From assembly GCA_026239495.1 (NCBI GenBank), contig CP110830.1, positions 1,674,001 to 1,738,000 on the forward strand: a stretch of 64,000 nt of DNA. The letters are read 5' to 3'. Of the stretch, positions 1 through 64,000 are shown piece after piece. Every line of letters begins with the position of its first letter. The first letter of the stretch is position 1. Under the pieces are notes generated by a model, which was not told the origin of the DNA, did not search any database, and saw only the letters and a list, made by a program, of their open reading frames with translations. This DNA is from Spiroplasma phoeniceum (GTDB taxonomy: Bacteria; Bacillota_I; Bacilli_A; Mycoplasmatales; Mycoplasmataceae). Both the position numbers and the translations under genes were made by a program.

Positions 1-562
1 CCTTAACGTAATTACTACCATTAGAACCCTTTCCATCAGAACTAGACTTATTAATATGAGAAGCTGATTGTAAATTTTGATCTCTAAACCAATCATTGAC
101 AATTTGAGTATAAGCTCGAAATGGTAAAGCATTAACCTCTGGGCCTTATTTATTAACAGGTAAGCCCATATAATCGGCAATAGTTCCAACTTTTCAACCC
201 CCATCACTAGGGGCCTTAACAATAGGAATTAAAACATCATCCGTAACAGCTCAAGGATCATTATTTTCAACAAAAAACTTTTTAAAATCATCCCAAATAA
301 TTCTATTTGGCACAAAAAAAAGCAAAAACATCAATATTAGCAACATCCATAACTGGCCTATTCATAGTCGTCTGACGAACTAAAGCTTTAACATCCATCT
401 TAACATTATCACCGGGCAAAATCTCATCCAAATAAATAGGAACCAAATCACCAGCATTAAAAGCAGTAGTAAGTTGACTATTTCTTGTAAATACAGAATG
501 CTGTGGCGACCTATCTAAAGCAGTCTGAAAACCATAAACTAATTTATTTTTTTTTCATTTTT
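1..562 (-). pseudogene. Microvirus (SpV4/gokushovirus-type) major capsid protein VP1, N-terminal part, broken
   Basis: Read right to left with TGA as Trp, this encodes the N-terminal third of a Microviridae major capsid protein. Recognisable blocks in order are ALDRSPQHSVFTRN, VPIYLDEILPGDNVKMD, a FAFFVPNRIIWDDFKKFF-like segment and RAYTQIVNDWFRDQNLQ. The order and wording match what I recall of gokushovirus VP1 (jelly-roll capsid; Spiroplasma phage SpV4 is the classical mollicute member). Three lesions break it: an A9 run just after the ATG (one base too many), a T8 run near 310-320 (one too many), and an in-frame TAA at about 147-149. The gene continues beyond the left window edge. It follows the scaffold-like gene directly, as VP3 and VP1 neighbour each other in these phages. 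Confidence 0.82.
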
Positions 563-1009
563 ATTTTCTCCTTTATCGTTTAACTCAAATTTATTCTTAC
601 CATCATTAACATCTAAAACAATTTGATTATCTAAATCATCTTTTTTCTCTTTTTCATTAACGGTATTTAAAGACCTTAAATAATCATTAATAACATCTAA
701 ATTATCAATATTTTTTAACAAATTTAAAGTCTCCACGGCAGAACTTGGTAGCTCAGATAAATCTAAATATTGACCTTGTCTAAAGTTAAAATCTACAAAT
801 TCACCGGATTCATATTTATCAATAAGTTCTTGTAAAGTAGTACCAATTCCAGCTTCTTGTATTTCGTTATATAAATCTAAAACCTTATTAACTATTAAAG
901 AAACTTCTCCGGTGTTTTTATTAACAACTCTTTCATATACATTATATAAAGAATCACCAGAAACAGATGAATCAGAAACATTATTATATTCACTATAAAT
1001 CTTTCTCAT
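539..1009 (-). CDS. Microvirus internal scaffolding protein (VP3-like)
   Basis: 156 residues, intact, acidic and lysine rich, with no membrane segment. The N-terminal half contains NTGEVSLIVNKVLDLYNEI and GIGTTLQELIDKYESGEF, followed by SSAVETLNLLKNIDNL. This resembles the gokushovirus internal scaffold layout, in which a TGEV-type motif is followed by a short helical region. The C-terminal 40 residues are low complexity (Lys, Asp, Asn). It sits immediately upstream of the capsid remnant in the same orientation, and position supports the assignment more than sequence does. Family knowledge: VP3 helps procapsid assembly and is absent from mature virions. Alternative: an unrelated small phage protein. 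Confidence 0.62.
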   Translation of the reverse strand: MRKIYSEYNNVSDSSVSGDSLYNVYERVVNKNTGEVSLIVNKVLDLYNEIQEAGIGTTLQELIDKYESGEFVDFNFRQGQYLDLSELPSSAVETLNLLKNIDNLDVINDYLRSLNTVNEKEKKDDLDNQIVLDVNDGKNKFELNDKGENKNEKKIN

Positions 1010-1100
1010 CTTCTATTTCCTTTCCTTTTTTTTCTTGTTCTTTAAATCAAGACAAATAACCATGATCATTTAAATAATCTTTTAACTTATCTAAATGATT
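1010..1100 (-). pseudogene. Fragment of a small phage-associated ORF
   Basis: Between the scaffold-like gene and the membrane protein, one minus-strand frame reads LKDYLNDHGYLSWFKEQ without a start codon and runs out of frame into the scaffold gene. It looks like the tail of another small microvirus gene whose 5' part is lost or frameshifted. I do not recognise a family. Confidence 0.35.
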
Positions 1101-1325
1101 CTAAACATTTTTATTATGCACTTTAATATATCTTATGGTTTCAATAACTGAAATAACAATTTCAGAAACAATAAGAATAACAGATATAACAATATATTCT
1201 GGCCAATTAATATTTAAATATTTACGACCAATAAAACATATTACAGTTCCACTTATAAAAAATAATGATGAAATTCCAAAGATTTTCAAAAAAATAATTA
1301 AATATTTAATAGTTAATTTTGACAT
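1101..1325 (-). CDS. Small membrane protein next to the microvirus remnant
   Basis: 74 residues from the ATG at 1325 (MSKLTIKYLIIFLK). That start is preferred over an upstream one because AAAGGA precedes it at normal spacing. Two hydrophobic segments are visible, at about residues 8-30 and 38-60, separated by a short basic stretch (IGRKYLN); the C-terminus is basic. I do not recognise a family. Its position beside capsid and scaffold genes suggests a phage protein, for example one acting on the membrane at lysis or extrusion, but that is inference. It could also be a host gene fragment. Confidence 0.5.
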   Translation of the reverse strand: MSKLTIKYLIIFLKIFGISSLFFISGTVICFIGRKYLNINWPEYIVISVILIVSEIVISVIETIRYIKVHNKNV

Positions 1326-1432
1326 AAAAAAATCCTTTCTTAAAATAAATTGAAATAAGAAAGGAGTATATGTGCAATATACCAAGGTAAAGGAATTAGT
1401 ACAGGTAATTCCTTTCTCATTTCATTAATCAT

Positions 1433-2042
1433 TAGACTTATTGCATAACCTAATCTAATTATTTTAAAATTACTATAAAATATTTTTAAATTAAAATATA
1501 AATTATAGGAGATTAAAATTATGAAATTTGATAAATTTAATTTTATTAATGATAAAGAATGATTAAGATTAACAGGAATAAAACAAGATATTTTTAATAA
1601 AATGTTAGATATTTTACAAGTAGCTGAAATAGAAAAATTTAAAAAAGGCGGCAAAACTAATAAATTATCACTAGAAAACCGGCCACTGATGACTTTATCG
1701 TATTGACGAGAATATCGGACTTATTTTCATCTTGCTAAAAGTTTTGATATTAGTGAATCTAGTTGTTATCGCAATATCAAGTGAATTGAAGATATTTTAA
1801 TTAAACACTATGATTTTCAACAACTAGCTGGTAAAAAATATCTAATAAATGATTATTTTAATGATAAGATTATTATTGATGTTAGCGAAACCCCAATCCA
1901 ACGCCCAAAAAAAGCCAAAAATAATCTTATTCTGGCAAAAAGAAAAAAAACACCATTAAAACACAAGTAATTATCGAACAAGAAACCAAAAAAATTATTG
2001 CAACAAGTTTTTCGCTTGGAAAAAACATAATTATGCTTTATT
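1433..2042 (+). mobile_element. IS5-family element copy A, 5' part (outer element of the nest)
   Basis: Begins with TAGACTTATTGCATAACC, then an AT-rich leader, GGAG and a transposase start (MKFDKFNFINDKEWLRLTG). The reading frame is damaged (a VSET variant replaces the usual DATET, and indels are present). It stops at 2042 where copy B begins. The missing 3' half resumes at 4187, so the two parts are one element split by later insertions. This subtype has a left end different from copies B, C and D. Confidence 0.85.
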
Positions 2043-3088
2043 AGACTTCTTGCATAACCCATTAAAATAATTTCAAATATTTGTAAAAAGGGGTTAATAT
2101 AAAATTATAATTTTAATTAATTATGTCTTTTATTTAAAAATTTAATATTTTGCCACAACGAAAAATTATTTTATTATTCAAATTTGTTAATTTTAAATAA
2201 ATCTTTTATGATAACTATAATAATTGTAAATTATAAATTGAAGCAATTAAATTAAATCTTAAACTAAATCGTTTTCTACGATTTCTATATTTTTCTGTAA
2301 TAATTTTAAATTTTTTAAGAATAGCAAAAATATTTTCAATAATAATTCTTATTTTTGAAACTATTCTATTATGTTGTTTTTGTTCTTTATTTAAATGTTT
2401 TTTCTTAGTTTTCTTTGTGGGCATTATAACATTATTGTGAATTTTTTGTATTCCTTGATAACCACTATCAACTATTAATTTGGTATTTTTTAAAATTGCG
2501 ATTTTTGATTCTTTAAATAAAGCATAATCGTGTTTTTTACCAAGTGAAAAACTTGTTGCAATAATTTTTTTGGTTTCTTGTTCGATAATTACTTGTGTTT
2601 TAATAGTGTGTTTTTTCTTTTTACCAGAATAAGATTGTTTTTGTCTTTTTTTGGGCGTTGGATTGGGGTTTCGGTAGCATCAATAATAATAGTTTTATCA
2701 TTAAAATAATCATTTATTAGTGCTTTTTTACCAGCAACTTGCTGAAAATCAGGGTGTTTAATTAAAATATCTTCAATTCACTTGATATTGCGATAACAAT
2801 TAGCTTCACTAATTCCGAAATTTTTTCCAAGATGAAAATAAGTTCGATATTCTCGTCAATACGATAAAGTCATCAATAATCGATTTTCTAGTGATAATTT
2901 ATTAGCTTTGCCACCTTTTTTAAATTTTTCTATTTCAGCTACTTGTAAAATATCTAACATTTTATTAAAAATATCTTGTTTTATTCCTGTTAATCTTAAT
3001 CATTCTTTATCATTAATATTTTTAAATTCATCAAATTTCATAATTTAATATTCTCATAAATTATATTTTATAATAATATTTTAACAAT
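2043..3088 (-). mobile_element. IS5-family element copy B (inserted in A; interrupted by C)
   Basis: Right terminus AGACTTCTTGCATAACCC at 2043, with the transposase on the minus strand. The left terminus is cut at 3088 by copy C, and the last ~27 bases of B (AAACCAGGTATCGCAAGAAG and so on) lie beyond C at 4160-4186. ATT flanks B on both sides in copy A, a 3-bp target duplication. Length without C is about 1.07 kb, the same as copies C and D. Confidence 0.88.
2215..3041 (-). CDS. IS5-family transposase, two overlapping frames (copy B)
   Basis: First frame from the ATG at 3041 to the stop at 2589 (150 residues, MKFDEFKNINDKEWLRLTG), with a helix-turn-helix-like N-terminal half and the first catalytic Asp in IIIDATETPIQRP. 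The second frame is -1, runs on to 2215 and carries the second Asp (LIVDSGYQG) and the Glu (IRIIIENIFAILKK), completing a DDE site of about 275 residues. A run of seven A residues just after PIQRP is where the frames join. Both frames are intact, so the product is probably made by -1 frameshifting. Encoded only with TGA as Trp. Confidence 0.85.
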
Positions 3089-4158
3089 AGACTTCTTGCA
3101 TAACCCATTAAAATAATTTCAAATATTTGTAAAAAGGGGTTAATATAAAATTATAATTTTAATTAATTATGTCTTTTATTTAAAAATTTAATATTTTGCC
3201 ACAACGAAAAATTATTTTATTATTCAAATTCGTTAATTTTAAATAAATCTTTTATGATAACTATAATAATTGTAAATTATAAATTGAAGCAATTAAATTA
3301 AATCTTAAACTAAATCGTTTTCTACGATTTCTATATTTTTCTGTAATAATTTTAAATTTTTTAAGAATAGCAAAAATATTTTCAATAATAATTCTTATTT
3401 TTGAAACTAGTCTATTATGTTGTTTTTGTTCTTTATTTAAATGTTTTTTCTTAGTTTTCTTTGTGGGCATTATAACATTATTGTGAATTTTTTGTATTCC
3501 TTGATAACCACTATCAACTATTAATTTGGTATTTTTTAAAATTGCGATTTTTGATTCTTTAAATAAAGCATAATCGTGTTTTTTACCAAGTGAAAAACTT
3601 GTTGCAATAATTTTTTTGGTTTCTTGTTCGATAATTACTTGTGTTTTAATAGTGTGTTTTTTCTTTTTACCAGAATAAGATTGTTTTTGTCTTTTTTTGG
3701 GCGTTGGATTGGGGTTTCGCTAGCATCAATAATAATAGTTTTATCATTAAAATAATCATTTATTAGTGCTTTTTTACCAGCAACTTGCTGAAAATCAGGG
3801 TGTTTAATTAAAATATCTTCAATTCACTTGATATTGCGATAACAATTAGCTTCACTAATTCCGAAATTTTTTCCAAGATGAAAATAAGTTCGATATTCTC
3901 GTCAATACGATAAAGTCATCAATAATCGATTTTCTAGTGATAATTTATTAGCTTTGCCACCTTTTTTAAATTTTTCTATTTCAGCTACTTGTAAAATATC
4001 TAACATTTTATTAAAAATATCTTGTTTTATTCCTGTTAATCTTAATCATTCTTTATCATTAATATTTTTAAATTCATCAAATTTCATAATTTAATATCCT
4101 CATAAATTATATTTTATAATAATATTTTAATAATAAAACCAGGTATCGCAAGAAGTCT
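3089..4158 (-). mobile_element. IS5-family element copy C (inserted near the left end of B)
   Basis: Complete 1070-bp element bounded by AGACTTCTTGCATAACCC and GGTATCGCAAGAAGTCT, flanked by AAT on both sides (3-bp target duplication in B). The imperfect inverted repeats share AGACTTCTTGC. It is nearly identical to B and D, which indicates recent transposition. Confidence 0.92.
3261..4087 (-). CDS. IS5-family transposase, two overlapping frames (copy C)
   Basis: Same organisation as copy B: first frame 4087-3635, second frame ending at 3261, joined by -1 slippage at an A7 run. One difference is IDASETP instead of IDATETP beside the first catalytic Asp. The catalytic Asp and Glu of the second frame are present. 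No stops interrupt either frame, so this copy may be active. Confidence 0.85.
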
Positions 4159-4159
4159 A

Positions 4160-4186
4160 ATAAAACCAGGTATCGCAAGAAGTCTA
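4160..4186 (-). mobile_element. Detached left terminus of IS copy B
   Basis: A second tandem copy of AAAACCAGGTATCGCAAGAA plus GTCTA directly after copy C. It is the outermost 27 bases of B, separated from its body by C. It explains why two identical IS ends stand side by side here. Confidence 0.85.
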
Positions 4187-4648
4187 TTTAAAGAATCAAA
4201 AATATCAATTTTAAAAAATACCAAATTAATAGTTGATAGTGGTTATCAAGGAATTCAAAAAATTCACAATAATGTTCTAATACCTACAAAAAAACAAAGA
4301 AAAACCCTTTAAATAAAGTACAAAAACAACGTAATAGAATAGTTTCAAAAATGAGAATTATTATTGAAAATATTTTTGCTATTCTTAAAAAATTTAAAAT
4401 TATTACAGAAAAATATCGTAATCAAAGAAAACGATTTAGTTTAAGATTTAATTTAATTGCTTCAATTTATAACTTGCAGTTAGCATAGAATATTTATTTA
4501 AAATTAAAGAATTTAAATAATAAATTCATTTTTTATTGTGGCAAAATATTAAATTTTTAAATAAAAAAATTAATTAAAATTATATTTTTCTATTAGTGTT
4601 TTTTTTACAAATATTTGCAATTTTTTAATAGTTTACGCAAGAAGTCTA
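4187..4648 (+). mobile_element. IS5-family element copy A, 3' part
   Basis: Resumes the transposase of copy A exactly where it was cut (TTTAAAGAATCAAAAA), with LIVDSGYQGIQKIHNNV and the terminal LRFNLIASIYNLQL segment. Frameshifts and a stop (AACCCTTTAAAT) break the frame. It ends in GTTTACGCAAGAAGTCTA at 4648. Copy A is therefore a dead element that served as the landing site for B and C. Confidence 0.85.
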
Positions 4649-4711
4649 ATATATTAATGATGTTAAAAGATAAAATAAATGATATTCAATTCGTAAAGAA
4701 AAAAATATAAT

Positions 4712-5781
4712 AGACTTCTTGCGATACCTGGTTTTATTATTAAAATATTATTATAAAATATAATTTATGAGGATATTAAATTATGAAATTTGATGAATTT
4801 AAAAATATTAATGATAAAGAATGATTAAGATTAACAGGAATAAAACAAGATATTTTTAATAAAATGTTAGATATTTTACAAGTAGCTGAAATAGAAAAAT
4901 TTAAAAAAGGTGGCAAAGCTAATAAATTATCACTAGAAAATCGATTATTGATGACTTTATCGTATTGACGAGAATATCGAACTTATTTTCATCTTGGAAA
5001 AAATTTCGGAATTAGTGAAGCTAATTGTTATCGCAATATCAAGTGAATTGAAGATATTTTAATTAAACACCCTGATTTTCAGCAAGTTGCTGGTAAAAAA
5101 GCACTAATAAATGATTATTTTAATGATAAAACTATTATTATTGATGCCACCGAAACCCCAATCCAACGCCCAAAAAAAGACAAAAACAATCTTATTCTGG
5201 TAAAAAGAAAAAACACACTATTAAAACACAAGTAATTATCGAACAAGAAACCAAAAAAATTATTGCAACAAGTTTTTCACTTGGTAAAAAACACGATTAT
5301 GATTTATTTAAAGAATCAAAAATCGCAATTTTAAAAAATACCAAATTAATAGTTGATAGTGGTTATCAAGGAATACAAAAAATTCACAATAATGTTATAA
5401 TGCCCACAAAGAAAACTAAGAAAAAACATTTAAATAAAGAACAAAAACAACATAATAGACTAGTTTCAAAAATAAGAATTATTATTGAAAATATTTTTGC
5501 TATTCTTAAAAAATTTAAAATTATTACAGAAAAATATAGAAATCGTAGAAAACGATTTAGTTTAAGATTTAATTTAATTGCTTCAATTTATAATTTACAA
5601 TTATTATAGTTATCATAAAAGATTTATTTAAAATTAACGAATTTGAATAATAAAATAATTTTTCGTTGTGGCAAAATATTAAATTTTTAAATAAAAAACA
5701 TAATTAATTAAAATTATATTTTTCTATTAACCCCTTTTTACAAATATTTGAAATTATTTTAATGGGTTATGCAAGAAGTCT
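4712..5781 (+). mobile_element. Complete IS5-family element copy D
   Basis: 1070 bp from AGACTTCTTGCGATACCTGG to GGGTTATGCAAGAAGTCT, flanked by direct AAT repeats (4709-4711 and 5782-5784). It contains one intact two-frame transposase on the plus strand and is practically identical to copies B and C. Duplication of A-N-T, the DDE spacing and the -1 frameshift organisation fit the IS5 family (ISL2/IS1031-like), assigned from memory. Confidence 0.93.
4783..5609 (+). CDS. IS5-family transposase, two overlapping frames (copy D)
   Basis: orfA 4783-5235 (150 residues) begins MKFDEFKNINDKEWL and holds the DNA-binding half (FHLGKNFGISEANCYRNIKW, an HTH pattern) and the first catalytic Asp (IIIDATETP). 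In orfA frame the next codons are CCA AAA AAA GAC; slipping back one base on AAAAAAA gives RQKQSYSGKKKKHTIKTQ and continues through SLGKKHDYDLFKES, IVDSGYQG and IIENIFAILKK to the stop at 5609. The fused protein is about 275 residues. GAGG precedes the ATG. Transposes the element by DDE chemistry. Confidence 0.87.
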
Positions 5782-5862
5782 AATAAATAAGGGTTCATAA
5801 CTATTTTTTATTAATACTTAATAAACTGGGCCTGTTCTAATACTCACAAAAGTAAGTATTTT

Positions 5863-6087
5863 TTAATCAACAACAAATGGCAATAAATCCATTTGACGAG
5901 CTCTTTTAATTGCTGTTGCTAGCATTCTTTGATTTTTAGCAGTTGTTCCTGTTACTCGTTTTGGCAAAATTTGCCCATTACCAGAAATAAATTTTTTTAA
6001 TAATTCAATATCTTTATAATCAATGTATGTTATTTTATTTTTTGTAAAATAACATTGTTTTTTAAAACGTTTAAATTTTGGATTCAT
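5863..6087 (-). CDS. rpsR: 30S ribosomal protein S18
   Basis: 74 residues, last gene of the rpsF-ssb-rpsR operon. The N-terminal Cys-containing stretch ([18 protein letters not shown]) leads into the conserved core [20 protein letters not shown] and [14 protein letters not shown]18 binds the 30S platform next to S6. Length is normal for Mollicutes. The stop is followed within about 30 bases by an IS3 remnant, so the original downstream neighbour (often rplI in bacteria) is gone. The ATG is preceded by AAAGGAAAAAG. Confidence 0.97.
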
Positions 6088-6105
6088 TTTCTTTTTCCTT
6101 TCTTT

Positions 6106-6546
6106 TTAGTCTCATAAAATTGCATCATCGCCATCAAAAGTAATATTATTATCATCTTGTGGTTCTGTTTGTTCAAAAGTTGTATTAGAAAAATCATTAG
6201 CAATTGGCGTTGATTGACCACCAATGTTAGTATCGGCGCTAGCGCCTTTTGAATCTAAAAAAGAAACCATATCAGCAATTACTTGAACAATTGTTGTAAC
6301 TTGACCATTAACATTGTCACTTCTCGTTTGTAAACGTCCGTCTAATGCAATTAATGATCCTTTTTTTAAATAACGGGCCATGTTTTCTGCCGTTTTATTC
6401 CAAGCAAAGCAAGGAATAAACGAAACTTGGTTATTAAAAATATTATTTACTGCTAATGTAAAAGCAACAAATGGTTTGCCATTGACAGAATTTTTTAATT
6501 CTAAATCACGGGCTAGTCTTCCTACTAATGAAACTCGATTTAACAT
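6106..6546 (-). CDS. ssb: Single-stranded DNA-binding protein
   Basis: 146 residues when TGA is read as Trp, ending ...DDAILWD. The OB-fold N-terminal domain (MLNRVSLVGRLARDLELK, PFVAFTLAVN, KTAENMARYLKKGSLIALDGRLQTR) is typical. A Gln/Asn/Ser-rich linker follows, then an acidic tip. That tip ends ILWD rather than the usual DDDIPF, keeping an aromatic residue near the end for partner binding. Read with the standard code the protein would lose the last two residues of the tip. Lies 18 bases upstream of rpsR. Confidence 0.97.
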
Positions 6547-6569
6547 AATTCTTGCACACTCCTAATTTT

Positions 6570-7019
6570 TTATTCTTTTGTTTCAGCTGGTGCATTTTCT
6601 GGTTTTGCTTCTTCACCTTCCGAAAGTTGTTCATGACTTTTGTAATCATTTTTTTTATTCCCTGGTCTACGATCACGGCCTGATTTATCATTCTTAACTT
6701 CTGTTTTTGCATAAACAGTTGATTGAATATATCCTTTTTCTTTTTCTGTATTAATTACTAAAATTCTTAATACATCTTGTTCAATATGACTAATTCGAAC
6801 AAATTCATCAATGTTTTCTGATGCTGTATTAACAATTAATACTCCATAATATCCTTTTGTTTTCTTTTTAATTGGATATACTAAATCTTTAATTCCTCAT
6901 TTTCCGTGTTCTTCTATTTTTCCCTCATTAGCTTCTAAAATTTGGTGTAATTTACTTTCTAATTCATACAAATTAGTTGTTTCGGGATTTAATATATACA
7001 TAATTTCATATTTACGCAT
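6570..7019 (-). CDS. rpsF: 30S ribosomal protein S6
   Basis: 149 residues starting MRKYEIMYILNPETTNLYEL. The ferredoxin-like core includes WGIKDLVYPIKKKTKGYYGV and VRISHIEQDVLRILVI. The tail after about residue 100 is a long charged, low-complexity extension (KNDKSGRDRRPGNKKND, then Glu rich), longer than the family minimum but common in Mollicutes. First gene of rpsF-ssb-rpsR, 23 bases from ssb. AGGAGAAAAAT precedes the ATG. The 5' leader can form a hairpin, described separately, which may relate to autoregulation by S6:S18. Confidence 0.95.
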
Positions 7020-7040
7020 TTTATTTTTCTCCTTTTGGTC

Positions 7041-7072
7041 TAGGTCCTATTCGAACAAGGAGCTAATAATTA
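7041..7072 (-). promoter_or_regulatory. Hairpin in the rpsF leader
   Basis: On the minus strand TAGCTCCT and AGGACCTA pair (one C-C mismatch) around a TGTTCGAAT loop, about 25 bases before the rpsF ATG. S6:S18 autoregulatory leader RNAs are known for rpsF operons in Firmicutes. I cannot confirm that consensus here; the hairpin and its position are what the sequence shows. Confidence 0.4.
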
Positions 7073-7132
7073 TAATTCAAACATTATTAACTCGCCAATT
7101 ATTATACCTTATATTTCCTTTAATTGTAAGCG

Positions 7133-7819
7133 TTATTTTAATAATTTTAATAATTTTAAATCATCAACATAAGTTAATTTAATGTTTTGTTTTTCACCAT
7201 AAATTGTATGAATTTTTGTTTCTGGTGAAAATAACTCTACTAAATAACTATCATCATAAATTATTGTTCTATTTTTAGTTTGAGAATATCTGTCATAAAC
7301 TTTATATAATAATCTTGCTTTAAAAACTTGTGGCGTTTGAATTGTAAAATATTCTTCTCGAGGTAATGTTTTTTCAATAAAATTATTTTTAACTTTTTTA
7401 AGGGTTTCAGTAATTGGTAAAATTGGAATTAGCACTTCATAATTTTTTTGTTGAAAAACTTGATTTAATTTATTAATAAAAGTTAAACTAGTAAAACAAC
7501 GTACGCCATCATGAATCATTATAATTTCATTACTAATTTTATGATTAATTAAACATTGATAAATAGTATCAACTCGTTCTATGTCACCCATAATAAATTG
7601 GATATTTTTTGCTTGGTAGTTTTTTTTCAATAAAAAAGTTAAAATTTCTTCATTAACACCAACAATAATTTCTGTACAAAGTGGGTCAATTAAAAATAAC
7701 ATTAATGTTTGTTCAATAATAGTTTGTTTATTATCAAGTTGATATAGCAACTTATTGTCCTTCTGATTAAAACGTGATGACTTCCCGGCCGCTACAATAA
7801 TTGCCGTATAATTTTTCAT
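7133..7819 (-). CDS. ispD: 2-C-methyl-D-erythritol 4-phosphate cytidylyltransferase
   Basis: 228 residues. The nucleotidyltransferase signature is at the N-terminus (AIIVAAGKSSRFNQKDNKLL), followed by IIVGVNEE, GDIERVDTIYQCL and IMIHDGVRCFTS, the last matching the HDaaRP-type metal/CTP site. TPQVFKARLLYKVY and the late Asp-rich DDSYLVE also fit IspD. It would activate MEP with CTP in the plastid-type isoprenoid pathway. The ATG directly follows the stop of the AsnA-like gene (TAAATG), so the two are translationally coupled. A TarI-like cytidylyltransferase is the main alternative. No other MEP gene is in the window. Confidence 0.85.
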   Translation of the reverse strand: MKNYTAIIVAAGKSSRFNQKDNKLLYQLDNKQTIIEQTLMLFLIDPLCTEIIVGVNEEILTFLLKKNYQAKNIQFIMGDIERVDTIYQCLINHKISNEIIMIHDGVRCFTSLTFINKLNQVFQQKNYEVLIPILPITETLKKVKNNFIEKTLPREEYFTIQTPQVFKARLLYKVYDRYSQTKNRTIIYDDSYLVELFSPETKIHTIYGEKQNIKLTYVDDLKLLKLLK

Positions 7820-8824
7820 TTATAAAATTTCAATTCCATTTTTCTTAACATATTCTAAAAAATCATCACTTCAAACCGAAACAATAACTTCACCAATATG
7901 TTGTTTTTCTAATAAAAATAAATCTAATTGTGACTTAAAAAGTCCGAACGAAAGTGTCACTGGTAAGTCATTTGTTGCTACTTTTGCATCATATTCTGTT
8001 CTTAATTTACTTGTTTCTTTTGTTGCTGCTAATTGATTTTTTAAAACATCACGATTAACAGTAGCGGCACAATAGCCAATACAAATAGCTTCTTCTAACA
8101 CAAAATCATAAACAAAAATTTTCGCATAGAGTTCCCAATTAAAAACATCTTGCGATTCACTAATTTCAATCGTATTATTAGTAATACTATTTTTTAAACC
8201 ATAGAGGATTGTAGCACCATTCCCTCTTGTATAGCGATTCAAGCGTTCTTGATAACTTAATAGTCGCATTTTTTTTTGTAATTCAATTTGACTTGTTCAA
8301 TTAAATTTTTTCTTAAATTTCTTATTTAATTGGGGAAATTTTAATAATAAAATGTCTTCTACATCACTAACAATATTAGTTGCTTTATCAATTGTTTGTT
8401 TAATTTTTAATAATGTAATATCTTTTTCTTCTAATAATAAATCAAATCCAATTTCACTAAAACTTACTGCTTTGCTGTTTGATTGCTTAATATCACGACG
8501 CAAAACCATTGCGGTTGTTAAAATTCCTTCGTTTTTCAACAATTCATATTGTTTAATTGCATTTCGTCGCCATTTATTATGTGACTGTAATATTTCACCA
8601 ACCAAATTGGTTGGTGAAATATCAAAATCAATTGGCCGTTCTGTCATTCGAAAATCATCATTAAGCCCTTTTTCTTCTGTAGTAATTAAAGGTGCATCAA
8701 CTTTTAATAAATTAAATTGAATAATAAAACGACGGACTAATTCACGTTTAATTAAACTAATTGCTTCTACTGTTTCACGTAATGTTAAAATTGAACTATA
8801 ACCAATTTCAATGCCAAATGCCAT
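7820..8824 (-). CDS. asnA: AsnA-like protein (aspartate-ammonia ligase fold) with altered active site
   Basis: 334 residues as one frame with two TGA-Trp codons, the usual length of asparagine synthetase A. The match is clear at the ends: VDAPLITTEEKGLNDDF, QSHNKWRRNAIKQY and MVLRRDI near the N-terminus, and VLKNQL, LPVTLSFGLFKSQLDLFLL, KQHIGEVIVSVW at the C-terminus. The parts that bind ATP and aspartate are changed: the family's GIGQSR motif reads LFKSQL, the RAPDYDDW region reads SESQDVFNW, and the VDQWDWE region is not recognisable. The fold is likely kept but AsnA chemistry may not be. Lies between lysS (8 bases) and ispD (adjacent). Confidence 0.75.
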
Positions 8825-8832
8825 ACAATCAC

Positions 8833-10335
<1,503 letters not shown>

Positions 10336-10465
10336 TTTATAATTCTTCTTTCTACTATTTAGCAACACTAATATTAATATTATAATGGGCAATATATTCA
10401 TTAACAAGCATTTTTAACTCAAATATTGTATTTATTTGCGTTACCCGAATTTTATAATTAGTATC

Positions 10466-11345
10466 TTATGGCTTTCCTTTAAAATAAAAGGCTAAATTTT
10501 CCCGCATTTCACTAGCTGCAATTTGTTCTCACTTTAAATTTAATAATTCTGTATGGCGGAAAATAATATTCCGCCATTCATATAATGGTGATTGATCAAT
10601 TTTTTGACCAGTATCTAAAAAATGTTAAATCTGTTTAAATACTAATGGATCGCCTTGTGTTCCTCGCGCTAACATAATTGCATCACAACCGGTCTCTTTT
10701 AACATTTGTTTTGCATCTTCACAAGTAAAAACATCGCCATTCCCAATTACTGGAATTGCAACATTTTCTTTTACTTTCCTAATTCAATTTCAATCATCTT
10801 TTCCAGAGTAAAATTCATTTCGTGTCGAGCATGAACTTAAATTGCTTGTGCTACTGCTTGTTCACAATATTTTGCAATTTCAACACAATTAATATTCTCT
10901 TCATCTCAGCCAATTCGAATTTTAACAGTTACTGGTTTAGTAACATTTTCAACCACAGCCTTAAAAACTTCATAAACGCGTTGACTATGTTTTAATGAAT
11001 ATGGCTCTGCTTGTGACTTAATTACAATTTTTGGCGCAGGATAACCCATATTAATATCAATAATATCACAATCACTATGTTGATCAACATATTTTTGCTG
11101 CTGCAACAAAAGTTTCCATATCTATTCCAAAAATTTGCATTGAAATTGGATGTTCTAATTTATTTACCTTAATCATTTGTAAAGTTCGTTTATTTTTTTT
11201 GTAAAATTGCTTTATTACTAACAATTTCAGCATAAATCAATCCCGCTCCTAATTCATGACAAATAATTTTGAATGCTTCATTCGTAATTCCGGCCATTGG
11301 TGCTAAAAAAACTTGCCCCTTAATTTCAATATTTCCAATTCTCAT
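10466..11345 (-). pseudogene. dus: tRNA-dihydrouridine synthase, broken
   Basis: The start at 11345 reads MRIGNIEIKGQVFLAPMAGI, the signature of DusB/NifR3 enzymes, followed by TNEAFKIICHELGAG. A frameshift/stop follows near residue 50. Further pieces are recognisable in other frames: IIDINMGYPAPKI (11020-11060), TKPVTVKIRIGWDEENINCV, VHARHEMNF (expected HGRTR region), and LAREEHKAI near 10670. At least four frame changes or stops separate the parts, so no full enzyme can be made. Dus modifies uridines in the tRNA D-loop and mollicutes often keep a single copy. It occupies the usual spot upstream of lysS. Confidence 0.85.
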
Positions 11346-11439
11346 TTTTCTAATTCCTTTTTTAATTAACAGTCATTAGATGAATCTTAATCAAAAATAA
11401 AAATAAATTCAATAAAAAAACTATTTTTAAGGCTAATTT

Positions 11440-12264
11440 ACAATGTTTCTTTTAACTGAGAATATGAAATAAAAAACCTTTCTAGGTTATTATTAAATAT
11501 ATAAAGTTAGGAGAAAAATTTTTTATATGGCAAAAGGTAAAAATAAAGGGTCAAAAGACCATGATATTGAATTTAAAACTAAAATTATTAACGAATATTA
11601 CGAATATAATAAATCAATATCTTTAATATCTAAAGAATATGAAATAAGTACTGCAACTATTTCTAGGTGAATTAATGTTTTCAATAAAGATAAAAAAATT
11701 GATAAACGAACATATATTAAAAAAATGCCAATTTTTAATAATCCGCATGATGAAACTATATATTTATTAACAAAAGAAAATGGACAAATAAAAGCAGAAA
11801 ATAATATTTTAAAAAAGTTTGAATCTCTTCCAAAAACAAAAACAAAGATGAATATTAGAAAACAAATTGATTTTATTAAAAAAGAATTAAATAACAACTC
11901 AATCTTACCATTAAGATGATTTTTAAAAATATTATGCATTTAATATTATACATGAAATAAATATAAAAATATTCATGAAAAATATGAATGAAAAATTGAT
12001 TACAATATATTAGAAATAATTAAAATAATTTGAAAAAACAATAAAAATAAAGGTCATCGACAAATAAAGCCTGATTTGGAAGAACAAAAAATAAAAATAT
12101 CAGCAAGTACTGTATATTGTTATATGAAGATATTACAAATATGTTCTGAAGTTAGAATTAAACATTTTAATAATATGTTATATGAACATAAAAATACCCC
12201 TATTTACTTAAAAGTAATTTTAATTCTAATCCAATGAATCAAAAATGATCAATTGATATTAAAA
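11440..12264 (+). mobile_element. IS3-family (plectrovirus-associated type) element, 5' part, degenerate
   Basis: Left end CAATGTTTCTTTTAACTGAG, a leader hairpin (AACCTTTCTAGGTT) and orfA from the ATG at 11527 (MAKGKNKGSKDHDIEFKTKI), 138 residues to 11943, with an HTH (SISLISKEYEISTATISRW) and a leucine-rich tail. orfB pieces follow: KNKGHRQIKPDLEEQ, ISASTVYCYMKIL, and the beginning of the integrase core (NPMNQKWSIDI) after a frameshift. The catalytic core and right end are missing, replaced at 12265 by an IS5 derivative. Sequence style recalls transposases carried by SpV1-type plectroviruses; that link is from memory. Confidence 0.7.
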
Positions 12265-12712
12265 TAGGCTTCTTGCATAACCTAATCTAATTATTTTAAA
12301 ATTACTATAAAATATTTTTAAATTAAAATAAAAATTATAGAAGATTAAAATTATGAAATTTGATAAATTTAATTTTATTAATGATAAAGAATTATTGCGA
12401 TTAACGGGAGCAAAAAAGCTACTTTTAATAGAATTTTAAATATTTTACAAGTAGCTGAAATAGAAAAATTTAAAAAAGGTGACAAAACTGATAAATTATC
12501 ACTAGAAAATCGGCTACTAATGACTTTATCCTATTGACGAGAATATCGGACTTATTTTCATCTTGCTAAAAGTTTTGATACTAGTGAATCTAGTTGTTAT
12601 CGCAATATAAAGTGAATTGAAAATATTTTAATTAAACACTCTTATTTTCAACAACTCGCTGGTAAAAAATCACCAATAAATGATTATTTTAATGGGTTAC
12701 GCAAGAAGTCTA
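12265..12712 (+). mobile_element. Internally deleted IS5-family derivative (MITE-like)
   Basis: 448 bp with both IS termini (TAGGCTTCTTGCATAACC left, GGGTTACGCAAGAAGTCTA right) but only the first 100-odd codons of a copy-A-type transposase, itself frameshifted at AGCAAAAAAGCTAC. The deletion joins ATTATTTTAATG of the coding region to the same 12 bases near the right end, so it arose by recombination between short repeats. It cannot encode transposase but keeps ends that an active copy could mobilise. Confidence 0.8.
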
Positions 12713-12748
12713 ATAAAAAATGTAAAACACATAATAGAGTTTTATAAA

Positions 12749-13690
12749 TTAAGATCAATCAATTTCACTTGGTTTCTTTGGATGTGTATTTTTCTTAATT
12801 TGGTCAATTAATCCATTACGAACATGAATAACTTTATTAGCAATATCAGCAATATTTGGGTTATGCGTAACAATAATAACCGTTGTTTTATATTTTTTAT
12901 TAACATCAACTAAAATTTCAAGTACTTTTCGACCCATTTCTTCATCTAAAGCTCCCGTTGGTTCATCACCAAATAAGATATTTGGATTTTTTGCTAATGC
13001 TCTAGCAATTGAAACCCGTTGTTGTTGTCCCCCTGACATTTGGTGAGGATATTTGTTCATTTGTTCTTCCATTCCAATTGTCTCAAAAATATCTTTAATT
13101 GTCATATCCTTATTTTTGTTTTTACTTAAATTTTCCCCAACTTCAGCATTTTCTTTGGCAGTTAAATTAGTTAATAAATTATATTGTTGGAAAATAAAAC
13201 CAACATTATCTCGTCTAAATTTTGTTAAATCAACATCTTTTAATAAAGATAAGTTATAGCCAATAACAAAAACATCGCCACTTGAAACTTTATCTAAACC
13301 TGAAATAATGTTTAGTAATGTTGTTTTTCCTGATCCAGAAGGCCCTAGAATAACAATAAAGTCTCCTTTTTCTAATTTTAAATTAATTCCTTTTAAAACT
13401 GGTACTTCAACTTCGCCAGTAATATATGATTTTTTCACATTAACTAGTTCAATTACATGTTTACTTTTATCTGGTTTACTATTTGTTGTTGAAATAATTT
13501 CCCCGTTTAGAATTCGTTTTGAATATAACTTTGTTTGTTTCTTTTGCTCTTTTAACTTTTGTTTAAATTCTTTAACGACAGTGTAATCAACTTTTTCTTT
13601 TGGTTCCTTGTCATTTGGTTTTTTTGCTTTAGCTTCTTTCCTGTGTGGTTTTGTTTGGTCTGTACTAGGTACATCTTTAATTTCAGTCAT
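12749..13690 (-). CDS. ABC transporter ATP-binding protein (LolD/MacB type)
   Basis: 313 residues. The first ~85 are a lysine-rich, low-complexity cytoplasmic extension (KPHRKEAKAKKPNDKE), unusual for this family but seen in mollicute proteins. The ATPase domain follows: Walker A GPSGSGKTT, Q-loop FQQYNLL, signature MSGGQQQR, Walker B ILFGDEPTGALD, switch His in VTHNP. The EPTGALD wording is typical of ATPases that pair with FtsX/MacB-like permeases. No permease lies next to it: downstream is IS debris, upstream is hslO, both unrelated. The partner was probably downstream and replaced by mobile DNA. Substrate unknown. Confidence 0.9.
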
Positions 13691-13804
13691 CTTGTGTTGT
13701 GCCCCCTTTTAAATACTAAAATACATTTTACAATTGTTTTTTATCATAAAAATATCATAACAAAATTATTATAATTTTATCAACTTATTTAAGATATCTT
13801 GCCC

Positions 13805-14668
13805 TTATTCTTTAAGTAAACTTTTTAAATCACTTGCTCTAATATGATATTTTTTGCGGCAAAAATCACATGAAATTTCAATTTCACTATTATTTATTAA
13901 AATTTCATTAAGTTGCTCATCACCTAATAATTTTGCTGATTCTAAGGCTTTTTCGTGTGAACAACTACATTCAAATTTAACTTCATCAACTTCTAACACT
14001 TTGGCATTTTGATCAATGAGTTTAAAAATATTAATTAAATTATCTTCAGCAATTAATTTATGACTAATGTTTTCTATATTTTCAATTTTTTCTTCTAAAT
14101 AGTCAATATCTTCTTCTTTATGTTCTGGTAAAAAATGTGCAAAAAAACCAACTGCTTTTGCAATTGTATTATCTTCATTCATTTTAATTGAACATGCAAT
14201 AACTGATTTATTTTGTTCACTTTGTGCTAAATAATAAGTAAAATCTAAATTAATTTCACCAGAAATTAATTGAATTTGACCTGAGTAACTTTCTTTCATT
14301 CCTAAATCTTTCATTACGCGTAAATAACCATTTATACCAACTACTTGGGAAATAACATTGTGTTCACGATCAATTTCATTAACATCAAATTGTGGATTAG
14401 CACAAAAACCTCGTACTTTATGACCAGTATATTCTGCCATAATCGTTCCAATTGGACCATTTCCATTAATAATACTTGTCATTTTATCAGTTGCATTTTT
14501 CATATCACTACCAATTAAAATAGTGGCTAGAACAACTCTTGACAACACAATTGTTGCAAGTGGATTAGTTGCATGTAATTTAATAATATCGTTTAATGAT
14601 TTAGTTGCATCAACAACTGTCATTTTAACATTATAAACATTACTAATTGCTTTCGTTACTTTGTCCAT
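13805..14668 (-). CDS. hslO: Redox-regulated chaperone Hsp33
   Basis: 287 residues. The N-terminal domain (KLHATNPLATIVLSRVVLAT, GNGPIGTIMAEY, VRGFCANPQ) and the C-terminal zinc centre with four cysteines (CSC near residue 234 and CDFC near residue 267) are present. Hsp33 is a cytosolic holdase activated when these cysteines are oxidised and zinc is released. The usual CxC...CxxC spacing is retained, so regulation should be intact. Transcribed after ftsH, about 90 bases downstream, as is common in Firmicutes and Mollicutes. Confidence 0.95.
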   Translation of the reverse strand: MDKVTKAISNVYNVKMTVVDATKSLNDIIKLHATNPLATIVLSRVVLATILIGSDMKNATDKMTSIINGNGPIGTIMAEYTGHKVRGFCANPQFDVNEIDREHNVISQVVGINGYLRVMKDLGMKESYSGQIQLISGEINLDFTYYLAQSEQNKSVIACSIKMNEDNTIAKAVGFFAHFLPEHKEEDIDYLEEKIENIENISHKLIAEDNLINIFKLIDQNAKVLEVDEVKFECSCSHEKALESAKLLGDEQLNEILINNSEIEISCDFCRKKYHIRASDLKSLLKE

Positions 14669-14755
14669 TCCTTTAAACTCCTTTATAAATTTCTTTCATT
14701 TGCAATTATAGTATAATCATCGTTAAAAGTAAAACAAAAAGTAGACTTAATTAGT

Positions 14756-16774
14756 CTACTTCTTATTTGGAACATTATTTTTATCATCTTCTGGGTGATC
14801 TTTTTTTCGTTCTTTTGGTTTAACTTCTAAAATTTCACCTTTTGCTTCTTTTTCTTTATGCTTTGCTGCGCGTTCTTTTTCATGAATTACTTCATCAGGT
14901 AATTTATGATATTTATCAATATATTCAATTTGTTCTGCCGTAATTGTTTCTAATATTTTTAAACTTTCAGCAATTAAATCTAATAAACTACGATTTTCAG
15001 AAATTAATGCTTTTGCTGTTACATAACAATCATCTAAAATTTTACGAACTTCAGTATCAATTTTAGCCGCAATATCTTCTGAATAACGTTTTATTGTTCT
15101 AGTATATTCATCTTTTGGTGATTCAAATTGAACTAATCCTAAAGAACTCATTCCATATTCAGTAACCATATGGCGCGCAATATTAGTTGCTTTTTCTAAA
15201 TCATCATGTGCTCCTGTTGTTATTTTTGTTTTTCCAAAAATAATTTCTTCTGATGCACGCCCACCTAAATAACCAGTAATTGTCGCATATAAGTTCTCTT
15301 TACTATGAAACATTGTTTCTTCTTTTGGTGTCATAATTGTATAACCACCTGCTTGTCCACGTGGAATAATAGTAACTTTTTGAACTTTGCTAGCTGCTTC
15401 TAAACGTAAACCAATTAGAGCATGGCCAGCTTCATGATAAGAAACAATATCTTTATCCATTACTGAATATTTACGTGATTCTTTTGCTGGTCCCCCAACA
15501 ACACGATCAATAGCTTCATCAATAATATTAACAGTAATAATTTTTAAATTATTACGAACACATAAAATTGCTGCTTCATTTAAAACATTCTCTAATTGAG
15601 CTCCAGAAAATCCTGGCGTTCTTTCCGCGATTCGTCTAAAATCAACCTCTGTTGAAACTGCTTTATTTCGAGCATGTAATTTTAAAATTGCTTCTCGTTC
15701 ATTAATATCTGGTAATGAAATTTGAATCTGGCGGTCAAAACGCCCTGGTCTTAATAAAGCAGAGTCTAATACATCAACTCGGTTTGTTGCTGCCATAACA
15801 ATAACCCCCGTATTAGTTCCAAAACCATCCATTTCAACTAATAGCTGGTTCAATGTTTGTTCATTAGCGCCACTCCCAATTGAAACAGTTCTTTTTCGAC
15901 CAACAGCATCAATTTCATCAATAAAAATGATACATGGTGCAGCTTTTTTAGCTGCAATAAACATTTCGCGAATTCTTGAGGCGCCAACTCCAACAAACAT
16001 TTCTTCAAATTCAGAACCTGAAATTGAAAAGAATGGAACACCAGCTTCTCCAGCAACAGCTTTTGCTAATAAAGTTTTTCCTGTGCCTGGTGGTCCTTCC
16101 ATTAGAACTCCTTTTGGGGCACGAGCACCCATACTTGAATATTTCTGTGGATTCTTTAAATAATCAACTAACTCAACTAACTCTGTTTTTTCTTCATTAA
16201 TTCCTGCAACATCAGAAAATTTAACAGTGGATTGAATTTGACGTGCTTTATTTTTCCCCATTGAAAAGGGATTAGCACCTGACATCCCACCAGACATTTT
16301 TGATAAACGCGCAATCATAAAGACAGCGATTCCCATTATTAATAATCATGGTACTAATTGTATTAACATCGCTTGTCACATTGGAACAAACTCACGGTCA
16401 ACCGAAACAAGACCACCTTTTAATTTAATTTTAAAATTTTCATCTCATATATTTGTTGGTATTTTGTCCTTGTAAGTATAAACTCTAAAACTTTCACGGT
16501 TTCATTCCGAACTATAGCGAAAGGTTTTTATAACACCACCCTTAGAATGTCGAATTATTCCTTCCATAACTACAGTATTTTTACCAACATTAGCCTTAAT
16601 AGTAATTTCATCAATATTTTGATTGTTATACTTTTGAGTATTACCAATTTTTTGCATATCTCCTTCGCTAATTTTGGTAATATCTGATTTTGTTCATAAT
16701 ACAATTGTTAAAATAATCAAACCAACAAAAATTAACGAACTTATAATTGCAAATCACATTCTTTTTTTATTCAT
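14756..16774 (-). CDS. ftsH: ATP-dependent zinc metalloprotease FtsH
   Basis: 672 residues with several TGA-Trp codons. Start at 16774 ([20 protein letters not shown]). Two membrane segments flank an extracytoplasmic domain, at about residues 7-28 and 135-155. The AAA+ domain has Walker [12 protein letters not shown], Walker [12 protein letters not shown] and the [12 protein letters not shown]; the protease site is YHEAGHAL (HEXXH). The C-terminal tail is Lys/Glu rich. Degrades misfolded membrane and regulatory proteins. Lies downstream of tilS and upstream of hslO, the classical order. Confidence 0.97.
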
Positions 16775-16847
16775 AACTATTTCCTCTCTATTAAGACTTT
16801 TAAAATTAATCTTTTTCGATTATTTGAAAAAATGACCCAATTTTAGA

Positions 16848-18164
16848 CTATTTTATCATAAAAAAAAATAAATTGTATTTTTTCGCTAAAGTATTATTAA
16901 TAAATTTATTAATTTTTAAATCAACTAAATTATTCGCATAAATAAGGTTGTTATCCTTATCTAATACAAAATAGCTTTTTCGTGCTAAAAGCGGTACTTT
17001 ATTTTTGATAAATCAACGATTTAAACGCATCTTATTAATCATTGCATTTCTTATAAAAGATAAATCGTTGGTAATTGTGATTGGTCATTCTGCTGCTACT
17101 ATCATAAAATCATAATTATTTTTAGTTCCCCAATTAATAATATTTTCTTTTCATTTTATTGGTAATACAGTTGCTGGTGTTATTTGAATTGTTGTTAATT
17201 CTAAAAGTTCATTATTAACAATTTCAACATTATCATATGATTTAATTAAAGAATATCTTGAATTAATTTTAATAATAATATTTGGTTTTAAACTTTTTAA
17301 TTCCTTAATTATTTCATCTAAAAACTTTCTTTTTTTATTCCTAATTAAATAAACAACCTTATTAATTTTAAAATAATTAAAAATAATAATTTTTTGCAAC
17401 TGAATATTATTAAGAGTGTTAAAACTATTAACATTAATTTGCCCAAAATTTTCAATCAAATAATTTTTTGCAAATAACTTTAATTGTTCATTTTCCTTAT
17501 TTTTTTTCTCAATTTCTAATAACATATCTTGTAAATTAATATCCTGAATTTCATTACGAATAATATTTCTATTATAAATCGCTAAGATATTAGTTGAATC
17601 AATTGCATAATTAATTTGCTGATGAAATAAATATTCAATAATTTCTTCTCTTGATATTTCTAAAATAATCCGCAATATTTTTAGTTTTTTGTTAAACAAT
17701 TGAGAATAATAATAACTAGTTTTATTTAGACCATAATATTCAACAATCCCATTTCGTTGTTTTTGAAAAATATATGTTTCAATATGATCAGTCAAATTAT
17801 GGGCAATTAAAACACCCTGGCAACAATATTTTTCACTAATTTGTAAAAAAAAATCATATCGTATACTACGAGCAACTGCTTGAAAATTATGAGAATTAAT
17901 TTGATGCTGTTCATAGTCTTTCGCTGTCACTTTTTTTACATAGACCTTAATATTTCGTTTTTGGCAATATTCAACAACAATTTGTTCATCATAGTCACTA
18001 TCTTCTCGCTTCTGGTAATTTACCAAACATACAATGAAATTATTAATATCTAACTCTGAATTATTATAAATATTGTCAAGTAAAAACATGCTATCCGGAC
18101 CACCAGACACCCCGATAACATATTTTTCATTCTGTTTTAAAAGTTTAGTTTCCATTTCTATCAC
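16848..18164 (-). CDS. tilS: tRNA(Ile)-lysidine synthase
   Basis: 438 residues as one frame with TGA-Trp codons. The PP-loop signature VSGGPDSMFLLDN is at residues 19-31, followed by IAHNLTDHIETYIFQ and DSTNILAIYNRNIIRNEI, typical of TilS. The C-terminal ~100 residues (FIRNAMINKMRLNRWFIKNKVPLLARKS) form the KTI-like tRNA-binding domain. The stop is the TAG at 16848 after a T9 run. Converts the wobble C of tRNA-Ile(CAU) to lysidine so that AUA is read, essential in an AT-rich genome. Lies 73 bases upstream of ftsH. Confidence 0.95.
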
Positions 18165-18172
18165 CTATTTTC

Positions 18173-18888
18173 AAAATAATTTTAAAACTTGTTCTGTATA
18201 ATGATAATTCTTATTATGAACAATGATTAATTTTTCAACAATAAGACTTGTTCTACTTTGAAAAACGAGCTTCAATTAAAACATTATTTGCTTAACTTTC
18301 TAAAAAAGGATGAATAAATTGTAGTCGCTTAATATTAAAACCATACCTAATTAATAATGCAGTAATTTCTAATAATCTTGTTGTACGATGAATAATCGCA
18401 AAATGCCTTCGATTTGCAACTAATTTATTAGAAGCAAAAATAATCTCTTCTAATGTTACATCTGTTTCATGGCGTGCTGGAATTAATAATTTATTTTTTC
18501 ATTTAATTTTGCTCCATCAACTTTAAAAAACGGCGGATTGCAGACAATTAAATCATATTTAACATTAGCATTAGTTTTAATATATTCATTAATATCATTA
18601 TAAATAATTTTAATCTGTTCAATTTTATGATTTAATGCAACATTTTCCTCTGCTAATTGTACAGCTTCTTTTTGCAATTAAATGCCAGTAATTGGTGCTG
18701 AAGTTAAAGTTGATAAAATTAAAGGAATTAACGCATTATTTAGTAACAATATCTAAAATATTTTTTATTTTTGTATTTAATGTTGCAAAACGAGCCATTA
18801 GGACTGTACCCAATGAAAAATTAAACATATTAGTTCGTTGGTTAATTTTAATTCCCTCATAATCTAATAAATCATTTAAAACTTTCAC
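18173..18888 (-). pseudogene. TrmN6-type (YabB) tRNA methyltransferase, broken
   Basis: GTG start at 18888 next to the holB stop. Recognisable blocks: NQRTNMFNFSLGTVLMARFA, a SAM-site remnant around DIVT, LIPLILSTLTSAP, IKIIYNDINEYI, the catalytic YDLIVCNPPFF (NPPF), FAIIHRTTRLLEI and LIEARFS. At least four frameshifts or stops separate them (for example TAATGCG inside the SAM-binding loop). The family methylates A37 of tRNA1-Val. Position between holB and tilS matches the typical yabB place in Firmicutes. Non-functional as sequenced. Confidence 0.8.
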
Positions 18889-18889
18889 T

Positions 18890-19726
18890 TTAAACCTCGT
18901 TATATCAATCAATCAATCCCTTTTCTAAAATTAATTCTTTATTTAAATTTTCCAATAATAAATTGGCAATAGTATAACAAATTTCAATTAACTTGCTATT
19001 TTTATGATTTAATTTTTGAATTAAATCTTGATTTGTAATTTGATATTTTTCTCATTCTTTCTTTTTTAAAACATTAGCAATTGCTAAAAAAAAATCGCGG
19101 CATTCAACACTATCATAATTATTTAACTGGCGAATATGAATAAAGTTATTTGTCGAGTTACTTGCAAAATTTTTAAAAAAGGTAGAAATAAATTCATTTT
19201 TAAAATCATCAACTTCTAATAAATCAGTTGTATTTTCTAAAATAATATTTAAACAACGTGATTTAATAGTATCAATAACATTTGTTTTATTAGTTGTTAA
19301 CAAAAAAGAGTATGTATTTTTACTAGGCTCTTCTAAAAATTTTAATAATGAATTAGATGCTTCTAATGTTAATAAATCAATACCATTAATAACATATACT
19401 TTTATTCCTGTTTGTTCTAACGCAGAATAATTAAAGGTTTGAATAATTTCTTGAATTGTTTCTTTTTTGATTGTTGTTTCAAAATCACCTTTAATTTTTA
19501 AATCATAATAAGTTTTATTATTAATGCGGTGACAAATATCACATTCACAGTCTGCTTCTTGTTTTTTTAAACACAATAAAAATTTAATAACTTCTGTTGT
19601 AAATTTTTCTAATTTAACTTTATTATTGCAAGAAATCAAAAGTTGATTTGATAAATTATTTTTTAAAATTAAATTTTTAAATAGTGTCATTTTTTCAACA
19701 TCATTTTTTGTAAATAAATTATCCAT
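18890..19726 (-). CDS. holB: DNA polymerase III delta' subunit
   Basis: 278 residues with two TGA-Trp codons, ending LIDWYNEV. A zinc-binding module (ECDICHRINN, preceded by further Cys), the sensor-like DLLTLEASNSLLKFLEEPSKNTYS and SRCLNIIL are typical of clamp-loader delta'. As in the family there is no functional Walker A. With DnaX and delta it loads the DnaN clamp onto DNA. The ATG overlaps the 3' end of tmk by 8 bases, so translation is coupled. Confidence 0.92.
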
Positions 19727-20363
19727 TTTCTTTGTCCTTTATTTTTTGAATAATTTCATCAACATAATAATATACTTGTTCCAATACTTCATTCACTGGT
19801 TTACTAGCAGCAATAACTTTAATGCGATCTGCATTTTCACTAATTAAAACTTGATACCCTTCATATACCTTCTTGTGAAACGAATTTTTTTCTAAATCAA
19901 GACGGTTCATTTCAGCCTCATTTCGAACTTTCATTCTTTCACTTGCCATTGTTGGTTCAATATCAAAAAAAAGAGTTAAATCTGGCTTTGTTGTGCCCAA
20001 AACAATGGATTGTACTTCATCTAATGTTCGAATTCCTAATCCACGAGCATATCCTTGATATGCTGAAGTAGAACCCATAAAACGATCACAAATTACAATT
20101 TCTCCTCGTTTTAAAGCCGGCAAAATATCTTCAACAACATGTTGCCTACGAGCAGCAATATATAATAAAGCTTCTGTTCATGGGTCCATTCCTAAATTAT
20201 GTTTACTTAAAATAACATTTCTAATTTGCTCAGCAATTTCATTGCCTCCTGGTTCTCGTGTTAAAACAACTCGATATCCTTCTGACCGTAATTTTTCTTT
20301 TAATAATTTTGAAATCGTTGTTTTCCCAGAACCATCAATTCCTTCTAATGTTATAAATAGCAT
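19719..20363 (-). CDS. tmk: Thymidylate kinase
   Basis: 214 residues with one TGA-Trp codon. P-loop [15 protein letters not shown] at residues 7-21, [15 protein letters not shown] (DRX-type substrate region), [20 protein letters not shown], and [16 protein letters not shown] with a lid that fits the Gram-positive type. Phosphorylates dTMP to dTDP. The start overlaps the end of the broken recR by a few bases, and the 3' end overlaps holB. Confidence 0.97.
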
Positions 20364-20365
20364 AA

Positions 20366-20942
20366 TTACACTCCCCTGTTCTTAAACATCTTTACGTCCC
20401 TTAAAGCTTGTTTTAATGTTACCTCTCATCAATATAATCTAAGGAATCACCAATTGGTATCCCTCGGGCTAAACGTGATATTTTTATATTAAAATGTTAC
20501 AAAAATGTTTTTAAGTATTGAGCTGTTACTTCTCCTTCAAAAGTAGCGCCAACAGCAATAATCAATTTTTTTATAATTTTATCATTCATTTGGGATTATA
20601 ACACAGAAAAAGTTAATTTATCTGGTGTAATGCCATTTTTTACATTAATTTCACCATTTAAAATATGATAAATTCCATTAAAAACTTTTGTTACTTCAAT
20701 TTTTATAATATCAAAAAAAATGCTAACAAAACAAAGCTTTGTTTGTTCACGTAAATTATTATTGCAAAACAAACAAACATTATTTTGCATTAATGTTGAA
20801 CAAATTGAACATTGATGATAATTATTTTTGATTTCATTAAAACATGCTCTAATGATTCTAATAATGATGGTTTAATAATTAATTTATTAAAAATCCTTCC
20901 CCCCGTCTTTTTACCAACACCTAAAAAAGTCTTTAATTCCAT
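20366..20942 (-). pseudogene. recR: Recombination mediator RecR, broken
   Basis: The start at 20942 gives MELKTFLGVGKKTGGRIF (the helix-hairpin-helix of RecR). A cysteine zinc finger (CSTLMQNNVCLFCNNNLREQ), an ITPDKLTF piece, VIAVGATFEGEVTAQYLK and LARGIPIGDS complete the RecR order in changing frames. The first ~20 residues of the family are missing and several frameshifts or stops occur, so no protein of the normal ~200 residues is possible. RecR acts with RecO/RecF in gap repair. It stays in its conserved place between dnaX and tmk. Confidence 0.88.
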
Positions 20943-20980
20943 AATTAATTCTTAATAGTTCATTTCAAATCTCCAATCAA

Positions 20981-23023
20981 TTATTCTACTATCTTAATGT
21001 TATCAAAAATTTGTTTACCAGTTTCAAGAATATCTTTATGTTCTTCATAGTTATCAATTTGTTTAACTAATAAATTTTGGTAAAACTCTTCAACATTAAT
21101 TAATGTTGGTTTTGGTAATTTATTTGCTTGTCTAATTTTAACATAATCATTGCGAACACTAGTTCACTCAGTTTCACTTAAGGCAATAATAATAAAATCA
21201 AAATCAAATGCTTGGAAAATCTTATTGCGAAATTCTCAATCACACATTTCAAAACTAATTCAATTTGCTTCTGGTTTTGTGTTAGTTACAATAATCAGGC
21301 CTTGTTCTGATGCAGCCGCATATTTAATATCATAAAAACTAATTAATTTATCTAATTTAACTACTTTACCTTTTTCGTTAATTAATTCCATAAATTTATT
21401 TTTAAATTTTTCTCGCTTTTCTTTGCTAGCTTTAATTAAAATATTAAAAATGTGATTATTAGAATAATTAATATTAGAAAATTCATAGATATTAACTTTA
21501 TTTTTCATATCGTCACGATATTTTTGTAAGTCAGTTATGCCTTCTAATTCTTTTCCATAAGAAATTTGCTCTGATACAACTGACTGAAAACTTTCTTTTT
21601 CCTTTGTTTGTTCAAAATTAGTTTGAAGATCATTTTTATCTAATATTATTTTATCTTGTTGTGGTTCTATGTTACTAAAAGAAATATCATTAGGTTCTTC
21701 ATCATTAAATAATGAAAAATTATAAAATAATGGTTTGTTATTAGGTGATTTCGGTTCTTTTAAATGAATTATTTCATCATTGTTTTTTAATGGTGTCACT
21801 TGATCTTTTTCATAATTATTTTCTATTATTTCTATATTTTTAGAAATTTGTTCTATTTTATCATGATTAATTTTTCTTTCCTCTGTATGCTCTAAAATCA
21901 CTAAATCACTTAATTTTAAATTCTGTAAATTCTTATTATTATTTTCAAAGATTGCTAAAGCTTTTAATAAAATTAATTCAAAATACATTTCTTGTGTTTT
22001 ACTATTTCGTATTTTTCTTGCTGATTCAGTAAACAAATCAAGTAGCATAATTAATTCTTTTGAACTTAATTGTTCAACAAATTCTTTTGCTTGTTCTTCT
22101 GATAATAAATTTAAAAAAATTGAATTATTCGTTTGTTTAAACTCAAAAATTTCTTTTAAAATATCTAATAAATTTAATGTTAAAATTTCAAAATCAGAAC
22201 CTGCTTGATAAATTTTTTTACTAGCCATTAAAACTTCTGTTGTTTTATATTCTAAAATATCTTTTAATAATTTTAATTTAATGGTTTTTGAAACTGTTGC
22301 AAAAATAATATTTACATTTTCTAATGTAACATTTCGATCAGAAAACATAATTACTTGTTCTAAAATACTTAATGAATCGCGAGCGCTACCATCAGACAGA
22401 AGAGCAATTTCTTTAATCGCAGCCAAATCATATTTAATTTCCTCTTTTTGTAAAATATTAATAATATTATTTTCTAATTCAACTTTTGAGATCTTACGAA
22501 AATTATATTGTTGACAACGTGAAATAATTGTTGCAGGAATCTTATGACTTTCAGTTGTTGCTAAAATAAAAACAACATGTTGTGGTGGTTCTTCTAATGT
22601 TTTTAATAATGCATTAAAAGCTGAATTAGTTAACATATGAATTTCATCAATAATATAAACTTTATATCTTGTCATCGCAGGAAGTAACTGAACGTTATTT
22701 CTAATTTCTCGAATTTCATCAACACCATTATTTGAAGCAGCATCAATTTCAAATACATCAACTGCTCCGGCGCGGTTTATTTCCTGACAACTAGCACATT
22801 CATTACACGGATTCCCTTTATCTAAATTAATACAATTAATTGCTTTTGCAAATATTTTTGCAATCGAAGTTTTACCTGTCCCACGTGGTCCTGAAAATAA
22901 ATATGCATGCGAAAATGTATTATTTATAATTGCATTTTTTAAAGCTTTTCTAATTTCAATTTGTCCAACAATTTTATCAAAATTATTTGGTCTATATTTA
23001 CGATATAAAGAAATATAATCCAT
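20981..23023 (-). CDS. dnaX: DNA polymerase III tau/gamma subunits
   Basis: 680 residues. AAA+ domain with Walker A GPRGTGKTSIAK, a four-Cys zinc module (CINLDKGNPCNECASCQ), Walker B VYIIDEIHMLTN, and SRCQQYNFRKIS sensor. Domain III follows, then a Lys/Glu/Asn-rich tau-specific linker (residues ~390-560) and a final conserved block containing TGA-Trp (ISFEMCDWEFRNKI). ATPase motor of the clamp loader. No A-run frameshift site was obvious. Followed by the broken recR. Confidence 0.95.
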
Positions 23024-23089
23024 TTTTTATGCTCCCGTCCAATATTACTGTTATAATAACTTTATTTTACTCCTTTAATTACAAATATT

Positions 23090-23533
23090 CTATCTTAATT
23101 GTTCAAAAAATTTCTTCATTAAATCTTTTAAAATTATATTTTCCTCATGTTTTCTAACATGTTTAACTTTTAATTTTGAAACATCAAAAGTATGATTAGA
23201 CTTTAAAAAACCATATTTTTCATTTGATAAATAATAATTAATAACTTTAATTCCTGAATTAATTATTGCTCCTAGGCACATCATACATGGTTCAACAGTA
23301 ACTCATATTGAACAATCACTAATTTTATTTGTTCGTTTTTTTCGACATGCTTGATTTAAAGCATAAATCTCAGCGTGTGTTGTTACTGAATTTTTTGTTG
23401 TTTTATTATATCCAATGGCAATAATTTTACCATTTTGGTCAACAACTAATGCAGAAATTGGAACATGTTTTTTCTTATATGCTCGTTGTGATAACTTATA
23501 TAATTTATTGAAAATTAATGTAGTATCTGTCAT
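23090..23533 (-). CDS. tadA: tRNA-specific adenosine deaminase
   Basis: 147 residues from 23533 (MTDTTLIFNKLYKLSQRAYKK), chosen because an upstream in-frame Met lies inside the SRP RNA. The deaminase zinc site is complete: HAEIYALNQAC (HAE) and PCMMCLGAI (PCxxC), joined by a TGA-Trp (CSIWVTVEPC). Converts A34 of tRNA-Arg to inosine. Located between ffs and dnaX. GGGTGAATTT precedes the ATG. Confidence 0.93.
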
Positions 23534-23556
23534 AAATTCACCCTTATCATAAAAAA

Positions 23557-23636
23557 TGTCATTACACATAATCCTTAGTCTTATGGCTGCTACCTTCCGG
23601 CCCTGACCAATTTCAAATGTAACTATTGTAATGACA
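23557..23636 (-). ncRNA. ffs: Signal recognition particle 4.5S RNA (bacterial small SRP RNA)
   Basis: The minus strand contains GGTCAGGGCCGGAAGGTAGC and then AGCCATAA, the conserved SRP domain IV with its GGAA loop and asymmetric internal loop. The outer bases TGTCATTACA and TGTAATGACA pair to close the stem, giving ends at 23557 and 23636 (80 nt). It binds Ffh to target nascent membrane proteins to the translocon. Confidence 0.96.
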
Positions 23637-23671
23637 TAAGTAATTATAGCATAAAATTTTATTTTGCATAT

Positions 23672-23721
23672 CCTTTTTAATTAAAAACTGCAATGTTTCA
23701 CGTGAAACATTGCAGTTTTTT
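23672..23721 (-). terminator. Probable serS terminator formed by the parS1 palindrome
   Basis: In the serS transcript the arms AAAACTGCAATGTTTCAC and GTGAAACATTGCAGTTTT form a stem of about 19 bp, followed by TTTTTAATT. This has the shape of a Rho-independent terminator, so the same DNA can act as parS and as terminator. Confidence 0.65.
23694..23709. promoter_or_regulatory. parS site 1 (ParB/Spo0J-binding)
   Basis: TGTTTCACGTGAAACA, exactly the bacterial parS consensus. It is the centre of a longer perfect palindrome (AAAAACTGCAA on the left, its complement on the right, 23682-23721). Lies 74 bases downstream of the serS stop and about 8.6 kb from oriC, on the leftward replichore. Confidence 0.93.
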
Positions 23722-23749
23722 GGTTTTTCTTTTCCTTGCCTGTTTAAAA

Positions 23750-23765
23750 TGTTTCACGTGAAACA
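23750..23765. promoter_or_regulatory. parS site 2 (ParB/Spo0J-binding)
   Basis: A second exact TGTTTCACGTGAAACA, 56 bases from the first, inside a palindrome starting GTTTAAAATG and ending CATTTTAAAC. It begins before, and reaches within 3 bases of, the serS stop. Transcripts of serS pass through both palindromes. Confidence 0.93.
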
Positions 23766-23767
23766 TT

Positions 23768-25039
<1,272 letters not shown>

Positions 25040-25053
25040 TTTTTTCTTTCTCC

Positions 25054-27519
<2,466 letters not shown>

Positions 27520-29439
27520 CTATACATCCAAATTTTTAACATATTTTGCATTTTCACGAATAAATTTTTTTCGTGATTCAACATTTTCACCCATTAATTC
27601 ATTACAAATTAAATTTGCTTCAAATGCATTATTAACAGAAACTTTCAATAATAAACGCCGTTCTGGATTCATTGTTGTTTCTCATAATTGTTCTGGATTC
27701 ATTTCTCCTAATCCTTTATAACGTTGAATTGTATAATTTTTATTTTGTTTTAATAATTCTTCTTTATAAAGTTCTAATTCATTATTACTATAAGCATATT
27801 GAATCTGATTACCATTTTGAATTTTGTATAGTGGTGGTTGAGCAATATAAATATTGCCATTTTCAATCAAATCTTTCATATAACGATAAAAAAATGTCAA
27901 TAATAAAATTCGAATATGTACGCCGTCAACATCAGCATCAGTCATAATAATTACCTTTTGATAACGTAATTTTTTGTCATTAAAATTATCTTTAATACCT
28001 GATCCTAATGCGGTAATAATTGAATTAATTTCATTATTTTCAAATATTTTAATTTGTTTTGCTTTTTCAACATTTAAAATTTTTCCTCTTAATGGTAAAA
28101 TTGCTTGAAATTTTCGATTTCGACCAGATTTAGCACTTCCACCAGCAGAATCCCCTTCAACAATATAAAGTTCAGCTATTTTAGCATCTTTTGTTTCACA
28201 ATCTGCTAATTTACCTGGTAATGAAAAACTATCCATTACGGTCTTACGACGTGTTATTTCTTTTGCACGCTGTGAAGCAATTCTTGCTTTTAATGATAAA
28301 CTTATTTTTTCAATAATTTTTTTTGTATCTTCTGGATTTTCTAACAAATAACTACTTAATCCTTTTCCAACAATATTAGAAACAATTTTTTTAACTTCAC
28401 TATTCCCTAACTTTGTTTTAGTTTGACCTTCATATTGCGGATCCGGGTGACGAATAGAAATTATTGTTGTCATTCCTTCTTTAATGTCATCTCAAGTAAA
28501 TTTATCTTCGTTACCTTTATTATTTTTATTAATATTTTTAAAATAATTATTTATTTCACGAACAATGGCTAATTTATTCCCTTCTTCGTGGGTTCCACCC
28601 TCATGGGTATTAATGTTATTACAAAAAGAAAAAATATTTTCTGAATAATTGTCATTATATTGTAACCCAAATTCAACAACAATATTATTTTCTATTCCTT
28701 CAACATAAAAAACATCGTTTAGTGGAGTTCCAATTGTTTTATTTAATTCTAAAACATAATCTTTAATTCCATTATTAAATTGATAAACAACCATTTTTTC
28801 TTCATCATCTTCTCGTAAATCAACTAATGATATTTCTAATCCTTTATTTAAAAAAGCTAATTGTTTAATTCGATTTTGAATTGTTGAAAAACTAAAAATT
28901 GTTGTTTCTTTAAAAATATTTTCATCTGGTAAAAAAGTTACTGTTGTTCCAGTTTCTGAAGTTGAACCAAATTCTTTAATTTGTGTTAAAATTTGACCAC
29001 CATTATGAAACTCCATTGCATATTTTTTATTATTTTTCCTAACTTCAACTTTTAAATATTTACTTAAAGCATTAACAACACTAGCTCCTACTCCATGTAA
29101 GCCACCAGAAATTTTATATGTATTTGAATCAAATTTTCCTCCTGCATGTAAAATAGTAAAAACAGTTTCTAATGTTGAAACTTTTGTTTTTGGGTGAATT
29201 TCAATTGGAATTCCACGGCCATTGTCAACAACTGTAATTGATTCATCTTTATTAATGATAATTTTAATTTTATTAGCAAAATTAGCTAAAACTTCATCAA
29301 TTGAGTTATCAACAATTTCTCAAACTAAATGATGTAATCCTCTAGAATTTGTAGCCCCAATATACATCCCTGGTCGTTTTCGAACTGCTTCTAAATCTTC
29401 TAAAATTTGAATTGATTCTGAATTATAATTATCACCCAT
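27520..29439 (-). CDS. gyrB: DNA gyrase subunit B
   Basis: 639 residues as one frame with TGA-Trp codons. GHKL ATPase start ([20 protein letters not shown], then [10 protein letters not shown]), the GGTH segment ([13 protein letters not shown]), Toprim motifs [16 protein letters not shown] and [14 protein letters not shown], and a conserved [19 protein letters not shown]. It lies 174 bases downstream of dnaN and directly upstream of gyrA, in the standard oriC-proximal order. Confidence 0.97.
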
Positions 29440-29613
29440 AAATAATTTTCTCCATTTCTGCCTTTTTTTTATTTTACCATTATTATCTAATTTTAGGGCT
29501 AAATTATCAAATATATTTTTAAATATTCTTTTATATAAAAAAAATTATATTTTTAGTGTCTAATTTAACCCTATAAAAAAGTTATAAAATAAAAAAAACT
29601 TATTATTGAGTTT

Positions 29614-30732
29614 TTAATATGATCGAATTGGTAAAACTAGTTGTTGTAATGTTGGATCATCATTAGAAGTAATAATTAATGGTTTTGTTTCATCAATCAT
29701 TTTAATTGTAATTTCTTTTGTTTTAAAGGCTTTTAAGGCATCCAAAATATACTTTGAATTAAAAGCAATTGTTTGGTGTACTCCTTCAACTTTAAAATCT
29801 TTAATTTCTTCTTCTGTGTTACCAATTTCTTGCGTAAATGAAGTAACTAAAACTTTTTGTTCTTTTATTTTTAATGTAACAATTGTTGTCATCGCATCAT
29901 TTGATAAAACACTAGCTCGCTCAATAATTTTAATTAATTCACGATTATTGATTGTTAATGAAGTATTAAATGAAGTTGGAATAACTTTACTTGTATCAGG
30001 ATATTTTCCTTCAATAATTTTTGTTTGAACAATTGTATTATTAATAATAACACTGACTGACTTATCAGTAATTTTTATTTTAATTTCTTGGTCATTTTCT
30101 GAAATTAAACGGCCAATTTCATTAATAAATTTTCCAGGAATAATAACATCAAAATTATAATTATTACTATAATCAATCTTTTTGCATGATAATCGAAATG
30201 AATCAGTGGCAGTAATTATTAATTCTTTATTATTTTGATCTGTTTTAATATTTAAACCATTAAAAACTATTCTTTTTTCTTTTTCTCCAATTGCAAAACT
30301 TGTTTGTGAAATAATTTCTTTTAATATTATACTTGTAAAATTTATTTCTTTACCCTCTGTTTCAAATGATAAATGTGGATAATCTGCTGAGTTTAATGAA
30401 TTTAAAACTGAATCAAAATTACTTGCTTTTATTTTAATTAAATTACCCTCAACTACTTCCAATGTAATAAATTCATCTTCAATTTTACGAATAACTTCAA
30501 CAATAAATTTATTTTTAATTAAGACACTTCCAATTCGAGTAATACTTAAATCATTGCCCATAATTTCTGATTTAATTGATGTATCACCATCAGAAGTAGT
30601 AAAAGTAATTTTGTCTTTTTTAACTTCAATTAAAATTCCTAGTAGTGAAGGAATTAAAGTCTTTTGAGAAATTATTCGACTTACTTTCAATAATTCATCT
30701 AATATTTTTTCTCTTTTAATGTTTACAATCAT
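29614..30732 (-). CDS. dnaN: DNA polymerase III beta (sliding clamp)
   Basis: 372 residues. Three repeats of the clamp fold; recognisable segments include [26 protein letters not shown] (family: TDxxRL), [13 protein letters not shown] and the C-terminal VLPIRSY (usual ending LMPMR). Forms a ring that tethers the replicase to DNA. Follows dnaA by 166 bases; the gap holds two DnaA-box-like TGTGGAAAA/CGTGGAAAA motifs. Confidence 0.97.
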
Positions 30733-30829
30733 TTTGTTACTCCTTACTTTATTATATTCTGTAATATATAAATAATTATATACTATTGTTAAAATATTTT
30801 TTTATTTATTATTATTATAATGTAGAAAA

Positions 30830-30891
30830 TGTGGAAAACTTGATAAAGTTTTAAATAATATTATTTTTTATTAAAAAAGAGGCGTGGAAAA
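30830..30891. promoter_or_regulatory. DnaA-box-like sites between dnaA and dnaN
   Basis: TGTGGAAAA at 30830-30838 and CGTGGAAAA at 30883-30891, each one or two mismatches from TGTGGATAA (complement of TTATCCACA). The dnaA-dnaN gap is a common position for a secondary box cluster. Confidence 0.55.
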
Positions 30892-30898
30892 CATTGTG

Positions 30899-32251
30899 CT
30901 ATTTTCCTTCAATTTTTCTACGAACTGCATTTACTAAATGTTTAAATTCTTTGTTTGCGCTAATATGTGCTTCAACTTTTTTAACACTATTCATAACAGT
31001 TGTGTGGTCTTTACCACCAAACTCATTTCCAATTCTTGTAAATGGTTCATCTAATAATGTTCGACAAAAATACATTGCTAATTGTCGTGCTTGCATTACA
31101 CTACTAACTCGTGATTTGCTCATCATTGCTTTGATAGTAATATTATAATTATCAGCAACAATTTGTTTAATTTTTTTAGGGGTAATTTTTTCATTGTTTT
31201 GCAGAGGAGCATTTTTAAATGCTTTTTCAACATCAGCTAATGTAATAATTTCATTTGGTTTTTTGTTCATAACAGCTAAAAATAATAATCGCTTAATTGC
31301 TCCTTCTAACCTTCTAACATCACTGTTAAAATTTAAAGCAATAAATTCTAGTGATTCTTCTGAAAATAATCCTAAGTTATTTTGATGTTTTAGTTTTTGT
31401 TCTAATATTTTAAGAGCTGTTTCAAAATCTGGTGAATCTAAACCAATACTTAAACCATATGAAAAACGAGAAATAATTCTAGATTCAAAACCACCTAGAT
31501 CATCAGGATATTTATCAGAAGTAATTACAATTTGTTTATTTTTTTCAATATATGAGTTAAAAATATGAAAAAATAATTCATTTGTTTTATTGCGTTTTGC
31601 TAATAATTGTATGTCATCAATTAATAAACAGTCGTAAATATCATAAGATGTTTTAAAAGCTTCAATAATCTCATGTCCTTGATTTAAAATATCCATAGCA
31701 ATTTTTCCAAACTCATCAGCTTTTAAATATTTTACTCGGTTATTTGTTTTATAAATTTCATTTACCTTATTTTCAATTGCGTGTAGTAAATGTGTTTTTC
31801 CTAGTCCAGAGTCTCCATATATGAATAATGGATTTCATTTTTTACCAAGATCTAGAGCAACTGCTAAAGCTGCTTGCATTGCTTCGTGATTAGAATCTCC
31901 ACGAACAAAATTTTCAAAAGTATAATTTTCATAATAAGCAATGTTATTGTTTTCTGTTAATGTATCAATTTTACTAATTACAGATGCTTGCTTATTAATA
32001 TTTTTTTCTAATTCAAAAGAAATATTATATTTGATTCCAGTCATTTTTTTTAAGATATTTTTAATTTTTTCATTTAATCCTGCTTCAAAAACACCAATTG
32101 CAATTTCTGATTTTGTTGTAATTAAGCAGTTATTATCAGATACAGTATATAATTTTGTGTCACTAATATAGTAGTTGTAAATTTCTGGGGAAACTGATTC
32201 ATCACGAGATAATATTTCTTTAACTTCAATCCATAATTCTTTTGTGTTCAT
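30899..32251 (-). CDS. dnaA: Chromosomal replication initiator DnaA
   Basis: 450 residues from 32251 (MNTKELWIEVKEILSRDE), preferred because GGAG lies 9 bases upstream; an in-frame ATG at 32260 would add three residues. N-terminal domain I, a linker, then domain III with Walker A GDSGLGKTHLL preceded by TGA-Trp, Walker B CLLIDDIQLLA and an Arg-finger region. Domain IV ends with the signature GGKDHTTVMNSVKKVE. Marks the chromosome origin. First gene of the leftward dnaA-dnaN-gyrB-gyrA block. Confidence 0.97.
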
Positions 32252-32266
32252 TAATTTCATCTCCAA

Positions 32267-32568
32267 TAGTTTTTATTGTTATTAATTATAAATAAAAGAT
32301 GTGGAAAAGTATTAAAAAATGAGCAAAATTAATAAAAATTAATAGTTTTGCACATTAAATATTTTTTATATTATCTTTAAAAGCATTTTTTATTGATTAT
32401 TTTTATTGTTTTCCACATTATTAACATTTTATGGTGTAATTTTTTTTATTGTGGAAAGTGATAAAGTTTTACAATAATATTTATTAATGTAATTATTATC
32501 GAAAAAATTGCTAATAACAAATAAAAATATGGTATATTTATTTTATTTAAAAAATATATTGACTAGAC
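32267..32568. other. Likely oriC region upstream of dnaA
   Basis: 302 bases without a gene between dnaA and an IS3 element, extremely AT rich. DnaA-box-like motifs: TGTGGAAAA at 32300, TTTTCCACA at 32409, TGTGGAAAG at 32450. Long A/T runs between them could serve as unwinding sequence. Gene orientation switches here, leftward on one side and rightward on the other. Spiroplasma citri oriC was mapped to the dnaA flanks (established). rpmH, usually divergent from dnaA, is absent; the IS3 element takes its place. Confidence 0.75.
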
Positions 32569-34012
32569 TGACCCAGTTTAGTAAGTAAAATTAAAAAAGA
32601 AATTTACTAAACTTTTAAAGGAGGTGCATTTTTATATGGCAAAAAAAAGGACAAAAATTTAAAACATATAATGCAGAATTTAGAAAAAATACAGTAAAAC
32701 AAATTGAACAAACATCGCTTACTTATATTTCAAAAAAATATAAAGTAAATATAAAAACACTTAATTCATGACAAAAAAATTTTAAAAAAGGAATTTTAAA
32801 TACATCAAAAGGTTCAAAAGAACCATTTGGGAAAAAAGATTTAAACTATTACAAAGTTAGATATGAATTATTAAAAAAGATCCATGACTTTTACAATTAA
32901 ATAAACAAAAAATAGTATCTTTTATAAAAAAAATCGTGTTAAATATTCATTAAAATTATTGCTTGATATAACAGGTTTAAAGTGTAGTTATTGAGATAAA
33001 TATAAAAATTATTTAAGTAATGGCAAGGATAACGAACCATTGAAGAAAATTTAAAACAATTTGGATATTGTTGGATAACTAAATATTTAAAAGAAGATTA
33101 TGACATTATTTATAATGCTTAAAAAAGTATTACGAATTATGAATGAAAATAATATTCAAGCTGAATATGTAAAACGGATGCGGAAAAAAAATATTAATAA
33201 AAAAGTCCAAAAATAAAAATATAATTAAATATCCTGATTTAGTAAATCGTAAATTTAATAAAATTAAAGAAAAATTTAAAGTTTTATTTACTGGTGTAAC
33301 TTATTTAATTTGAAATGGTAAAAAACATTATCAATCAACAATAATTGATGGATATACTAGACTTATTGCATAACCTAATCTAATTATTTTAAAATTCCTA
33401 TAAAATATTTTTAAATTAAAATAGAAATTATAGGAGATTAAAATTATAAAATTTGATAAATTTAATTTTATTAATGATAAAGAATTATTGCGATTAACCG
33501 GAGAAAAAAAGCTACTTTTAATAAAATGTTAAATAGACTTCTTGCATAACCCATTAAAATAATTTCAAATATTTGTAAAAAGGGGTTAATATAAAATTAT
33601 AATTTTATATTAGACTTCTTGCGATACCTGGTTTTATTATTAAAATATTATTATAAAATATAATTTATGAGGATATTAAATTATGAAATTTGATGAATTT
33701 AAAAATATTAATGATAAAGAATGATTAAGATTAACAGGAATAAAACAAGATATCGCAAGAAGTCTAATGTATATCTAATTAAATTATAATTTCTATGGGT
33801 AAAAATTATCATTGTGCTGATAATATTTTTATTGAAAGTTTTCATTCTTTATTAAAAAAAAGCAACAATTCATAACAATATTTATTTATCTCATGATGAA
33901 TATATTAATAATATTAAAAAATGAAATAAATGATATTTAAGTCTTAAAGAAAAATATATAATAAATAAAAGTTTATAGCCCTTTTTTATTAATACTTACT
34001 AAACTGGGTGCA
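32569..34012 (+). mobile_element. IS3-family element, degenerate and interrupted by IS5 scraps
   Basis: Inverted repeats ACCCAGTTTAGTAAGTA (left, 32571) and its complement TACTTACTAAACTGGGT (right, ends 34008). orfA begins at the ATG 32636 but is frameshifted after A8; beyond it GQKFKTYNAEFRKNTVKQIE and an HTH are clear. orfB pieces follow: YSLKLLLDITGLKCSYWDKYKNYL, KKVLRIMNENNIQAEY, and after the interruption MGKNYHCADNIFIESFHSLL (the integrase DDE Glu region). Several further frameshifts. Defective; sits directly beside oriC. Confidence 0.82.
33358..33766 (+). mobile_element. Three IS5 fragments inside the IS3 orfB
   Basis: 33358-33533 is a copy-A-type left end plus the first ~35 codons; 33534-33609 is a right terminus in reverse orientation; 33611-33766 is a B/C/D-type left end with 30 codons that runs directly into ATATCGCAAGAAGTCTA, so that its two ends are inverted repeats. 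None can encode transposase. The IS3 gene continues on both sides. Confidence 0.85.
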
Positions 34013-34103
34013 GCCTAGAATTTTACTTTTTTATTTTTAAAATAATTATAAGAAAGATTGATATAATTAAAGAAAAGCAAAATTATAAAGGAGTAGTTAA
34101 ATA

Positions 34104-36068
34104 GTGTTTAAATTAACATCAAATTATTTACCATCAGGTGATCAACCCCTGGCAATTGAAAAATTAACTACCAATTTATTAGCAAATAAAAAACATCAAG
34201 TTTTATTAGGAGCAACTGGAACTGGAAAAACATTTACAATGGCAAATGTTATTGAAAATTATCAAAAACCAACATTGGTGATGGCGCATAATAAAACATT
34301 AGCAATGCAATTATATGTTGAGTTAAAAGAAATGTTTTCAGAAAATCGTGTTGAGTATTTTGTTTCAAACTTTGATTTTTATCAACCGGAAGCTTATTTG
34401 CCAGGAAAAGATTTATACATTAATAAAGATGCTCGCCAAAATATGGAGTTAGACATGATGCGGTTAAGTGCTTTTAATGCTTTAACAACTCGTAAAGATG
34501 TTATTGTCGTGGCTTCTGTTGCTGCAATTTATGGAGCACAAGATCCAAATGAATATAAAAAATCTTTTTTGCAAATTAATCGTAATCAAAAAATTAGTAA
34601 AAAAGATTTAGCCAATTTTTTAGTATCATCAGGATATGTTCGTAATGATATTGAATTGATACCAGGTAGTTTTAGTGCTAAAGGTGATGTAATTAAAATT
34701 GTTCCAGGGTGAAATGTTAAAACTTTTATTCGCATTGATTTATTTGGAGATGAAATTGATGATTTAGCTTATATTGATGAAATTACTGGTAATGTTACAC
34801 AGCGGTTATCAACATTAACAATTTTTCCAGCGCAAGATTATATTACTTCTCCAGAACGCTTAGATGAAGCAATTAAACGAATTGAAACAGAATTAAAAGT
34901 TCGCTTAGCTGAATTAGAAGCAGCTGGAAAAATTGTTGAATTACAACGTTTAAAACAACGAACTGAATATGATTTAGATTTACTTCGTGAAAGTGGAATA
35001 TGTTCTGGAATTGAAAACTATTCACGACATTTAGATTTACGAGAAGAAGGTGAAGCACCCTATACTTTGATTGATTTTTTTGGCCAAGATTTTTTAACTA
35101 TTATTGATGAATCACATATGTCATTGCCACAAATTCGAGCAATGTATAACACAGATAGAAGTCGAAAAGAAACCTTAGTAAATTATGGTTTTCGTTTAAA
35201 AAGTGCATTAGATAATCGTCCCTTAAATTTTGATGAATTTAATCAAAAATTAAAAAATGTTATTTATGTTTCAGCAACTCCGGGTGATTATGAATTAGGT
35301 TTAGTAAATAATGAAGTGGTTCAACAAATTATTCGGCCAACGGGATTATTAGATCCAACCGTAGAAGTAAAGTCAACAGTAGGACAAATTGATGATATTA
35401 TTGAACAAGTAAAAATTCGTCGGAAAAAAAATGAACGTGTTTTTATTACTACTTTAACAATTCGGATGTCAGAAGATTTAACAAGTTATTTACAAGAACA
35501 AAATGTTAAAGTTGCATATTTACATAGTGAATTAAAAACTTTAGAACGTAGTCAAATCTTATTGGATTTAAGAAAAGGAGTTTATGATTGTATTGTTGGT
35601 GTTAACTTAATTCGTGAAGGAATTGATATTCCAGAAGTATCATTAATTTGTATTCTTGATGCTGACAAGCAAGGATTTTTACGAAATGAACGAAGTTTAA
35701 TTCAAACAATTGGTCGTGCCGCAAGGAATGCGGCTGGGCATGTTATTTTATATGCTGATAGTGTTTCTGAATCAATGCGAAAAGCAATGCGAGAAACTGC
35801 TCGCCGTCGGCAAATTCAAGAGGCATATAATTTGGAATATCATATTACTCCAACAACAATTATTAAGAATATTCGTGATTATACTAATATTAAACGTCAA
35901 GATGATAAATTACATAACATTAAAAATAAAAAATCAAAAGAATATAAAACAGCTAAAGAAGGATTACTACAAGATTTACGAAAAGAAATGTATGAGGCAA
36001 GTAAAAAACTTGATTTTGAACGAGCTGCAGAATTACGCGATATTATTATTGAAATTGAAGCAGAATAA
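34104..36068 (+). CDS. uvrB: Excinuclease ABC subunit B
   Basis: 654 residues with a GTG start (GTGTTTAAATTAACATCAAA) after AAAGGAG, and one TGA-Trp at 34710. Walker [15 protein letters not shown], beta-hairpin [19 protein letters not shown], helicase motifs [15 protein letters not shown] and QTIGRAARN, and the C-terminal UvrC-binding domain ([18 protein letters not shown]). Damage-verification helicase of nucleotide excision repair. uvrA lies 16.7 kb away. A -10-like TATAAT is at 34062. First host gene right of the origin. Confidence 0.97.
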
Positions 36069-36107
36069 TGATTTGTGATAGTATTAATTTACAGGGAGGA
36101 ACTGGGA

Positions 36108-37031
36108 ATGACAAATTTTATTGTAAAAGATATTGTTGATAAATTTGGCTACGAGGTGTTAGCTGGAAGGGATGGCCTTAAAAGACCTATTAAAATTTAT
36201 GGTCTTAATCGACCAGGATTAGAATTAGCTGGCTTTGATTTTGAAAAAAATAATAGTAATCGTCGGGTAGTTTTGTTATCAAATAAAGAGCAATTATTTG
36301 TGAATACCTTAAGTGAAAAAGAAAGAAGAGAGCGCTATGAGTATATTTTAAATGAAAATATTCCAATGATTATTTTAACGGAAAAATTTACTGATAAATT
36401 ATTATTAAAAATTGCGGAAAAACATAGCTGTCCAGTTGTTCGTGCAAGCAATATTACAACAAGTCATTTATATCAAATGGTATTAGAATTTTTTGATGAA
36501 CATTTTGCACCAGTAACAGAAGAACATGCATCATTAATTAATGTTTTTGGGAAAGGAATTTTATTAAAAGGAAAATCAGGAATTGGAAAATCAGAAATGA
36601 CATTAGAATTAATTAAAAAAAATCATTTCTTTGTTGGTGATGATCGGATTATTATTCAGCAACGAAATAATAGATTATATGGGCAATCACATGAAATGTT
36701 AAAAAATTTAATTGAAGTCCGTGGCTTAGGAATCTTAGATTTAAGTAAAATTTATGGTTTGCAAGTGTTATTAGATGAATCAAAAATTGATTTAGTAATT
36801 GAATTAATTAATTTAGATGATGAACAATATAAATCAATTGACCGATTAGGATCTAAGTATAAACATATTAAAATTTTAGATACAAAGGTACCAATTGTAA
36901 CAATTCCAGTTACATATGGGCGTAATGTTAGTGAATTAGTTGAGACAGCAGTTTCAAAATTAAAATTAGATGAAGCGGGAATTTCTTCGATGCAAATTTT
37001 ACAAGATCGTTTTAAAGAATATTCAAAATAG
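36108..37031 (+). CDS. hprK: HPr kinase/phosphorylase
   Basis: 307 residues from the ATG at 36108 (MTNFIVKDIVDKFGYEVLAG), chosen because GGGAGGA precedes it at the right spacing. N-terminal domain, then Walker A GKSGIGKSEMTLELIKK near residue 155 and the HprK signature IEVRGLGILDLSKIYG. Phosphorylates and dephosphorylates Ser46 of HPr to control carbon catabolism through the PTS. Ends about 12 bases before lgt, the usual hprK-lgt-trxB order in Firmicutes and Mollicutes. Confidence 0.97.
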   Translation: MTNFIVKDIVDKFGYEVLAGRDGLKRPIKIYGLNRPGLELAGFDFEKNNSNRRVVLLSNKEQLFVNTLSEKERRERYEYILNENIPMIILTEKFTDKLLLKIAEKHSCPVVRASNITTSHLYQMVLEFFDEHFAPVTEEHASLINVFGKGILLKGKSGIGKSEMTLELIKKNHFFVGDDRIIIQQRNNRLYGQSHEMLKNLIEVRGLGILDLSKIYGLQVLLDESKIDLVIELINLDDEQYKSIDRLGSKYKHIKILDTKVPIVTIPVTYGRNVSELVETAVSKLKLDEAGISSMQILQDRFKEYSK

Positions 37032-37043
37032 AATTGAGAAGGA

Positions 37044-38255
37044 ATTTATAACGTTAATTTAGCAACATGAATTGCCCACGATACTTATGGAAATTGATTT
37101 CGTCCTTATTGATTTTTAATTTTTTGTGGTTTTGTAATTACCATTATTTTATCATGAATTAATTTTCGTAAACGCGATATTCCAACTCAAGGATTTTACT
37201 GAGGAATTTTTGTTATTACACCAATTGCTTTATTAGGGGCTAGTTTTTTTGGTAAATATGATGTTAAAAATCCAATTTTTTTTACATTATTTGCTTTCTG
37301 AGAACCAGGAATGAGTATTCATGGGGGGCTAATTTTTGGTTTAATTGCCGGCTGAATTTTATTTGGTTTTGAATCACGAAAACATAATATTTCGTTATGA
37401 GTATATGCTGATTTAATTGTTCCAAATATTTTGTTAGCACAAGCAATTGGGCGATGAGGTAATTTTTTTAATCATGAATTATTAGGAGCACCAATTGCAC
37501 CCGAAAAATTAATGTGATTGCCAAGTTTTATTCGTGATAATTTATTTAAATGATATGTCCCAAATCTGGTACCAAATAATTTTCATCCAACAGAGGTAAT
37601 TGGGATTAACGGAAAACCTGTTAACCCAACTGATTTTAATAATTTGCAATATTTTCAACCAATTTTTCTATATGAATCATTGACTAATATTTTATTATGA
37701 TTCTTAATTGTGATTGCATTGCCATTAATATTTCGTTATAGTTATTATTGAAGGTTTAAAAAAGAAGAACCCGATTTTATGCAGTTATCGTGAAAAGGTG
37801 TTTGAGCAAAATGATACTATGATATCAAACCCGATCCAATGGTTGTTAATAATTTATCACAACAAGTAAATTTGAAAAAATTTTATTTTAAAAATAAACA
37901 TAAGATGACAAAAAAACAAGCGATGAAAGAACATTGGAAATATTGTGGTGCGCGATTAAAACAAATTTTTATAGCTGATGTCCGAGAATTAGAAAAAATA
38001 GAAAACCCTCATCGTTTAAAAATTTTCCGTTGTGGAATTAAAAATGGGATGTATATTGCTGGTTATAATTTCATTCGGATTATTTTAGAAACACAACGAG
38101 ATGATCATGATTTATTTTTAAAAAATATGTGAATATTGGATTATGTTATTCTTAGTTTAATGATTGTATTTGGTATTATTTTAATATTATTTGCCCAATG
38201 AACAGCTGTTATAAAATGAAGAAAAGGCGGATGATTATATGAAAAACAATACTAA
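37044..38255 (+). CDS. lgt: Prolipoprotein diacylglyceryl transferase, start codon uncertain
   Basis: About 400 residues, rich in TGA-Trp. Several membrane segments; hallmark EPGMSIHGGLIFGLIAGW and the catalytic-loop AIGRWGNFFNHELLGAP. A cytoplasmic insertion after about residue 235 (KKEEPDFMQLSWKGVWAKWY onward) is longer than in the E. coli enzyme. There is no ATG, GTG or TTG in frame between the hprK stop (37029-37031) and the first conserved residues. ATT at 37044 is the first possible non-standard start; GAGAAGGA lies 9 bases before GTT at 37053. Overlaps trxB by 17 bases. Confidence 0.88.
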
Positions 38256-39180
38256 TGAAATATATGATATTTTAATTATTGGATCTGGCCCTGGTGGGAT
38301 GACAGCAGGAATTTATGCTGCACGAGCAATGGCAAATATTGCAATGATTGAAAAAGGAGCGCCAGGAGGAAAAGTAACAAAGACAAGTGAAATTGAAAAT
38401 TATCCTGGTTTTGATAATATTCAAGGCTATGAATTAGCCATGAAAATGTTTGAACAAACCCAAAAATTAAAAATCCCATATATTGCTGATTGTGTGACAA
38501 ATATTATAAGACGAGATAATTTATTTAAATTAGAGTTATTTTCAAAAAAAATATTATTAGCAAAAGCAGTTATTGTTGCAACCGGAACAGTTGAACGTAA
38601 ATTAGGAGTGCCTGGTGAATTAAAATTAGAAGGACATGGAGTTTCATATTGTGCAGTTTGTGATGGCGCTTTATATAAAGAAAAAGATGTAGTTGTTGTC
38701 GGGGGAGGCTATGCTGCTCTTGAAGAAGCTCTTTATTTAGCGCGCTTTGTTAATAAAGTTTATCTAATTCATCGTCGTGATGAATTTCGTGCTGATAATA
38801 ATATTGTTAATAAAGTAAAAGCACATCCTAAAATTAATTTTATTGTTGATACAATAGTAACTGAAATTAAGGATGTGACCGAAAAACGGGTGACAACAGT
38901 TGTTATTAAAAATGTGAAAACAGGTAAAATTGATAATTTACGAGTTAGTTCTATTTTCCCATATATTGGGGCGATTCCAATTAGTGATTTTGCAAAAAAC
39001 TTAGGAGTTTTAAATGAAGAAGGCTATTTTATTGTTAATAATAAATGTTTAACAGCATTGTCAGGACTATATGCCGCTGGTGACGTGACAAACACAACAT
39101 TACGACAAATTGCAACTGCGATTAGTGATGGAGCAAAAGCAGCGCAATTTGCCTTAGAATATCTTAATAGTTGCCATTAA
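38239..39180 (+). CDS. trxB: Thioredoxin reductase
   Basis: 313 residues. FAD-binding motif IIGSGPGGMTAGIYAARA, redox-active CAVCDG, NADPH-binding GGGYAALEEALYLA, and the late FAD motif GLYAAGDVTNTTLRQIATA. Reduces thioredoxin with NADPH. Its 5' end overlaps lgt. Intact and of normal length. Pathway partner thioredoxin is not in the window. Confidence 0.97.
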   Translation: MKNNTNEIYDILIIGSGPGGMTAGIYAARAMANIAMIEKGAPGGKVTKTSEIENYPGFDNIQGYELAMKMFEQTQKLKIPYIADCVTNIIRRDNLFKLELFSKKILLAKAVIVATGTVERKLGVPGELKLEGHGVSYCAVCDGALYKEKDVVVVGGGYAALEEALYLARFVNKVYLIHRRDEFRADNNIVNKVKAHPKINFIVDTIVTEIKDVTEKRVTTVVIKNVKTGKIDNLRVSSIFPYIGAIPISDFAKNLGVLNEEGYFIVNNKCLTALSGLYAAGDVTNTTLRQIATAISDGAKAAQFALEYLNSCH

Positions 39181-39263
39181 AAAGTATATACTGTAACCAG
39201 TTTAGTATTTTTTGCGGTAAGATATATATTGGATAAATATGAAAAAGAAAGTGAGAAGGATTT

Positions 39264-40502
39264 ATGACAAACAAAAAAGAATTAAAAGATGTTCAAGTTA
39301 AAGGAAAAAAAGTTTTAGTCCGTGTTGATTTTAATGTGCCAATGAAGGATGGGCAAGTTACTGGTGATAATAGGATTATTGCATCTTTACCCACAATTAA
39401 ATATTTGTTAGCACAAGAAGCAAAAGTAATTTTATTTTCTCATTTAGGGAAAGTTAAAACAGCTGACGATTTAGAAAAACTTGATATGGCGCCAGTGGCA
39501 AAGGTATTAGAACAAAAATTAGGACAACCGGTTAAGTTTATTAATGCTTTTGAAGGAAAACAATTGGAAGAAGCTATTGATGAAATGCATAATCAAGATG
39601 TAATTTTATTTCAAAATACACGCATTGCTGATATTATTAATAGTAATGGTCAAATTAGTGTTGATAGTGATGGTAAAGCAACTGCAAAACGAGAAAGCAA
39701 AAACGACCCTGCTTTAGGTAAATATTGAGCAAGCTTAGGCGATGTTTTTGTTAATGACGCATTTGGAACTGCACATCGTGCTCATGCTTCAAATGTTGGT
39801 ATTGCAGAAAATATTGCTGAATCATGTTTAGGATTTTTAGTGGAAAAAGAAGTAAAAATGTTGTCACAAGGAGTAAAAAATCCAGTTAAACCATTTGTTG
39901 CTATTATTGGTGGCGCAAAAGTTTCCGATAAAATTAGGGTAATTGAACATTTATTAACAAAAGCAGACAAGATTTTAATTGGTGGTGGAATGGCATATAC
40001 TTTTTTTGCTGCTCAAGGTCACAAAATTGGAAATTCATTATTAGAAGTTGATAAAGTTGAAATTGCTAAAACCTTTTTAGAAAAAGGAAAAGGAAAAATT
40101 ATTTTACCAATTGACGCATTAGAAGCGCCTGAATTTGCTGATGTACCAGCAAAAGTTACAAAAGGTTTGGATATTGATGATGGTTATATGGGATTAGATA
40201 TTGGTCCCAAAACAATTGAATTATTTAAAAAAGAATTAGCGGATGCAAAAACGGTTGCTTGAAATGGACCAATGGGAGTTTTTGAATTTAAAAATTATAG
40301 TATTGGAACAAAAGCTGTTTGTGAAGAAATTGCTGAATTAAAAGGAGCATTTACTTTAATTGGAGGAGGCGATTCAGCTGCAGCAGCAATTCAATTAGGA
40401 TATAAAGATAAATTTACGCATATTTCAACTGGTGGTGGCGCTAGTTTAGAATATATGGAAGGGAAACCGCTTCCTGGTATTGAAGCTGTTCAAAATAAAT
40501 AA
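39264..40502 (+). CDS. pgk: Phosphoglycerate kinase
   Basis: 412 residues with two TGA-Trp codons. N-domain [37 protein letters not shown] and the C-domain nucleotide site ([50 protein letters not shown]). Transfers phosphate from 1,3-bisphosphoglycerate to ADP in glycolysis. A 5'-region -10-like TATATAT precedes it. Transcription ends at a hairpin 6 bases after the stop. Confidence 0.97.
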
Positions 40503-40508
40503 TATAAT

Positions 40509-40532
40509 AAAACGACAAAATATCGTTTTTTT
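40509..40532 (+). terminator. Rho-independent terminator after pgk
   Basis: AAAACGA and TCGTTTT form a 7-bp stem around a CAAAATA loop, running directly into a T tract. Positioned 6 bases beyond the pgk stop and before the secA promoter region. Confidence 0.75.
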
Positions 40533-40622
40533 GTCAAAATGGAATAACTATGCCAACTATTATTTTTTATGATAGAATAAATATTAATCTTTATAATTAT
40601 ATAGAATAGAGGAGATAGTTGA

Positions 40623-43013
40623 ATGGCAGTTAGCGATCGTAAAATTGTAAAAAAACATGGGAAAATAGCAGATAAAATTATGGCGTTAGATGAAACAATG
40701 CAAGCATTGTCTGATGATGCATTAAAAGAAAAGACAAATGAATTTAAAACGAAGTTAGAAGAAGGCGCGACATTAGATGATATTTTAGTTGAAGCATTTG
40801 CTGTTGCCCGTGAAGCAGCTCGTCGAATTTTAGGATTACATGCTTATCGTGTACAAATAATTGGGGGCATTGTTCTTCATGAAGGTGATGTGGCCGAAAT
40901 GAAAACAGGGGAAGGAAAAACTTTAACTGCTTTAATGCCAACATATTTGAATGGTTTAACTGGTAAGGGTGTTCATGTTATTACTGTTAATGAATATTTA
41001 TCAAGACGGGATTCAGAAATTAATGGTCAAGTTTTTAGTTTTTTAGGTTTAACAGTTGGTTTAAATTCTCGTGATATCACTAAAGATTCAAAAAGAGAAG
41101 TATATAGTTGTGATATTACTTATACTACTAATGCTGAGTTAGGATTTGATTATTTACGAGATAATATGGTAAAAGTTTATAGTGAGAAAGTCCAACGAGG
41201 ATTAAATTATGCCATTATTGATGAGGCTGACTCAATTTTAATTGATGAATCAAGAACACCATTAATTATTTCGGGGGGACGTCAAAACCGAACACCGCAA
41301 TATCAAGCAGCTGATCATTTTGCAAAATCATTATCACGAGAGAATGATCTTGAAATTGATTTAGAAACAAAACAAGTTTATTTAACTCCAGAAGGAATTA
41401 CTAAAGCAGAAAAAATCTTTTCAATTAATTCTTTATTTGATATTAAAAATACCGAATTATACCATTTAATCCTAAATGCTTTAAAAGCTAATTTTGTTTT
41501 TAAAAATGGTGTTGAATATGTTGTTCAAAATAATGAAATTATTTTAATTGATCAGTTTACTGGCCGTTTAATGCCGGGACGTGCTTATAGTGATGGTTTG
41601 CAACAATCATTACAAGCAAAGGAGCGCGTTGATATTGAAGAAGAAACAGTGACAATGGCAACAATTACTTACCAAAACTTTTTCCGATTATATAATAAAT
41701 TAAGTGGGATGACTGGTACGGCAAAAACAGAGGAAGAAGAATTTATTAAAATTTATAATATGTGTGTAATTCAAGTTCCAACTAATCGCCCATTAATTCG
41801 TCGTGATGAAGCTGATTATATGTTTGCAAATCGTGACGGAAAAATGCAAGCAATGATGAAAGAAATTATTGCCTTGCATGAAAAGGGACAACCAATTTTA
41901 ATTGGAACAACTTCAGTTGATTCATCAGAAATTGTGTCGCATTATTTACGAAATGCTAACTTAAAATTTGAAATGTTAAATGCGAAAAATCATGAGCGCG
42001 AAGCAGACATTATTGCAAAAGCTGGCGAAAAAGGAGCTATTACTTTAGCAACAAATATGGCTGGTAGGGGAACAGACATTAAGTTAGGTGATGGTGTTAA
42101 AGAAATTGGAGGATTAGCTGTTTTTGGGGTTGAAAGAAACGAAGCGCGTCGAATTGATAACCAGTTACGAGGGCGAGCAGGACGACAAGGAGATCCTGGT
42201 TTTTCTCGGTTTTATATTGCGATGGATGATGAATTAATGATGCGTTTTGGTGGGGATCGCCTACGTCGGATTTTTGCTCGGTTAGGTTCGGATTTTATTC
42301 AATCACGAATGTTAACAAGAGCAATTTCTAATGCACAAAAAAAAGTTGAGGGAATGAATTTTGATCAACGAAAACATATTTTAGATTATGATAATGTTTT
42401 AGCACAACATCGTGAAGCAATGTATGCGCGACGTGATCAAATTTTAACAGCAACTGATTTAAAATCAATTATTAAAAAAATGCAATATTCGGCAGCTTAT
42501 GATTTAACCAAAATGTTTGGTAATGAATCGCACGGGGAATGATTTATTCATTATGATGACTTAATTAAAGGGATTAGTGATAAAATTGTTTCAGCTAATT
42601 CGTTAGATAAAGCAGCCATGGAAAAAATGAAGCGAGAAGAAGTTGCTAAATATGTGGCAACAAAAATGAATGAATTTTATTTAGCGCGAACAGAAGATGT
42701 TCATGCTGATGTTATTAATCAAATTGAACGAAGGGCAATTATTACTTCGTTTGAAGATTATTGAACAAAACATATTGATCAAGCAAGTAAATTACGAAGT
42801 GGAATTTACTTACGAAGTTATGCTCAAACAAATCCGTTACACGCTTATGTTGAAGAAGCCGCAAAATTATTTGAGCATATGCAATTATCAATTGCACATG
42901 AAGTTGTAATTAAATTAGCAAATGTTGTTATTCGCAAAATTGATGGTAATATTCAATCTGAGCCGTTTCATGACTCAGAACAAGAAATTAGAGAATTTAA
43001 ACAAAAAGGGTAA
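40623..43013 (+). CDS. secA: Protein translocase ATPase SecA
   Basis: 796 residues with two TGA-Trp codons. Walker A MKTGEGKTLTALMP, DEAD-type IIDEADSILIDESRTPLI, PPXD and motif-VI region NMAGRGTDIKLG and RGRAGRQGDPG. The C-terminus (EIREFKQKG) lacks the zinc-binding SecB-interaction tail, as expected where SecB is absent. Motor for Sec export across the single membrane. GGAG precedes the ATG by 8 bases, and a TATAAT lies at 40592. Confidence 0.97.
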
Positions 43014-43018
43014 TTAAT

Positions 43019-43048
43019 AAAACCACTATGCTAAAGTAGTGGTTTTTC
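43019..43048 (+). terminator. Rho-independent terminator after secA
   Basis: AAACCACTA pairs with TAGTGGTTT around a TGCTAAAG loop, followed by TTTCTG. Located 6 bases after the secA stop. Confidence 0.75.
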
Positions 43049-43078
43049 TGTATTATTAAATTAGAATGTAGGATAAAG

Positions 43079-44014
43079 ATGAGCTTTGCGTTGGAAGTAA
43101 AAGAGGAAATTGTTAGAAAAGAATTTGACCAAATGTGTCAGAAAGCTTTTTTAATTGGTTTTGTTAAATATAATATGACAGTAAATATTAGTAATCATTT
43201 TTTTAACTTTGAATTAACCTCAATTAGTAATCTAATTATTCGAACAATTTATACGTTTTTAAAAAATTTATATCAAGTTAAAATTGACATCATTATTGTT
43301 CAAGGTACAAAATTAAAAAATAGCAAAACCTTCAATTTACGGATTAAAGAACGAGCTACTGAAATATTAAAAGACCTACAAATTTTTGATGCAGAAACTA
43401 ATCAAAAAATTGTTGCCCTCCCATCGGAATTAAATGAACGACAACAACGTGCTTATATTGCAGGCATTTTTGTTGCTTGTGGTAGTGTTAATTCACCAGA
43501 AACAAGCAATTATCATTTAGAAGTTCAGTTTAATGATGAAGCTTCAGCACAATATTTTCAAAAATTATTGCATAAATTTCATTTTCCATTTAAGATAATT
43601 GTCCGTCATGATCGTTTTGTTTGTTATTTAAAAAAATCAATTTTAGTTTCAGATTTCTTAAAATTAATTGATGCAATTAACAGTGTCCTTGCTTTTGAAA
43701 ATACTCGTATTTCAAGGGATATTGTTAATAGTATTAATCGTTTAAATAATATTCAAATTTCAAATCAACAAAAAGCAATTAAAGCTGGGGAAGAACAAGT
43801 TACAATGATTAATTATTTACTTGAACATGATTTGTTTGATGAACTAAATGAAAATACCAAAAAAGTAGCTTTATTACGAATTGCTTGTCCCGATGCATCG
43901 TTGCAAGATTTGTCAGAATTATTAGAAACTAAAACTAGTATTGAAATTTCAAAATCGGGAGTAAATCACTTATTTCGTGAAATTAAGAAAAAATATTATG
44001 AAAATATAAAATAA
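43079..44014 (+). CDS. whiA: WhiA-type DNA-binding protein
   Basis: 311 residues. The N-terminal LAGLIDADG-like halves (YIAGIFVACGSVNSPETSNYHLEVQF) and the C-terminal helix-turn-helix (LRIACPDASLQDLSELLE, SGVNHLFREIKKKY) give the WhiA order. The catalytic acids of homing endonucleases are replaced, as in the family. Linked to chromosome segregation and division in Firmicutes; role in Spiroplasma not established. Follows secA by 65 bases with no clear shared operon. Confidence 0.93.
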   Translation: MSFALEVKEEIVRKEFDQMCQKAFLIGFVKYNMTVNISNHFFNFELTSISNLIIRTIYTFLKNLYQVKIDIIIVQGTKLKNSKTFNLRIKERATEILKDLQIFDAETNQKIVALPSELNERQQRAYIAGIFVACGSVNSPETSNYHLEVQFNDEASAQYFQKLLHKFHFPFKIIVRHDRFVCYLKKSILVSDFLKLIDAINSVLAFENTRISRDIVNSINRLNNIQISNQQKAIKAGEEQVTMINYLLEHDLFDELNENTKKVALLRIACPDASLQDLSELLETKTSIEISKSGVNHLFREIKKKYYENIK

Positions 44015-44075
44015 TTTATGTTATAGTTAATTTATTTTTTATTAAAATAGATCATTAAAAATGGAGGAAAAACTA

Positions 44076-44190
44076 ATGGGAAACCCTAAAAGGCACGTTA
44101 AATTTTTTGAATTTTTAACTTTTTTTCAACAGCGGTTGGAATTACAATTGGAATTGGAATTTATTTAAAAAATGATACCTCAGAAGGACT
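44076..44190 (+). pseudogene. Small membrane protein gene, 5' part (split by mobile DNA)
   Basis: GGAGG, then ATG at 44076: MGNPKRHVKFFEFLTFF; one base short in a T7 run, after which the other frame continues TAVGITIGIGIYLKNDTSEG. The 3' part lies at 48283-48403 (WGTLVIWGINELLLWYKATP). Joined, it would encode a ~75-residue protein with two membrane helices. I do not recognise the family. About 4.1 kb of mobile DNA separates the halves. Confidence 0.75.
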
Positions 44191-44514
44191 ACAATGTTTC
44201 TTTTAACTTATAATATGAAATAAAAAACCTTTCTAGGTTATTATTAAATATATAAAGTTAGGAGAAACATTTTTTATATGGCAAAGGGCAAAACCAAGGG
44301 GTCAAAAGACAATGATATTGAATTTAAAACTAAAATTATTAACGAATATTACGAATATAATAAATCAATATCTTTAATATCTAAAGAATATGAAATAAGT
44401 ACTGCAACTATTTCTAGGTTAATTAATGTTTTCAATAAAGATAAAAAATTTGATAAACTAACATATATTAAAAAAATGCCAATTTTTAACAATCCGCATG
44501 ATGAAACTATATAT
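44191..44514 (+). mobile_element. IS3-family element, orfA fragment (same type as at 11440)
   Basis: Same left end and leader as the element at 11440-12264 (CAATGTTTCTTTTAAC, hairpin AACCTTTCTAGGTT) and orfA MAKGKTKGSKDNDIEFKTKI, truncated after PIFNNPHDETIY by an IS5 copy at 44515. Differs from the other copy by several substitutions. Confidence 0.78.
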
Positions 44515-45590
44515 TAGACTTCTTGCGTAACCTATTAAAAAATTGCAAATATTTGTAAAAAGACACTAATAGAAAAATATAATTTTAATTAATTATGTTT
44601 TTTATTTAAAAATTTAATATTTTGCCACAACAAAAAATGAATTTATTATTTAAATTCTTTAATTTTAAAGAAATATTCTATGCTAACTACAAATTATAAA
44701 TTGAAGCAATTAAATTAAATCTTAAACTAAGTCGTTTTCTTCGATTACGATATTTTTCTGTAATAATTTTAAATTTTTTAAGAATAGCAAAAATATTTTC
44801 AATAATAATTCTTATTTTTGAAACTATTCTATTACGTTGTTTTTGTACTTTATTTAAAGGGTTTTTCTTTGTTTTTTTTTGTAGGTATTAGAACATTATT
44901 GTGAATTTTTTGAATTCCTTGACAACCACTATCAACTATTAATTTGGTATTTTTTAAAATTGAGATTTTTGATTCTTTAAATAAAGCATAATCATGTTTT
45001 TCCCAAGCGAAAAACTTGTTGCAATAATTTTTTTGTTTCTTGTTCGATAATTACTTGTGTTTTAATAGTGTGTTTTTTCTTTTTACCAGAATAAGATTGT
45101 TTTTGTCTTTTTTTGGGCGTTGGATTGGGGTTTTTGTAACATCAATAATAATAGTTTTATCATTAAAACAATCATTTATTAGCGATTTTTTACCAACTAG
45201 TTGTTGAAAATCAGAGTGTTTAATTAAAATATCTTCAATTCACTTGATATTGCGATAACAACTAGATTCACTAATATCAAAACTTTTAGCAAGATGAAAA
45301 TAAGTCCGATATTCTCGTAAATACGATAAAGTCATCAGTAGCCGGTTTTCTAGTAACAATTTATTAGCTTTGCCACCTTTTTTAAATTTTTCTATTTCAG
45401 CTACTTGTAAAATATTTAACATTTTATTAAAAGTAGCTTTTTTGCTCCGGTTAATCGCAATAATTCTTTATCATTAATAAAATTAAATTTATCAAATTTC
45501 ATAATTTTAATCTCCTATAATTTATATTTTAATTTAAAAATATTTTATAGGAATTTTAAAATAATTAGATTATGTTATGCAAGAAGCCGA
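44515..45590 (-). mobile_element. IS5-family element copy F (copy-A type), degenerate
   Basis: 1076 bp, from TAGACTTCTTGCGTAACC to TGTTATGCAAGAAGCCGA. Transposase on the minus strand starts at 45502 (MKFDKFNFINDKELLRLTG), frameshifted at AGCAAAAAAGCTAC; the ORF2 half is also broken. Right end carries a one-base change (GCCGA for GTCTA). Not functional. Confidence 0.85.
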
Positions 45591-45613
45591 TTGTCTGTAT
45601 CTAAAATATTGTT

Positions 45614-46031
45614 TTATTTGTTTTCTACTTTCGGTACGCCACCAGTATTAACTGCTTGTACCTTAATTAATTCATCATAAACACTTGCAATTGTGCTTTA
45701 ATTATTTCAATTTCATCAGTAATATCATAAGACTTTAATAAAACATTTTTAAAGTCTTCATTATTAGTTAAAGAATTAATAAAGTCAATTAATTCAATTT
45801 GTTTTAATTGAATTTTTTGTTGTTCAACTTGTGAAGTTAATTCAGTATTTTTTGTTTGTAGTTCGTTGATTTGCTGATTATTATTTTCTAAATTACTTGC
45901 ATTAAATTCTTCAACTTAACCAATGTTTTCTAAAATAATTTCAGCAGTTTTAATATCTAAACTACCATCTTCATTTTTAATATGTTCATTATTTTCATCA
46001 ATAATAACATATTTCACATTTTTACTGCCAT
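45614..46031 (-). pseudogene. Coiled-coil phage-type protein (scaffold-like), broken
   Basis: ATG at 46031 after AAGAGGAAAA. Frame one base out at the start, then SKNVKYVIIDENNEHIKNED, an in-frame TAA, a Gln/Glu/Asn-rich coiled-coil (NNNQQINELQTKNTELTSQV), SLTNNEDFKNVLLKSYDITD, and after a further one-base deletion VYDELIKVQAVNTGGVPKVE. It looks like a phage minor structural or scaffold protein (GG and coiled-coil style), but no family is recognised. Three lesions. Follows the other two phage-module genes in the same direction. Confidence 0.5.
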
Positions 46032-46093
46032 TTGTTTTCCTCTTATTTTTTAATATTTGTATTTGTTCTTTTTATAATCTCTTTTTAGATAAT

Positions 46094-46441
46094 TTAAAAA
46101 TTATCAATTCGAAAAGATAAAAAATATCGTTTAGTTTTTAAATTTAGTTGATTAAATACTGATCCTTTAATTTTTATCTCATCACCTTTTCTTAATTTCA
46201 AAAACTCAGTTAAAATAGATGGACTATATATTGATAATGTTGAGTAATTTAATCCGTCTCATTTACATTTAACCGAACACGTATCAAATTCAACCCCACC
46301 AGCAACAAGTGCCTTAATTTTAGTTTTAATCGGATTTTCATGTAATCTAACAGTTAGTTATAATTTATTAACTCTTTTATTTTTTATTTTAGGTTTATTA
46401 GTTATTGATTTTTTAGGTAAATTACTTTTTGTTTGTGCCAT
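46094..46441 (-). pseudogene. Small nucleic-acid-binding-like phage protein with an in-frame stop
   Basis: 116 codons from ATG 46441 (MAQTKSNLPKKSITNKPKIK), which overlaps the end of the RuvC-like gene. One TAA at about codon 28, otherwise open: LTVRLHENPIKTKIKALVAG, KCKWDGLNYSTLSIY, FLKLRKGDEIKIKGSVFNQL, KRYFLSFRIDNF. Beta-rich with a basic tail, which suggests an OB-type fold; no family is recognised. One nonsense mutation would be the only defect. Confidence 0.5.
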
Positions 46442-47153
46442 TTTTATCAACTCCTTTTGCTAAAAAATACTGTAAATGTTTTCAAGCATCGTGTTCGTGC
46501 TTTGACATTTTAATATTTCCTTTATAAATATATTTTTTCTTAACAACTGGCGATTGTAAAACATATTTTAAATTAAATAGATATTTACATAAAAACCCTA
46601 AACCACCCATTAATTTAGGAGTAGATAGCGGGTTTGTTATTTTTAATCTCTCATGAAGTTGATAATCTTCAATTATTACAAGAACTTTATTTAAATAAGA
46701 AAAAGTTTTATTTTTAAATTCATTTAATATTAAATAGATATTATTTATTGCTTCATATTCGTTTTTAGAATGAAAGGTAATATTCTTAATTATTTTATTT
46801 TGTAAAACTTTATAAATAATAATACCGGTTTGTCCAATTCCGGCAGGGTCAATTGCAATAATATATTTTAATTTATTTGTTTTATTTTTTTTGTCAATTT
46901 GTAATATTTTCCATCCATCTGATGATAAATCTAAAATATCGTTAATTTTGTAATGTTGCATATATGAATTAATAACACCTCATTTATCTTCAAATAAATT
47001 TAAATACATTTTTGTTCATTCTAAACATTGTAAATCATAATGATTTTTATGGCGCGAAATAGGACAATCAACAGGCTTACAATTAACTAAATCAAATGAT
47101 GTTGTTATTTCATTTCAAGTTTTATTGATATATTTACTTTTATATTCTTGCAT
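46422..47153 (-). CDS. RuvC-like Holliday junction resolvase (phage type)
   Basis: 243 residues from ATG 47153 (MQEYKSKYINKTWNEITTSF), with two TGA-Trp codons near the start and one at the end. RNase-H-like core: first acid in IIAIDPAGIGQTGI, a second in VLVIIEDYQ, and the terminal KMSKHEHDAWKHLQYF with the DA(x)-type acids. This spacing fits the RuvC superfamily of small phage resolvases. A N-terminal ~75 residues (DCPISRHKNHYDLQC) are of unknown role. Would resolve branched DNA during phage replication or packaging. Intact, unlike its two downstream neighbours. Confidence 0.6.
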
Positions 47154-47160
47154 AATATTT

Positions 47161-47658
47161 TATTCCTTTCTTTTTATTTTTTTAAATAAACAGAAAACCC
47201 CCTTTTTGGTTAATATTTTGATATTTAGTAAGAATATTTGTATTTTAATTTAATTAGCTTAATTCGCCACCCACCTCACTTTAGGGGTGAGTGGTGGAGA
47301 TACTAAAATTCTATATTTAAACAGAGTTTATCCCCCAACGGAAGTAAAATAAATTTACCCAGTTATTAATTACGCTTCATCCATCCCTAGAAAACTTTAT
47401 TAAAGAAAATAACCTTTTGGAGCTCCAACCCTCTTGTTTTTTTATTGTCCGATATTGTTTTTTCGTTTTAACAGCACTCTTTTTATGAAAACAAGCCAAA
47501 AAACAGATGCTCTGACATTTCGCAAGTGATTAATCTTGCCGAGAATTAAAGAAATAAATAGGAGAGCAAACCCAATCGCTTTCGCAATTTCTTTAAGGAC
47601 TTCCCCGTGCCATAGATGAGTTACCCATCTTAAAGCATCAAAATATTAAGTTTTAGAT
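47161..47658. other. GC-enriched stretch with dense secondary structure, no gene
   Basis: About 500 bases with no ORF above 60 codons, visibly richer in G/C than the surroundings. Imperfect or perfect hairpins: CCACCCACCTCAC with GTGAGTGGTGG (47269-47298), TTGGAGCTCCAA (47417), GCAAG/CTTGC (47522-47539), TTAAAGAAAT with ATTTCTTTAA enclosing GC-TTTC-GC (47546-47598), and AGATG-CATCT (47614-47630). This density suggests a structured RNA or a replication origin of the phage whose genes lie to the left. Neither RNase P nor tmRNA motifs were found. Confidence 0.55.
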
Positions 47659-47796
47659 TGCATTATTCATCGGATAGTATCTTTATTTAAAAAAAATTTA
47701 TAAAAATATCGTTTATTTTATGTAGGGAAAACAGAATAATATCTGTTTTTATGATAAAAATTCTAAATTTAAAGATACTATCCGATGAATAATGCA
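47659..47796. repeat. 138-bp element with 27-bp perfect inverted repeats
   Basis: TGCATTATTCATCGGATAGT (then ATCTTTA) at 47659-47685 and its exact complement at 47770-47796. The interior contains a second inverted repeat (AAAACAG/CTGTTTT) and AT-rich sequence. It matches none of the IS ends in the window. No target duplication is evident. Confidence 0.8.
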
Positions 47797-47985
47797 AATA
47801 AATTTATGTTTTTTTAATATAAAAATAAAAAAAACAATCTCACAATAATTGTTTTTTACCGGTTCATCGCACAGGATGCCTATATCTTTTTTTATTTCCC
47901 AATTTTATTGGGTCTTTTCCCAATTTTTAATATTAATGCAATGTTTGATGCACCAGAATTGCAAAGCATTAGTAAGAAAACATAA
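47797..47985. other. Short sequence between inverted repeat and IS palindrome
   Basis: About 190 bases with no supported gene. A plus-strand frame reads FFTGSSHRMPISFFISQF without a convincing start and overlaps nothing recognisable. Several T runs and CCCAATTTTATTGGG-type short inverted repeats are present. Confidence 0.4.
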
Positions 47986-48282
47986 TAGACTTCTTGCGAT
48001 ACCTGGTTTTATTATTAAAATATTATTACAAAATATAATTTAATATCCTCATAAATTATATTTTGTAATAATATTTTAATAATAAAACCAGGTATCGCAA
48101 GAAGTCTAGTTATCATAAAAGATTTATTTAAAATTAACGAATTTGAATAATAAAATAATTTTTCGTTGTGGCAAAATATTAAATTTTTAAATAAAAGACA
48201 TAATTAATTAAAATTATAATTTTATATTAACCCCTTTTTACAAATATTTGAAATTATTTTAATGGGTTATGCAAGAAGTCTA
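47986..48282 (+). mobile_element. IS5-derived element: perfect 57-bp-arm palindrome plus IS right end
   Basis: 47986-48042 is the left end of a B/C/D-type IS; 48052-48108 is its exact inverted copy, separated by 9 bases (ATATCCTCA). Both arms share the same deviation (ACAAAA for ATAAAA) from the intact copies. Then 48109-48282 is the right end of the IS from GTTATCATAAAAG to GCAAGAAGTCTA. The whole 297-bp unit has IS termini at both ends and no coding sequence. Confidence 0.88.
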
Positions 48283-48403
48283 TTATTATTGGGGAACATT
48301 AGTAATATGAGGTATTAATGAATTATTATTATGGTATAAAGCAACGCCACCTGCTGTTGAAGTAAAAATAAAAACCACATTGATTAATAATTTTAATCAA
48401 TAG
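48283..48403 (+). pseudogene. Small membrane protein gene, 3' part
   Basis: Continues the gene begun at 44076: YYWGTLVIWGINELLLWYKA, then TPPAVEVKIKTTLI and the stop TAG at 48401-48403. The frame joins the other half if the mobile DNA between them is removed. It overlaps the 3' end of the rhodanese-like gene on the other strand by 11 bases. Confidence 0.75.
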
Positions 48404-48749
48404 GATTATAAGTAATAATTTTATCAAGTTCATCAAACTGATGAACTTTTTTTCATCCGCCAAGAAGAATATAAACTTTAAAATTATGTTTTTTTAATAA
48501 ACGGTATAAATCTAAATGAGAATGGCCAGCACTTGAAACAAAAAGAATTTTTTTATTTTTAGTTACTTTTTTCGAATAAATTAAACGAAAAAGATGATGA
48601 GGAATATTAATACTATTAATAATATGACTTTCAATTCATTCTTCTTTTGGACGAATATCAATAATTAACCATTTATCTGAATTATTAATTTTTGGTAGTC
48701 TTTTAATTGATTTAGTATTGTATTTCATTTCAAATGCTGATAAAAACAT
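48393..48749 (-). CDS. Rhodanese-like domain protein lacking the catalytic cysteine
   Basis: 118 residues with TGA-Trp at two points. Rhodanese fold motifs: LIIDIRPKEEWIESHIINSI (Asp-x-Arg, E-W-x-x-G/S-H-I), IPHHLF, and the active loop FVSSAGHSHLDLYRLL where the family has C-x-x-G-x-R. The Cys is Ser and the Arg-Ser pair is His-Ser, so sulfur transfer by the normal mechanism is unlikely. Ends VYILLGGWKKVHQF, the usual last helix. Only leftward gene in this part of the window, convergent with the broken membrane gene. Confidence 0.85.
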
Positions 48750-48859
48750 CGTTTCACCTCTATGAAAACAGTATAACATTAAGAAAGTTAATATTTTATT
48801 AAGAAATAATTAAAATTTAAGTATATAATTAAAATGTTAGATAGAAACGAGGGATGAGA

Positions 48860-49597
48860 ATGCGAAAACCAATTATTATTGGAAATTGAAAAATGAATAA
48901 AACAACTGATGAAACAATTGACTTTTTAAAACAAGTTGATAATGTATGTCACGATTTAAAACTTGAAGCTGGCATTGCAGTACCATTTGTTAATTTAGCG
49001 GTGGCAAAACAGCATTCGCATAATTTAATTATTGCAGCTCAAAACTGTCATTATGAAGATTTTGGGGCTTTTACTGGTGAAATTTCAGTTGAAATGTTGC
49101 AAGCTTTAAAGATTACACATGTTATTATTGGACACTCAGAACGTCGCGAAATGTTTAATGAGACAAATGAAACAGTAAACTTAAAAGCAAAAAAAATCTT
49201 AGTAAAAGGGATGTCGCCGATTATTTGCTGTGGTGAAACATTACAACAATATGAAAACAATGAAACACAGCAAATTGTTGAAACACAAATTGAAAAAGCA
49301 CTACAAGGTATTGATTTTGAATATGCAAAAAAAATTGTTATTGCTTATGAACCAATTTGAGCAATTGGAACAGGGAAAACAGCAACAGCTGAGATTGCAC
49401 AAACATTTTGTTCAATAATCCGAGCAAAAATTGCTAATCTTTATGATGAAGTAGTAGCAAATATGATACGGATTCAATATGGAGGCAGTGTTAAGCCGGA
49501 AAATATTCAAGAATTATTAGATCAGCGAGATATTGATGGTGCCTTGGTTGGCGGTTCTAGTTTAGAACCTAAAAATTTTTTACGGTTAGTAAAATAA
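48860..49597 (+). CDS. tpiA: Triosephosphate isomerase
   Basis: 245 residues with TGA-Trp codons near both ends. Substrate-binding GNWKMNK, catalytic His in [14 protein letters not shown], catalytic Glu in VIAYEPIWAIGTGK, and the C-terminal loop [16 protein letters not shown]. Interconverts DHAP and glyceraldehyde 3-phosphate in glycolysis. Preceded by GAGGGATGAG; a -10-like TATAAT is at 48824-48829. Intact. Confidence 0.97.
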
Positions 49598-49720
49598 TTA
49601 ATAATAAAAAATAATAAATAAGATTTCATTTTCAGAATTTAACCTTGAGTGATTTAACTTCTTTTTATTTTTCTTAAAATAAGATATAATTATATCTTGA
49701 AATAAAAGATTGAGCTTAAA

Positions 49721-51259
49721 ATGAGTTTAATTAATATTGAAAATTTAAGTCATGCTAACAGTGGGAAAGTTTTATATAAAAATTCAGCAATTCGAATTAA
49801 TAAAGGTGAAAATTTAGCTTTAATTGGAGCAAATGGAAAAGGGGAAACAACACTATTAAGCATTATTTATGTAAAAATTACTCCTGATGAAACAAACATT
49901 GAGTTGCATACAAGAGTAAAAATTGGTTATTTAGACCAACACCAAGAGTTAAATGTAACATTAACAGTTGATCAATTTTTAAAATTAACATATAAATATT
50001 TATTTGAAATTGAGGAAAAAATTCATGCAATTTATGAAAAAATAAGTCTTAATTATGATGAAGATGAACTTGTCCAACCACTGAAATTACAAAAACACTT
50101 ATATCAAAATTGTTTTGAAACAATTGATAAGTAAATTCGTAGTTTAGTTGATGGTTAGGAATTGATCCAGAAAAATTGAGTGTTAAATTATCCGAATTAT
50201 CGGGTGTTCAAGGAGGAAAAGTTCTCCTATAAAAGTTATTTTTTATCAGAAAATGATTTTTTGTTATCAGATAGGCCAACTAACTTTTTAGATTTAGAAC
50301 AAGCTGAATTATTAGCCAAATTTTTACAAAATTATGAAAAAGCGTTTCTGGTTCTTTCGCATGATATTGATTTTATTAATAAAGCAGCAAAAGTGATTTA
50401 TGCTACTGAAAACTTAAGCATTAATCGCCATGTTGGTAATTATTAACAATATATAGCATTAAGTGAATTAAAAAATTAACAATATGATAAAGCACAAAAA
50501 GACCAAGAACGTCTAATTAAAAAATTGCAAACTTATGTCGCAAAAAATAAGGTTCGTGCTTCAATAACAAGAATAGCCTAGTCACGACAAAAAAATTAAT
50601 AAAATTGATGTAATGGATAAAAGACATGAATTAACAAAACCAAAATTTGTTTTTAAATATAAGAAACTAGCCAGTACAACTATTATTAGTGCAGAGCAAT
50701 TAGCAATAGGATATCAGTTTCCTTTAATTAAGCCATTAACATTTGATATTCGTGATGGTGAAAAATGTATTTTGCGGGGATATAATGGAATTGGAAAAAC
50801 AACCTTTCTAAATAATTTAGCGGGGAATATCCCTAAGTTAGGTGGAACATTAAAAATTGGTAATGGAGTAGTTATTACATATTTTCATCAAATTGAACAA
50901 TTAATAGATATGACACCAATTGAATATTTAAAAAAATTATATCCAGACTTGGAAGAAGGAAAAATTCGAAGTATTTTAGCAAACTTTGACGTTAAAAGTA
51001 CTTTAAGGCTTTAATGCAAAATCATATGACAAAATTGTCGGGCGGTTAACAAACAAAGGTTCGGTTATCGGTGTTATCTTTACAACCATGTATTTTATTA
51101 ATTTTAGATAAACCAACGAGCCATACTGATGTTTTGGCCAAAGAAGCATTGTTAGAAGCAATTCAAGTCCTTGAGGCAACAGTTCTAATTAAAACGCATG
51201 ATATTAATTTTAATGTTAATTGATCTGACAAGATGCTTGATTTTGAAACTATGGTTTAA
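49721..51259 (+). pseudogene. ABC-F family ATPase, broken
   Basis: Starts MSLINIENLSHANSGKVLYK. First Walker A reads GANGKGETTLL: the Lys of GKS/T is replaced by Glu. Then RPTNFLDLEQAELLAKFLQ, LVLSHDIDFINKAA, the second domain (FDIRDGEKCILRGYNGIGKTT) with a good Walker A, and remnants of LSGG and VLILDKPTS in changing frames. At least six stops or frameshifts. The family acts on ribosomes (translation factors or antibiotic protection). A TATAAT at 49685 suggests the promoter survives. Confidence 0.88.
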
Positions 51260-51265
51260 CAAAAT

Positions 51266-51568
51266 ATGATGCAAAAACATTATTTTTATGTCTTGTTCTG
51301 TGCCGATGAAACACTCTATGCTGGTTATACGGTTGATTTAAGACGGCGCGAAAAAGAACATAATATGGGCATTGGATCAAAATATACCGCTTTAGTAAAA
51401 CGACGACCAGTCAAAATAATTTATAGTGAAGAGTATGTAACTCGTTCTGCAGCAATGCAACGCGAAGCGGCTTTTAAGCAATTATCACGGTTAGAAAAAA
51501 TTATCTTTTTGCAAGAACATAATATTAATTTATCATTTGTAATTTCATCAGATATGGTAAAATCATAA
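51266..51568 (+). CDS. GIY-YIG nuclease domain protein (UPF0213/YhbQ-type)
   Basis: 100 residues. GIY-YIG signature in FYVLFCADETLYAGYTVDLRRREKEHN, with the conserved Arg; the middle VTRSAAMQREAAFKQLSRLEK with the Glu is present. The single-domain form belongs to the YhbQ/YazA group, whose function is not firmly known. It stands 7 bases after the broken ABC-F gene. The first of two Met codons is taken as start. Confidence 0.9.
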   Translation: MMQKHYFYVLFCADETLYAGYTVDLRRREKEHNMGIGSKYTALVKRRPVKIIYSEEYVTRSAAMQREAAFKQLSRLEKIIFLQEHNINLSFVISSDMVKS

Positions 51569-51594
51569 TACGAGTATGAAGCGGGGGGGGTAGA

Positions 51595-52220
51595 ATGGAT
51601 AGTAATATTAAAGTTTTAGTTGATGAATTAACCAAACTATATCATCGTTATCAAATATAATCACTGCGTAATGATATTATGATTTTAATGACAAAAATAA
51701 TCAAATTTTTATTGGTTACGTCGTACGAGCCTTGTTTATTGTAACAGTAAAGGTTGAAGAAAATATTGATTTAACAACGGATTTATCAAATTTAGTTGCT
51801 AAAGGACACACAACTGGTAATAATTGTAATATTTTTCGTCGCAAAAAGTCAAAAAATACTAATGATTTTGAAAAAGAAGTTGAGTTTTATATTAAATGAA
51901 ATTATTTTGATGATAAATATGAGCGTTTACAACGATTAATTTTAAAAAGGAACGCCAAAACTAATTGGCCCCGCAAATGATTCTTTATTAGGCTTTAATT
52001 ATGAAAAATATTAATTAATGCTATCCAATTATTGGATAATCAAGAATTAGTATTAAGATTACAAAATGTTGTAATTCTAATTTTAAAACCATTTGAAATT
52101 GAAAAAAATTAATTTTTAACGAAAGAAGCATTAATTAGTAAGAAATTGCTTGCAATTAATGAACATCGTGCTAAATATTTGAAGCAATATAACAAATTAT
52201 TTATTCAAACAAATAATTAA
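51595..52220 (+). pseudogene. Unrecognised broken gene after a G8 tract
   Basis: ATG at 51595 directly after GCGGGGGGGGTAGA. Frame fragments: MDSNIKVLVDELTKLYHRYQ, then GYVVRALFIVTVKVEENIDL, HTTGNNCNIFRRKKSK, FEKEVEFYIKWNYFDDKYER, LLDNQELVLRLQNVVILILK, and LLAINEHRAKYLKQYNKL. At least four stops or frame changes. I do not recognise the family. The G8 run is exceptional in this AT-rich DNA; it may include a ribosome-binding site or be a slippage-prone tract. Confidence 0.55.
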
Positions 52221-52263
52221 TTTATATAGTACAATATAAGTAGTTTAAACAAGGGAGGAAGTT

Positions 52264-52587
52264 ATGAAACCAGAATTAAAGGAATTATTATTAGAAATTA
52301 AAACTAAAATTAATGATGATAAACTTTTTCGTGATTTTATTGGCGAAGTTCTAAATGAAGCTAATTACAATAATTATTATGAACAATCAGTTGCTGATGA
52401 AGAAATTGCAGAGCAATTAGTTGAAATCTATTTTATTGAAAATTATAGTAGTGATGAAGAAGTTACAGATCTAAAAGAAAAAATCATGAAAATTTTATTC
52501 TTTTTAGAAGGACAAGAAGAATTAATTAAAGAGTATGCTTATTTTGTTGAAACCAAAGTAAGTCAAATTGTGACAGAACTTAACTAA
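52264..52587 (+). CDS. Conserved-looking acidic protein, unknown
   Basis: 107 residues, intact, MKPELKELLLEIKTKINDDK, rich in Glu, Asn and Ile with helical periodicity and no membrane segment. I do not recognise a family. GGGAGG precedes the ATG at good spacing. Nearest intact neighbours are the GIY-YIG gene upstream and uvrA downstream (145 bases). Its clean frame between decaying neighbours argues that it is expressed. Confidence 0.6.
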   Translation: MKPELKELLLEIKTKINDDKLFRDFIGEVLNEANYNNYYEQSVADEEIAEQLVEIYFIENYSSDEEVTDLKEKIMKILFFLEGQEELIKEYAYFVETKVSQIVTELN

Positions 52588-52731
52588 TTTTATTAATCTG
52601 ACAGTTAATGTTAGATTTTTTCAACTTATATTTAATCATTTGTATATATTAAAAATTTACAATTTTCTTTTTTAAAAATAAGATTATTTTATGATGCTAA
52701 TTTACAAAAAACTAATTAAGAGGGTGAGAGA

Positions 52732-55569
52732 ATGGGAAAAAATTGAATCGTTGTTAAAGGCGCTCGAGAGAATAATTTAAAGAATATTGATGTTAAGGTA
52801 CCTAAAGATAAATTAGTTGTTTTTACTGGTTTATCAGGAAGCGGAAAATCATCATTAGCTTTTAATACCATTTATGCAGAAGGAAGGCGCCGTTATATTG
52901 AAAGTCTATCAAGTTATGCTCGCCAATTTTTAGGTGGAAATGAAAAACCTGATGTTGATGCAATTGAAGGTTTGTCGCCAGCGATTTCTATTGATCAAAA
53001 AACAACTAGTCATAATCCTCGCAGTACTGTTGGAACAGTTACTGAAATTTATGATTATTTACGTTTATTATATGCTCGCGTTGGGACGCCATATTGTATT
53101 AATGGTCATGGGGTTATTAAATCAGTAACAGTTAAAGAAATAATAAATAATTTAAAACAACTTTTAACAGAAGGTGAAAAATTTATGATTTTGTCGCCAG
53201 TAGTTCGTGATAAGAAAGGTAGTTTTAAAGATTTATTTGCACGTTTAAAACAAGAAAGTTTTATTCGTGTCAAGGTTAATGATGAAATCAAAACTTTAGA
53301 TGAAGAAATTGAATTAGATAAAAATAAACGACAAAATATTGATATTATTATTGACCGCTTGGTTTATAAAGAATCAGCAGATTTATTAAGTCGAATTCAT
53401 GATGCAATTGAAGTAGCGCTAAAATATGGTAATGCATTAGTAAAAATTGATTTTGCTGATCAAAAAAAGGAAATGCTTTTTTCAACTAATTATTCATGTA
53501 GTATTTGTGGTTTTGTTATTTCGGAATTAGAACCACGATTATTTTCATTTAATTCACCTTCAGGAGCTTGTAGTGAATGTAAAGGACTGGGAGTAAAATT
53601 AGAAGTTGATGAAGATTTATTGATACCCAATCGGTCATTATCAATTTTACAAGGGGCAATTATTTATTTAAAAAATATTGTTAATACAACAAATATTGAA
53701 TGGCAAAAGTTTAAAGTTTTAGCTAATAATTATAATATTGTGTTAGAACAACCCGTAAGTGATTTGACAAAAGAGCAACTAGAATATTTGATTCGTGGTA
53801 GTGATGAACCAATTGAATATAATTTAAAAACAGCTAGCGGAAACATTATGCGGGGATATGATTATATCGAAGGAATTGGGCAGTTAATTGAACGTCGCTA
53901 TACGGAAACATCAAGTGAATCACAACGTGAATATTATAAACAATTTATGACAGATAAAAAATGTGGAACTTGTTTAGGAAAGCGATTAAATGTAATTCCT
54001 TTATCAGTTAAGATTAATAGTATTAGTATTTCTGAATTTACTGATTTATCTGTTGAAGATGAATTAAAAGAAGTTTTGAATTTAAAATTAACAGAATCAC
54101 AACAAGAAATTGCACGATTAATTATTAATGAATTAGTTAATCGTTTGGATTTTTTAAGTCGTGTTGGATTAGGTTATTTAACGTTATCACGTAATGCTTC
54201 AACATTATCAGGTGGAGAAGCCCAACGAATTCGATTAGCAACGCAAATTGGTAGTCAATTAACAGGGGTTTTGTATGTTCTGGATGAGCCTTCAATTGGA
54301 TTACACCAACGAGATAATGATAAATTAATTGAAACATTAAAAAGTTTACGTGATTTAGGAAATACTTTAATTGTTGTTGAGCACGATGAAGATACTATTC
54401 GTTCTAGTGATTATATTATTGACATTGGTCCACGTGCAGGAATTAATGGGGGGCAAGTTGTTGCTGTAGGAAGTATTGATGATATTCAACAAAACCCAAA
54501 CTCAATTACTGGTAAATATTTAACTGGCGAATTAGCAATTGATGTACCAAAAAAACGGCGTGGTGGCAATGGCTTAGTATTAGAAATTAAAGGAGCGCGA
54601 GAAAACAATTTAAAAAATATTAATGTTACAATTCCTTTAAATAAATTTGTTTGTTTAACAGGTGTTTCAGGAAGTGGTAAATCAACTTTAATGAATGAAA
54701 TTTTATGAAAAGGTATTAAGAAAAATTTAGGGTTAGCAACCGAACGACCGGGGGCGCATGATAAAATCACTGGTATTGATAACATTGATAAAGTAATTAA
54801 TATTTCCCAAGATCCAATTGGGAAAACACCACGTAGTAATCCAGCAACTTATACATCAGTTTTTGATGATATTCGCGATTTATTTGCTAATACAAATGAA
54901 GCTAAAGCACGAGGGTATTTGAAGGGTCGTTTTTCGTTTAATGTGCCAGGTGGACGTTGTGAACATTGTCAAGGTGATGGAATTATTAAGATTTCAATGT
55001 ACTTTCTACCAACCGTTTATGTTTCTTGTGAAGTTTGTGAAGGGAAACGTTATAATGATGAAACATTATTAGTTAAATTCAAAAATAAAAATATTTATGA
55101 TGTTTTAGAAATGACAGTTGACAAAGCTTGTGATTTTTTTGCGGCACAACCAAAAATTAGTCAGAAGTTAGGAACAATGCAAGAGGTCGGGTTAGGTTAT
55201 ATTAAATTAGGTCAATCAGCAACAGAATTGTCTGGTGGAGAAGCCCAACGGGTTAAGTTATCAACCTTCTTATTAAAACGGACAACGGGAAAAACTTTAT
55301 TTTTATTAGATGAACCAACAACGGGATTACATGTTGATGATGTTAAAAGATTATTGGTAGTTTTGAATAAAATTGTTGATAACGGCGATACTGTTATTAC
55401 GATTGAACATAATTTAGATTTTATTAAAATGGCTGATTATATTATTGATTTAGGACCAGAAGGTGGCGTTGTTGGTGGCATGATTGTTGCAACAGGAACA
55501 CCAGAACAACTTGTTTTAAAAAGTGGCGCTAGTTATACAGCACAATATTTAAAACCTTTATTAAAGTAA
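52732..55569 (+). CDS. uvrA: Excinuclease ABC subunit A
   Basis: 945 residues with two TGA-Trp codons. Two ABC domains: Walker [12 protein letters not shown] near residue 36 and [11 protein letters not shown] near residue 642, two LSGGEAQR signatures, Walker [14 protein letters not shown] and [12 protein letters not shown]. The first zinc finger ([20 protein letters not shown], then GACSEC) and second (CEHCQGDGI ... CEVCEGKRY) are present. Damage sensor of excision repair with UvrB. Normal length. It is followed after 9 bases by folC. Confidence 0.97.
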
Positions 55570-55578
55570 GAGGTTAAA

Positions 55579-56703
55579 ATGGATGTTAAAAAAAAACTTT
55601 TTAAGGAAACGTTTTTTCAAAAAAAATATAATTTGGCAAAATTATTAACAGAAAAATATACGGATGCACAAAATAAAATTAAAGTAATTAATGTTGTTGG
55701 TACAAACGGAAAGGGATCAGTTTCAAATTACTTACATCACCAGTTAATGTTAAATTATCAACGGGTAGGTCTTTTTACATCACCAGCATTTTCAAAACAT
55801 AATGAACGAATTAAAATTAATAGCAAGATTATTAGTGATAGTGATTTAAAACGAATTATCAAAGAAATTAAAGAAGAAATTAAAACTTATCAATTAACTT
55901 TTTTTGAAATTTGAGTTTTAATTTGTATTAAATATTTTTTAGAGCAAAAAATTGATATTGCAATTATTGAAGCTGGAATTGGTGGCTTTTTAGATGCAAC
56001 GAATGTTTTTAATAATCAATTAGCTGTTTTATTAACTTCAATTGATTATGAACATACTGAGATATTAGGCAATACTTTGGATAGTATTATTCAAAATAAA
56101 GTTGGAATTGCAAAAAACAATTGTCAAATTTTTATTAGTGATAGTTGTAAAAAACATTTTAATTTAATTGCAAGATATTATAATTCGGATTATATTATTA
56201 CAAGCGAAGCTTACCCACAAGCAATTAATTATTACCAAGAATTTAATGTTGGCTTAGTTATTAAGTTTTTAAAAATTTTTAATTTTAAAATTAATTATGA
56301 TCTTTTTAAAGCAAACCCAGCCTTAGGGCGTTTTACCCAACTAAGTAAAAATCCGTATTTTATTATTGATGGAGCACATAATCTAGAAGGAATTCGTGCC
56401 TGTATTCATATTTTTGAAATGTTACATAATTTGAATCGAAATGAAGTATTAGTATTGTATGCTTCTTCACAAAAAAAAGATTATATGCAAAATTTAACTT
56501 TATTAAAGGAACATTTTGGCAATAATTTATATATTACGGAATTTCAGCATCCAATGTCGTGAGACATTAATAATATTAAGATGGAGAACAAAGTTAAAAA
56601 TTGAAAAAAATTATTATTACAAAATAAAACAAAAAATATTTTAGTTTGTGGGTCGCTATATTTTATTCCGTTGGTTTATCAGTTTTATTTAGAAAGGGTG
56701 TAG
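55579..56703 (+). CDS. folC: Folylpolyglutamate synthase/dihydrofolate synthase-like
   Basis: 374 residues with two TGA-Trp codons. P-loop VVGTNGKGSVSNYLH, the EAGIGGFLDATNVF segment, SIDYEHTEILGNT and FIIDGAHNLEGIRAC, the order of FolC. Adds glutamate to folates so they stay in the cell. Directly followed by an ECF S-component that probably imports folate. Ends in GTG TAG, overlapping the leader of the next gene. Confidence 0.93.
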
Positions 56704-56706
56704 AAT

Positions 56707-57411
56707 ATACTATATATATTAACAAATATTGGTGCTTGTTTAGGGATTGCTGTTTTATTTTATCTTGGGGTATTATTAGATTATAAAAATTGAAAAAAAA
56801 CTAGTATTTTAACAATTACAATTATAAGTTTATTAATTGCATTATCTGTTATTTTAACAAATGTCATTAGTTATACTATTCCGTTTTCATTTATGGGAGG
56901 AGTAGTAATTCAATTAGCATTAGGTAACTTTTTAATTTTTGTGATTGGAATGTTATTTGGACCATTTTTAGGTGTATTGAGCGGTCTTGCTACTGATGCT
57001 TTAGGGGCTTTGGCAAATATTGGCGGAACATATCATATTTTTTTTTGCTTTAATCTTGCTTTATATGGTTTTTTAGGAAGTATGGTTTTTTTATTTAAAA
57101 GTGATAAATTTTGAATATTAAAAACAATTATCTTATATGCAATAGGATTTGCTTTAATTTCATTTGCATTTAATGTTTTATGATTATATGCAATCGGTCT
57201 AAAACAAGTTCTTTTCCCAATGGCTTTTGTTATTAAAGCAATTAAGTTTCCAATTCAATTGTCAATTTATTTACTAATGGTTATTTCAAGTTTTACTATT
57301 TTATATAAATTAATTACTTCACGTCATAATCTTGCTTTATGATGCACCCAAAAAGGATTATTAGTTTTAACACCAATTAAATTTAAAAAACAGAAAAGAT
57401 ATAATAGTTAA
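56707..57411 (+). CDS. ECF transporter S component, folate type, with ATA start
   Basis: About 235 residues, five or six hydrophobic helices, with TGA-Trp codons. SVILTNVISYTIPFSFMGGV and LGNFLIFVIGMLFGPFLGVL then SGLATDALGALANIGGTYHI match the substrate-binding subunit pattern of energy-coupling-factor transporters. Together with folC this suggests folate uptake (FolT-like). No ATG, GTG or TTG occurs in frame before the first conserved residues; ATA at 56707 lies 8 bases after GAAAGGG and is the best start. Next ATG (56893) would remove two helices. Confidence 0.7.
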
Positions 57412-57423
57412 AAGTTGTTTATA

Positions 57424-57485
57424 TGTGGAAAAGTTTTAAAAACTTAATAATTATAACTGTTTTATTTAAAAAAGATTGTGGATAA
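57424..57485. promoter_or_regulatory. DnaA boxes upstream of dnaB-dnaI
   Basis: TGTGGATAA at 57477-57485 is a perfect DnaA box (complement of TTATCCACA), and TGTGGAAAA at 57424-57432 is a near match. Both lie in the spacer before the primosome genes dnaB and dnaI, 150 and 92 bases from the start codon. Confidence 0.75.
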
Positions 57486-57576
57486 GTCAGCTAATAGCAT
57501 TATTTTAACAAATTATATTTACTTATTAATTGTTCATTGTAATATTATTAATGATTAAACAAAGAGGAAAGGGAAA

Positions 57577-58824
57577 ATGATGGAGAAAGAAAATACTTAT
57601 TTAATTAAACAAGAGTATCAATTGTCAGATGATGAACGCATGTTACTTTTATGTTTATATCGGCCAATTATTGGCTATAAAGCACATATGTTATATATTG
57701 CTTTAATAGCACAAGATTTTATCTTAGAATTAAATATTAAATATCATTTAGACAATCTTTTAACATTATTACAAATATCATATGATGAATTTTTAGTAGC
57801 AAAAAGTAAATTAGAAACAATTGGTTTATTAAAGATTTTAAAACGTGGAAAAGGAAAGCATTATATTTTAAAACCACAATTACCAATTTCCGCAATTGCT
57901 TTTTTTAAAAATCAAATTTTAAGAAATTATTTATTGAATATTGTAGGAGAAAAATCTTTTGCAATTATTAAAGCTAAATTTATTGTTAATCAGCAAGAAG
58001 GGAAACAGAAGCGTAATGATTTATCTGGTCAATTAAGTGATGAAACAATGACATTTGATTTTGTTTATATTGATAAATACTTAGCATCAAAAAATGCAAA
58101 TCATAAATTATATTTACCATATCGTGAAAAAATTATCCAGTTAGCAAATTATTACAATGTTTTAACAAATAATCTTGCTATTTTTATTTATAAAAGTATT
58201 GAGTTAACTGCCAAAGAACGAATTTTTAATTATGAAACATTTAAAAATTTACTATTTGATTTTCATCAAAAAAAAATATTAAAAAAACAACTTAACGGAG
58301 AACAATTAAATTTAATTGTTAATAATGAAAATGTTATTAAGCCAACTAACATGTTAGAAGCAAAAATTAATGAAATGGTTTCAATTGATCCAATTCAATA
58401 TTTAACTTTACTACGAGAAAATAAGAAGCCAACACCAATTGAAATTGAATTAATTTGCGATTTAATTATTAATTATTCATTAACACCAGGGGTAGTCAAT
58501 TGCTTAATTGAATATGTTTGATTTAAAAATGATCATAGAATTGAAAGAAAGTATTGTGAAAAAATTGCAAACACTTTTCATCAATTACAAATTAATACTG
58601 TTGATAAAGCGATGGAGCATTTACGCGCTGCTTATGCAAAAACACAAAAAAGTAAAGCTACAAAAGATGATATTAAATCAAAAAAATACCAATGGAAAGA
58701 AAAAATAGTTAAACATAATATGGCTGAATTAGAATATAATAAAATTTATGAACAAAAACGACAAGAACAAGTAATTAAAAAAGATGATATTACACAATTA
58801 TTAGATGATTTAAAAAAATTATAA
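57577..58824 (+). CDS. dnaB: Replication initiation/membrane attachment protein DnaB (B. subtilis type)
   Basis: 415 residues with one TGA-Trp. The N-terminal half (LSDDERMLLLCLYRPIIGYK) and C-terminal DnaB_2-like region (HLRAAYAKTQKSKATKDDIKS, KYQWKEKIVKHN) follow the DnaB/DnaD primosome family. It is not the replicative helicase. With DnaI it loads the helicase at the origin. The first two codons are ATG ATG; either may be used. Next gene dnaI starts 28 bases later. Two DnaA-box-like sites precede it. Confidence 0.85.
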
Positions 58825-58852
58825 TAGTAAAAATGAAAGAGAGATGGGGGCA

Positions 58853-59764
58853 ATGTCAAAATTAAATTTATTAAAACAACTTCAAAACAATGCAGAGTTA
58901 ATACTTAATTTACAAGAAATTGTGTTTGATATTAATAATTATCAACAGTTTGAGACACTCTTTCAAGAATATTTAAAAAATTATCATCAATGTGAAAACA
59001 CACCATCTTTATCTTTATGCCAACAATCCTTTAAAGGCTACAAATATTATATTAAAAAAGAAAATAATAATTTGTTTTTAACACGAGTTGAATGTAATCA
59101 TACAATAGCTATTAAAGAAAAAAATAAAGTTAAAAATAATTATCTTTATTATGACTTTAGTGATGAATTATTAAAACTACGATTAAATGATATTAAAAAA
59201 GATGAAAATTTTAATAATATGATGCATATTATTGGCGAAATGGTTAAATTTGTTAAAGGTCAACGAAAAAAAGGTTTATATATTTATGGCCAGCCAGGAG
59301 TTGGTAAAACTTATTTATTAATTCGCTTAGCCAATGTGTTAGCAAATAATAATGGTAAAGTTGCTTTTATTTCAGTAATTAATTTAATTAATAGAGTAAA
59401 GGAATCATTTAATCTTTTTAATAGCGAATTATCATTAGTAGAAATTTTATTAGGAGCTGATTTTTTATTTTTAGATGATATTGGCGGAGAAACGGTTTCT
59501 CCATGAGTTCGTGATGATTTATTATTTCGTATTGTAAATGACCGTATTAGTCGTCGATTGCCAACTTTTTTTTCATCAAATTTTACAACAACAGCTTTAA
59601 CAACTATTTACGCAAATGTTAAAACCGAAATTAATGATAAAGAAATTAATAAAGTAAAAGCATTAAGAATTGTTGATCGGATTCGGGGGTTAGCAACCGA
59701 ATTAGAGTTGTTGGGAAATAGCAGGAGAACTGATGAGGATTATGTGGAAAAGTTAACAGTCTAG
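58853..59764 (+). CDS. dnaI: Primosomal helicase loader DnaI
   Basis: 303 residues with one TGA-Trp. The N-terminal half is divergent and contains possible zinc ligands (CENTPSLSLCQQSFKGY, ECNHT). AAA+ domain with Walker A IYGQPGVGKTYLLIRLAN, Walker B DFLFLDDIGGETVSPW, sensor FFSSNFTTTAL and Arg-finger RIVDRIRGLA. Loads the replicative helicase. Start at 58853 (MSKLNLLKQL) chosen over an upstream ATG three codons earlier because of the closer GGGGGC. A terminator follows. Confidence 0.95.
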
Positions 59765-59840
59765 GAATGTTATCTGTTTGGGGCGCTTGCTACAAATAAT
59801 TTTAATTAAGATTGGAAGTAATTAACAATATAAATTTTTT

Positions 59841-59888
59841 AGTTAATAAAGTATCTATAAAGAAGGTACTATATTAACTTTTTAATTT
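59841..59888 (+). terminator. Probable terminator after dnaI
   Basis: AGTTAATA and AAGTA pair with GTACT and TATTAACT to make a long, slightly imperfect stem followed by TTTTTAATTTT. Lies 77 bases downstream of the dnaI stop. The rest of 59765-60068 is AT-rich without a supported gene. Confidence 0.65.
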
Positions 59889-60068
59889 TATGGAATTTTT
59901 TTGCTAATTTATTTTAAAATGGAAATAAATTTGATAAAACATTATTTTTATTGCATTTTTTTATTTTAAGTAATTATTATTCCATAAAAAGTTTTTATGA
60001 TTTCTATTTTAACTGTTTAATAGCGAGTAATATTAATAAATTACTAGAATAATTTGGAAGGATATGAT

Positions 60069-60957
60069 TTGAAAAAAATTTTAGGATTACTATAAACACT
60101 AATATTAAGAGGCACAAGTGCTATTAGTTGTCAAAAAAAACAAACTTTTTTGTTTGGTGCTTCAACTTCGGCCCAAGGATTAATGAATTCTGTTTTAAAA
60201 AAATTTAACAAAGAACATAATATAAGGGTTGCTTATAATAGTAGTAGCTCTAGCGGAGGTGAAACAGGAATTAAAAACAATACCTTAGTTTTTGGTTTTA
60301 CTTCATGAGCTTTAAAGACAGAATTTACAAAAGATCCATATGCTGGTTTAAAATTTGCTGTTGACGGTATTTTGTTAATTGCTAATTTACCATCAGATTG
60401 TCAAGAATCAAATTTAAATTTAGATTTGATTAGTAGTAAAGTTGACGTTTTAAAGTCAATTTATGAAGGGGAAACAAAAACTTGAGGTGATTTGTTAGAA
60501 TGTCAATCAACAAAAAAAAGCTACCCCCCATTAATCGTGAACAAAATTCAGGAACACGTGATGTTTTCCAAGAAAAATTACAAATTAAAGAATTTAATTC
60601 GGAATTACGAACAGCCAATAATACTGCAGCAGCAATTAAGGAGGTAAAGGATAATTCAGGGTCAATAGGATATGTTTCATATAGCGCTAAAAAATTAGTA
60701 GAGGAAAATAAGTTGAGTATTTTAAAATATAAAGGAAGTGTAGCATCGCCAACAACTTTACAAGAAAATTATGAATTAAAGCGTTATTTTGAATTAACAT
60801 TTCATTTAAAAGGCGATAATTTATCATTAGTTAAGAATTTTTTATTATTTTTAAAAAATAAAGCTAGGTGACAATCAATCATTCAAGCTGATGAATTAAT
60901 TCTAGTTTTAAAATGATATGGTACAAATCCCCCTTTTGATTTATCCACATTAGATTA
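60069..60957 (+). pseudogene. pstS: Phosphate-binding lipoprotein PstS, broken
   Basis: TTG start giving LKKILGLL, then an in-frame TAA inside the signal peptide; the lipobox reads LRGTSAISC. Then GASTSAQGLMNSVLKKFNKE, YNSSSSSGGETGIKN, FGFTSWALKTEF and EGETKTWGDLL, followed by a frameshift near 60500 and REQNSGTRDVF (phosphate-binding motif) and DNSGSIGYVSYSA. The C-terminus ends FDLSTLD. At least two lesions. Would capture phosphate for the Pst transporter. Normal neighbours pstC/A follow directly. Confidence 0.85.
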
Positions 60958-60961
60958 ATTT

Positions 60962-61534
60962 ATGAATCAAATTATTACAAATATTTTTAAACGCAAGCAA
61001 ATTACTGATCGTCTTGCAAAAGTAATGATTAGTTTATTTTCATTGCGCGCCATTATTACTGTATTTTTAATTATTTATTTCATTGTTATTAGTGCTACGC
61101 CTGCCTTACGTTATCAAGGATTTTGAAACTTTTTAACAGGGACGAAGTGAATTATTAATAATGAAACAGGAGAATACCAATTTGGCGCTTTAGCATTTAT
61201 TGTTGGTACTATTTTAGTTTTAAAATTAGCGATTATTATTGCTGCATCATTAGCAATTTTAACCGCTCTTTTTGTCACAGAATTTTTATCAAAACGAATA
61301 AGAAATATTATTATTTTTGTTATTGAATTATTAGCCGGAACTCCGCCATTTTTATTTGCGGTGTTTGTGCGAGAAACAATTATTATGTTATTTGTTCGGG
61401 CGGGAGCTAGCGGACCAACAAATTTATTAGGTTGCACGGGGAAAATTGGGGTATGAAATTATCCAAATAAATTGAATAAGAATAATAAACCATTTACTAA
61501 AATGGTTTATTATAAAACCATAATTATAGATTAA
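60962..61534 (+). pseudogene. Phosphate ABC transporter permease (PstC/PstA type), truncated
   Basis: 190 residues from ATG 60962 (MNQIITNIFKRKQITDRLAK), against about 300 or more for the family. Three to four membrane helices are visible; YQFGALAFIVGTILVLKLAI and FLSKRIRNIIIFVIELLAGT resemble PstC. The gene then runs through GPTNLLGCTGKIGVWNYPNK into a Lys/Asn-rich tail and stops, with no EAA loop to contact the ATPase. An AATAAACCAT/ATGGTTTATT hairpin lies in the tail. pstB and the second permease are missing. Confidence 0.7.
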
Positions 61535-62180
61535 TTTAATTGAAATAGAGAAAAGGAGACCCCTTATTAATTTTTATAATAAAAACTTATAGCAACTTTT
61601 TGATGTCCTATTTAAGTTGTTTAAACATTTATTAAATATCTTAGAAATCTTTACAAAGTGCACCTGTTTTTTTCTCCTAATTTAAGGTGTTATCTTTTCT
61701 CTGTTCCATTTATATTAATCTAATATTGGCACACTGATTAATTAAAATATGTTAATTTAATATTTTGTTTAATAACTAATTGTTCTTTGAAAACTTAATA
61801 GTATTTTTCGGTCTGCCATTTTTACTATTTTGCATATTTTCAATGTGCAAAAATTTATTTTTACTATATATTTAATATATTTATTTAAAAGAGATATAAA
61901 AAGACAGATAAAAAGAAAATATTAATATTTCTCTCACTCTCTCATAAATAATTAGTTAATAACAAAATTAATATATTTGTTAATAAATAAATTATATTAA
62001 AAGTAAGTAAAAAAATATTAATAATATATTTATTTCAATCTCTATCATAAACAAATAATATAAATATATTAAATTAAATATTTTTGATAAACATATCTTA
62101 AAATTATATATAAAAAATAATGCTAAAAAAAATATTTAATAATTTTATTTTAATAAAATACAAAAATAGGATGATAATTT
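61535..62180. other. AT-rich non-coding stretch with an rRNA-leader-like motif
   Basis: No supported gene in 646 bases. TTGTTCTTTGAAAACT at 61780-61796 is the motif typically found just upstream of 16S rRNA in Firmicutes and Mollicutes, but no rRNA follows. Poly-A/T with short repeats (ATTTAATATATT) dominates the rest; one CACTCTCTCATAA region is CT rich. Confidence 0.5.
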
Positions 62181-62181
62181 A

Positions 62182-62921
62182 ATGAAATAACTTAAGACTA
62201 ATTTAGGTAAATTAAAAAATACTGATGCTTTATCTTTTGTAAAAACATTAGAAAATAATAGCGTTGATTTAATATTAACTGACCCACCTTATTTATATGA
62301 TTTACAAAAAAGGAAAAAAGAACAAATAAATTCCAGTTAAATATCAAAAAATATAAATAAATATATTAACGCTATCTATGATAATAATTTAAATAATTCA
62401 TTTGATATAAATACTTATTTAGATGAATTTTATCGAATTTCAAAAAATAAATTTATGTTAATTTCAATGAATAGAAGACAAGTTAAATATTACTTAGATT
62501 GAGTTTATAAAAATAATATAAATTTTGATTTTTATTTTTGAGAAAAAACAAATCCAATGCAAATAATAATTTTATTTTTCAAGATAAAGAATATTGTATG
62601 ATTATTTATTCTAAAAAAGATCCAATGCCAAACTATATAAAAAAATATTAAAATAAAAAAACAATATTTAAAAACCCAATAGGCTCATCTTATAAAAAAA
62701 ATAGAACACCCAACAGAAAAACCATTAAATATATTTGGCGATTTGATTAAAAAAAATAGCAAATAAAATGAATTAATTTTAGATCCTTTTATGGGAAGTG
62801 GCACAACCGCACATTCTTATGAACAATTAAACCGAAAATGACTAGGTTGTGAAATAAATAATAATTACTTTATAATGATACAAAAACGATTAAATAAAAT
62901 ACAACTTAAATTAAATTTTTA
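62182..62921 (+). pseudogene. Phage-type N4/N6 DNA methyltransferase, broken
   Basis: ATG at 62182 followed by AAA TAA, then LKTNLGKLKNTDALSFVKTL, catalytic VDLILTDPPYLYDL (DPPY), MNRRQVKYYLDWVYKNN, EKTNPMQ, the target-recognition IEHPTEKPLNIFGDLI and SAM-binding ILDPFMGSGTTAHSY. The order DPPY before DPFMGSGTT is beta class. At least four stops or frameshifts. Phages use such enzymes to avoid restriction. No restriction enzyme adjacent. Confidence 0.85.
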
Positions 62922-62925
62922 AAAA

Positions 62926-63310
62926 ATGAATAACTTTCAATTAATTAAAAAAATAAATTATGTAGCAATTTTAATTACAATGATTGTTGTATTATCACAA
63001 GTAATGCGAATACAAATTATTCCAAGAACATCAATTCCGTTATTTTTAATCCCCATTTTTATAAGCGGATTTATTTTAAATTGATATTGGTATTTCTTAA
63101 TTGGACTTATGGGACGTTTTTTATCTGATTTAACATTATGAGGTTTTACTTTGGGATCATTATTCTGAAATATTGGCACAGGTTTTATTGGTAATTTTAA
63201 TTAAACTAATTAATTGAATAAAAACAAATCATATTATTAAAATTATTCTTATTTTATTATCAAACATAATTATTTATTTTCCGATTGATTTTATTATTTT
63301 TTGATTATAC
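62926..63310 (+). pseudogene. Truncated membrane protein (ECF S-component-like)
   Basis: 92 intact codons from ATG 62926 (MNNFQLIKKINYVAILITMI), with TGA-Trp, then a frameshift after GTGFIGNFN; the other frame continues VLIKLINWIKTNHIIKII and FPIDFIIFWLYC to the IS3 boundary at 63310. Hydrophobic helices with IPRTSIPLFLIPIFISGFIL recall S-components of ECF transporters. Broken and truncated at its 3' end by the IS. Confidence 0.6.
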
Positions 63311-64000
63311 TGCACTCTAAAAAGTAAGTAAAATTAAAAAAAGAACCTTACTAAACTTTTAGAGTAGGTTCATTTTTATATGGCAAAAAAAAGGACAAAA
63401 ATTTAAAACATATACTGCAGAATTTATAAAAAATCTAGTAAAACAAATTGAATAAACATCGCTTACTTATATTTCGAAAAATATAAAGTAAATATAAAAA
63501 CACTTAATTCATGACAAATAAATTTTAAAAAATGAATTTTAAATACACCAAAATGCCCAAAAGAACAATTTGGGAAAAAGATTTAAACTATTACAAAGTT
63601 AGGTGTGAATTATTAAAAAAGATCCATGACTTTTACAATTAAATAAACAAAAAATATTATCTTTTATAAAAGAAAATCGTGCTAAATATTCATTAAAATT
63701 TTTGATTGATATAACAGGTTTAAAGAGCAGTTATTGAGATAAATATAAAAATTATTTAAGTAATGGTAAGGATAACGAACCATTAAAGAATATTGTAAAA
63801 GTCTATGAAGAAAATTTAAAACAATTTGGATATCGTCGGATAACTAAATATTTAAAAGAAGATTATGGAATTATTTATAATGATAAAAAAGTATTACGAA
63901 TTATGAATGAAAATAATATTCAAGCTGAATATGTAAAACGGATGCGTAAAAAAATATTAATAAAAAAGGCCAAAAATAAAAATATAATTAAATATCCTGA
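63311..64000 (+). mobile_element. IS3-family element, second copy, 5' part to window edge
   Basis: Starts TGCACTCTAAAAAGTAAGTA; the leader and orfA match the copy at 32569 (same A8 frameshift in MAKK, then KFKTYTAEFIKNLVKQIE and stop codons). orfB is better preserved here: KYSLKFLIDITGLKSSYWDK, KDNEPLKNIVKVYEENLKQF, KEDYGIIYNDKKVLRIMNEN. It runs off the right edge. Defective at least in orfA. Confidence 0.8.

Follow-up and report, generated by a model that had tools for sequence, protein, structure and literature searches.

The window analysed here is a 64,000-nucleotide stretch (G000:C1:1674001-1738000) of the Spiroplasma phoeniceum genome (G000), a single contig of 2,179,570 bp in which UGA is read as Trp. 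Its left edge cuts through a decayed provirus of an SpV4-like gokushovirus (copy 1), which is full-length, occupies 4,571 bp on the minus strand (G000:C1:1670863-1675433, or L006:4864-9434) and has its right-hand third at window positions 1-1433. Because the trinucleotide AAT is repeated at both ends of copy 1, the corresponding phage circle is 4,568 bp. The genes in this third are all on the minus strand, and include the N-terminal part of the major capsid gene VP1 (1-558), which runs leftward to about G000:C1:1672889, and the internal scaffolding gene VP3 (539-1009), which lies just upstream of VP1. The start of VP3 is overlapped by a small membrane-protein gene (993-1325) that has a TAG at about 1101 and, as judged by eye, two hydrophobic stretches. 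Upstream of this gene is non-coding phage DNA (1326-1433) that matches an unbroken region of a related provirus in another genome (G307), and that contains a small inverted repeat near 1391-1417, also recognised by eye. The last phage base is 1433, and an insertion sequence (IS) begins at 1434. Beyond the left edge of the window VP1 continues to its end, and VP2, VP4, a J-like gene and a second small membrane-protein gene come next; a hairpin that resembles a terminator (judged by eye) precedes a further IS. Read in the direction of the phage, copy 1 thus runs from its non-coding start through the membrane-protein gene, VP3, VP1, VP2, VP4, the J-like gene and the second membrane-protein gene to the hairpin. 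Elsewhere in the window, a bacterial small SRP RNA (23550-23640, minus strand) is the sole Rfam match at the gathering threshold.

VP1 of copy 1 is matched by the Phage_F family (PF02305) in two segments of the minus strand, G000:C1:1672898-1674340 (E 6.3e-125) and G000:C1:1674312-1674500 (E 8.5e-15), and a 209-aa C-terminal piece of VP1 searched alone matches the same family with an E-value of 6.2e-58. VP3 matches Chlamy_scaf (PF09675) at 31.2 bits against a cut-off of 25 (E 2.8e-07). VP2 and VP4 were identified by PHROGs on the intact proteins of G307, which were then used in tblastn searches of the copies, while the J-like basic protein, for which there was no PHROG match, was named by eye from its likeness to an SpV4 frame. 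An earlier note, made from the window alone, had proposed an SpV4-like microvirus in a Spiroplasma chromosome with a scaffold-like gene and capsid gene in viral order, and had suggested a protein search, a tree with SpV4 and a reading of the DNA to the left. The protein matches and the gene order given above agree with that proposal, as does a quick tree of VP1 (79 rows) that places copy 1, a second copy in the same genome, G307 and SpV4 in one group with an SH-aLRT value of 99, with long branches on SpV4 and several other rows. The DNA to the left does hold the pilot (VP2) and replication (VP4) genes and the gene for the J-like basic protein. The term remnant used in that note was apt with regard to decay; it understated the content of the locus, as copy 1 has every gene seen in the intact G307 phage, several of them broken.

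The three small capsid lesions that the earlier note had described were all found. The A-run at the VP1 start has one A too many (547-555), a T-run near 309-321 has gained a T, and a TAA lies at 146-148. Over its whole length VP1 of copy 1 has two homopolymer frameshifts and three TAA codons (reference residues 137, 262 and 527), VP2 has one frameshift, and VP4 has two stops (residues 124 and 266) and one frameshift. By hand count there are ten lesions in the approximately 3.4 kb made up of the membrane-protein gene, VP1, VP2 and VP4. With its genes decayed in this way, copy 1 is not free phage DNA, and the stops and frameshifts in VP1 and VP4, together with the frameshift in VP2, led to rejection of an active prophage. 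Still intact are the genes for the J-like protein and the second small membrane protein, and also VP3, which was correctly recognised from the window alone as one open frame (156 aa). The further suggestion that the integration may be recent did not hold up. At the lesion density of copy 1 the chance of VP3 staying intact is p ~0.25, so an inference of a recent event from the VP3 frame fails, and selection keeping VP3 was rejected on the same ground; moreover, the right flanking IS of copy 1 has itself been interrupted by two further ISs. Nothing in the analysis points to a function of copy 1 in the host.

The elements that flank phage DNA in this genome belong to the IS5 family (PF13613, PF13359), of which the genome carries approximately 400-480 copies or fragments in two subfamilies, including ISs nested in ISs. 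The right flank of copy 1 is a subfamily-A element on the plus strand, with its 5′ part at 1434-2042 (5′ end facing the phage; PF13613 in the frame at 1521-1967) and its 3′ part at 4186-4646, where the outer flank is AAT. Between these parts lie two nested subfamily-B elements on the minus strand (2043-4185), the outer one at 2043-3088 and 4159-4185 and the inner one at 3089-4158. The inner element and a further IS at 4712-5781 have AAT on each side, and the latter is 91.5% identical over its length to an IS on a Spiroplasma poulsonii plasmid. All four ISs that touch phage DNA in this genome are of subfamily A and are 94-97% identical to a reference (the reference being the fourth), ends included. 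Full-length ISs elsewhere in the vicinity of copy 1 are of subfamily B, and among the subfamily-typed IS ends of the genome (5′ ends with no more than two mismatches) there are 167 of subfamily A versus 310 of subfamily B, or about one third A. At both ends copy 1 meets its ISs at one and the same AAT of the circle, and AAT is found at both outer flanks too. Taken singly, each of the two flanking ISs has different sequences on its two sides, as would be predicted if both had taken part in a joint event. AAT/ATT is, however, common in the phage circle, with 416 sites.

The second provirus (copy 2, L007:6478-10489) lies 1.1 Mb from copy 1 and is truncated: an IS within VP3 marks its start, and its other end falls at the phage position where copy 1 also stops. 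The two copies are 90.6% identical over 3,986 aligned bases. Stops in copy 2 are found at reference residues 257 and 334 of VP1, 15 of VP4 and 49 of VP3, and its VP1 also has out-of-frame stops between two frameshifts (residues 85-117); no stop codon is common to the two copies. In a comparison of 1,021 codons, in which gapped codons were skipped and 31 codons with several changes were excluded, 86 of the 196 single-change codons differ synonymously. Simulations of random mutation with the observed spectrum gave a neutral expectation of 44.9 on average and 64 at most, and none of 2000 reached 86. Most of the differences between the copies thus arose in live phages, under purifying selection, and the synonymous excess and the lack of a common stop codon indicate that copies 1 and 2 are probably two integrations of live phages.

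That copy 2 is instead a duplicate of an already dead copy 1, and that there was a single integration, is improbable. A common origin would account for the identical phage position at which both copies stop at their 3′ ends and for the extra A that both have at the VP1 start, where nine A's follow the start codon (copy 1: window 547-558), one beyond the frame. This common run may reflect parallel slippage, an assembly error or transcriptional slippage, as long homopolymers could gain bases independently. Both copies also have an extra T near VP1 codon 79, but the insertions are in different T-runs, and the ISs at the common 3′ end are oppositely oriented in copies 1 and 2; together with the clear synonymous excess and the stop codons private to each copy, these differences argue against duplication. 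The IS to the right of copy 2 lies within a fragment (L007:11567-11800) from the 5′ part of a gene that looks photolyase-like by eye. A longer, open copy of this gene is found approximately 9 kb to the left of the fragment (L007:1511-2806), and a 251-aa frame beside this gene is partly repeated too. Copy 2 therefore seems to be flanked by direct repeats of host DNA.

An intact relative is found in G307, a 1.33-Mb genome of another family of the same order. The SpV4-like provirus of G307 (L028:1321-7773) has intact genes except for an IS-broken VP3, and encodes VP1 (559 aa), VP2 (143 aa), VP4 (316 aa), a membrane protein (119 aa), a J-like protein and a second membrane protein in a complete circle of approximately 4.3 kb. 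The provirus sits between two IS30-type copies in the same orientation, the right-hand one with HTH_38 and rve domains, and at least 41 full-length copies of this element, nearly identical to one another, are present in the genome. The inner flanks of the IS pair, inside VP3, read AGA/AGA (a 3-bp duplication), and removal of one AGA restores a continuous VP3 frame, which shows that in G307 an IS broke open an entire phage circle. The outer 3-mers of the pair differ (AAA versus TAT). Matching 3-mers were present at three of eight IS30-type copies checked in G307, and the right phage-flanking copy is among the five that lack them. We infer that the same IS family then joined the opened circle to the chromosome. 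This intact copy could be an assembly artefact. The opening points of the two phages are distinct: copy 1 is unbroken in VP3, where G307 was opened, and G307 is unbroken at the intergenic site where copy 1 was opened.

VP1 of G307 is 73% identical to that of copy 1 and 71% to that of copy 2 (546 codons), and 48% identical to VP1 of SpV4. When compared by sequence with solved capsids, it gave good matches to two microvirus capsids, 9cgm ('Capsid protein VP1', E 2.6e-167), which we take to be SpV4, and 8des (E 7.7e-110), with a weak match to 1kvp (E 4.1e-09), which is named as the SpV4 capsid protein. SpV4 itself is recorded as a free phage with a circle of 4,421 bp, in contrast to the two integrated and decayed copies described here. 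Its record annotates VP1 only; with the frames as read, its circular order of J-like gene, membrane-protein gene, VP3, VP1, VP2 and VP4 is the order found here.

Among 14 genomes of the genus, S. phoeniceum is the sole one with a Phage_F match, and none of 14 well-known control genomes has one. Across 320 genomes of the order, Phage_F and the VP4 of G307 each match six, and the union is seven genomes (G000, G223, G261, G275, G307, G308 and G315), of which G000, G307, G308 and G315 are single-contig. G308, from the genus of G307, holds a 1.3-kb fragment (L159:7005-8318) that is 81% identical to the G307 phage; the fragment spans VP4 to the membrane-protein gene, lacks the capsid gene and was accordingly missed by the capsid search. 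In G315 (L029:4270-6424), a C-terminal fragment of VP1 and a VP2-like gene lie directly beside a UPF0236 gene (PF06782), presumably of a transposase-like family, and near this locus is a gene that resembles by eye the guessed portal gene of other phage-like regions. A different gokushovirus is found in G261 (L030:843-10748), on an 11.3-kb contig of a Mycoplasmataceae MAG that also carries a tyrosine recombinase. A search of IMG/VR with the VP1 alignment gave 367 relatives, the highest identity being 50% among the best 80, and so no closer free relative was seen. The VP1 tree used 68 of these 80 viral loci, six without a full VP1, five of 480 aa or less and one SpV4 duplicate having been dropped. 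The same alignment gave five loci in GTDB contigs, all of them on MAG contigs, in a search whose matches include neither G000 nor G307. Viral contigs searched with the 209-aa VP1 piece alone gave two pattern matches and no relative.

The membrane-protein gene that overlaps VP3 was considered as a stray fragment of another phage, and this was rejected since the gene has the same position in G307 and SpV4. In G307 it is intact, and a related frame of SpV4 likewise overlaps the start of VP3; the SpV4 and G307 proteins are 35% identical over 77 residues. Closer kin of the membrane protein (62% identity over 86 residues) are encoded in other phage-like regions of S. phoeniceum and its genus, such as L033:9925-10194 (minus strand) and L020:1026-1331. 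Beside these kin are a possible terminase (PF04466, E 0.0032, below the cut-off) and the guessed portal gene, which has no Pfam match. The protein is found at 14 places in S. phoeniceum, copy 1 included, and, at E<=0.001, in 12 of the 320 genomes of the order (the lowest-scoring of these matches being doubtful), while phage records searched with a 74-aa membrane protein gave no match. As judged from these similarities, a gene swap between ssDNA phages and probably dsDNA phages is likely, and one might guess at a role in lysis, egress or the membrane for phages of wall-less hosts.

With regard to the route by which these phages entered chromosomes, IS-mediated capture is the best-supported mechanism, and we hold it to be somewhat better than an even proposition. 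Host ISs would transpose into the double-stranded replicative form of the phage circle, and IS transposition or recombination between ISs would then join the circle to the chromosome; the provirus would be dead on arrival or soon after, and would decay further under IS bombardment. No integrase was found in the phage. The first step, insertion of an IS into the circle, is directly visible in G307, and the same step is likely in S. phoeniceum, where it is blurred. The ends of copy 1, copy 2 and the G307 provirus all adjoin ISs, with two related ISs around the cargo (junctions read by eye), and this IS-bounded pattern involves elements of two IS families, in hosts from two families of mollicutes. 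For S. phoeniceum, capture is also favoured by the opening of copy 1 at one AAT and by the finding that every IS touching phage DNA is of subfamily A, the less frequent of the two subfamilies. A single IS in the circle followed by homologous recombination is ruled out for copies 1 and 2 by their inverted ISs, and is kept for G307.

Another rare entry, such as illegitimate recombination during rolling-circle replication, followed by late arrival of ISs that trimmed the ends, is a serious rival, and we consider it possible, about half as probable as IS-mediated capture. In a genome with this many IS5-family copies or fragments, and with nested ISs in the window itself, ISs beside a dead provirus are to be expected anyway. 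The flanking IS pairs are inverted, with 5′ halves inward in copy 1 and 3′ halves inward in copy 2, and for copy 1 this means that two insertions at the same AAT, or a later replacement, are needed. Copy 2 was clearly trimmed by the IS inside VP3. Each of its two ISs is bordered by AAT on either side, the pattern expected after a simple later insertion, and in that case the phage end would have been joined to host-like DNA beforehand. The flanks outside both copies read AAT/AAT, yet most of the IS ends inspected are themselves bordered by AAT or ATT. Late trimming would, however, produce the structure of copy 1 by chance only, as copy 1 is exactly one circle, opened at one AAT and with an IS at each end, and G307 displays an IS inserted into a complete circle.

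The remaining alternatives are all improbable. The earlier note had named as a possible source of error an assembly artefact in which free phage DNA is joined to the chromosome, here through shared IS repeats; the junctions do carry ISs, which are assembly repeats, but VP1 and VP4 of both copies contain several stops and frameshifts, which do not fit a replicating phage, and the genome was assembled as a single contig. Misassembly of free phage was rejected for the window copy, whose VP1 and VP4 carry several private lesions. Slightly less probable still is that the provirus has been retained for interference with incoming SpV4-like phages, through its intact scaffold, J-like or membrane proteins. 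VP3, the J-like gene and the second small membrane-protein gene are open in copy 1, and resistance of S. citri to SVTS2 has been associated with integrated SVTS2 sequences (PMC8140453), but an intact VP3 is within chance expectation and VP3 of copy 2 is both cut by an IS and stopped. Least probable of all is XerCD/dif integration, which is the demonstrated route of E. coli gokushovirus prophages (PMC7062461), because no tyrosine recombinase (PF00589) was detected in G000 or G307 at E<=0.001, in contrast to all 14 control genomes, and because the break points differ, in VP3 for G307 and between genes for copy 1.

Integrated microviruses have been described in several other bacteria. The EC6098-type prophages of enterobacteria resemble the proviruses described here in being complete gokushovirus genomes (4.3-4.7 kb) that lie in chromosomes and lack an integrase; they differ in that they are inserted at dif through XerC/XerD (PMC7062461), whereas here no such recombinase was detected and the ends are ISs. 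The microvirus proviruses of Bacteroidetes are distant from gokushoviruses and have a 13-bp att repeat, and XerCD/dif was proposed for them (PMC3091885). Integrated microviruses in Erysipelatoclostridium and Mammaliicoccus sciuri extend these observations to Firmicutes, in hosts other than those considered here (PMC9239249), and gokushovirus contigs were reported with an ant mollicute, with no chromosomal placement (PMC6245734).

The earlier note held that chromosomal microvirus capsid genes are rarely described in Spiroplasma. This fits the literature found, in which one statement on integrated microviruses of spiroplasmas or mollicutes was located, but that statement means that an integrated Spiromicrovirus in Spiroplasma had already been named. 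This source, a 2025 preprint, states that Spiromicrovirus and Plectrovirus prophages outnumber other mobile elements in Spiroplasma glossinidia sGff (PMC12408004). The sGff case is similar to that of S. phoeniceum in that Microviridae are integrated in a Spiroplasma and many ISs are associated with prophage regions. The sGff prophages are PHASTEST calls, compared here by description, and the parts of the preprint seen hold no gene anatomy, junctions or mechanism. A search by titles and abstract openings, mostly outside subscription journals, found no report of IS-mediated capture of a microvirus.

For the biology of these phages, the findings mean that SpV4 gains an intact cousin, in G307, and several fossil ones. 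In the literature found, entry of small ssDNA phages that lack an integrase has so far been explained by the XerCD recombinases of the host. Mollicutes in which such a recombinase was not detected still hold complete microviruses, and the junction in G307 points to transposons as the means of entry. A broader and more tentative proposal, which we regard as less likely than IS-mediated capture itself, is that in Xer-less Mollicutes the host ISs may serve as the lysogeny machinery of integrase-less microviruses by carrying the phage circle into the chromosome, and that IS-bearing phages could in turn ferry ISs between hosts.

Follow-up and report, generated by a model that had tools for sequence, protein, structure and literature searches.

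A conserved and previously undescribed structured element in the early region of a Spiroplasma prophage family

Only a few large structured elements of phages are known, most of them without an assigned function. The put RNA of HK022 is about 70 nt long with two hairpins; it heads an early operon and lies downstream of a regulated promoter. ROOL is an RNA of phages and prophages, 500-650 nt in length, with a closed multi-branch architecture. GOLLD has a conserved 3' region joined to a variable 5' region (PMC12286853). The genomes of Spiroplasma are already known to hold multi-copy phage DNA, that of the plectrovirus SpV1/SVTS2 (PMC8140453).

The window studied here is a 64-kb stretch of DNA from Spiroplasma phoeniceum, whose genome is 2.18 Mb, of Spiroplasma type, and uses genetic code 4. 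A sequence-only reading had singled out positions 47161-47658 as a GC-enriched, hairpin-dense non-coding region upstream of a resolvase gene on the minus strand. There is indeed an element there, although its true limits are slightly shifted, to 47208-47652. It is real, conserved and previously undescribed; literature searches found no description of it. The GC enrichment is borne out: the region has 31.5% GC and its 381-nt core (47260-47640) has 36.0%, compared with 26.0% in the window as a whole and 22.1% in its non-coding DNA, which puts the core at the 98.6th percentile among windows of equal size. The placement stood as well, since the element is upstream of the RuvC-like gene on the same strand, between a 140-bp palindrome and the early genes of a prophage. 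The features of this layout are as follows.

47208-47652, minus strand: the window's copy of the type-1 structured element (about 445 nt), its extent taken from the closing stem and a 30-copy alignment.
47658-47797, strand not given: palindrome made of inverted repeats TTGCATTATTCATCGGATAGTATCTTTA and a variable centre; both exact arm ends occur within 190 nt in 26 of 53 copies.
47662-47691, minus strand: promoter-like TTTAAA-18-AATAAT just upstream of the 5' end of the closing stem P1, weakly evidenced.
46869-47153, minus strand: ORF1 (about 94 aa), the first gene past the element, of no known family; 89 copies in 8 genomes.
46425-46904, minus strand: RuvC-like protein with the motifs IAIDPAGIGQTG, VIIEDYQ and HEHDAWKH and a weak match to phrog_1981 (E 6e-6 to 1e-5).

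We believe the element is best explained as a structured RNA encoded in the early operon of a Spiroplasma prophage family, a leader in the type found in the window (type 1) and an intercistronic RNA in a second type (type 2), which acts in cis or is processed. We put the probability of this reading at about 0.5. One counterpart is then put, likewise a structured RNA that follows a regulated promoter and opens an early operon. The element is much longer (about 445 nt versus about 70 nt), and the likeness to an antitermination leader is one of layout: it is upstream of an operon, on the same strand, with no terminator before the first gene.

Like GOLLD as described (PMC12286853), the element is large, multi-helix and prophage-borne, with a conserved 3' region and a variable 5' region. 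However, it is about half as long, matches no Rfam family, belongs to phages of other hosts and has recombination and early genes, not tRNA islands, for neighbours; ARAGORN at standard bacterial settings finds no tRNA in the 64-kb window. The sequence-only reading had proposed a search of Rfam, and that search matched no known family. Rfam 15 gives no gathering-level match in the region, the window's sole match being an SRP RNA elsewhere, and cmscan with both types returns only chance-level matches (E 0.2-10). GOLLD is absent from the cmscan matches at E<10 for either type. ROOL resembles the element as a phage RNA of comparable closed form, but its model (RF03087) likewise gives no cmscan match at E<10; it is silent throughout the window's genome, as it is in the control genomes. 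We also considered a phi29-type pRNA and dropped it, as the terminase of a relative is of the PBSX type and the element is much larger.

The intergenic regions of SpV1/SVTS2 share with the element only that they are multi-copy phage DNA in Spiroplasma genomes. The prophage here differs in having capsid- and portal-like genes, and a PBSX-type terminase is encoded on a related plasmid. The genes downstream in the S. citri relatives, judged by reading and by weak PHROG matches, are RuvC-, OB-fold/SSB-, scaffold-, capsid- and portal-like. The carriers thus appear to be a family of Spiroplasma prophages of tailed-phage type together with S. citri plasmids. Searches of the phage collection by blastn and tblastn gave no match to the prophage sequences; the presence of SpV1/SVTS2 records in that collection is unconfirmed. 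The element marks an undescribed and very successful family of Spiroplasma phages whose genes are annotated as hypothetical. One S. citri plasmid, pSciBLH13-6, has a phage structural module (L022:9151-16751; scaffold-, capsid- and portal-like) in which every annotation is hypothetical, and its capsid-like protein is unmatched in the same collection.

Two kinds of search found the homologs. By DNA similarity there are about 33 type-1 copies in the S. phoeniceum genome of the window and further copies in eight more genomes of the genus, one of them represented only by a chance-like fragment. An RNA model, R1, built on the 5' domains of 26 type-1 copies, finds 92 copies in eight genomes, each a species of the genus, and nothing in the family's 52 remaining genomes. 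Both methods detect the window's copy, and no relatives were found outside the genus Spiroplasma. The named hosts of type 1 include S. phoeniceum P40, S. poulsonii MSRO and the S. citri plasmids. Many type-1 copies are truncated and adjoin IS5-like insertions.

The window's copy contains open frames of 60-71 aa, which raises the idea that the element encodes a small protein or a recoded frame. We find this hardly credible. The frames are broken in the other type-1 copies, which average 6-9 stops per frame over the six frames in code 4 and carry frame-shifting indels, so we judge the element to be non-coding.

Type 2 was recognized on S. citri plasmid pSciBLH13-2, where ORF1 is preceded by a different GC-rich non-coding stretch of 520 nt with folding z-scores of -3.7 on the operon strand and -2.2 on the opposite strand. 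It has a large copy set of its own, with identity down to about 66%, and by eye its likeness to type 1 is confined to the 3' part. A model built solely from type-2 3' domains, R2, matches dozens of type-1 copies at the expected place and in the right orientation (E 1e-4 to about 1e-10). These matches mean that the 3' domain is common to both types and the 5' domains differ. In the window the common domain is this:

47224-47321, minus strand: 3' domain common to type 2, including the GC-rich hairpin at 47266-47298; R2 match G000:C1:1721224-1721321, E=1.9e-4.

Together the two models count roughly 170 copies in eight Spiroplasma species. The element is compact and occurs in well-known insect symbionts and plant-associated species (S. 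poulsonii, S. citri, S. phoeniceum), and its natural variants and decayed copies make structure-function tests easy. The type-2 query also matches weakly in other genera, at loci (L184-L187) that fall in or beside ordinary genes, and we judged these matches to be chance.

The element joins exchangeable 5' domains to a 3' domain that stays conserved. GOLLD is described with a like arrangement (PMC12286853), which bears on a different reading of the element: a large stable RNA, GOLLD- or ROOL-like, that acts in trans and is processed out or transcribed independently, so that the neighbouring genes merely share its promoter. The size, the closed terminal stem, the many conserved single-stranded blocks and the prophage location all suit such an RNA. 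No terminator follows the 3' end, though, type 2 sits tightly between two genes, and the Rfam and ROOL searches described above speak against it too, with the reservation that the ROOL model was silent in the control as well. We think this reading unlikely, though it deserves a hearing. Rather unlikely, in our opinion, is that the element represents a new class of large phage RNA in the Mollicutes, with swapped 5' domains on one 3' domain, acting in trans or forming an RNA particle, and unrelated in sequence to GOLLD or ROOL.

The structure was worked out by comparison across copies, since the window's copy, folded alone, has an unremarkable z of -1.1 on the minus strand and a better -2.9 on the plus strand; seven other copies average -2.9 and -3.5 on the minus and plus strands. 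A first alifold run on an alignment of 87 sequences was spoiled by gaps and misalignment, and the structure reported here is based on a set of 30 distinct sequences. Its principal parts in the window are listed below.

47632-47649, minus strand: 5' arm of the closing stem P1 (UUAAUAUUUUGAUG...), columns 4-21 of alignment A1, which pair with columns 484-501.
47210-47227, minus strand: 3' arm of P1 (...AUAUCAAAAUAUUAA), helix 1 of the comparative structure.
47614-47630, minus strand: helix 2, a 5-bp stem with a 7-base loop; 98.3% of cells paired in the 30 sequences.
47546-47596, minus strand: helix 4, a 9-bp stem around a GAAA-loop hairpin (47575-47587); 98.9% of cells paired, with one both-side change.
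47522-47539, minus strand: helix 5, a GCAAG/CUUGC hairpin; compensatory changes in 3 of 5 pairs (13 cells).

P1 has 17 pairs between arms about 440 nt apart, and 14 of the 17 never vary in the 30 sequences. Because it is almost invariant, its support comes from conservation of both arms and not from covariation. Helix 2 reads AGATG-GGTAACT-CATCT on the minus strand, and helix 4 is a 9-bp AU stem (UUAAAGAAA/UUUCUUUAA) around a UUGC-GAAA-GCGA hairpin. Both had been seen in the single sequence, helix 2 as a 5-bp stem with a 7-base loop and helix 4 as a possible multi-branch unit at 47546-47598, and both prove to be conserved helices. Helix 5 changes from GCAAG/CUUGC to GCGGG/CCCGC in other copies.

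Over the whole type-1 consensus of 76 pairs, 98.4% of cells are paired. Changes on both sides of a pair that preserve pairing occur in 28 cells against 6.0 +/- 2.0 in shuffled alignments, a count reached in 0 of 500 shuffles, and the covariation score is 0.088 against 0.062 +/- 0.002. When the pairing partners are slid by one to three columns, every one of these measures collapses. Type 2 has double changes in several helices, independently of type 1. The covariance check proposed from the single sequence thus came out clearly in favour of a conserved fold, with compensatory changes far above the shuffled controls. We relied on these counts with shuffle and slide controls because R-scape-style tree tests are confounded here: the copies are mosaic and recombining, so the tests have no power, are dominated by linked blocks and supported no helix. 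A GGGGG/CCCCC pseudoknot in type 1 was dropped, as its loop and G-run show no covariation by eye.

Nine loci with an intact ORF1 allow the element to be compared with the gene beside it. The mean p-distance is 0.101 for the element, 0.405 for four-fold sites of ORF1 and 0.069 for its codon positions 1+2, so the element evolves almost as slowly as the sites that determine amino acids. Type 1 is under strong purifying selection, and its folding is kept by natural selection. This contradicts the view that the element is decayed repeat or IS-derived non-coding DNA whose hairpins are incidental. That view could draw on the high copy number and on the many truncated copies beside IS5-like insertions, but it must then explain a divergence far below that of four-fold sites, compensatory changes across eight species, a constant position relative to ORF1 and the lack of any match to IS ends. 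The IS5-like homology blocks adjoin the element and do not include it. We regard this view as very improbable. The single-sequence reading had named a lack of homologs and covariation, or a match to Rfam or to an IS, as grounds for giving up a functional element; homologs and covariation are present, and neither match was found.

The selected structure may be formed by RNA or by DNA. The type-1 consensus energy is -126.8 on the operon strand versus -110.4 on the opposite strand, and changes on internal branches favour G-U over A-C by 16 to 7. In type 2 the corresponding changes are even (17 G-U and 19 A-C), and the cells of common pairs lean to A-C (56 G-U versus 91 A-C). The z-scores of single sequences give no preference to the operon strand. 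The internal-branch counts come from per-sequence folds; an alignment fold without G-U had given almost no pairs. The G·U strand test is therefore weakly positive in type 1 and neutral in type 2, so the structure may instead act at the DNA level: as a replication origin, a packaging site or a protein-binding region whose hairpins form in single-stranded or cruciform DNA. We consider this as unlikely as the trans-acting RNA, though it too deserves a hearing. Structure about equally good on both strands, the strand-neutral G-U use of type 2, a hairpin inverted in some copies, and the adjoining recombination-type genes and long palindrome all fit it. Yet in both types the element is within a co-directional transcription unit, type 1 favours G-U when read on the operon strand, and near-invariant single-stranded blocks and a terminal stem spanning 440 nt would be unusual for a DNA origin. 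Pfam, PHROGs and NCBIfam recognise no initiator gene among the neighbours, and no iterons or other signs of an origin were noticed, though there was no systematic search for iterons. In short, the position inside a transcription unit argues for RNA, and the strand symmetry leaves room for a role as DNA. The single-sequence reading had offered a functional RNA or a phage origin. A structured, conserved prophage element is what stands of this; a new non-coding RNA is the favoured form of it, by inference, and the origin idea is unsupported.

As for the inverted hairpin, it is the GC-rich one at 47266-47298: its inner part is inverted in several copies from two genomes (L019, L027) and the stem is kept, so the sequence of the loop is not essential in type 1.

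The leader or intercistronic RNA that we prefer also draws on the surroundings of the element. Among 298 genomes of the order, 8 encode the ORF1 protein, and its copies were located by a protein search independent of the search for the element. For 83 of the 89 copies an element (type 1 in 58, type 2 in 25) precedes the gene on its own strand at a distance of at most 3 kb, and in most cases of no more than 200 nt. It is missing beside the other 6 and in pSciBLH13-6, most of which are prophage remnants, so the element is not strictly required beside ORF1. The same palindrome is upstream of both types. Type 1 follows it directly, and in type 2 the order is palindrome, a 78-aa gene, the element, and then ORF1 or other early genes. 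The element-side arm was found in most of the 53 copies, and the palindrome is possibly a shared operator or divergent promoter. The -10-like AATAAT is kept in most of these copies as well, but promoter-like sites number 8 against a chance expectation of 5.7, so TTTAAA-18-AATAAT is suggestive only. A consensus scan of the minus strand of 47100-48000 finds no terminator. Read from sequence, the S. citri plasmids have a terminator-like hairpin and T-run just before the palindrome, and between the element and the first gene they have a ribosome-binding site and no terminator.

From this layout we infer that the element is transcribed, on the operon strand, and acts in cis. Transcription would start at the palindrome (47658-47797), pass through the element and continue, without meeting a terminator, into ORF1, the recombination genes (RuvC-like and SSB-like) and the structural genes. 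The type-1 element would fold as a 5' leader, and the type-2 element as an intercistronic RNA after the 78-aa gene. The RNA may then regulate this operon in cis, and the likeliest way would be to help polymerase or ribosomes proceed; alternatively, it could be cut out as a stable RNA.

The genes and repeats around the element deserve some remarks of their own. The RuvC-type motifs and the weak PHROG match agree with the earlier name of resolvase for the second gene, a name with no further basis. An AlphaFold model of its product has a pLDDT of 35 and was not used. ORF1 and the RuvC-like gene form a single frame of 243 aa in the window (46422-47153) and at one other locus (L013); they are overlapping separate frames in most copies. 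Related prophages encode, in this early region, a second RuvC-like protein of only distant similarity (20-28% identity; L143:10164-10586). The prophage remnant in the window is flanked by the remnant of an IS5-like transposase (HTH_Tnp_4, 44508-45586) and by matching inverted ends (48107-48285), and such flanks recur around many other copies. Finally, a perfect inverted repeat of 57 bp with a 9-nt spacer (TAGACTTCTTGCGATACC...) at 47986-48108 also occurs elsewhere in the genome beside IS5-like ends, and it looks like a fold-back or MITE-like element.
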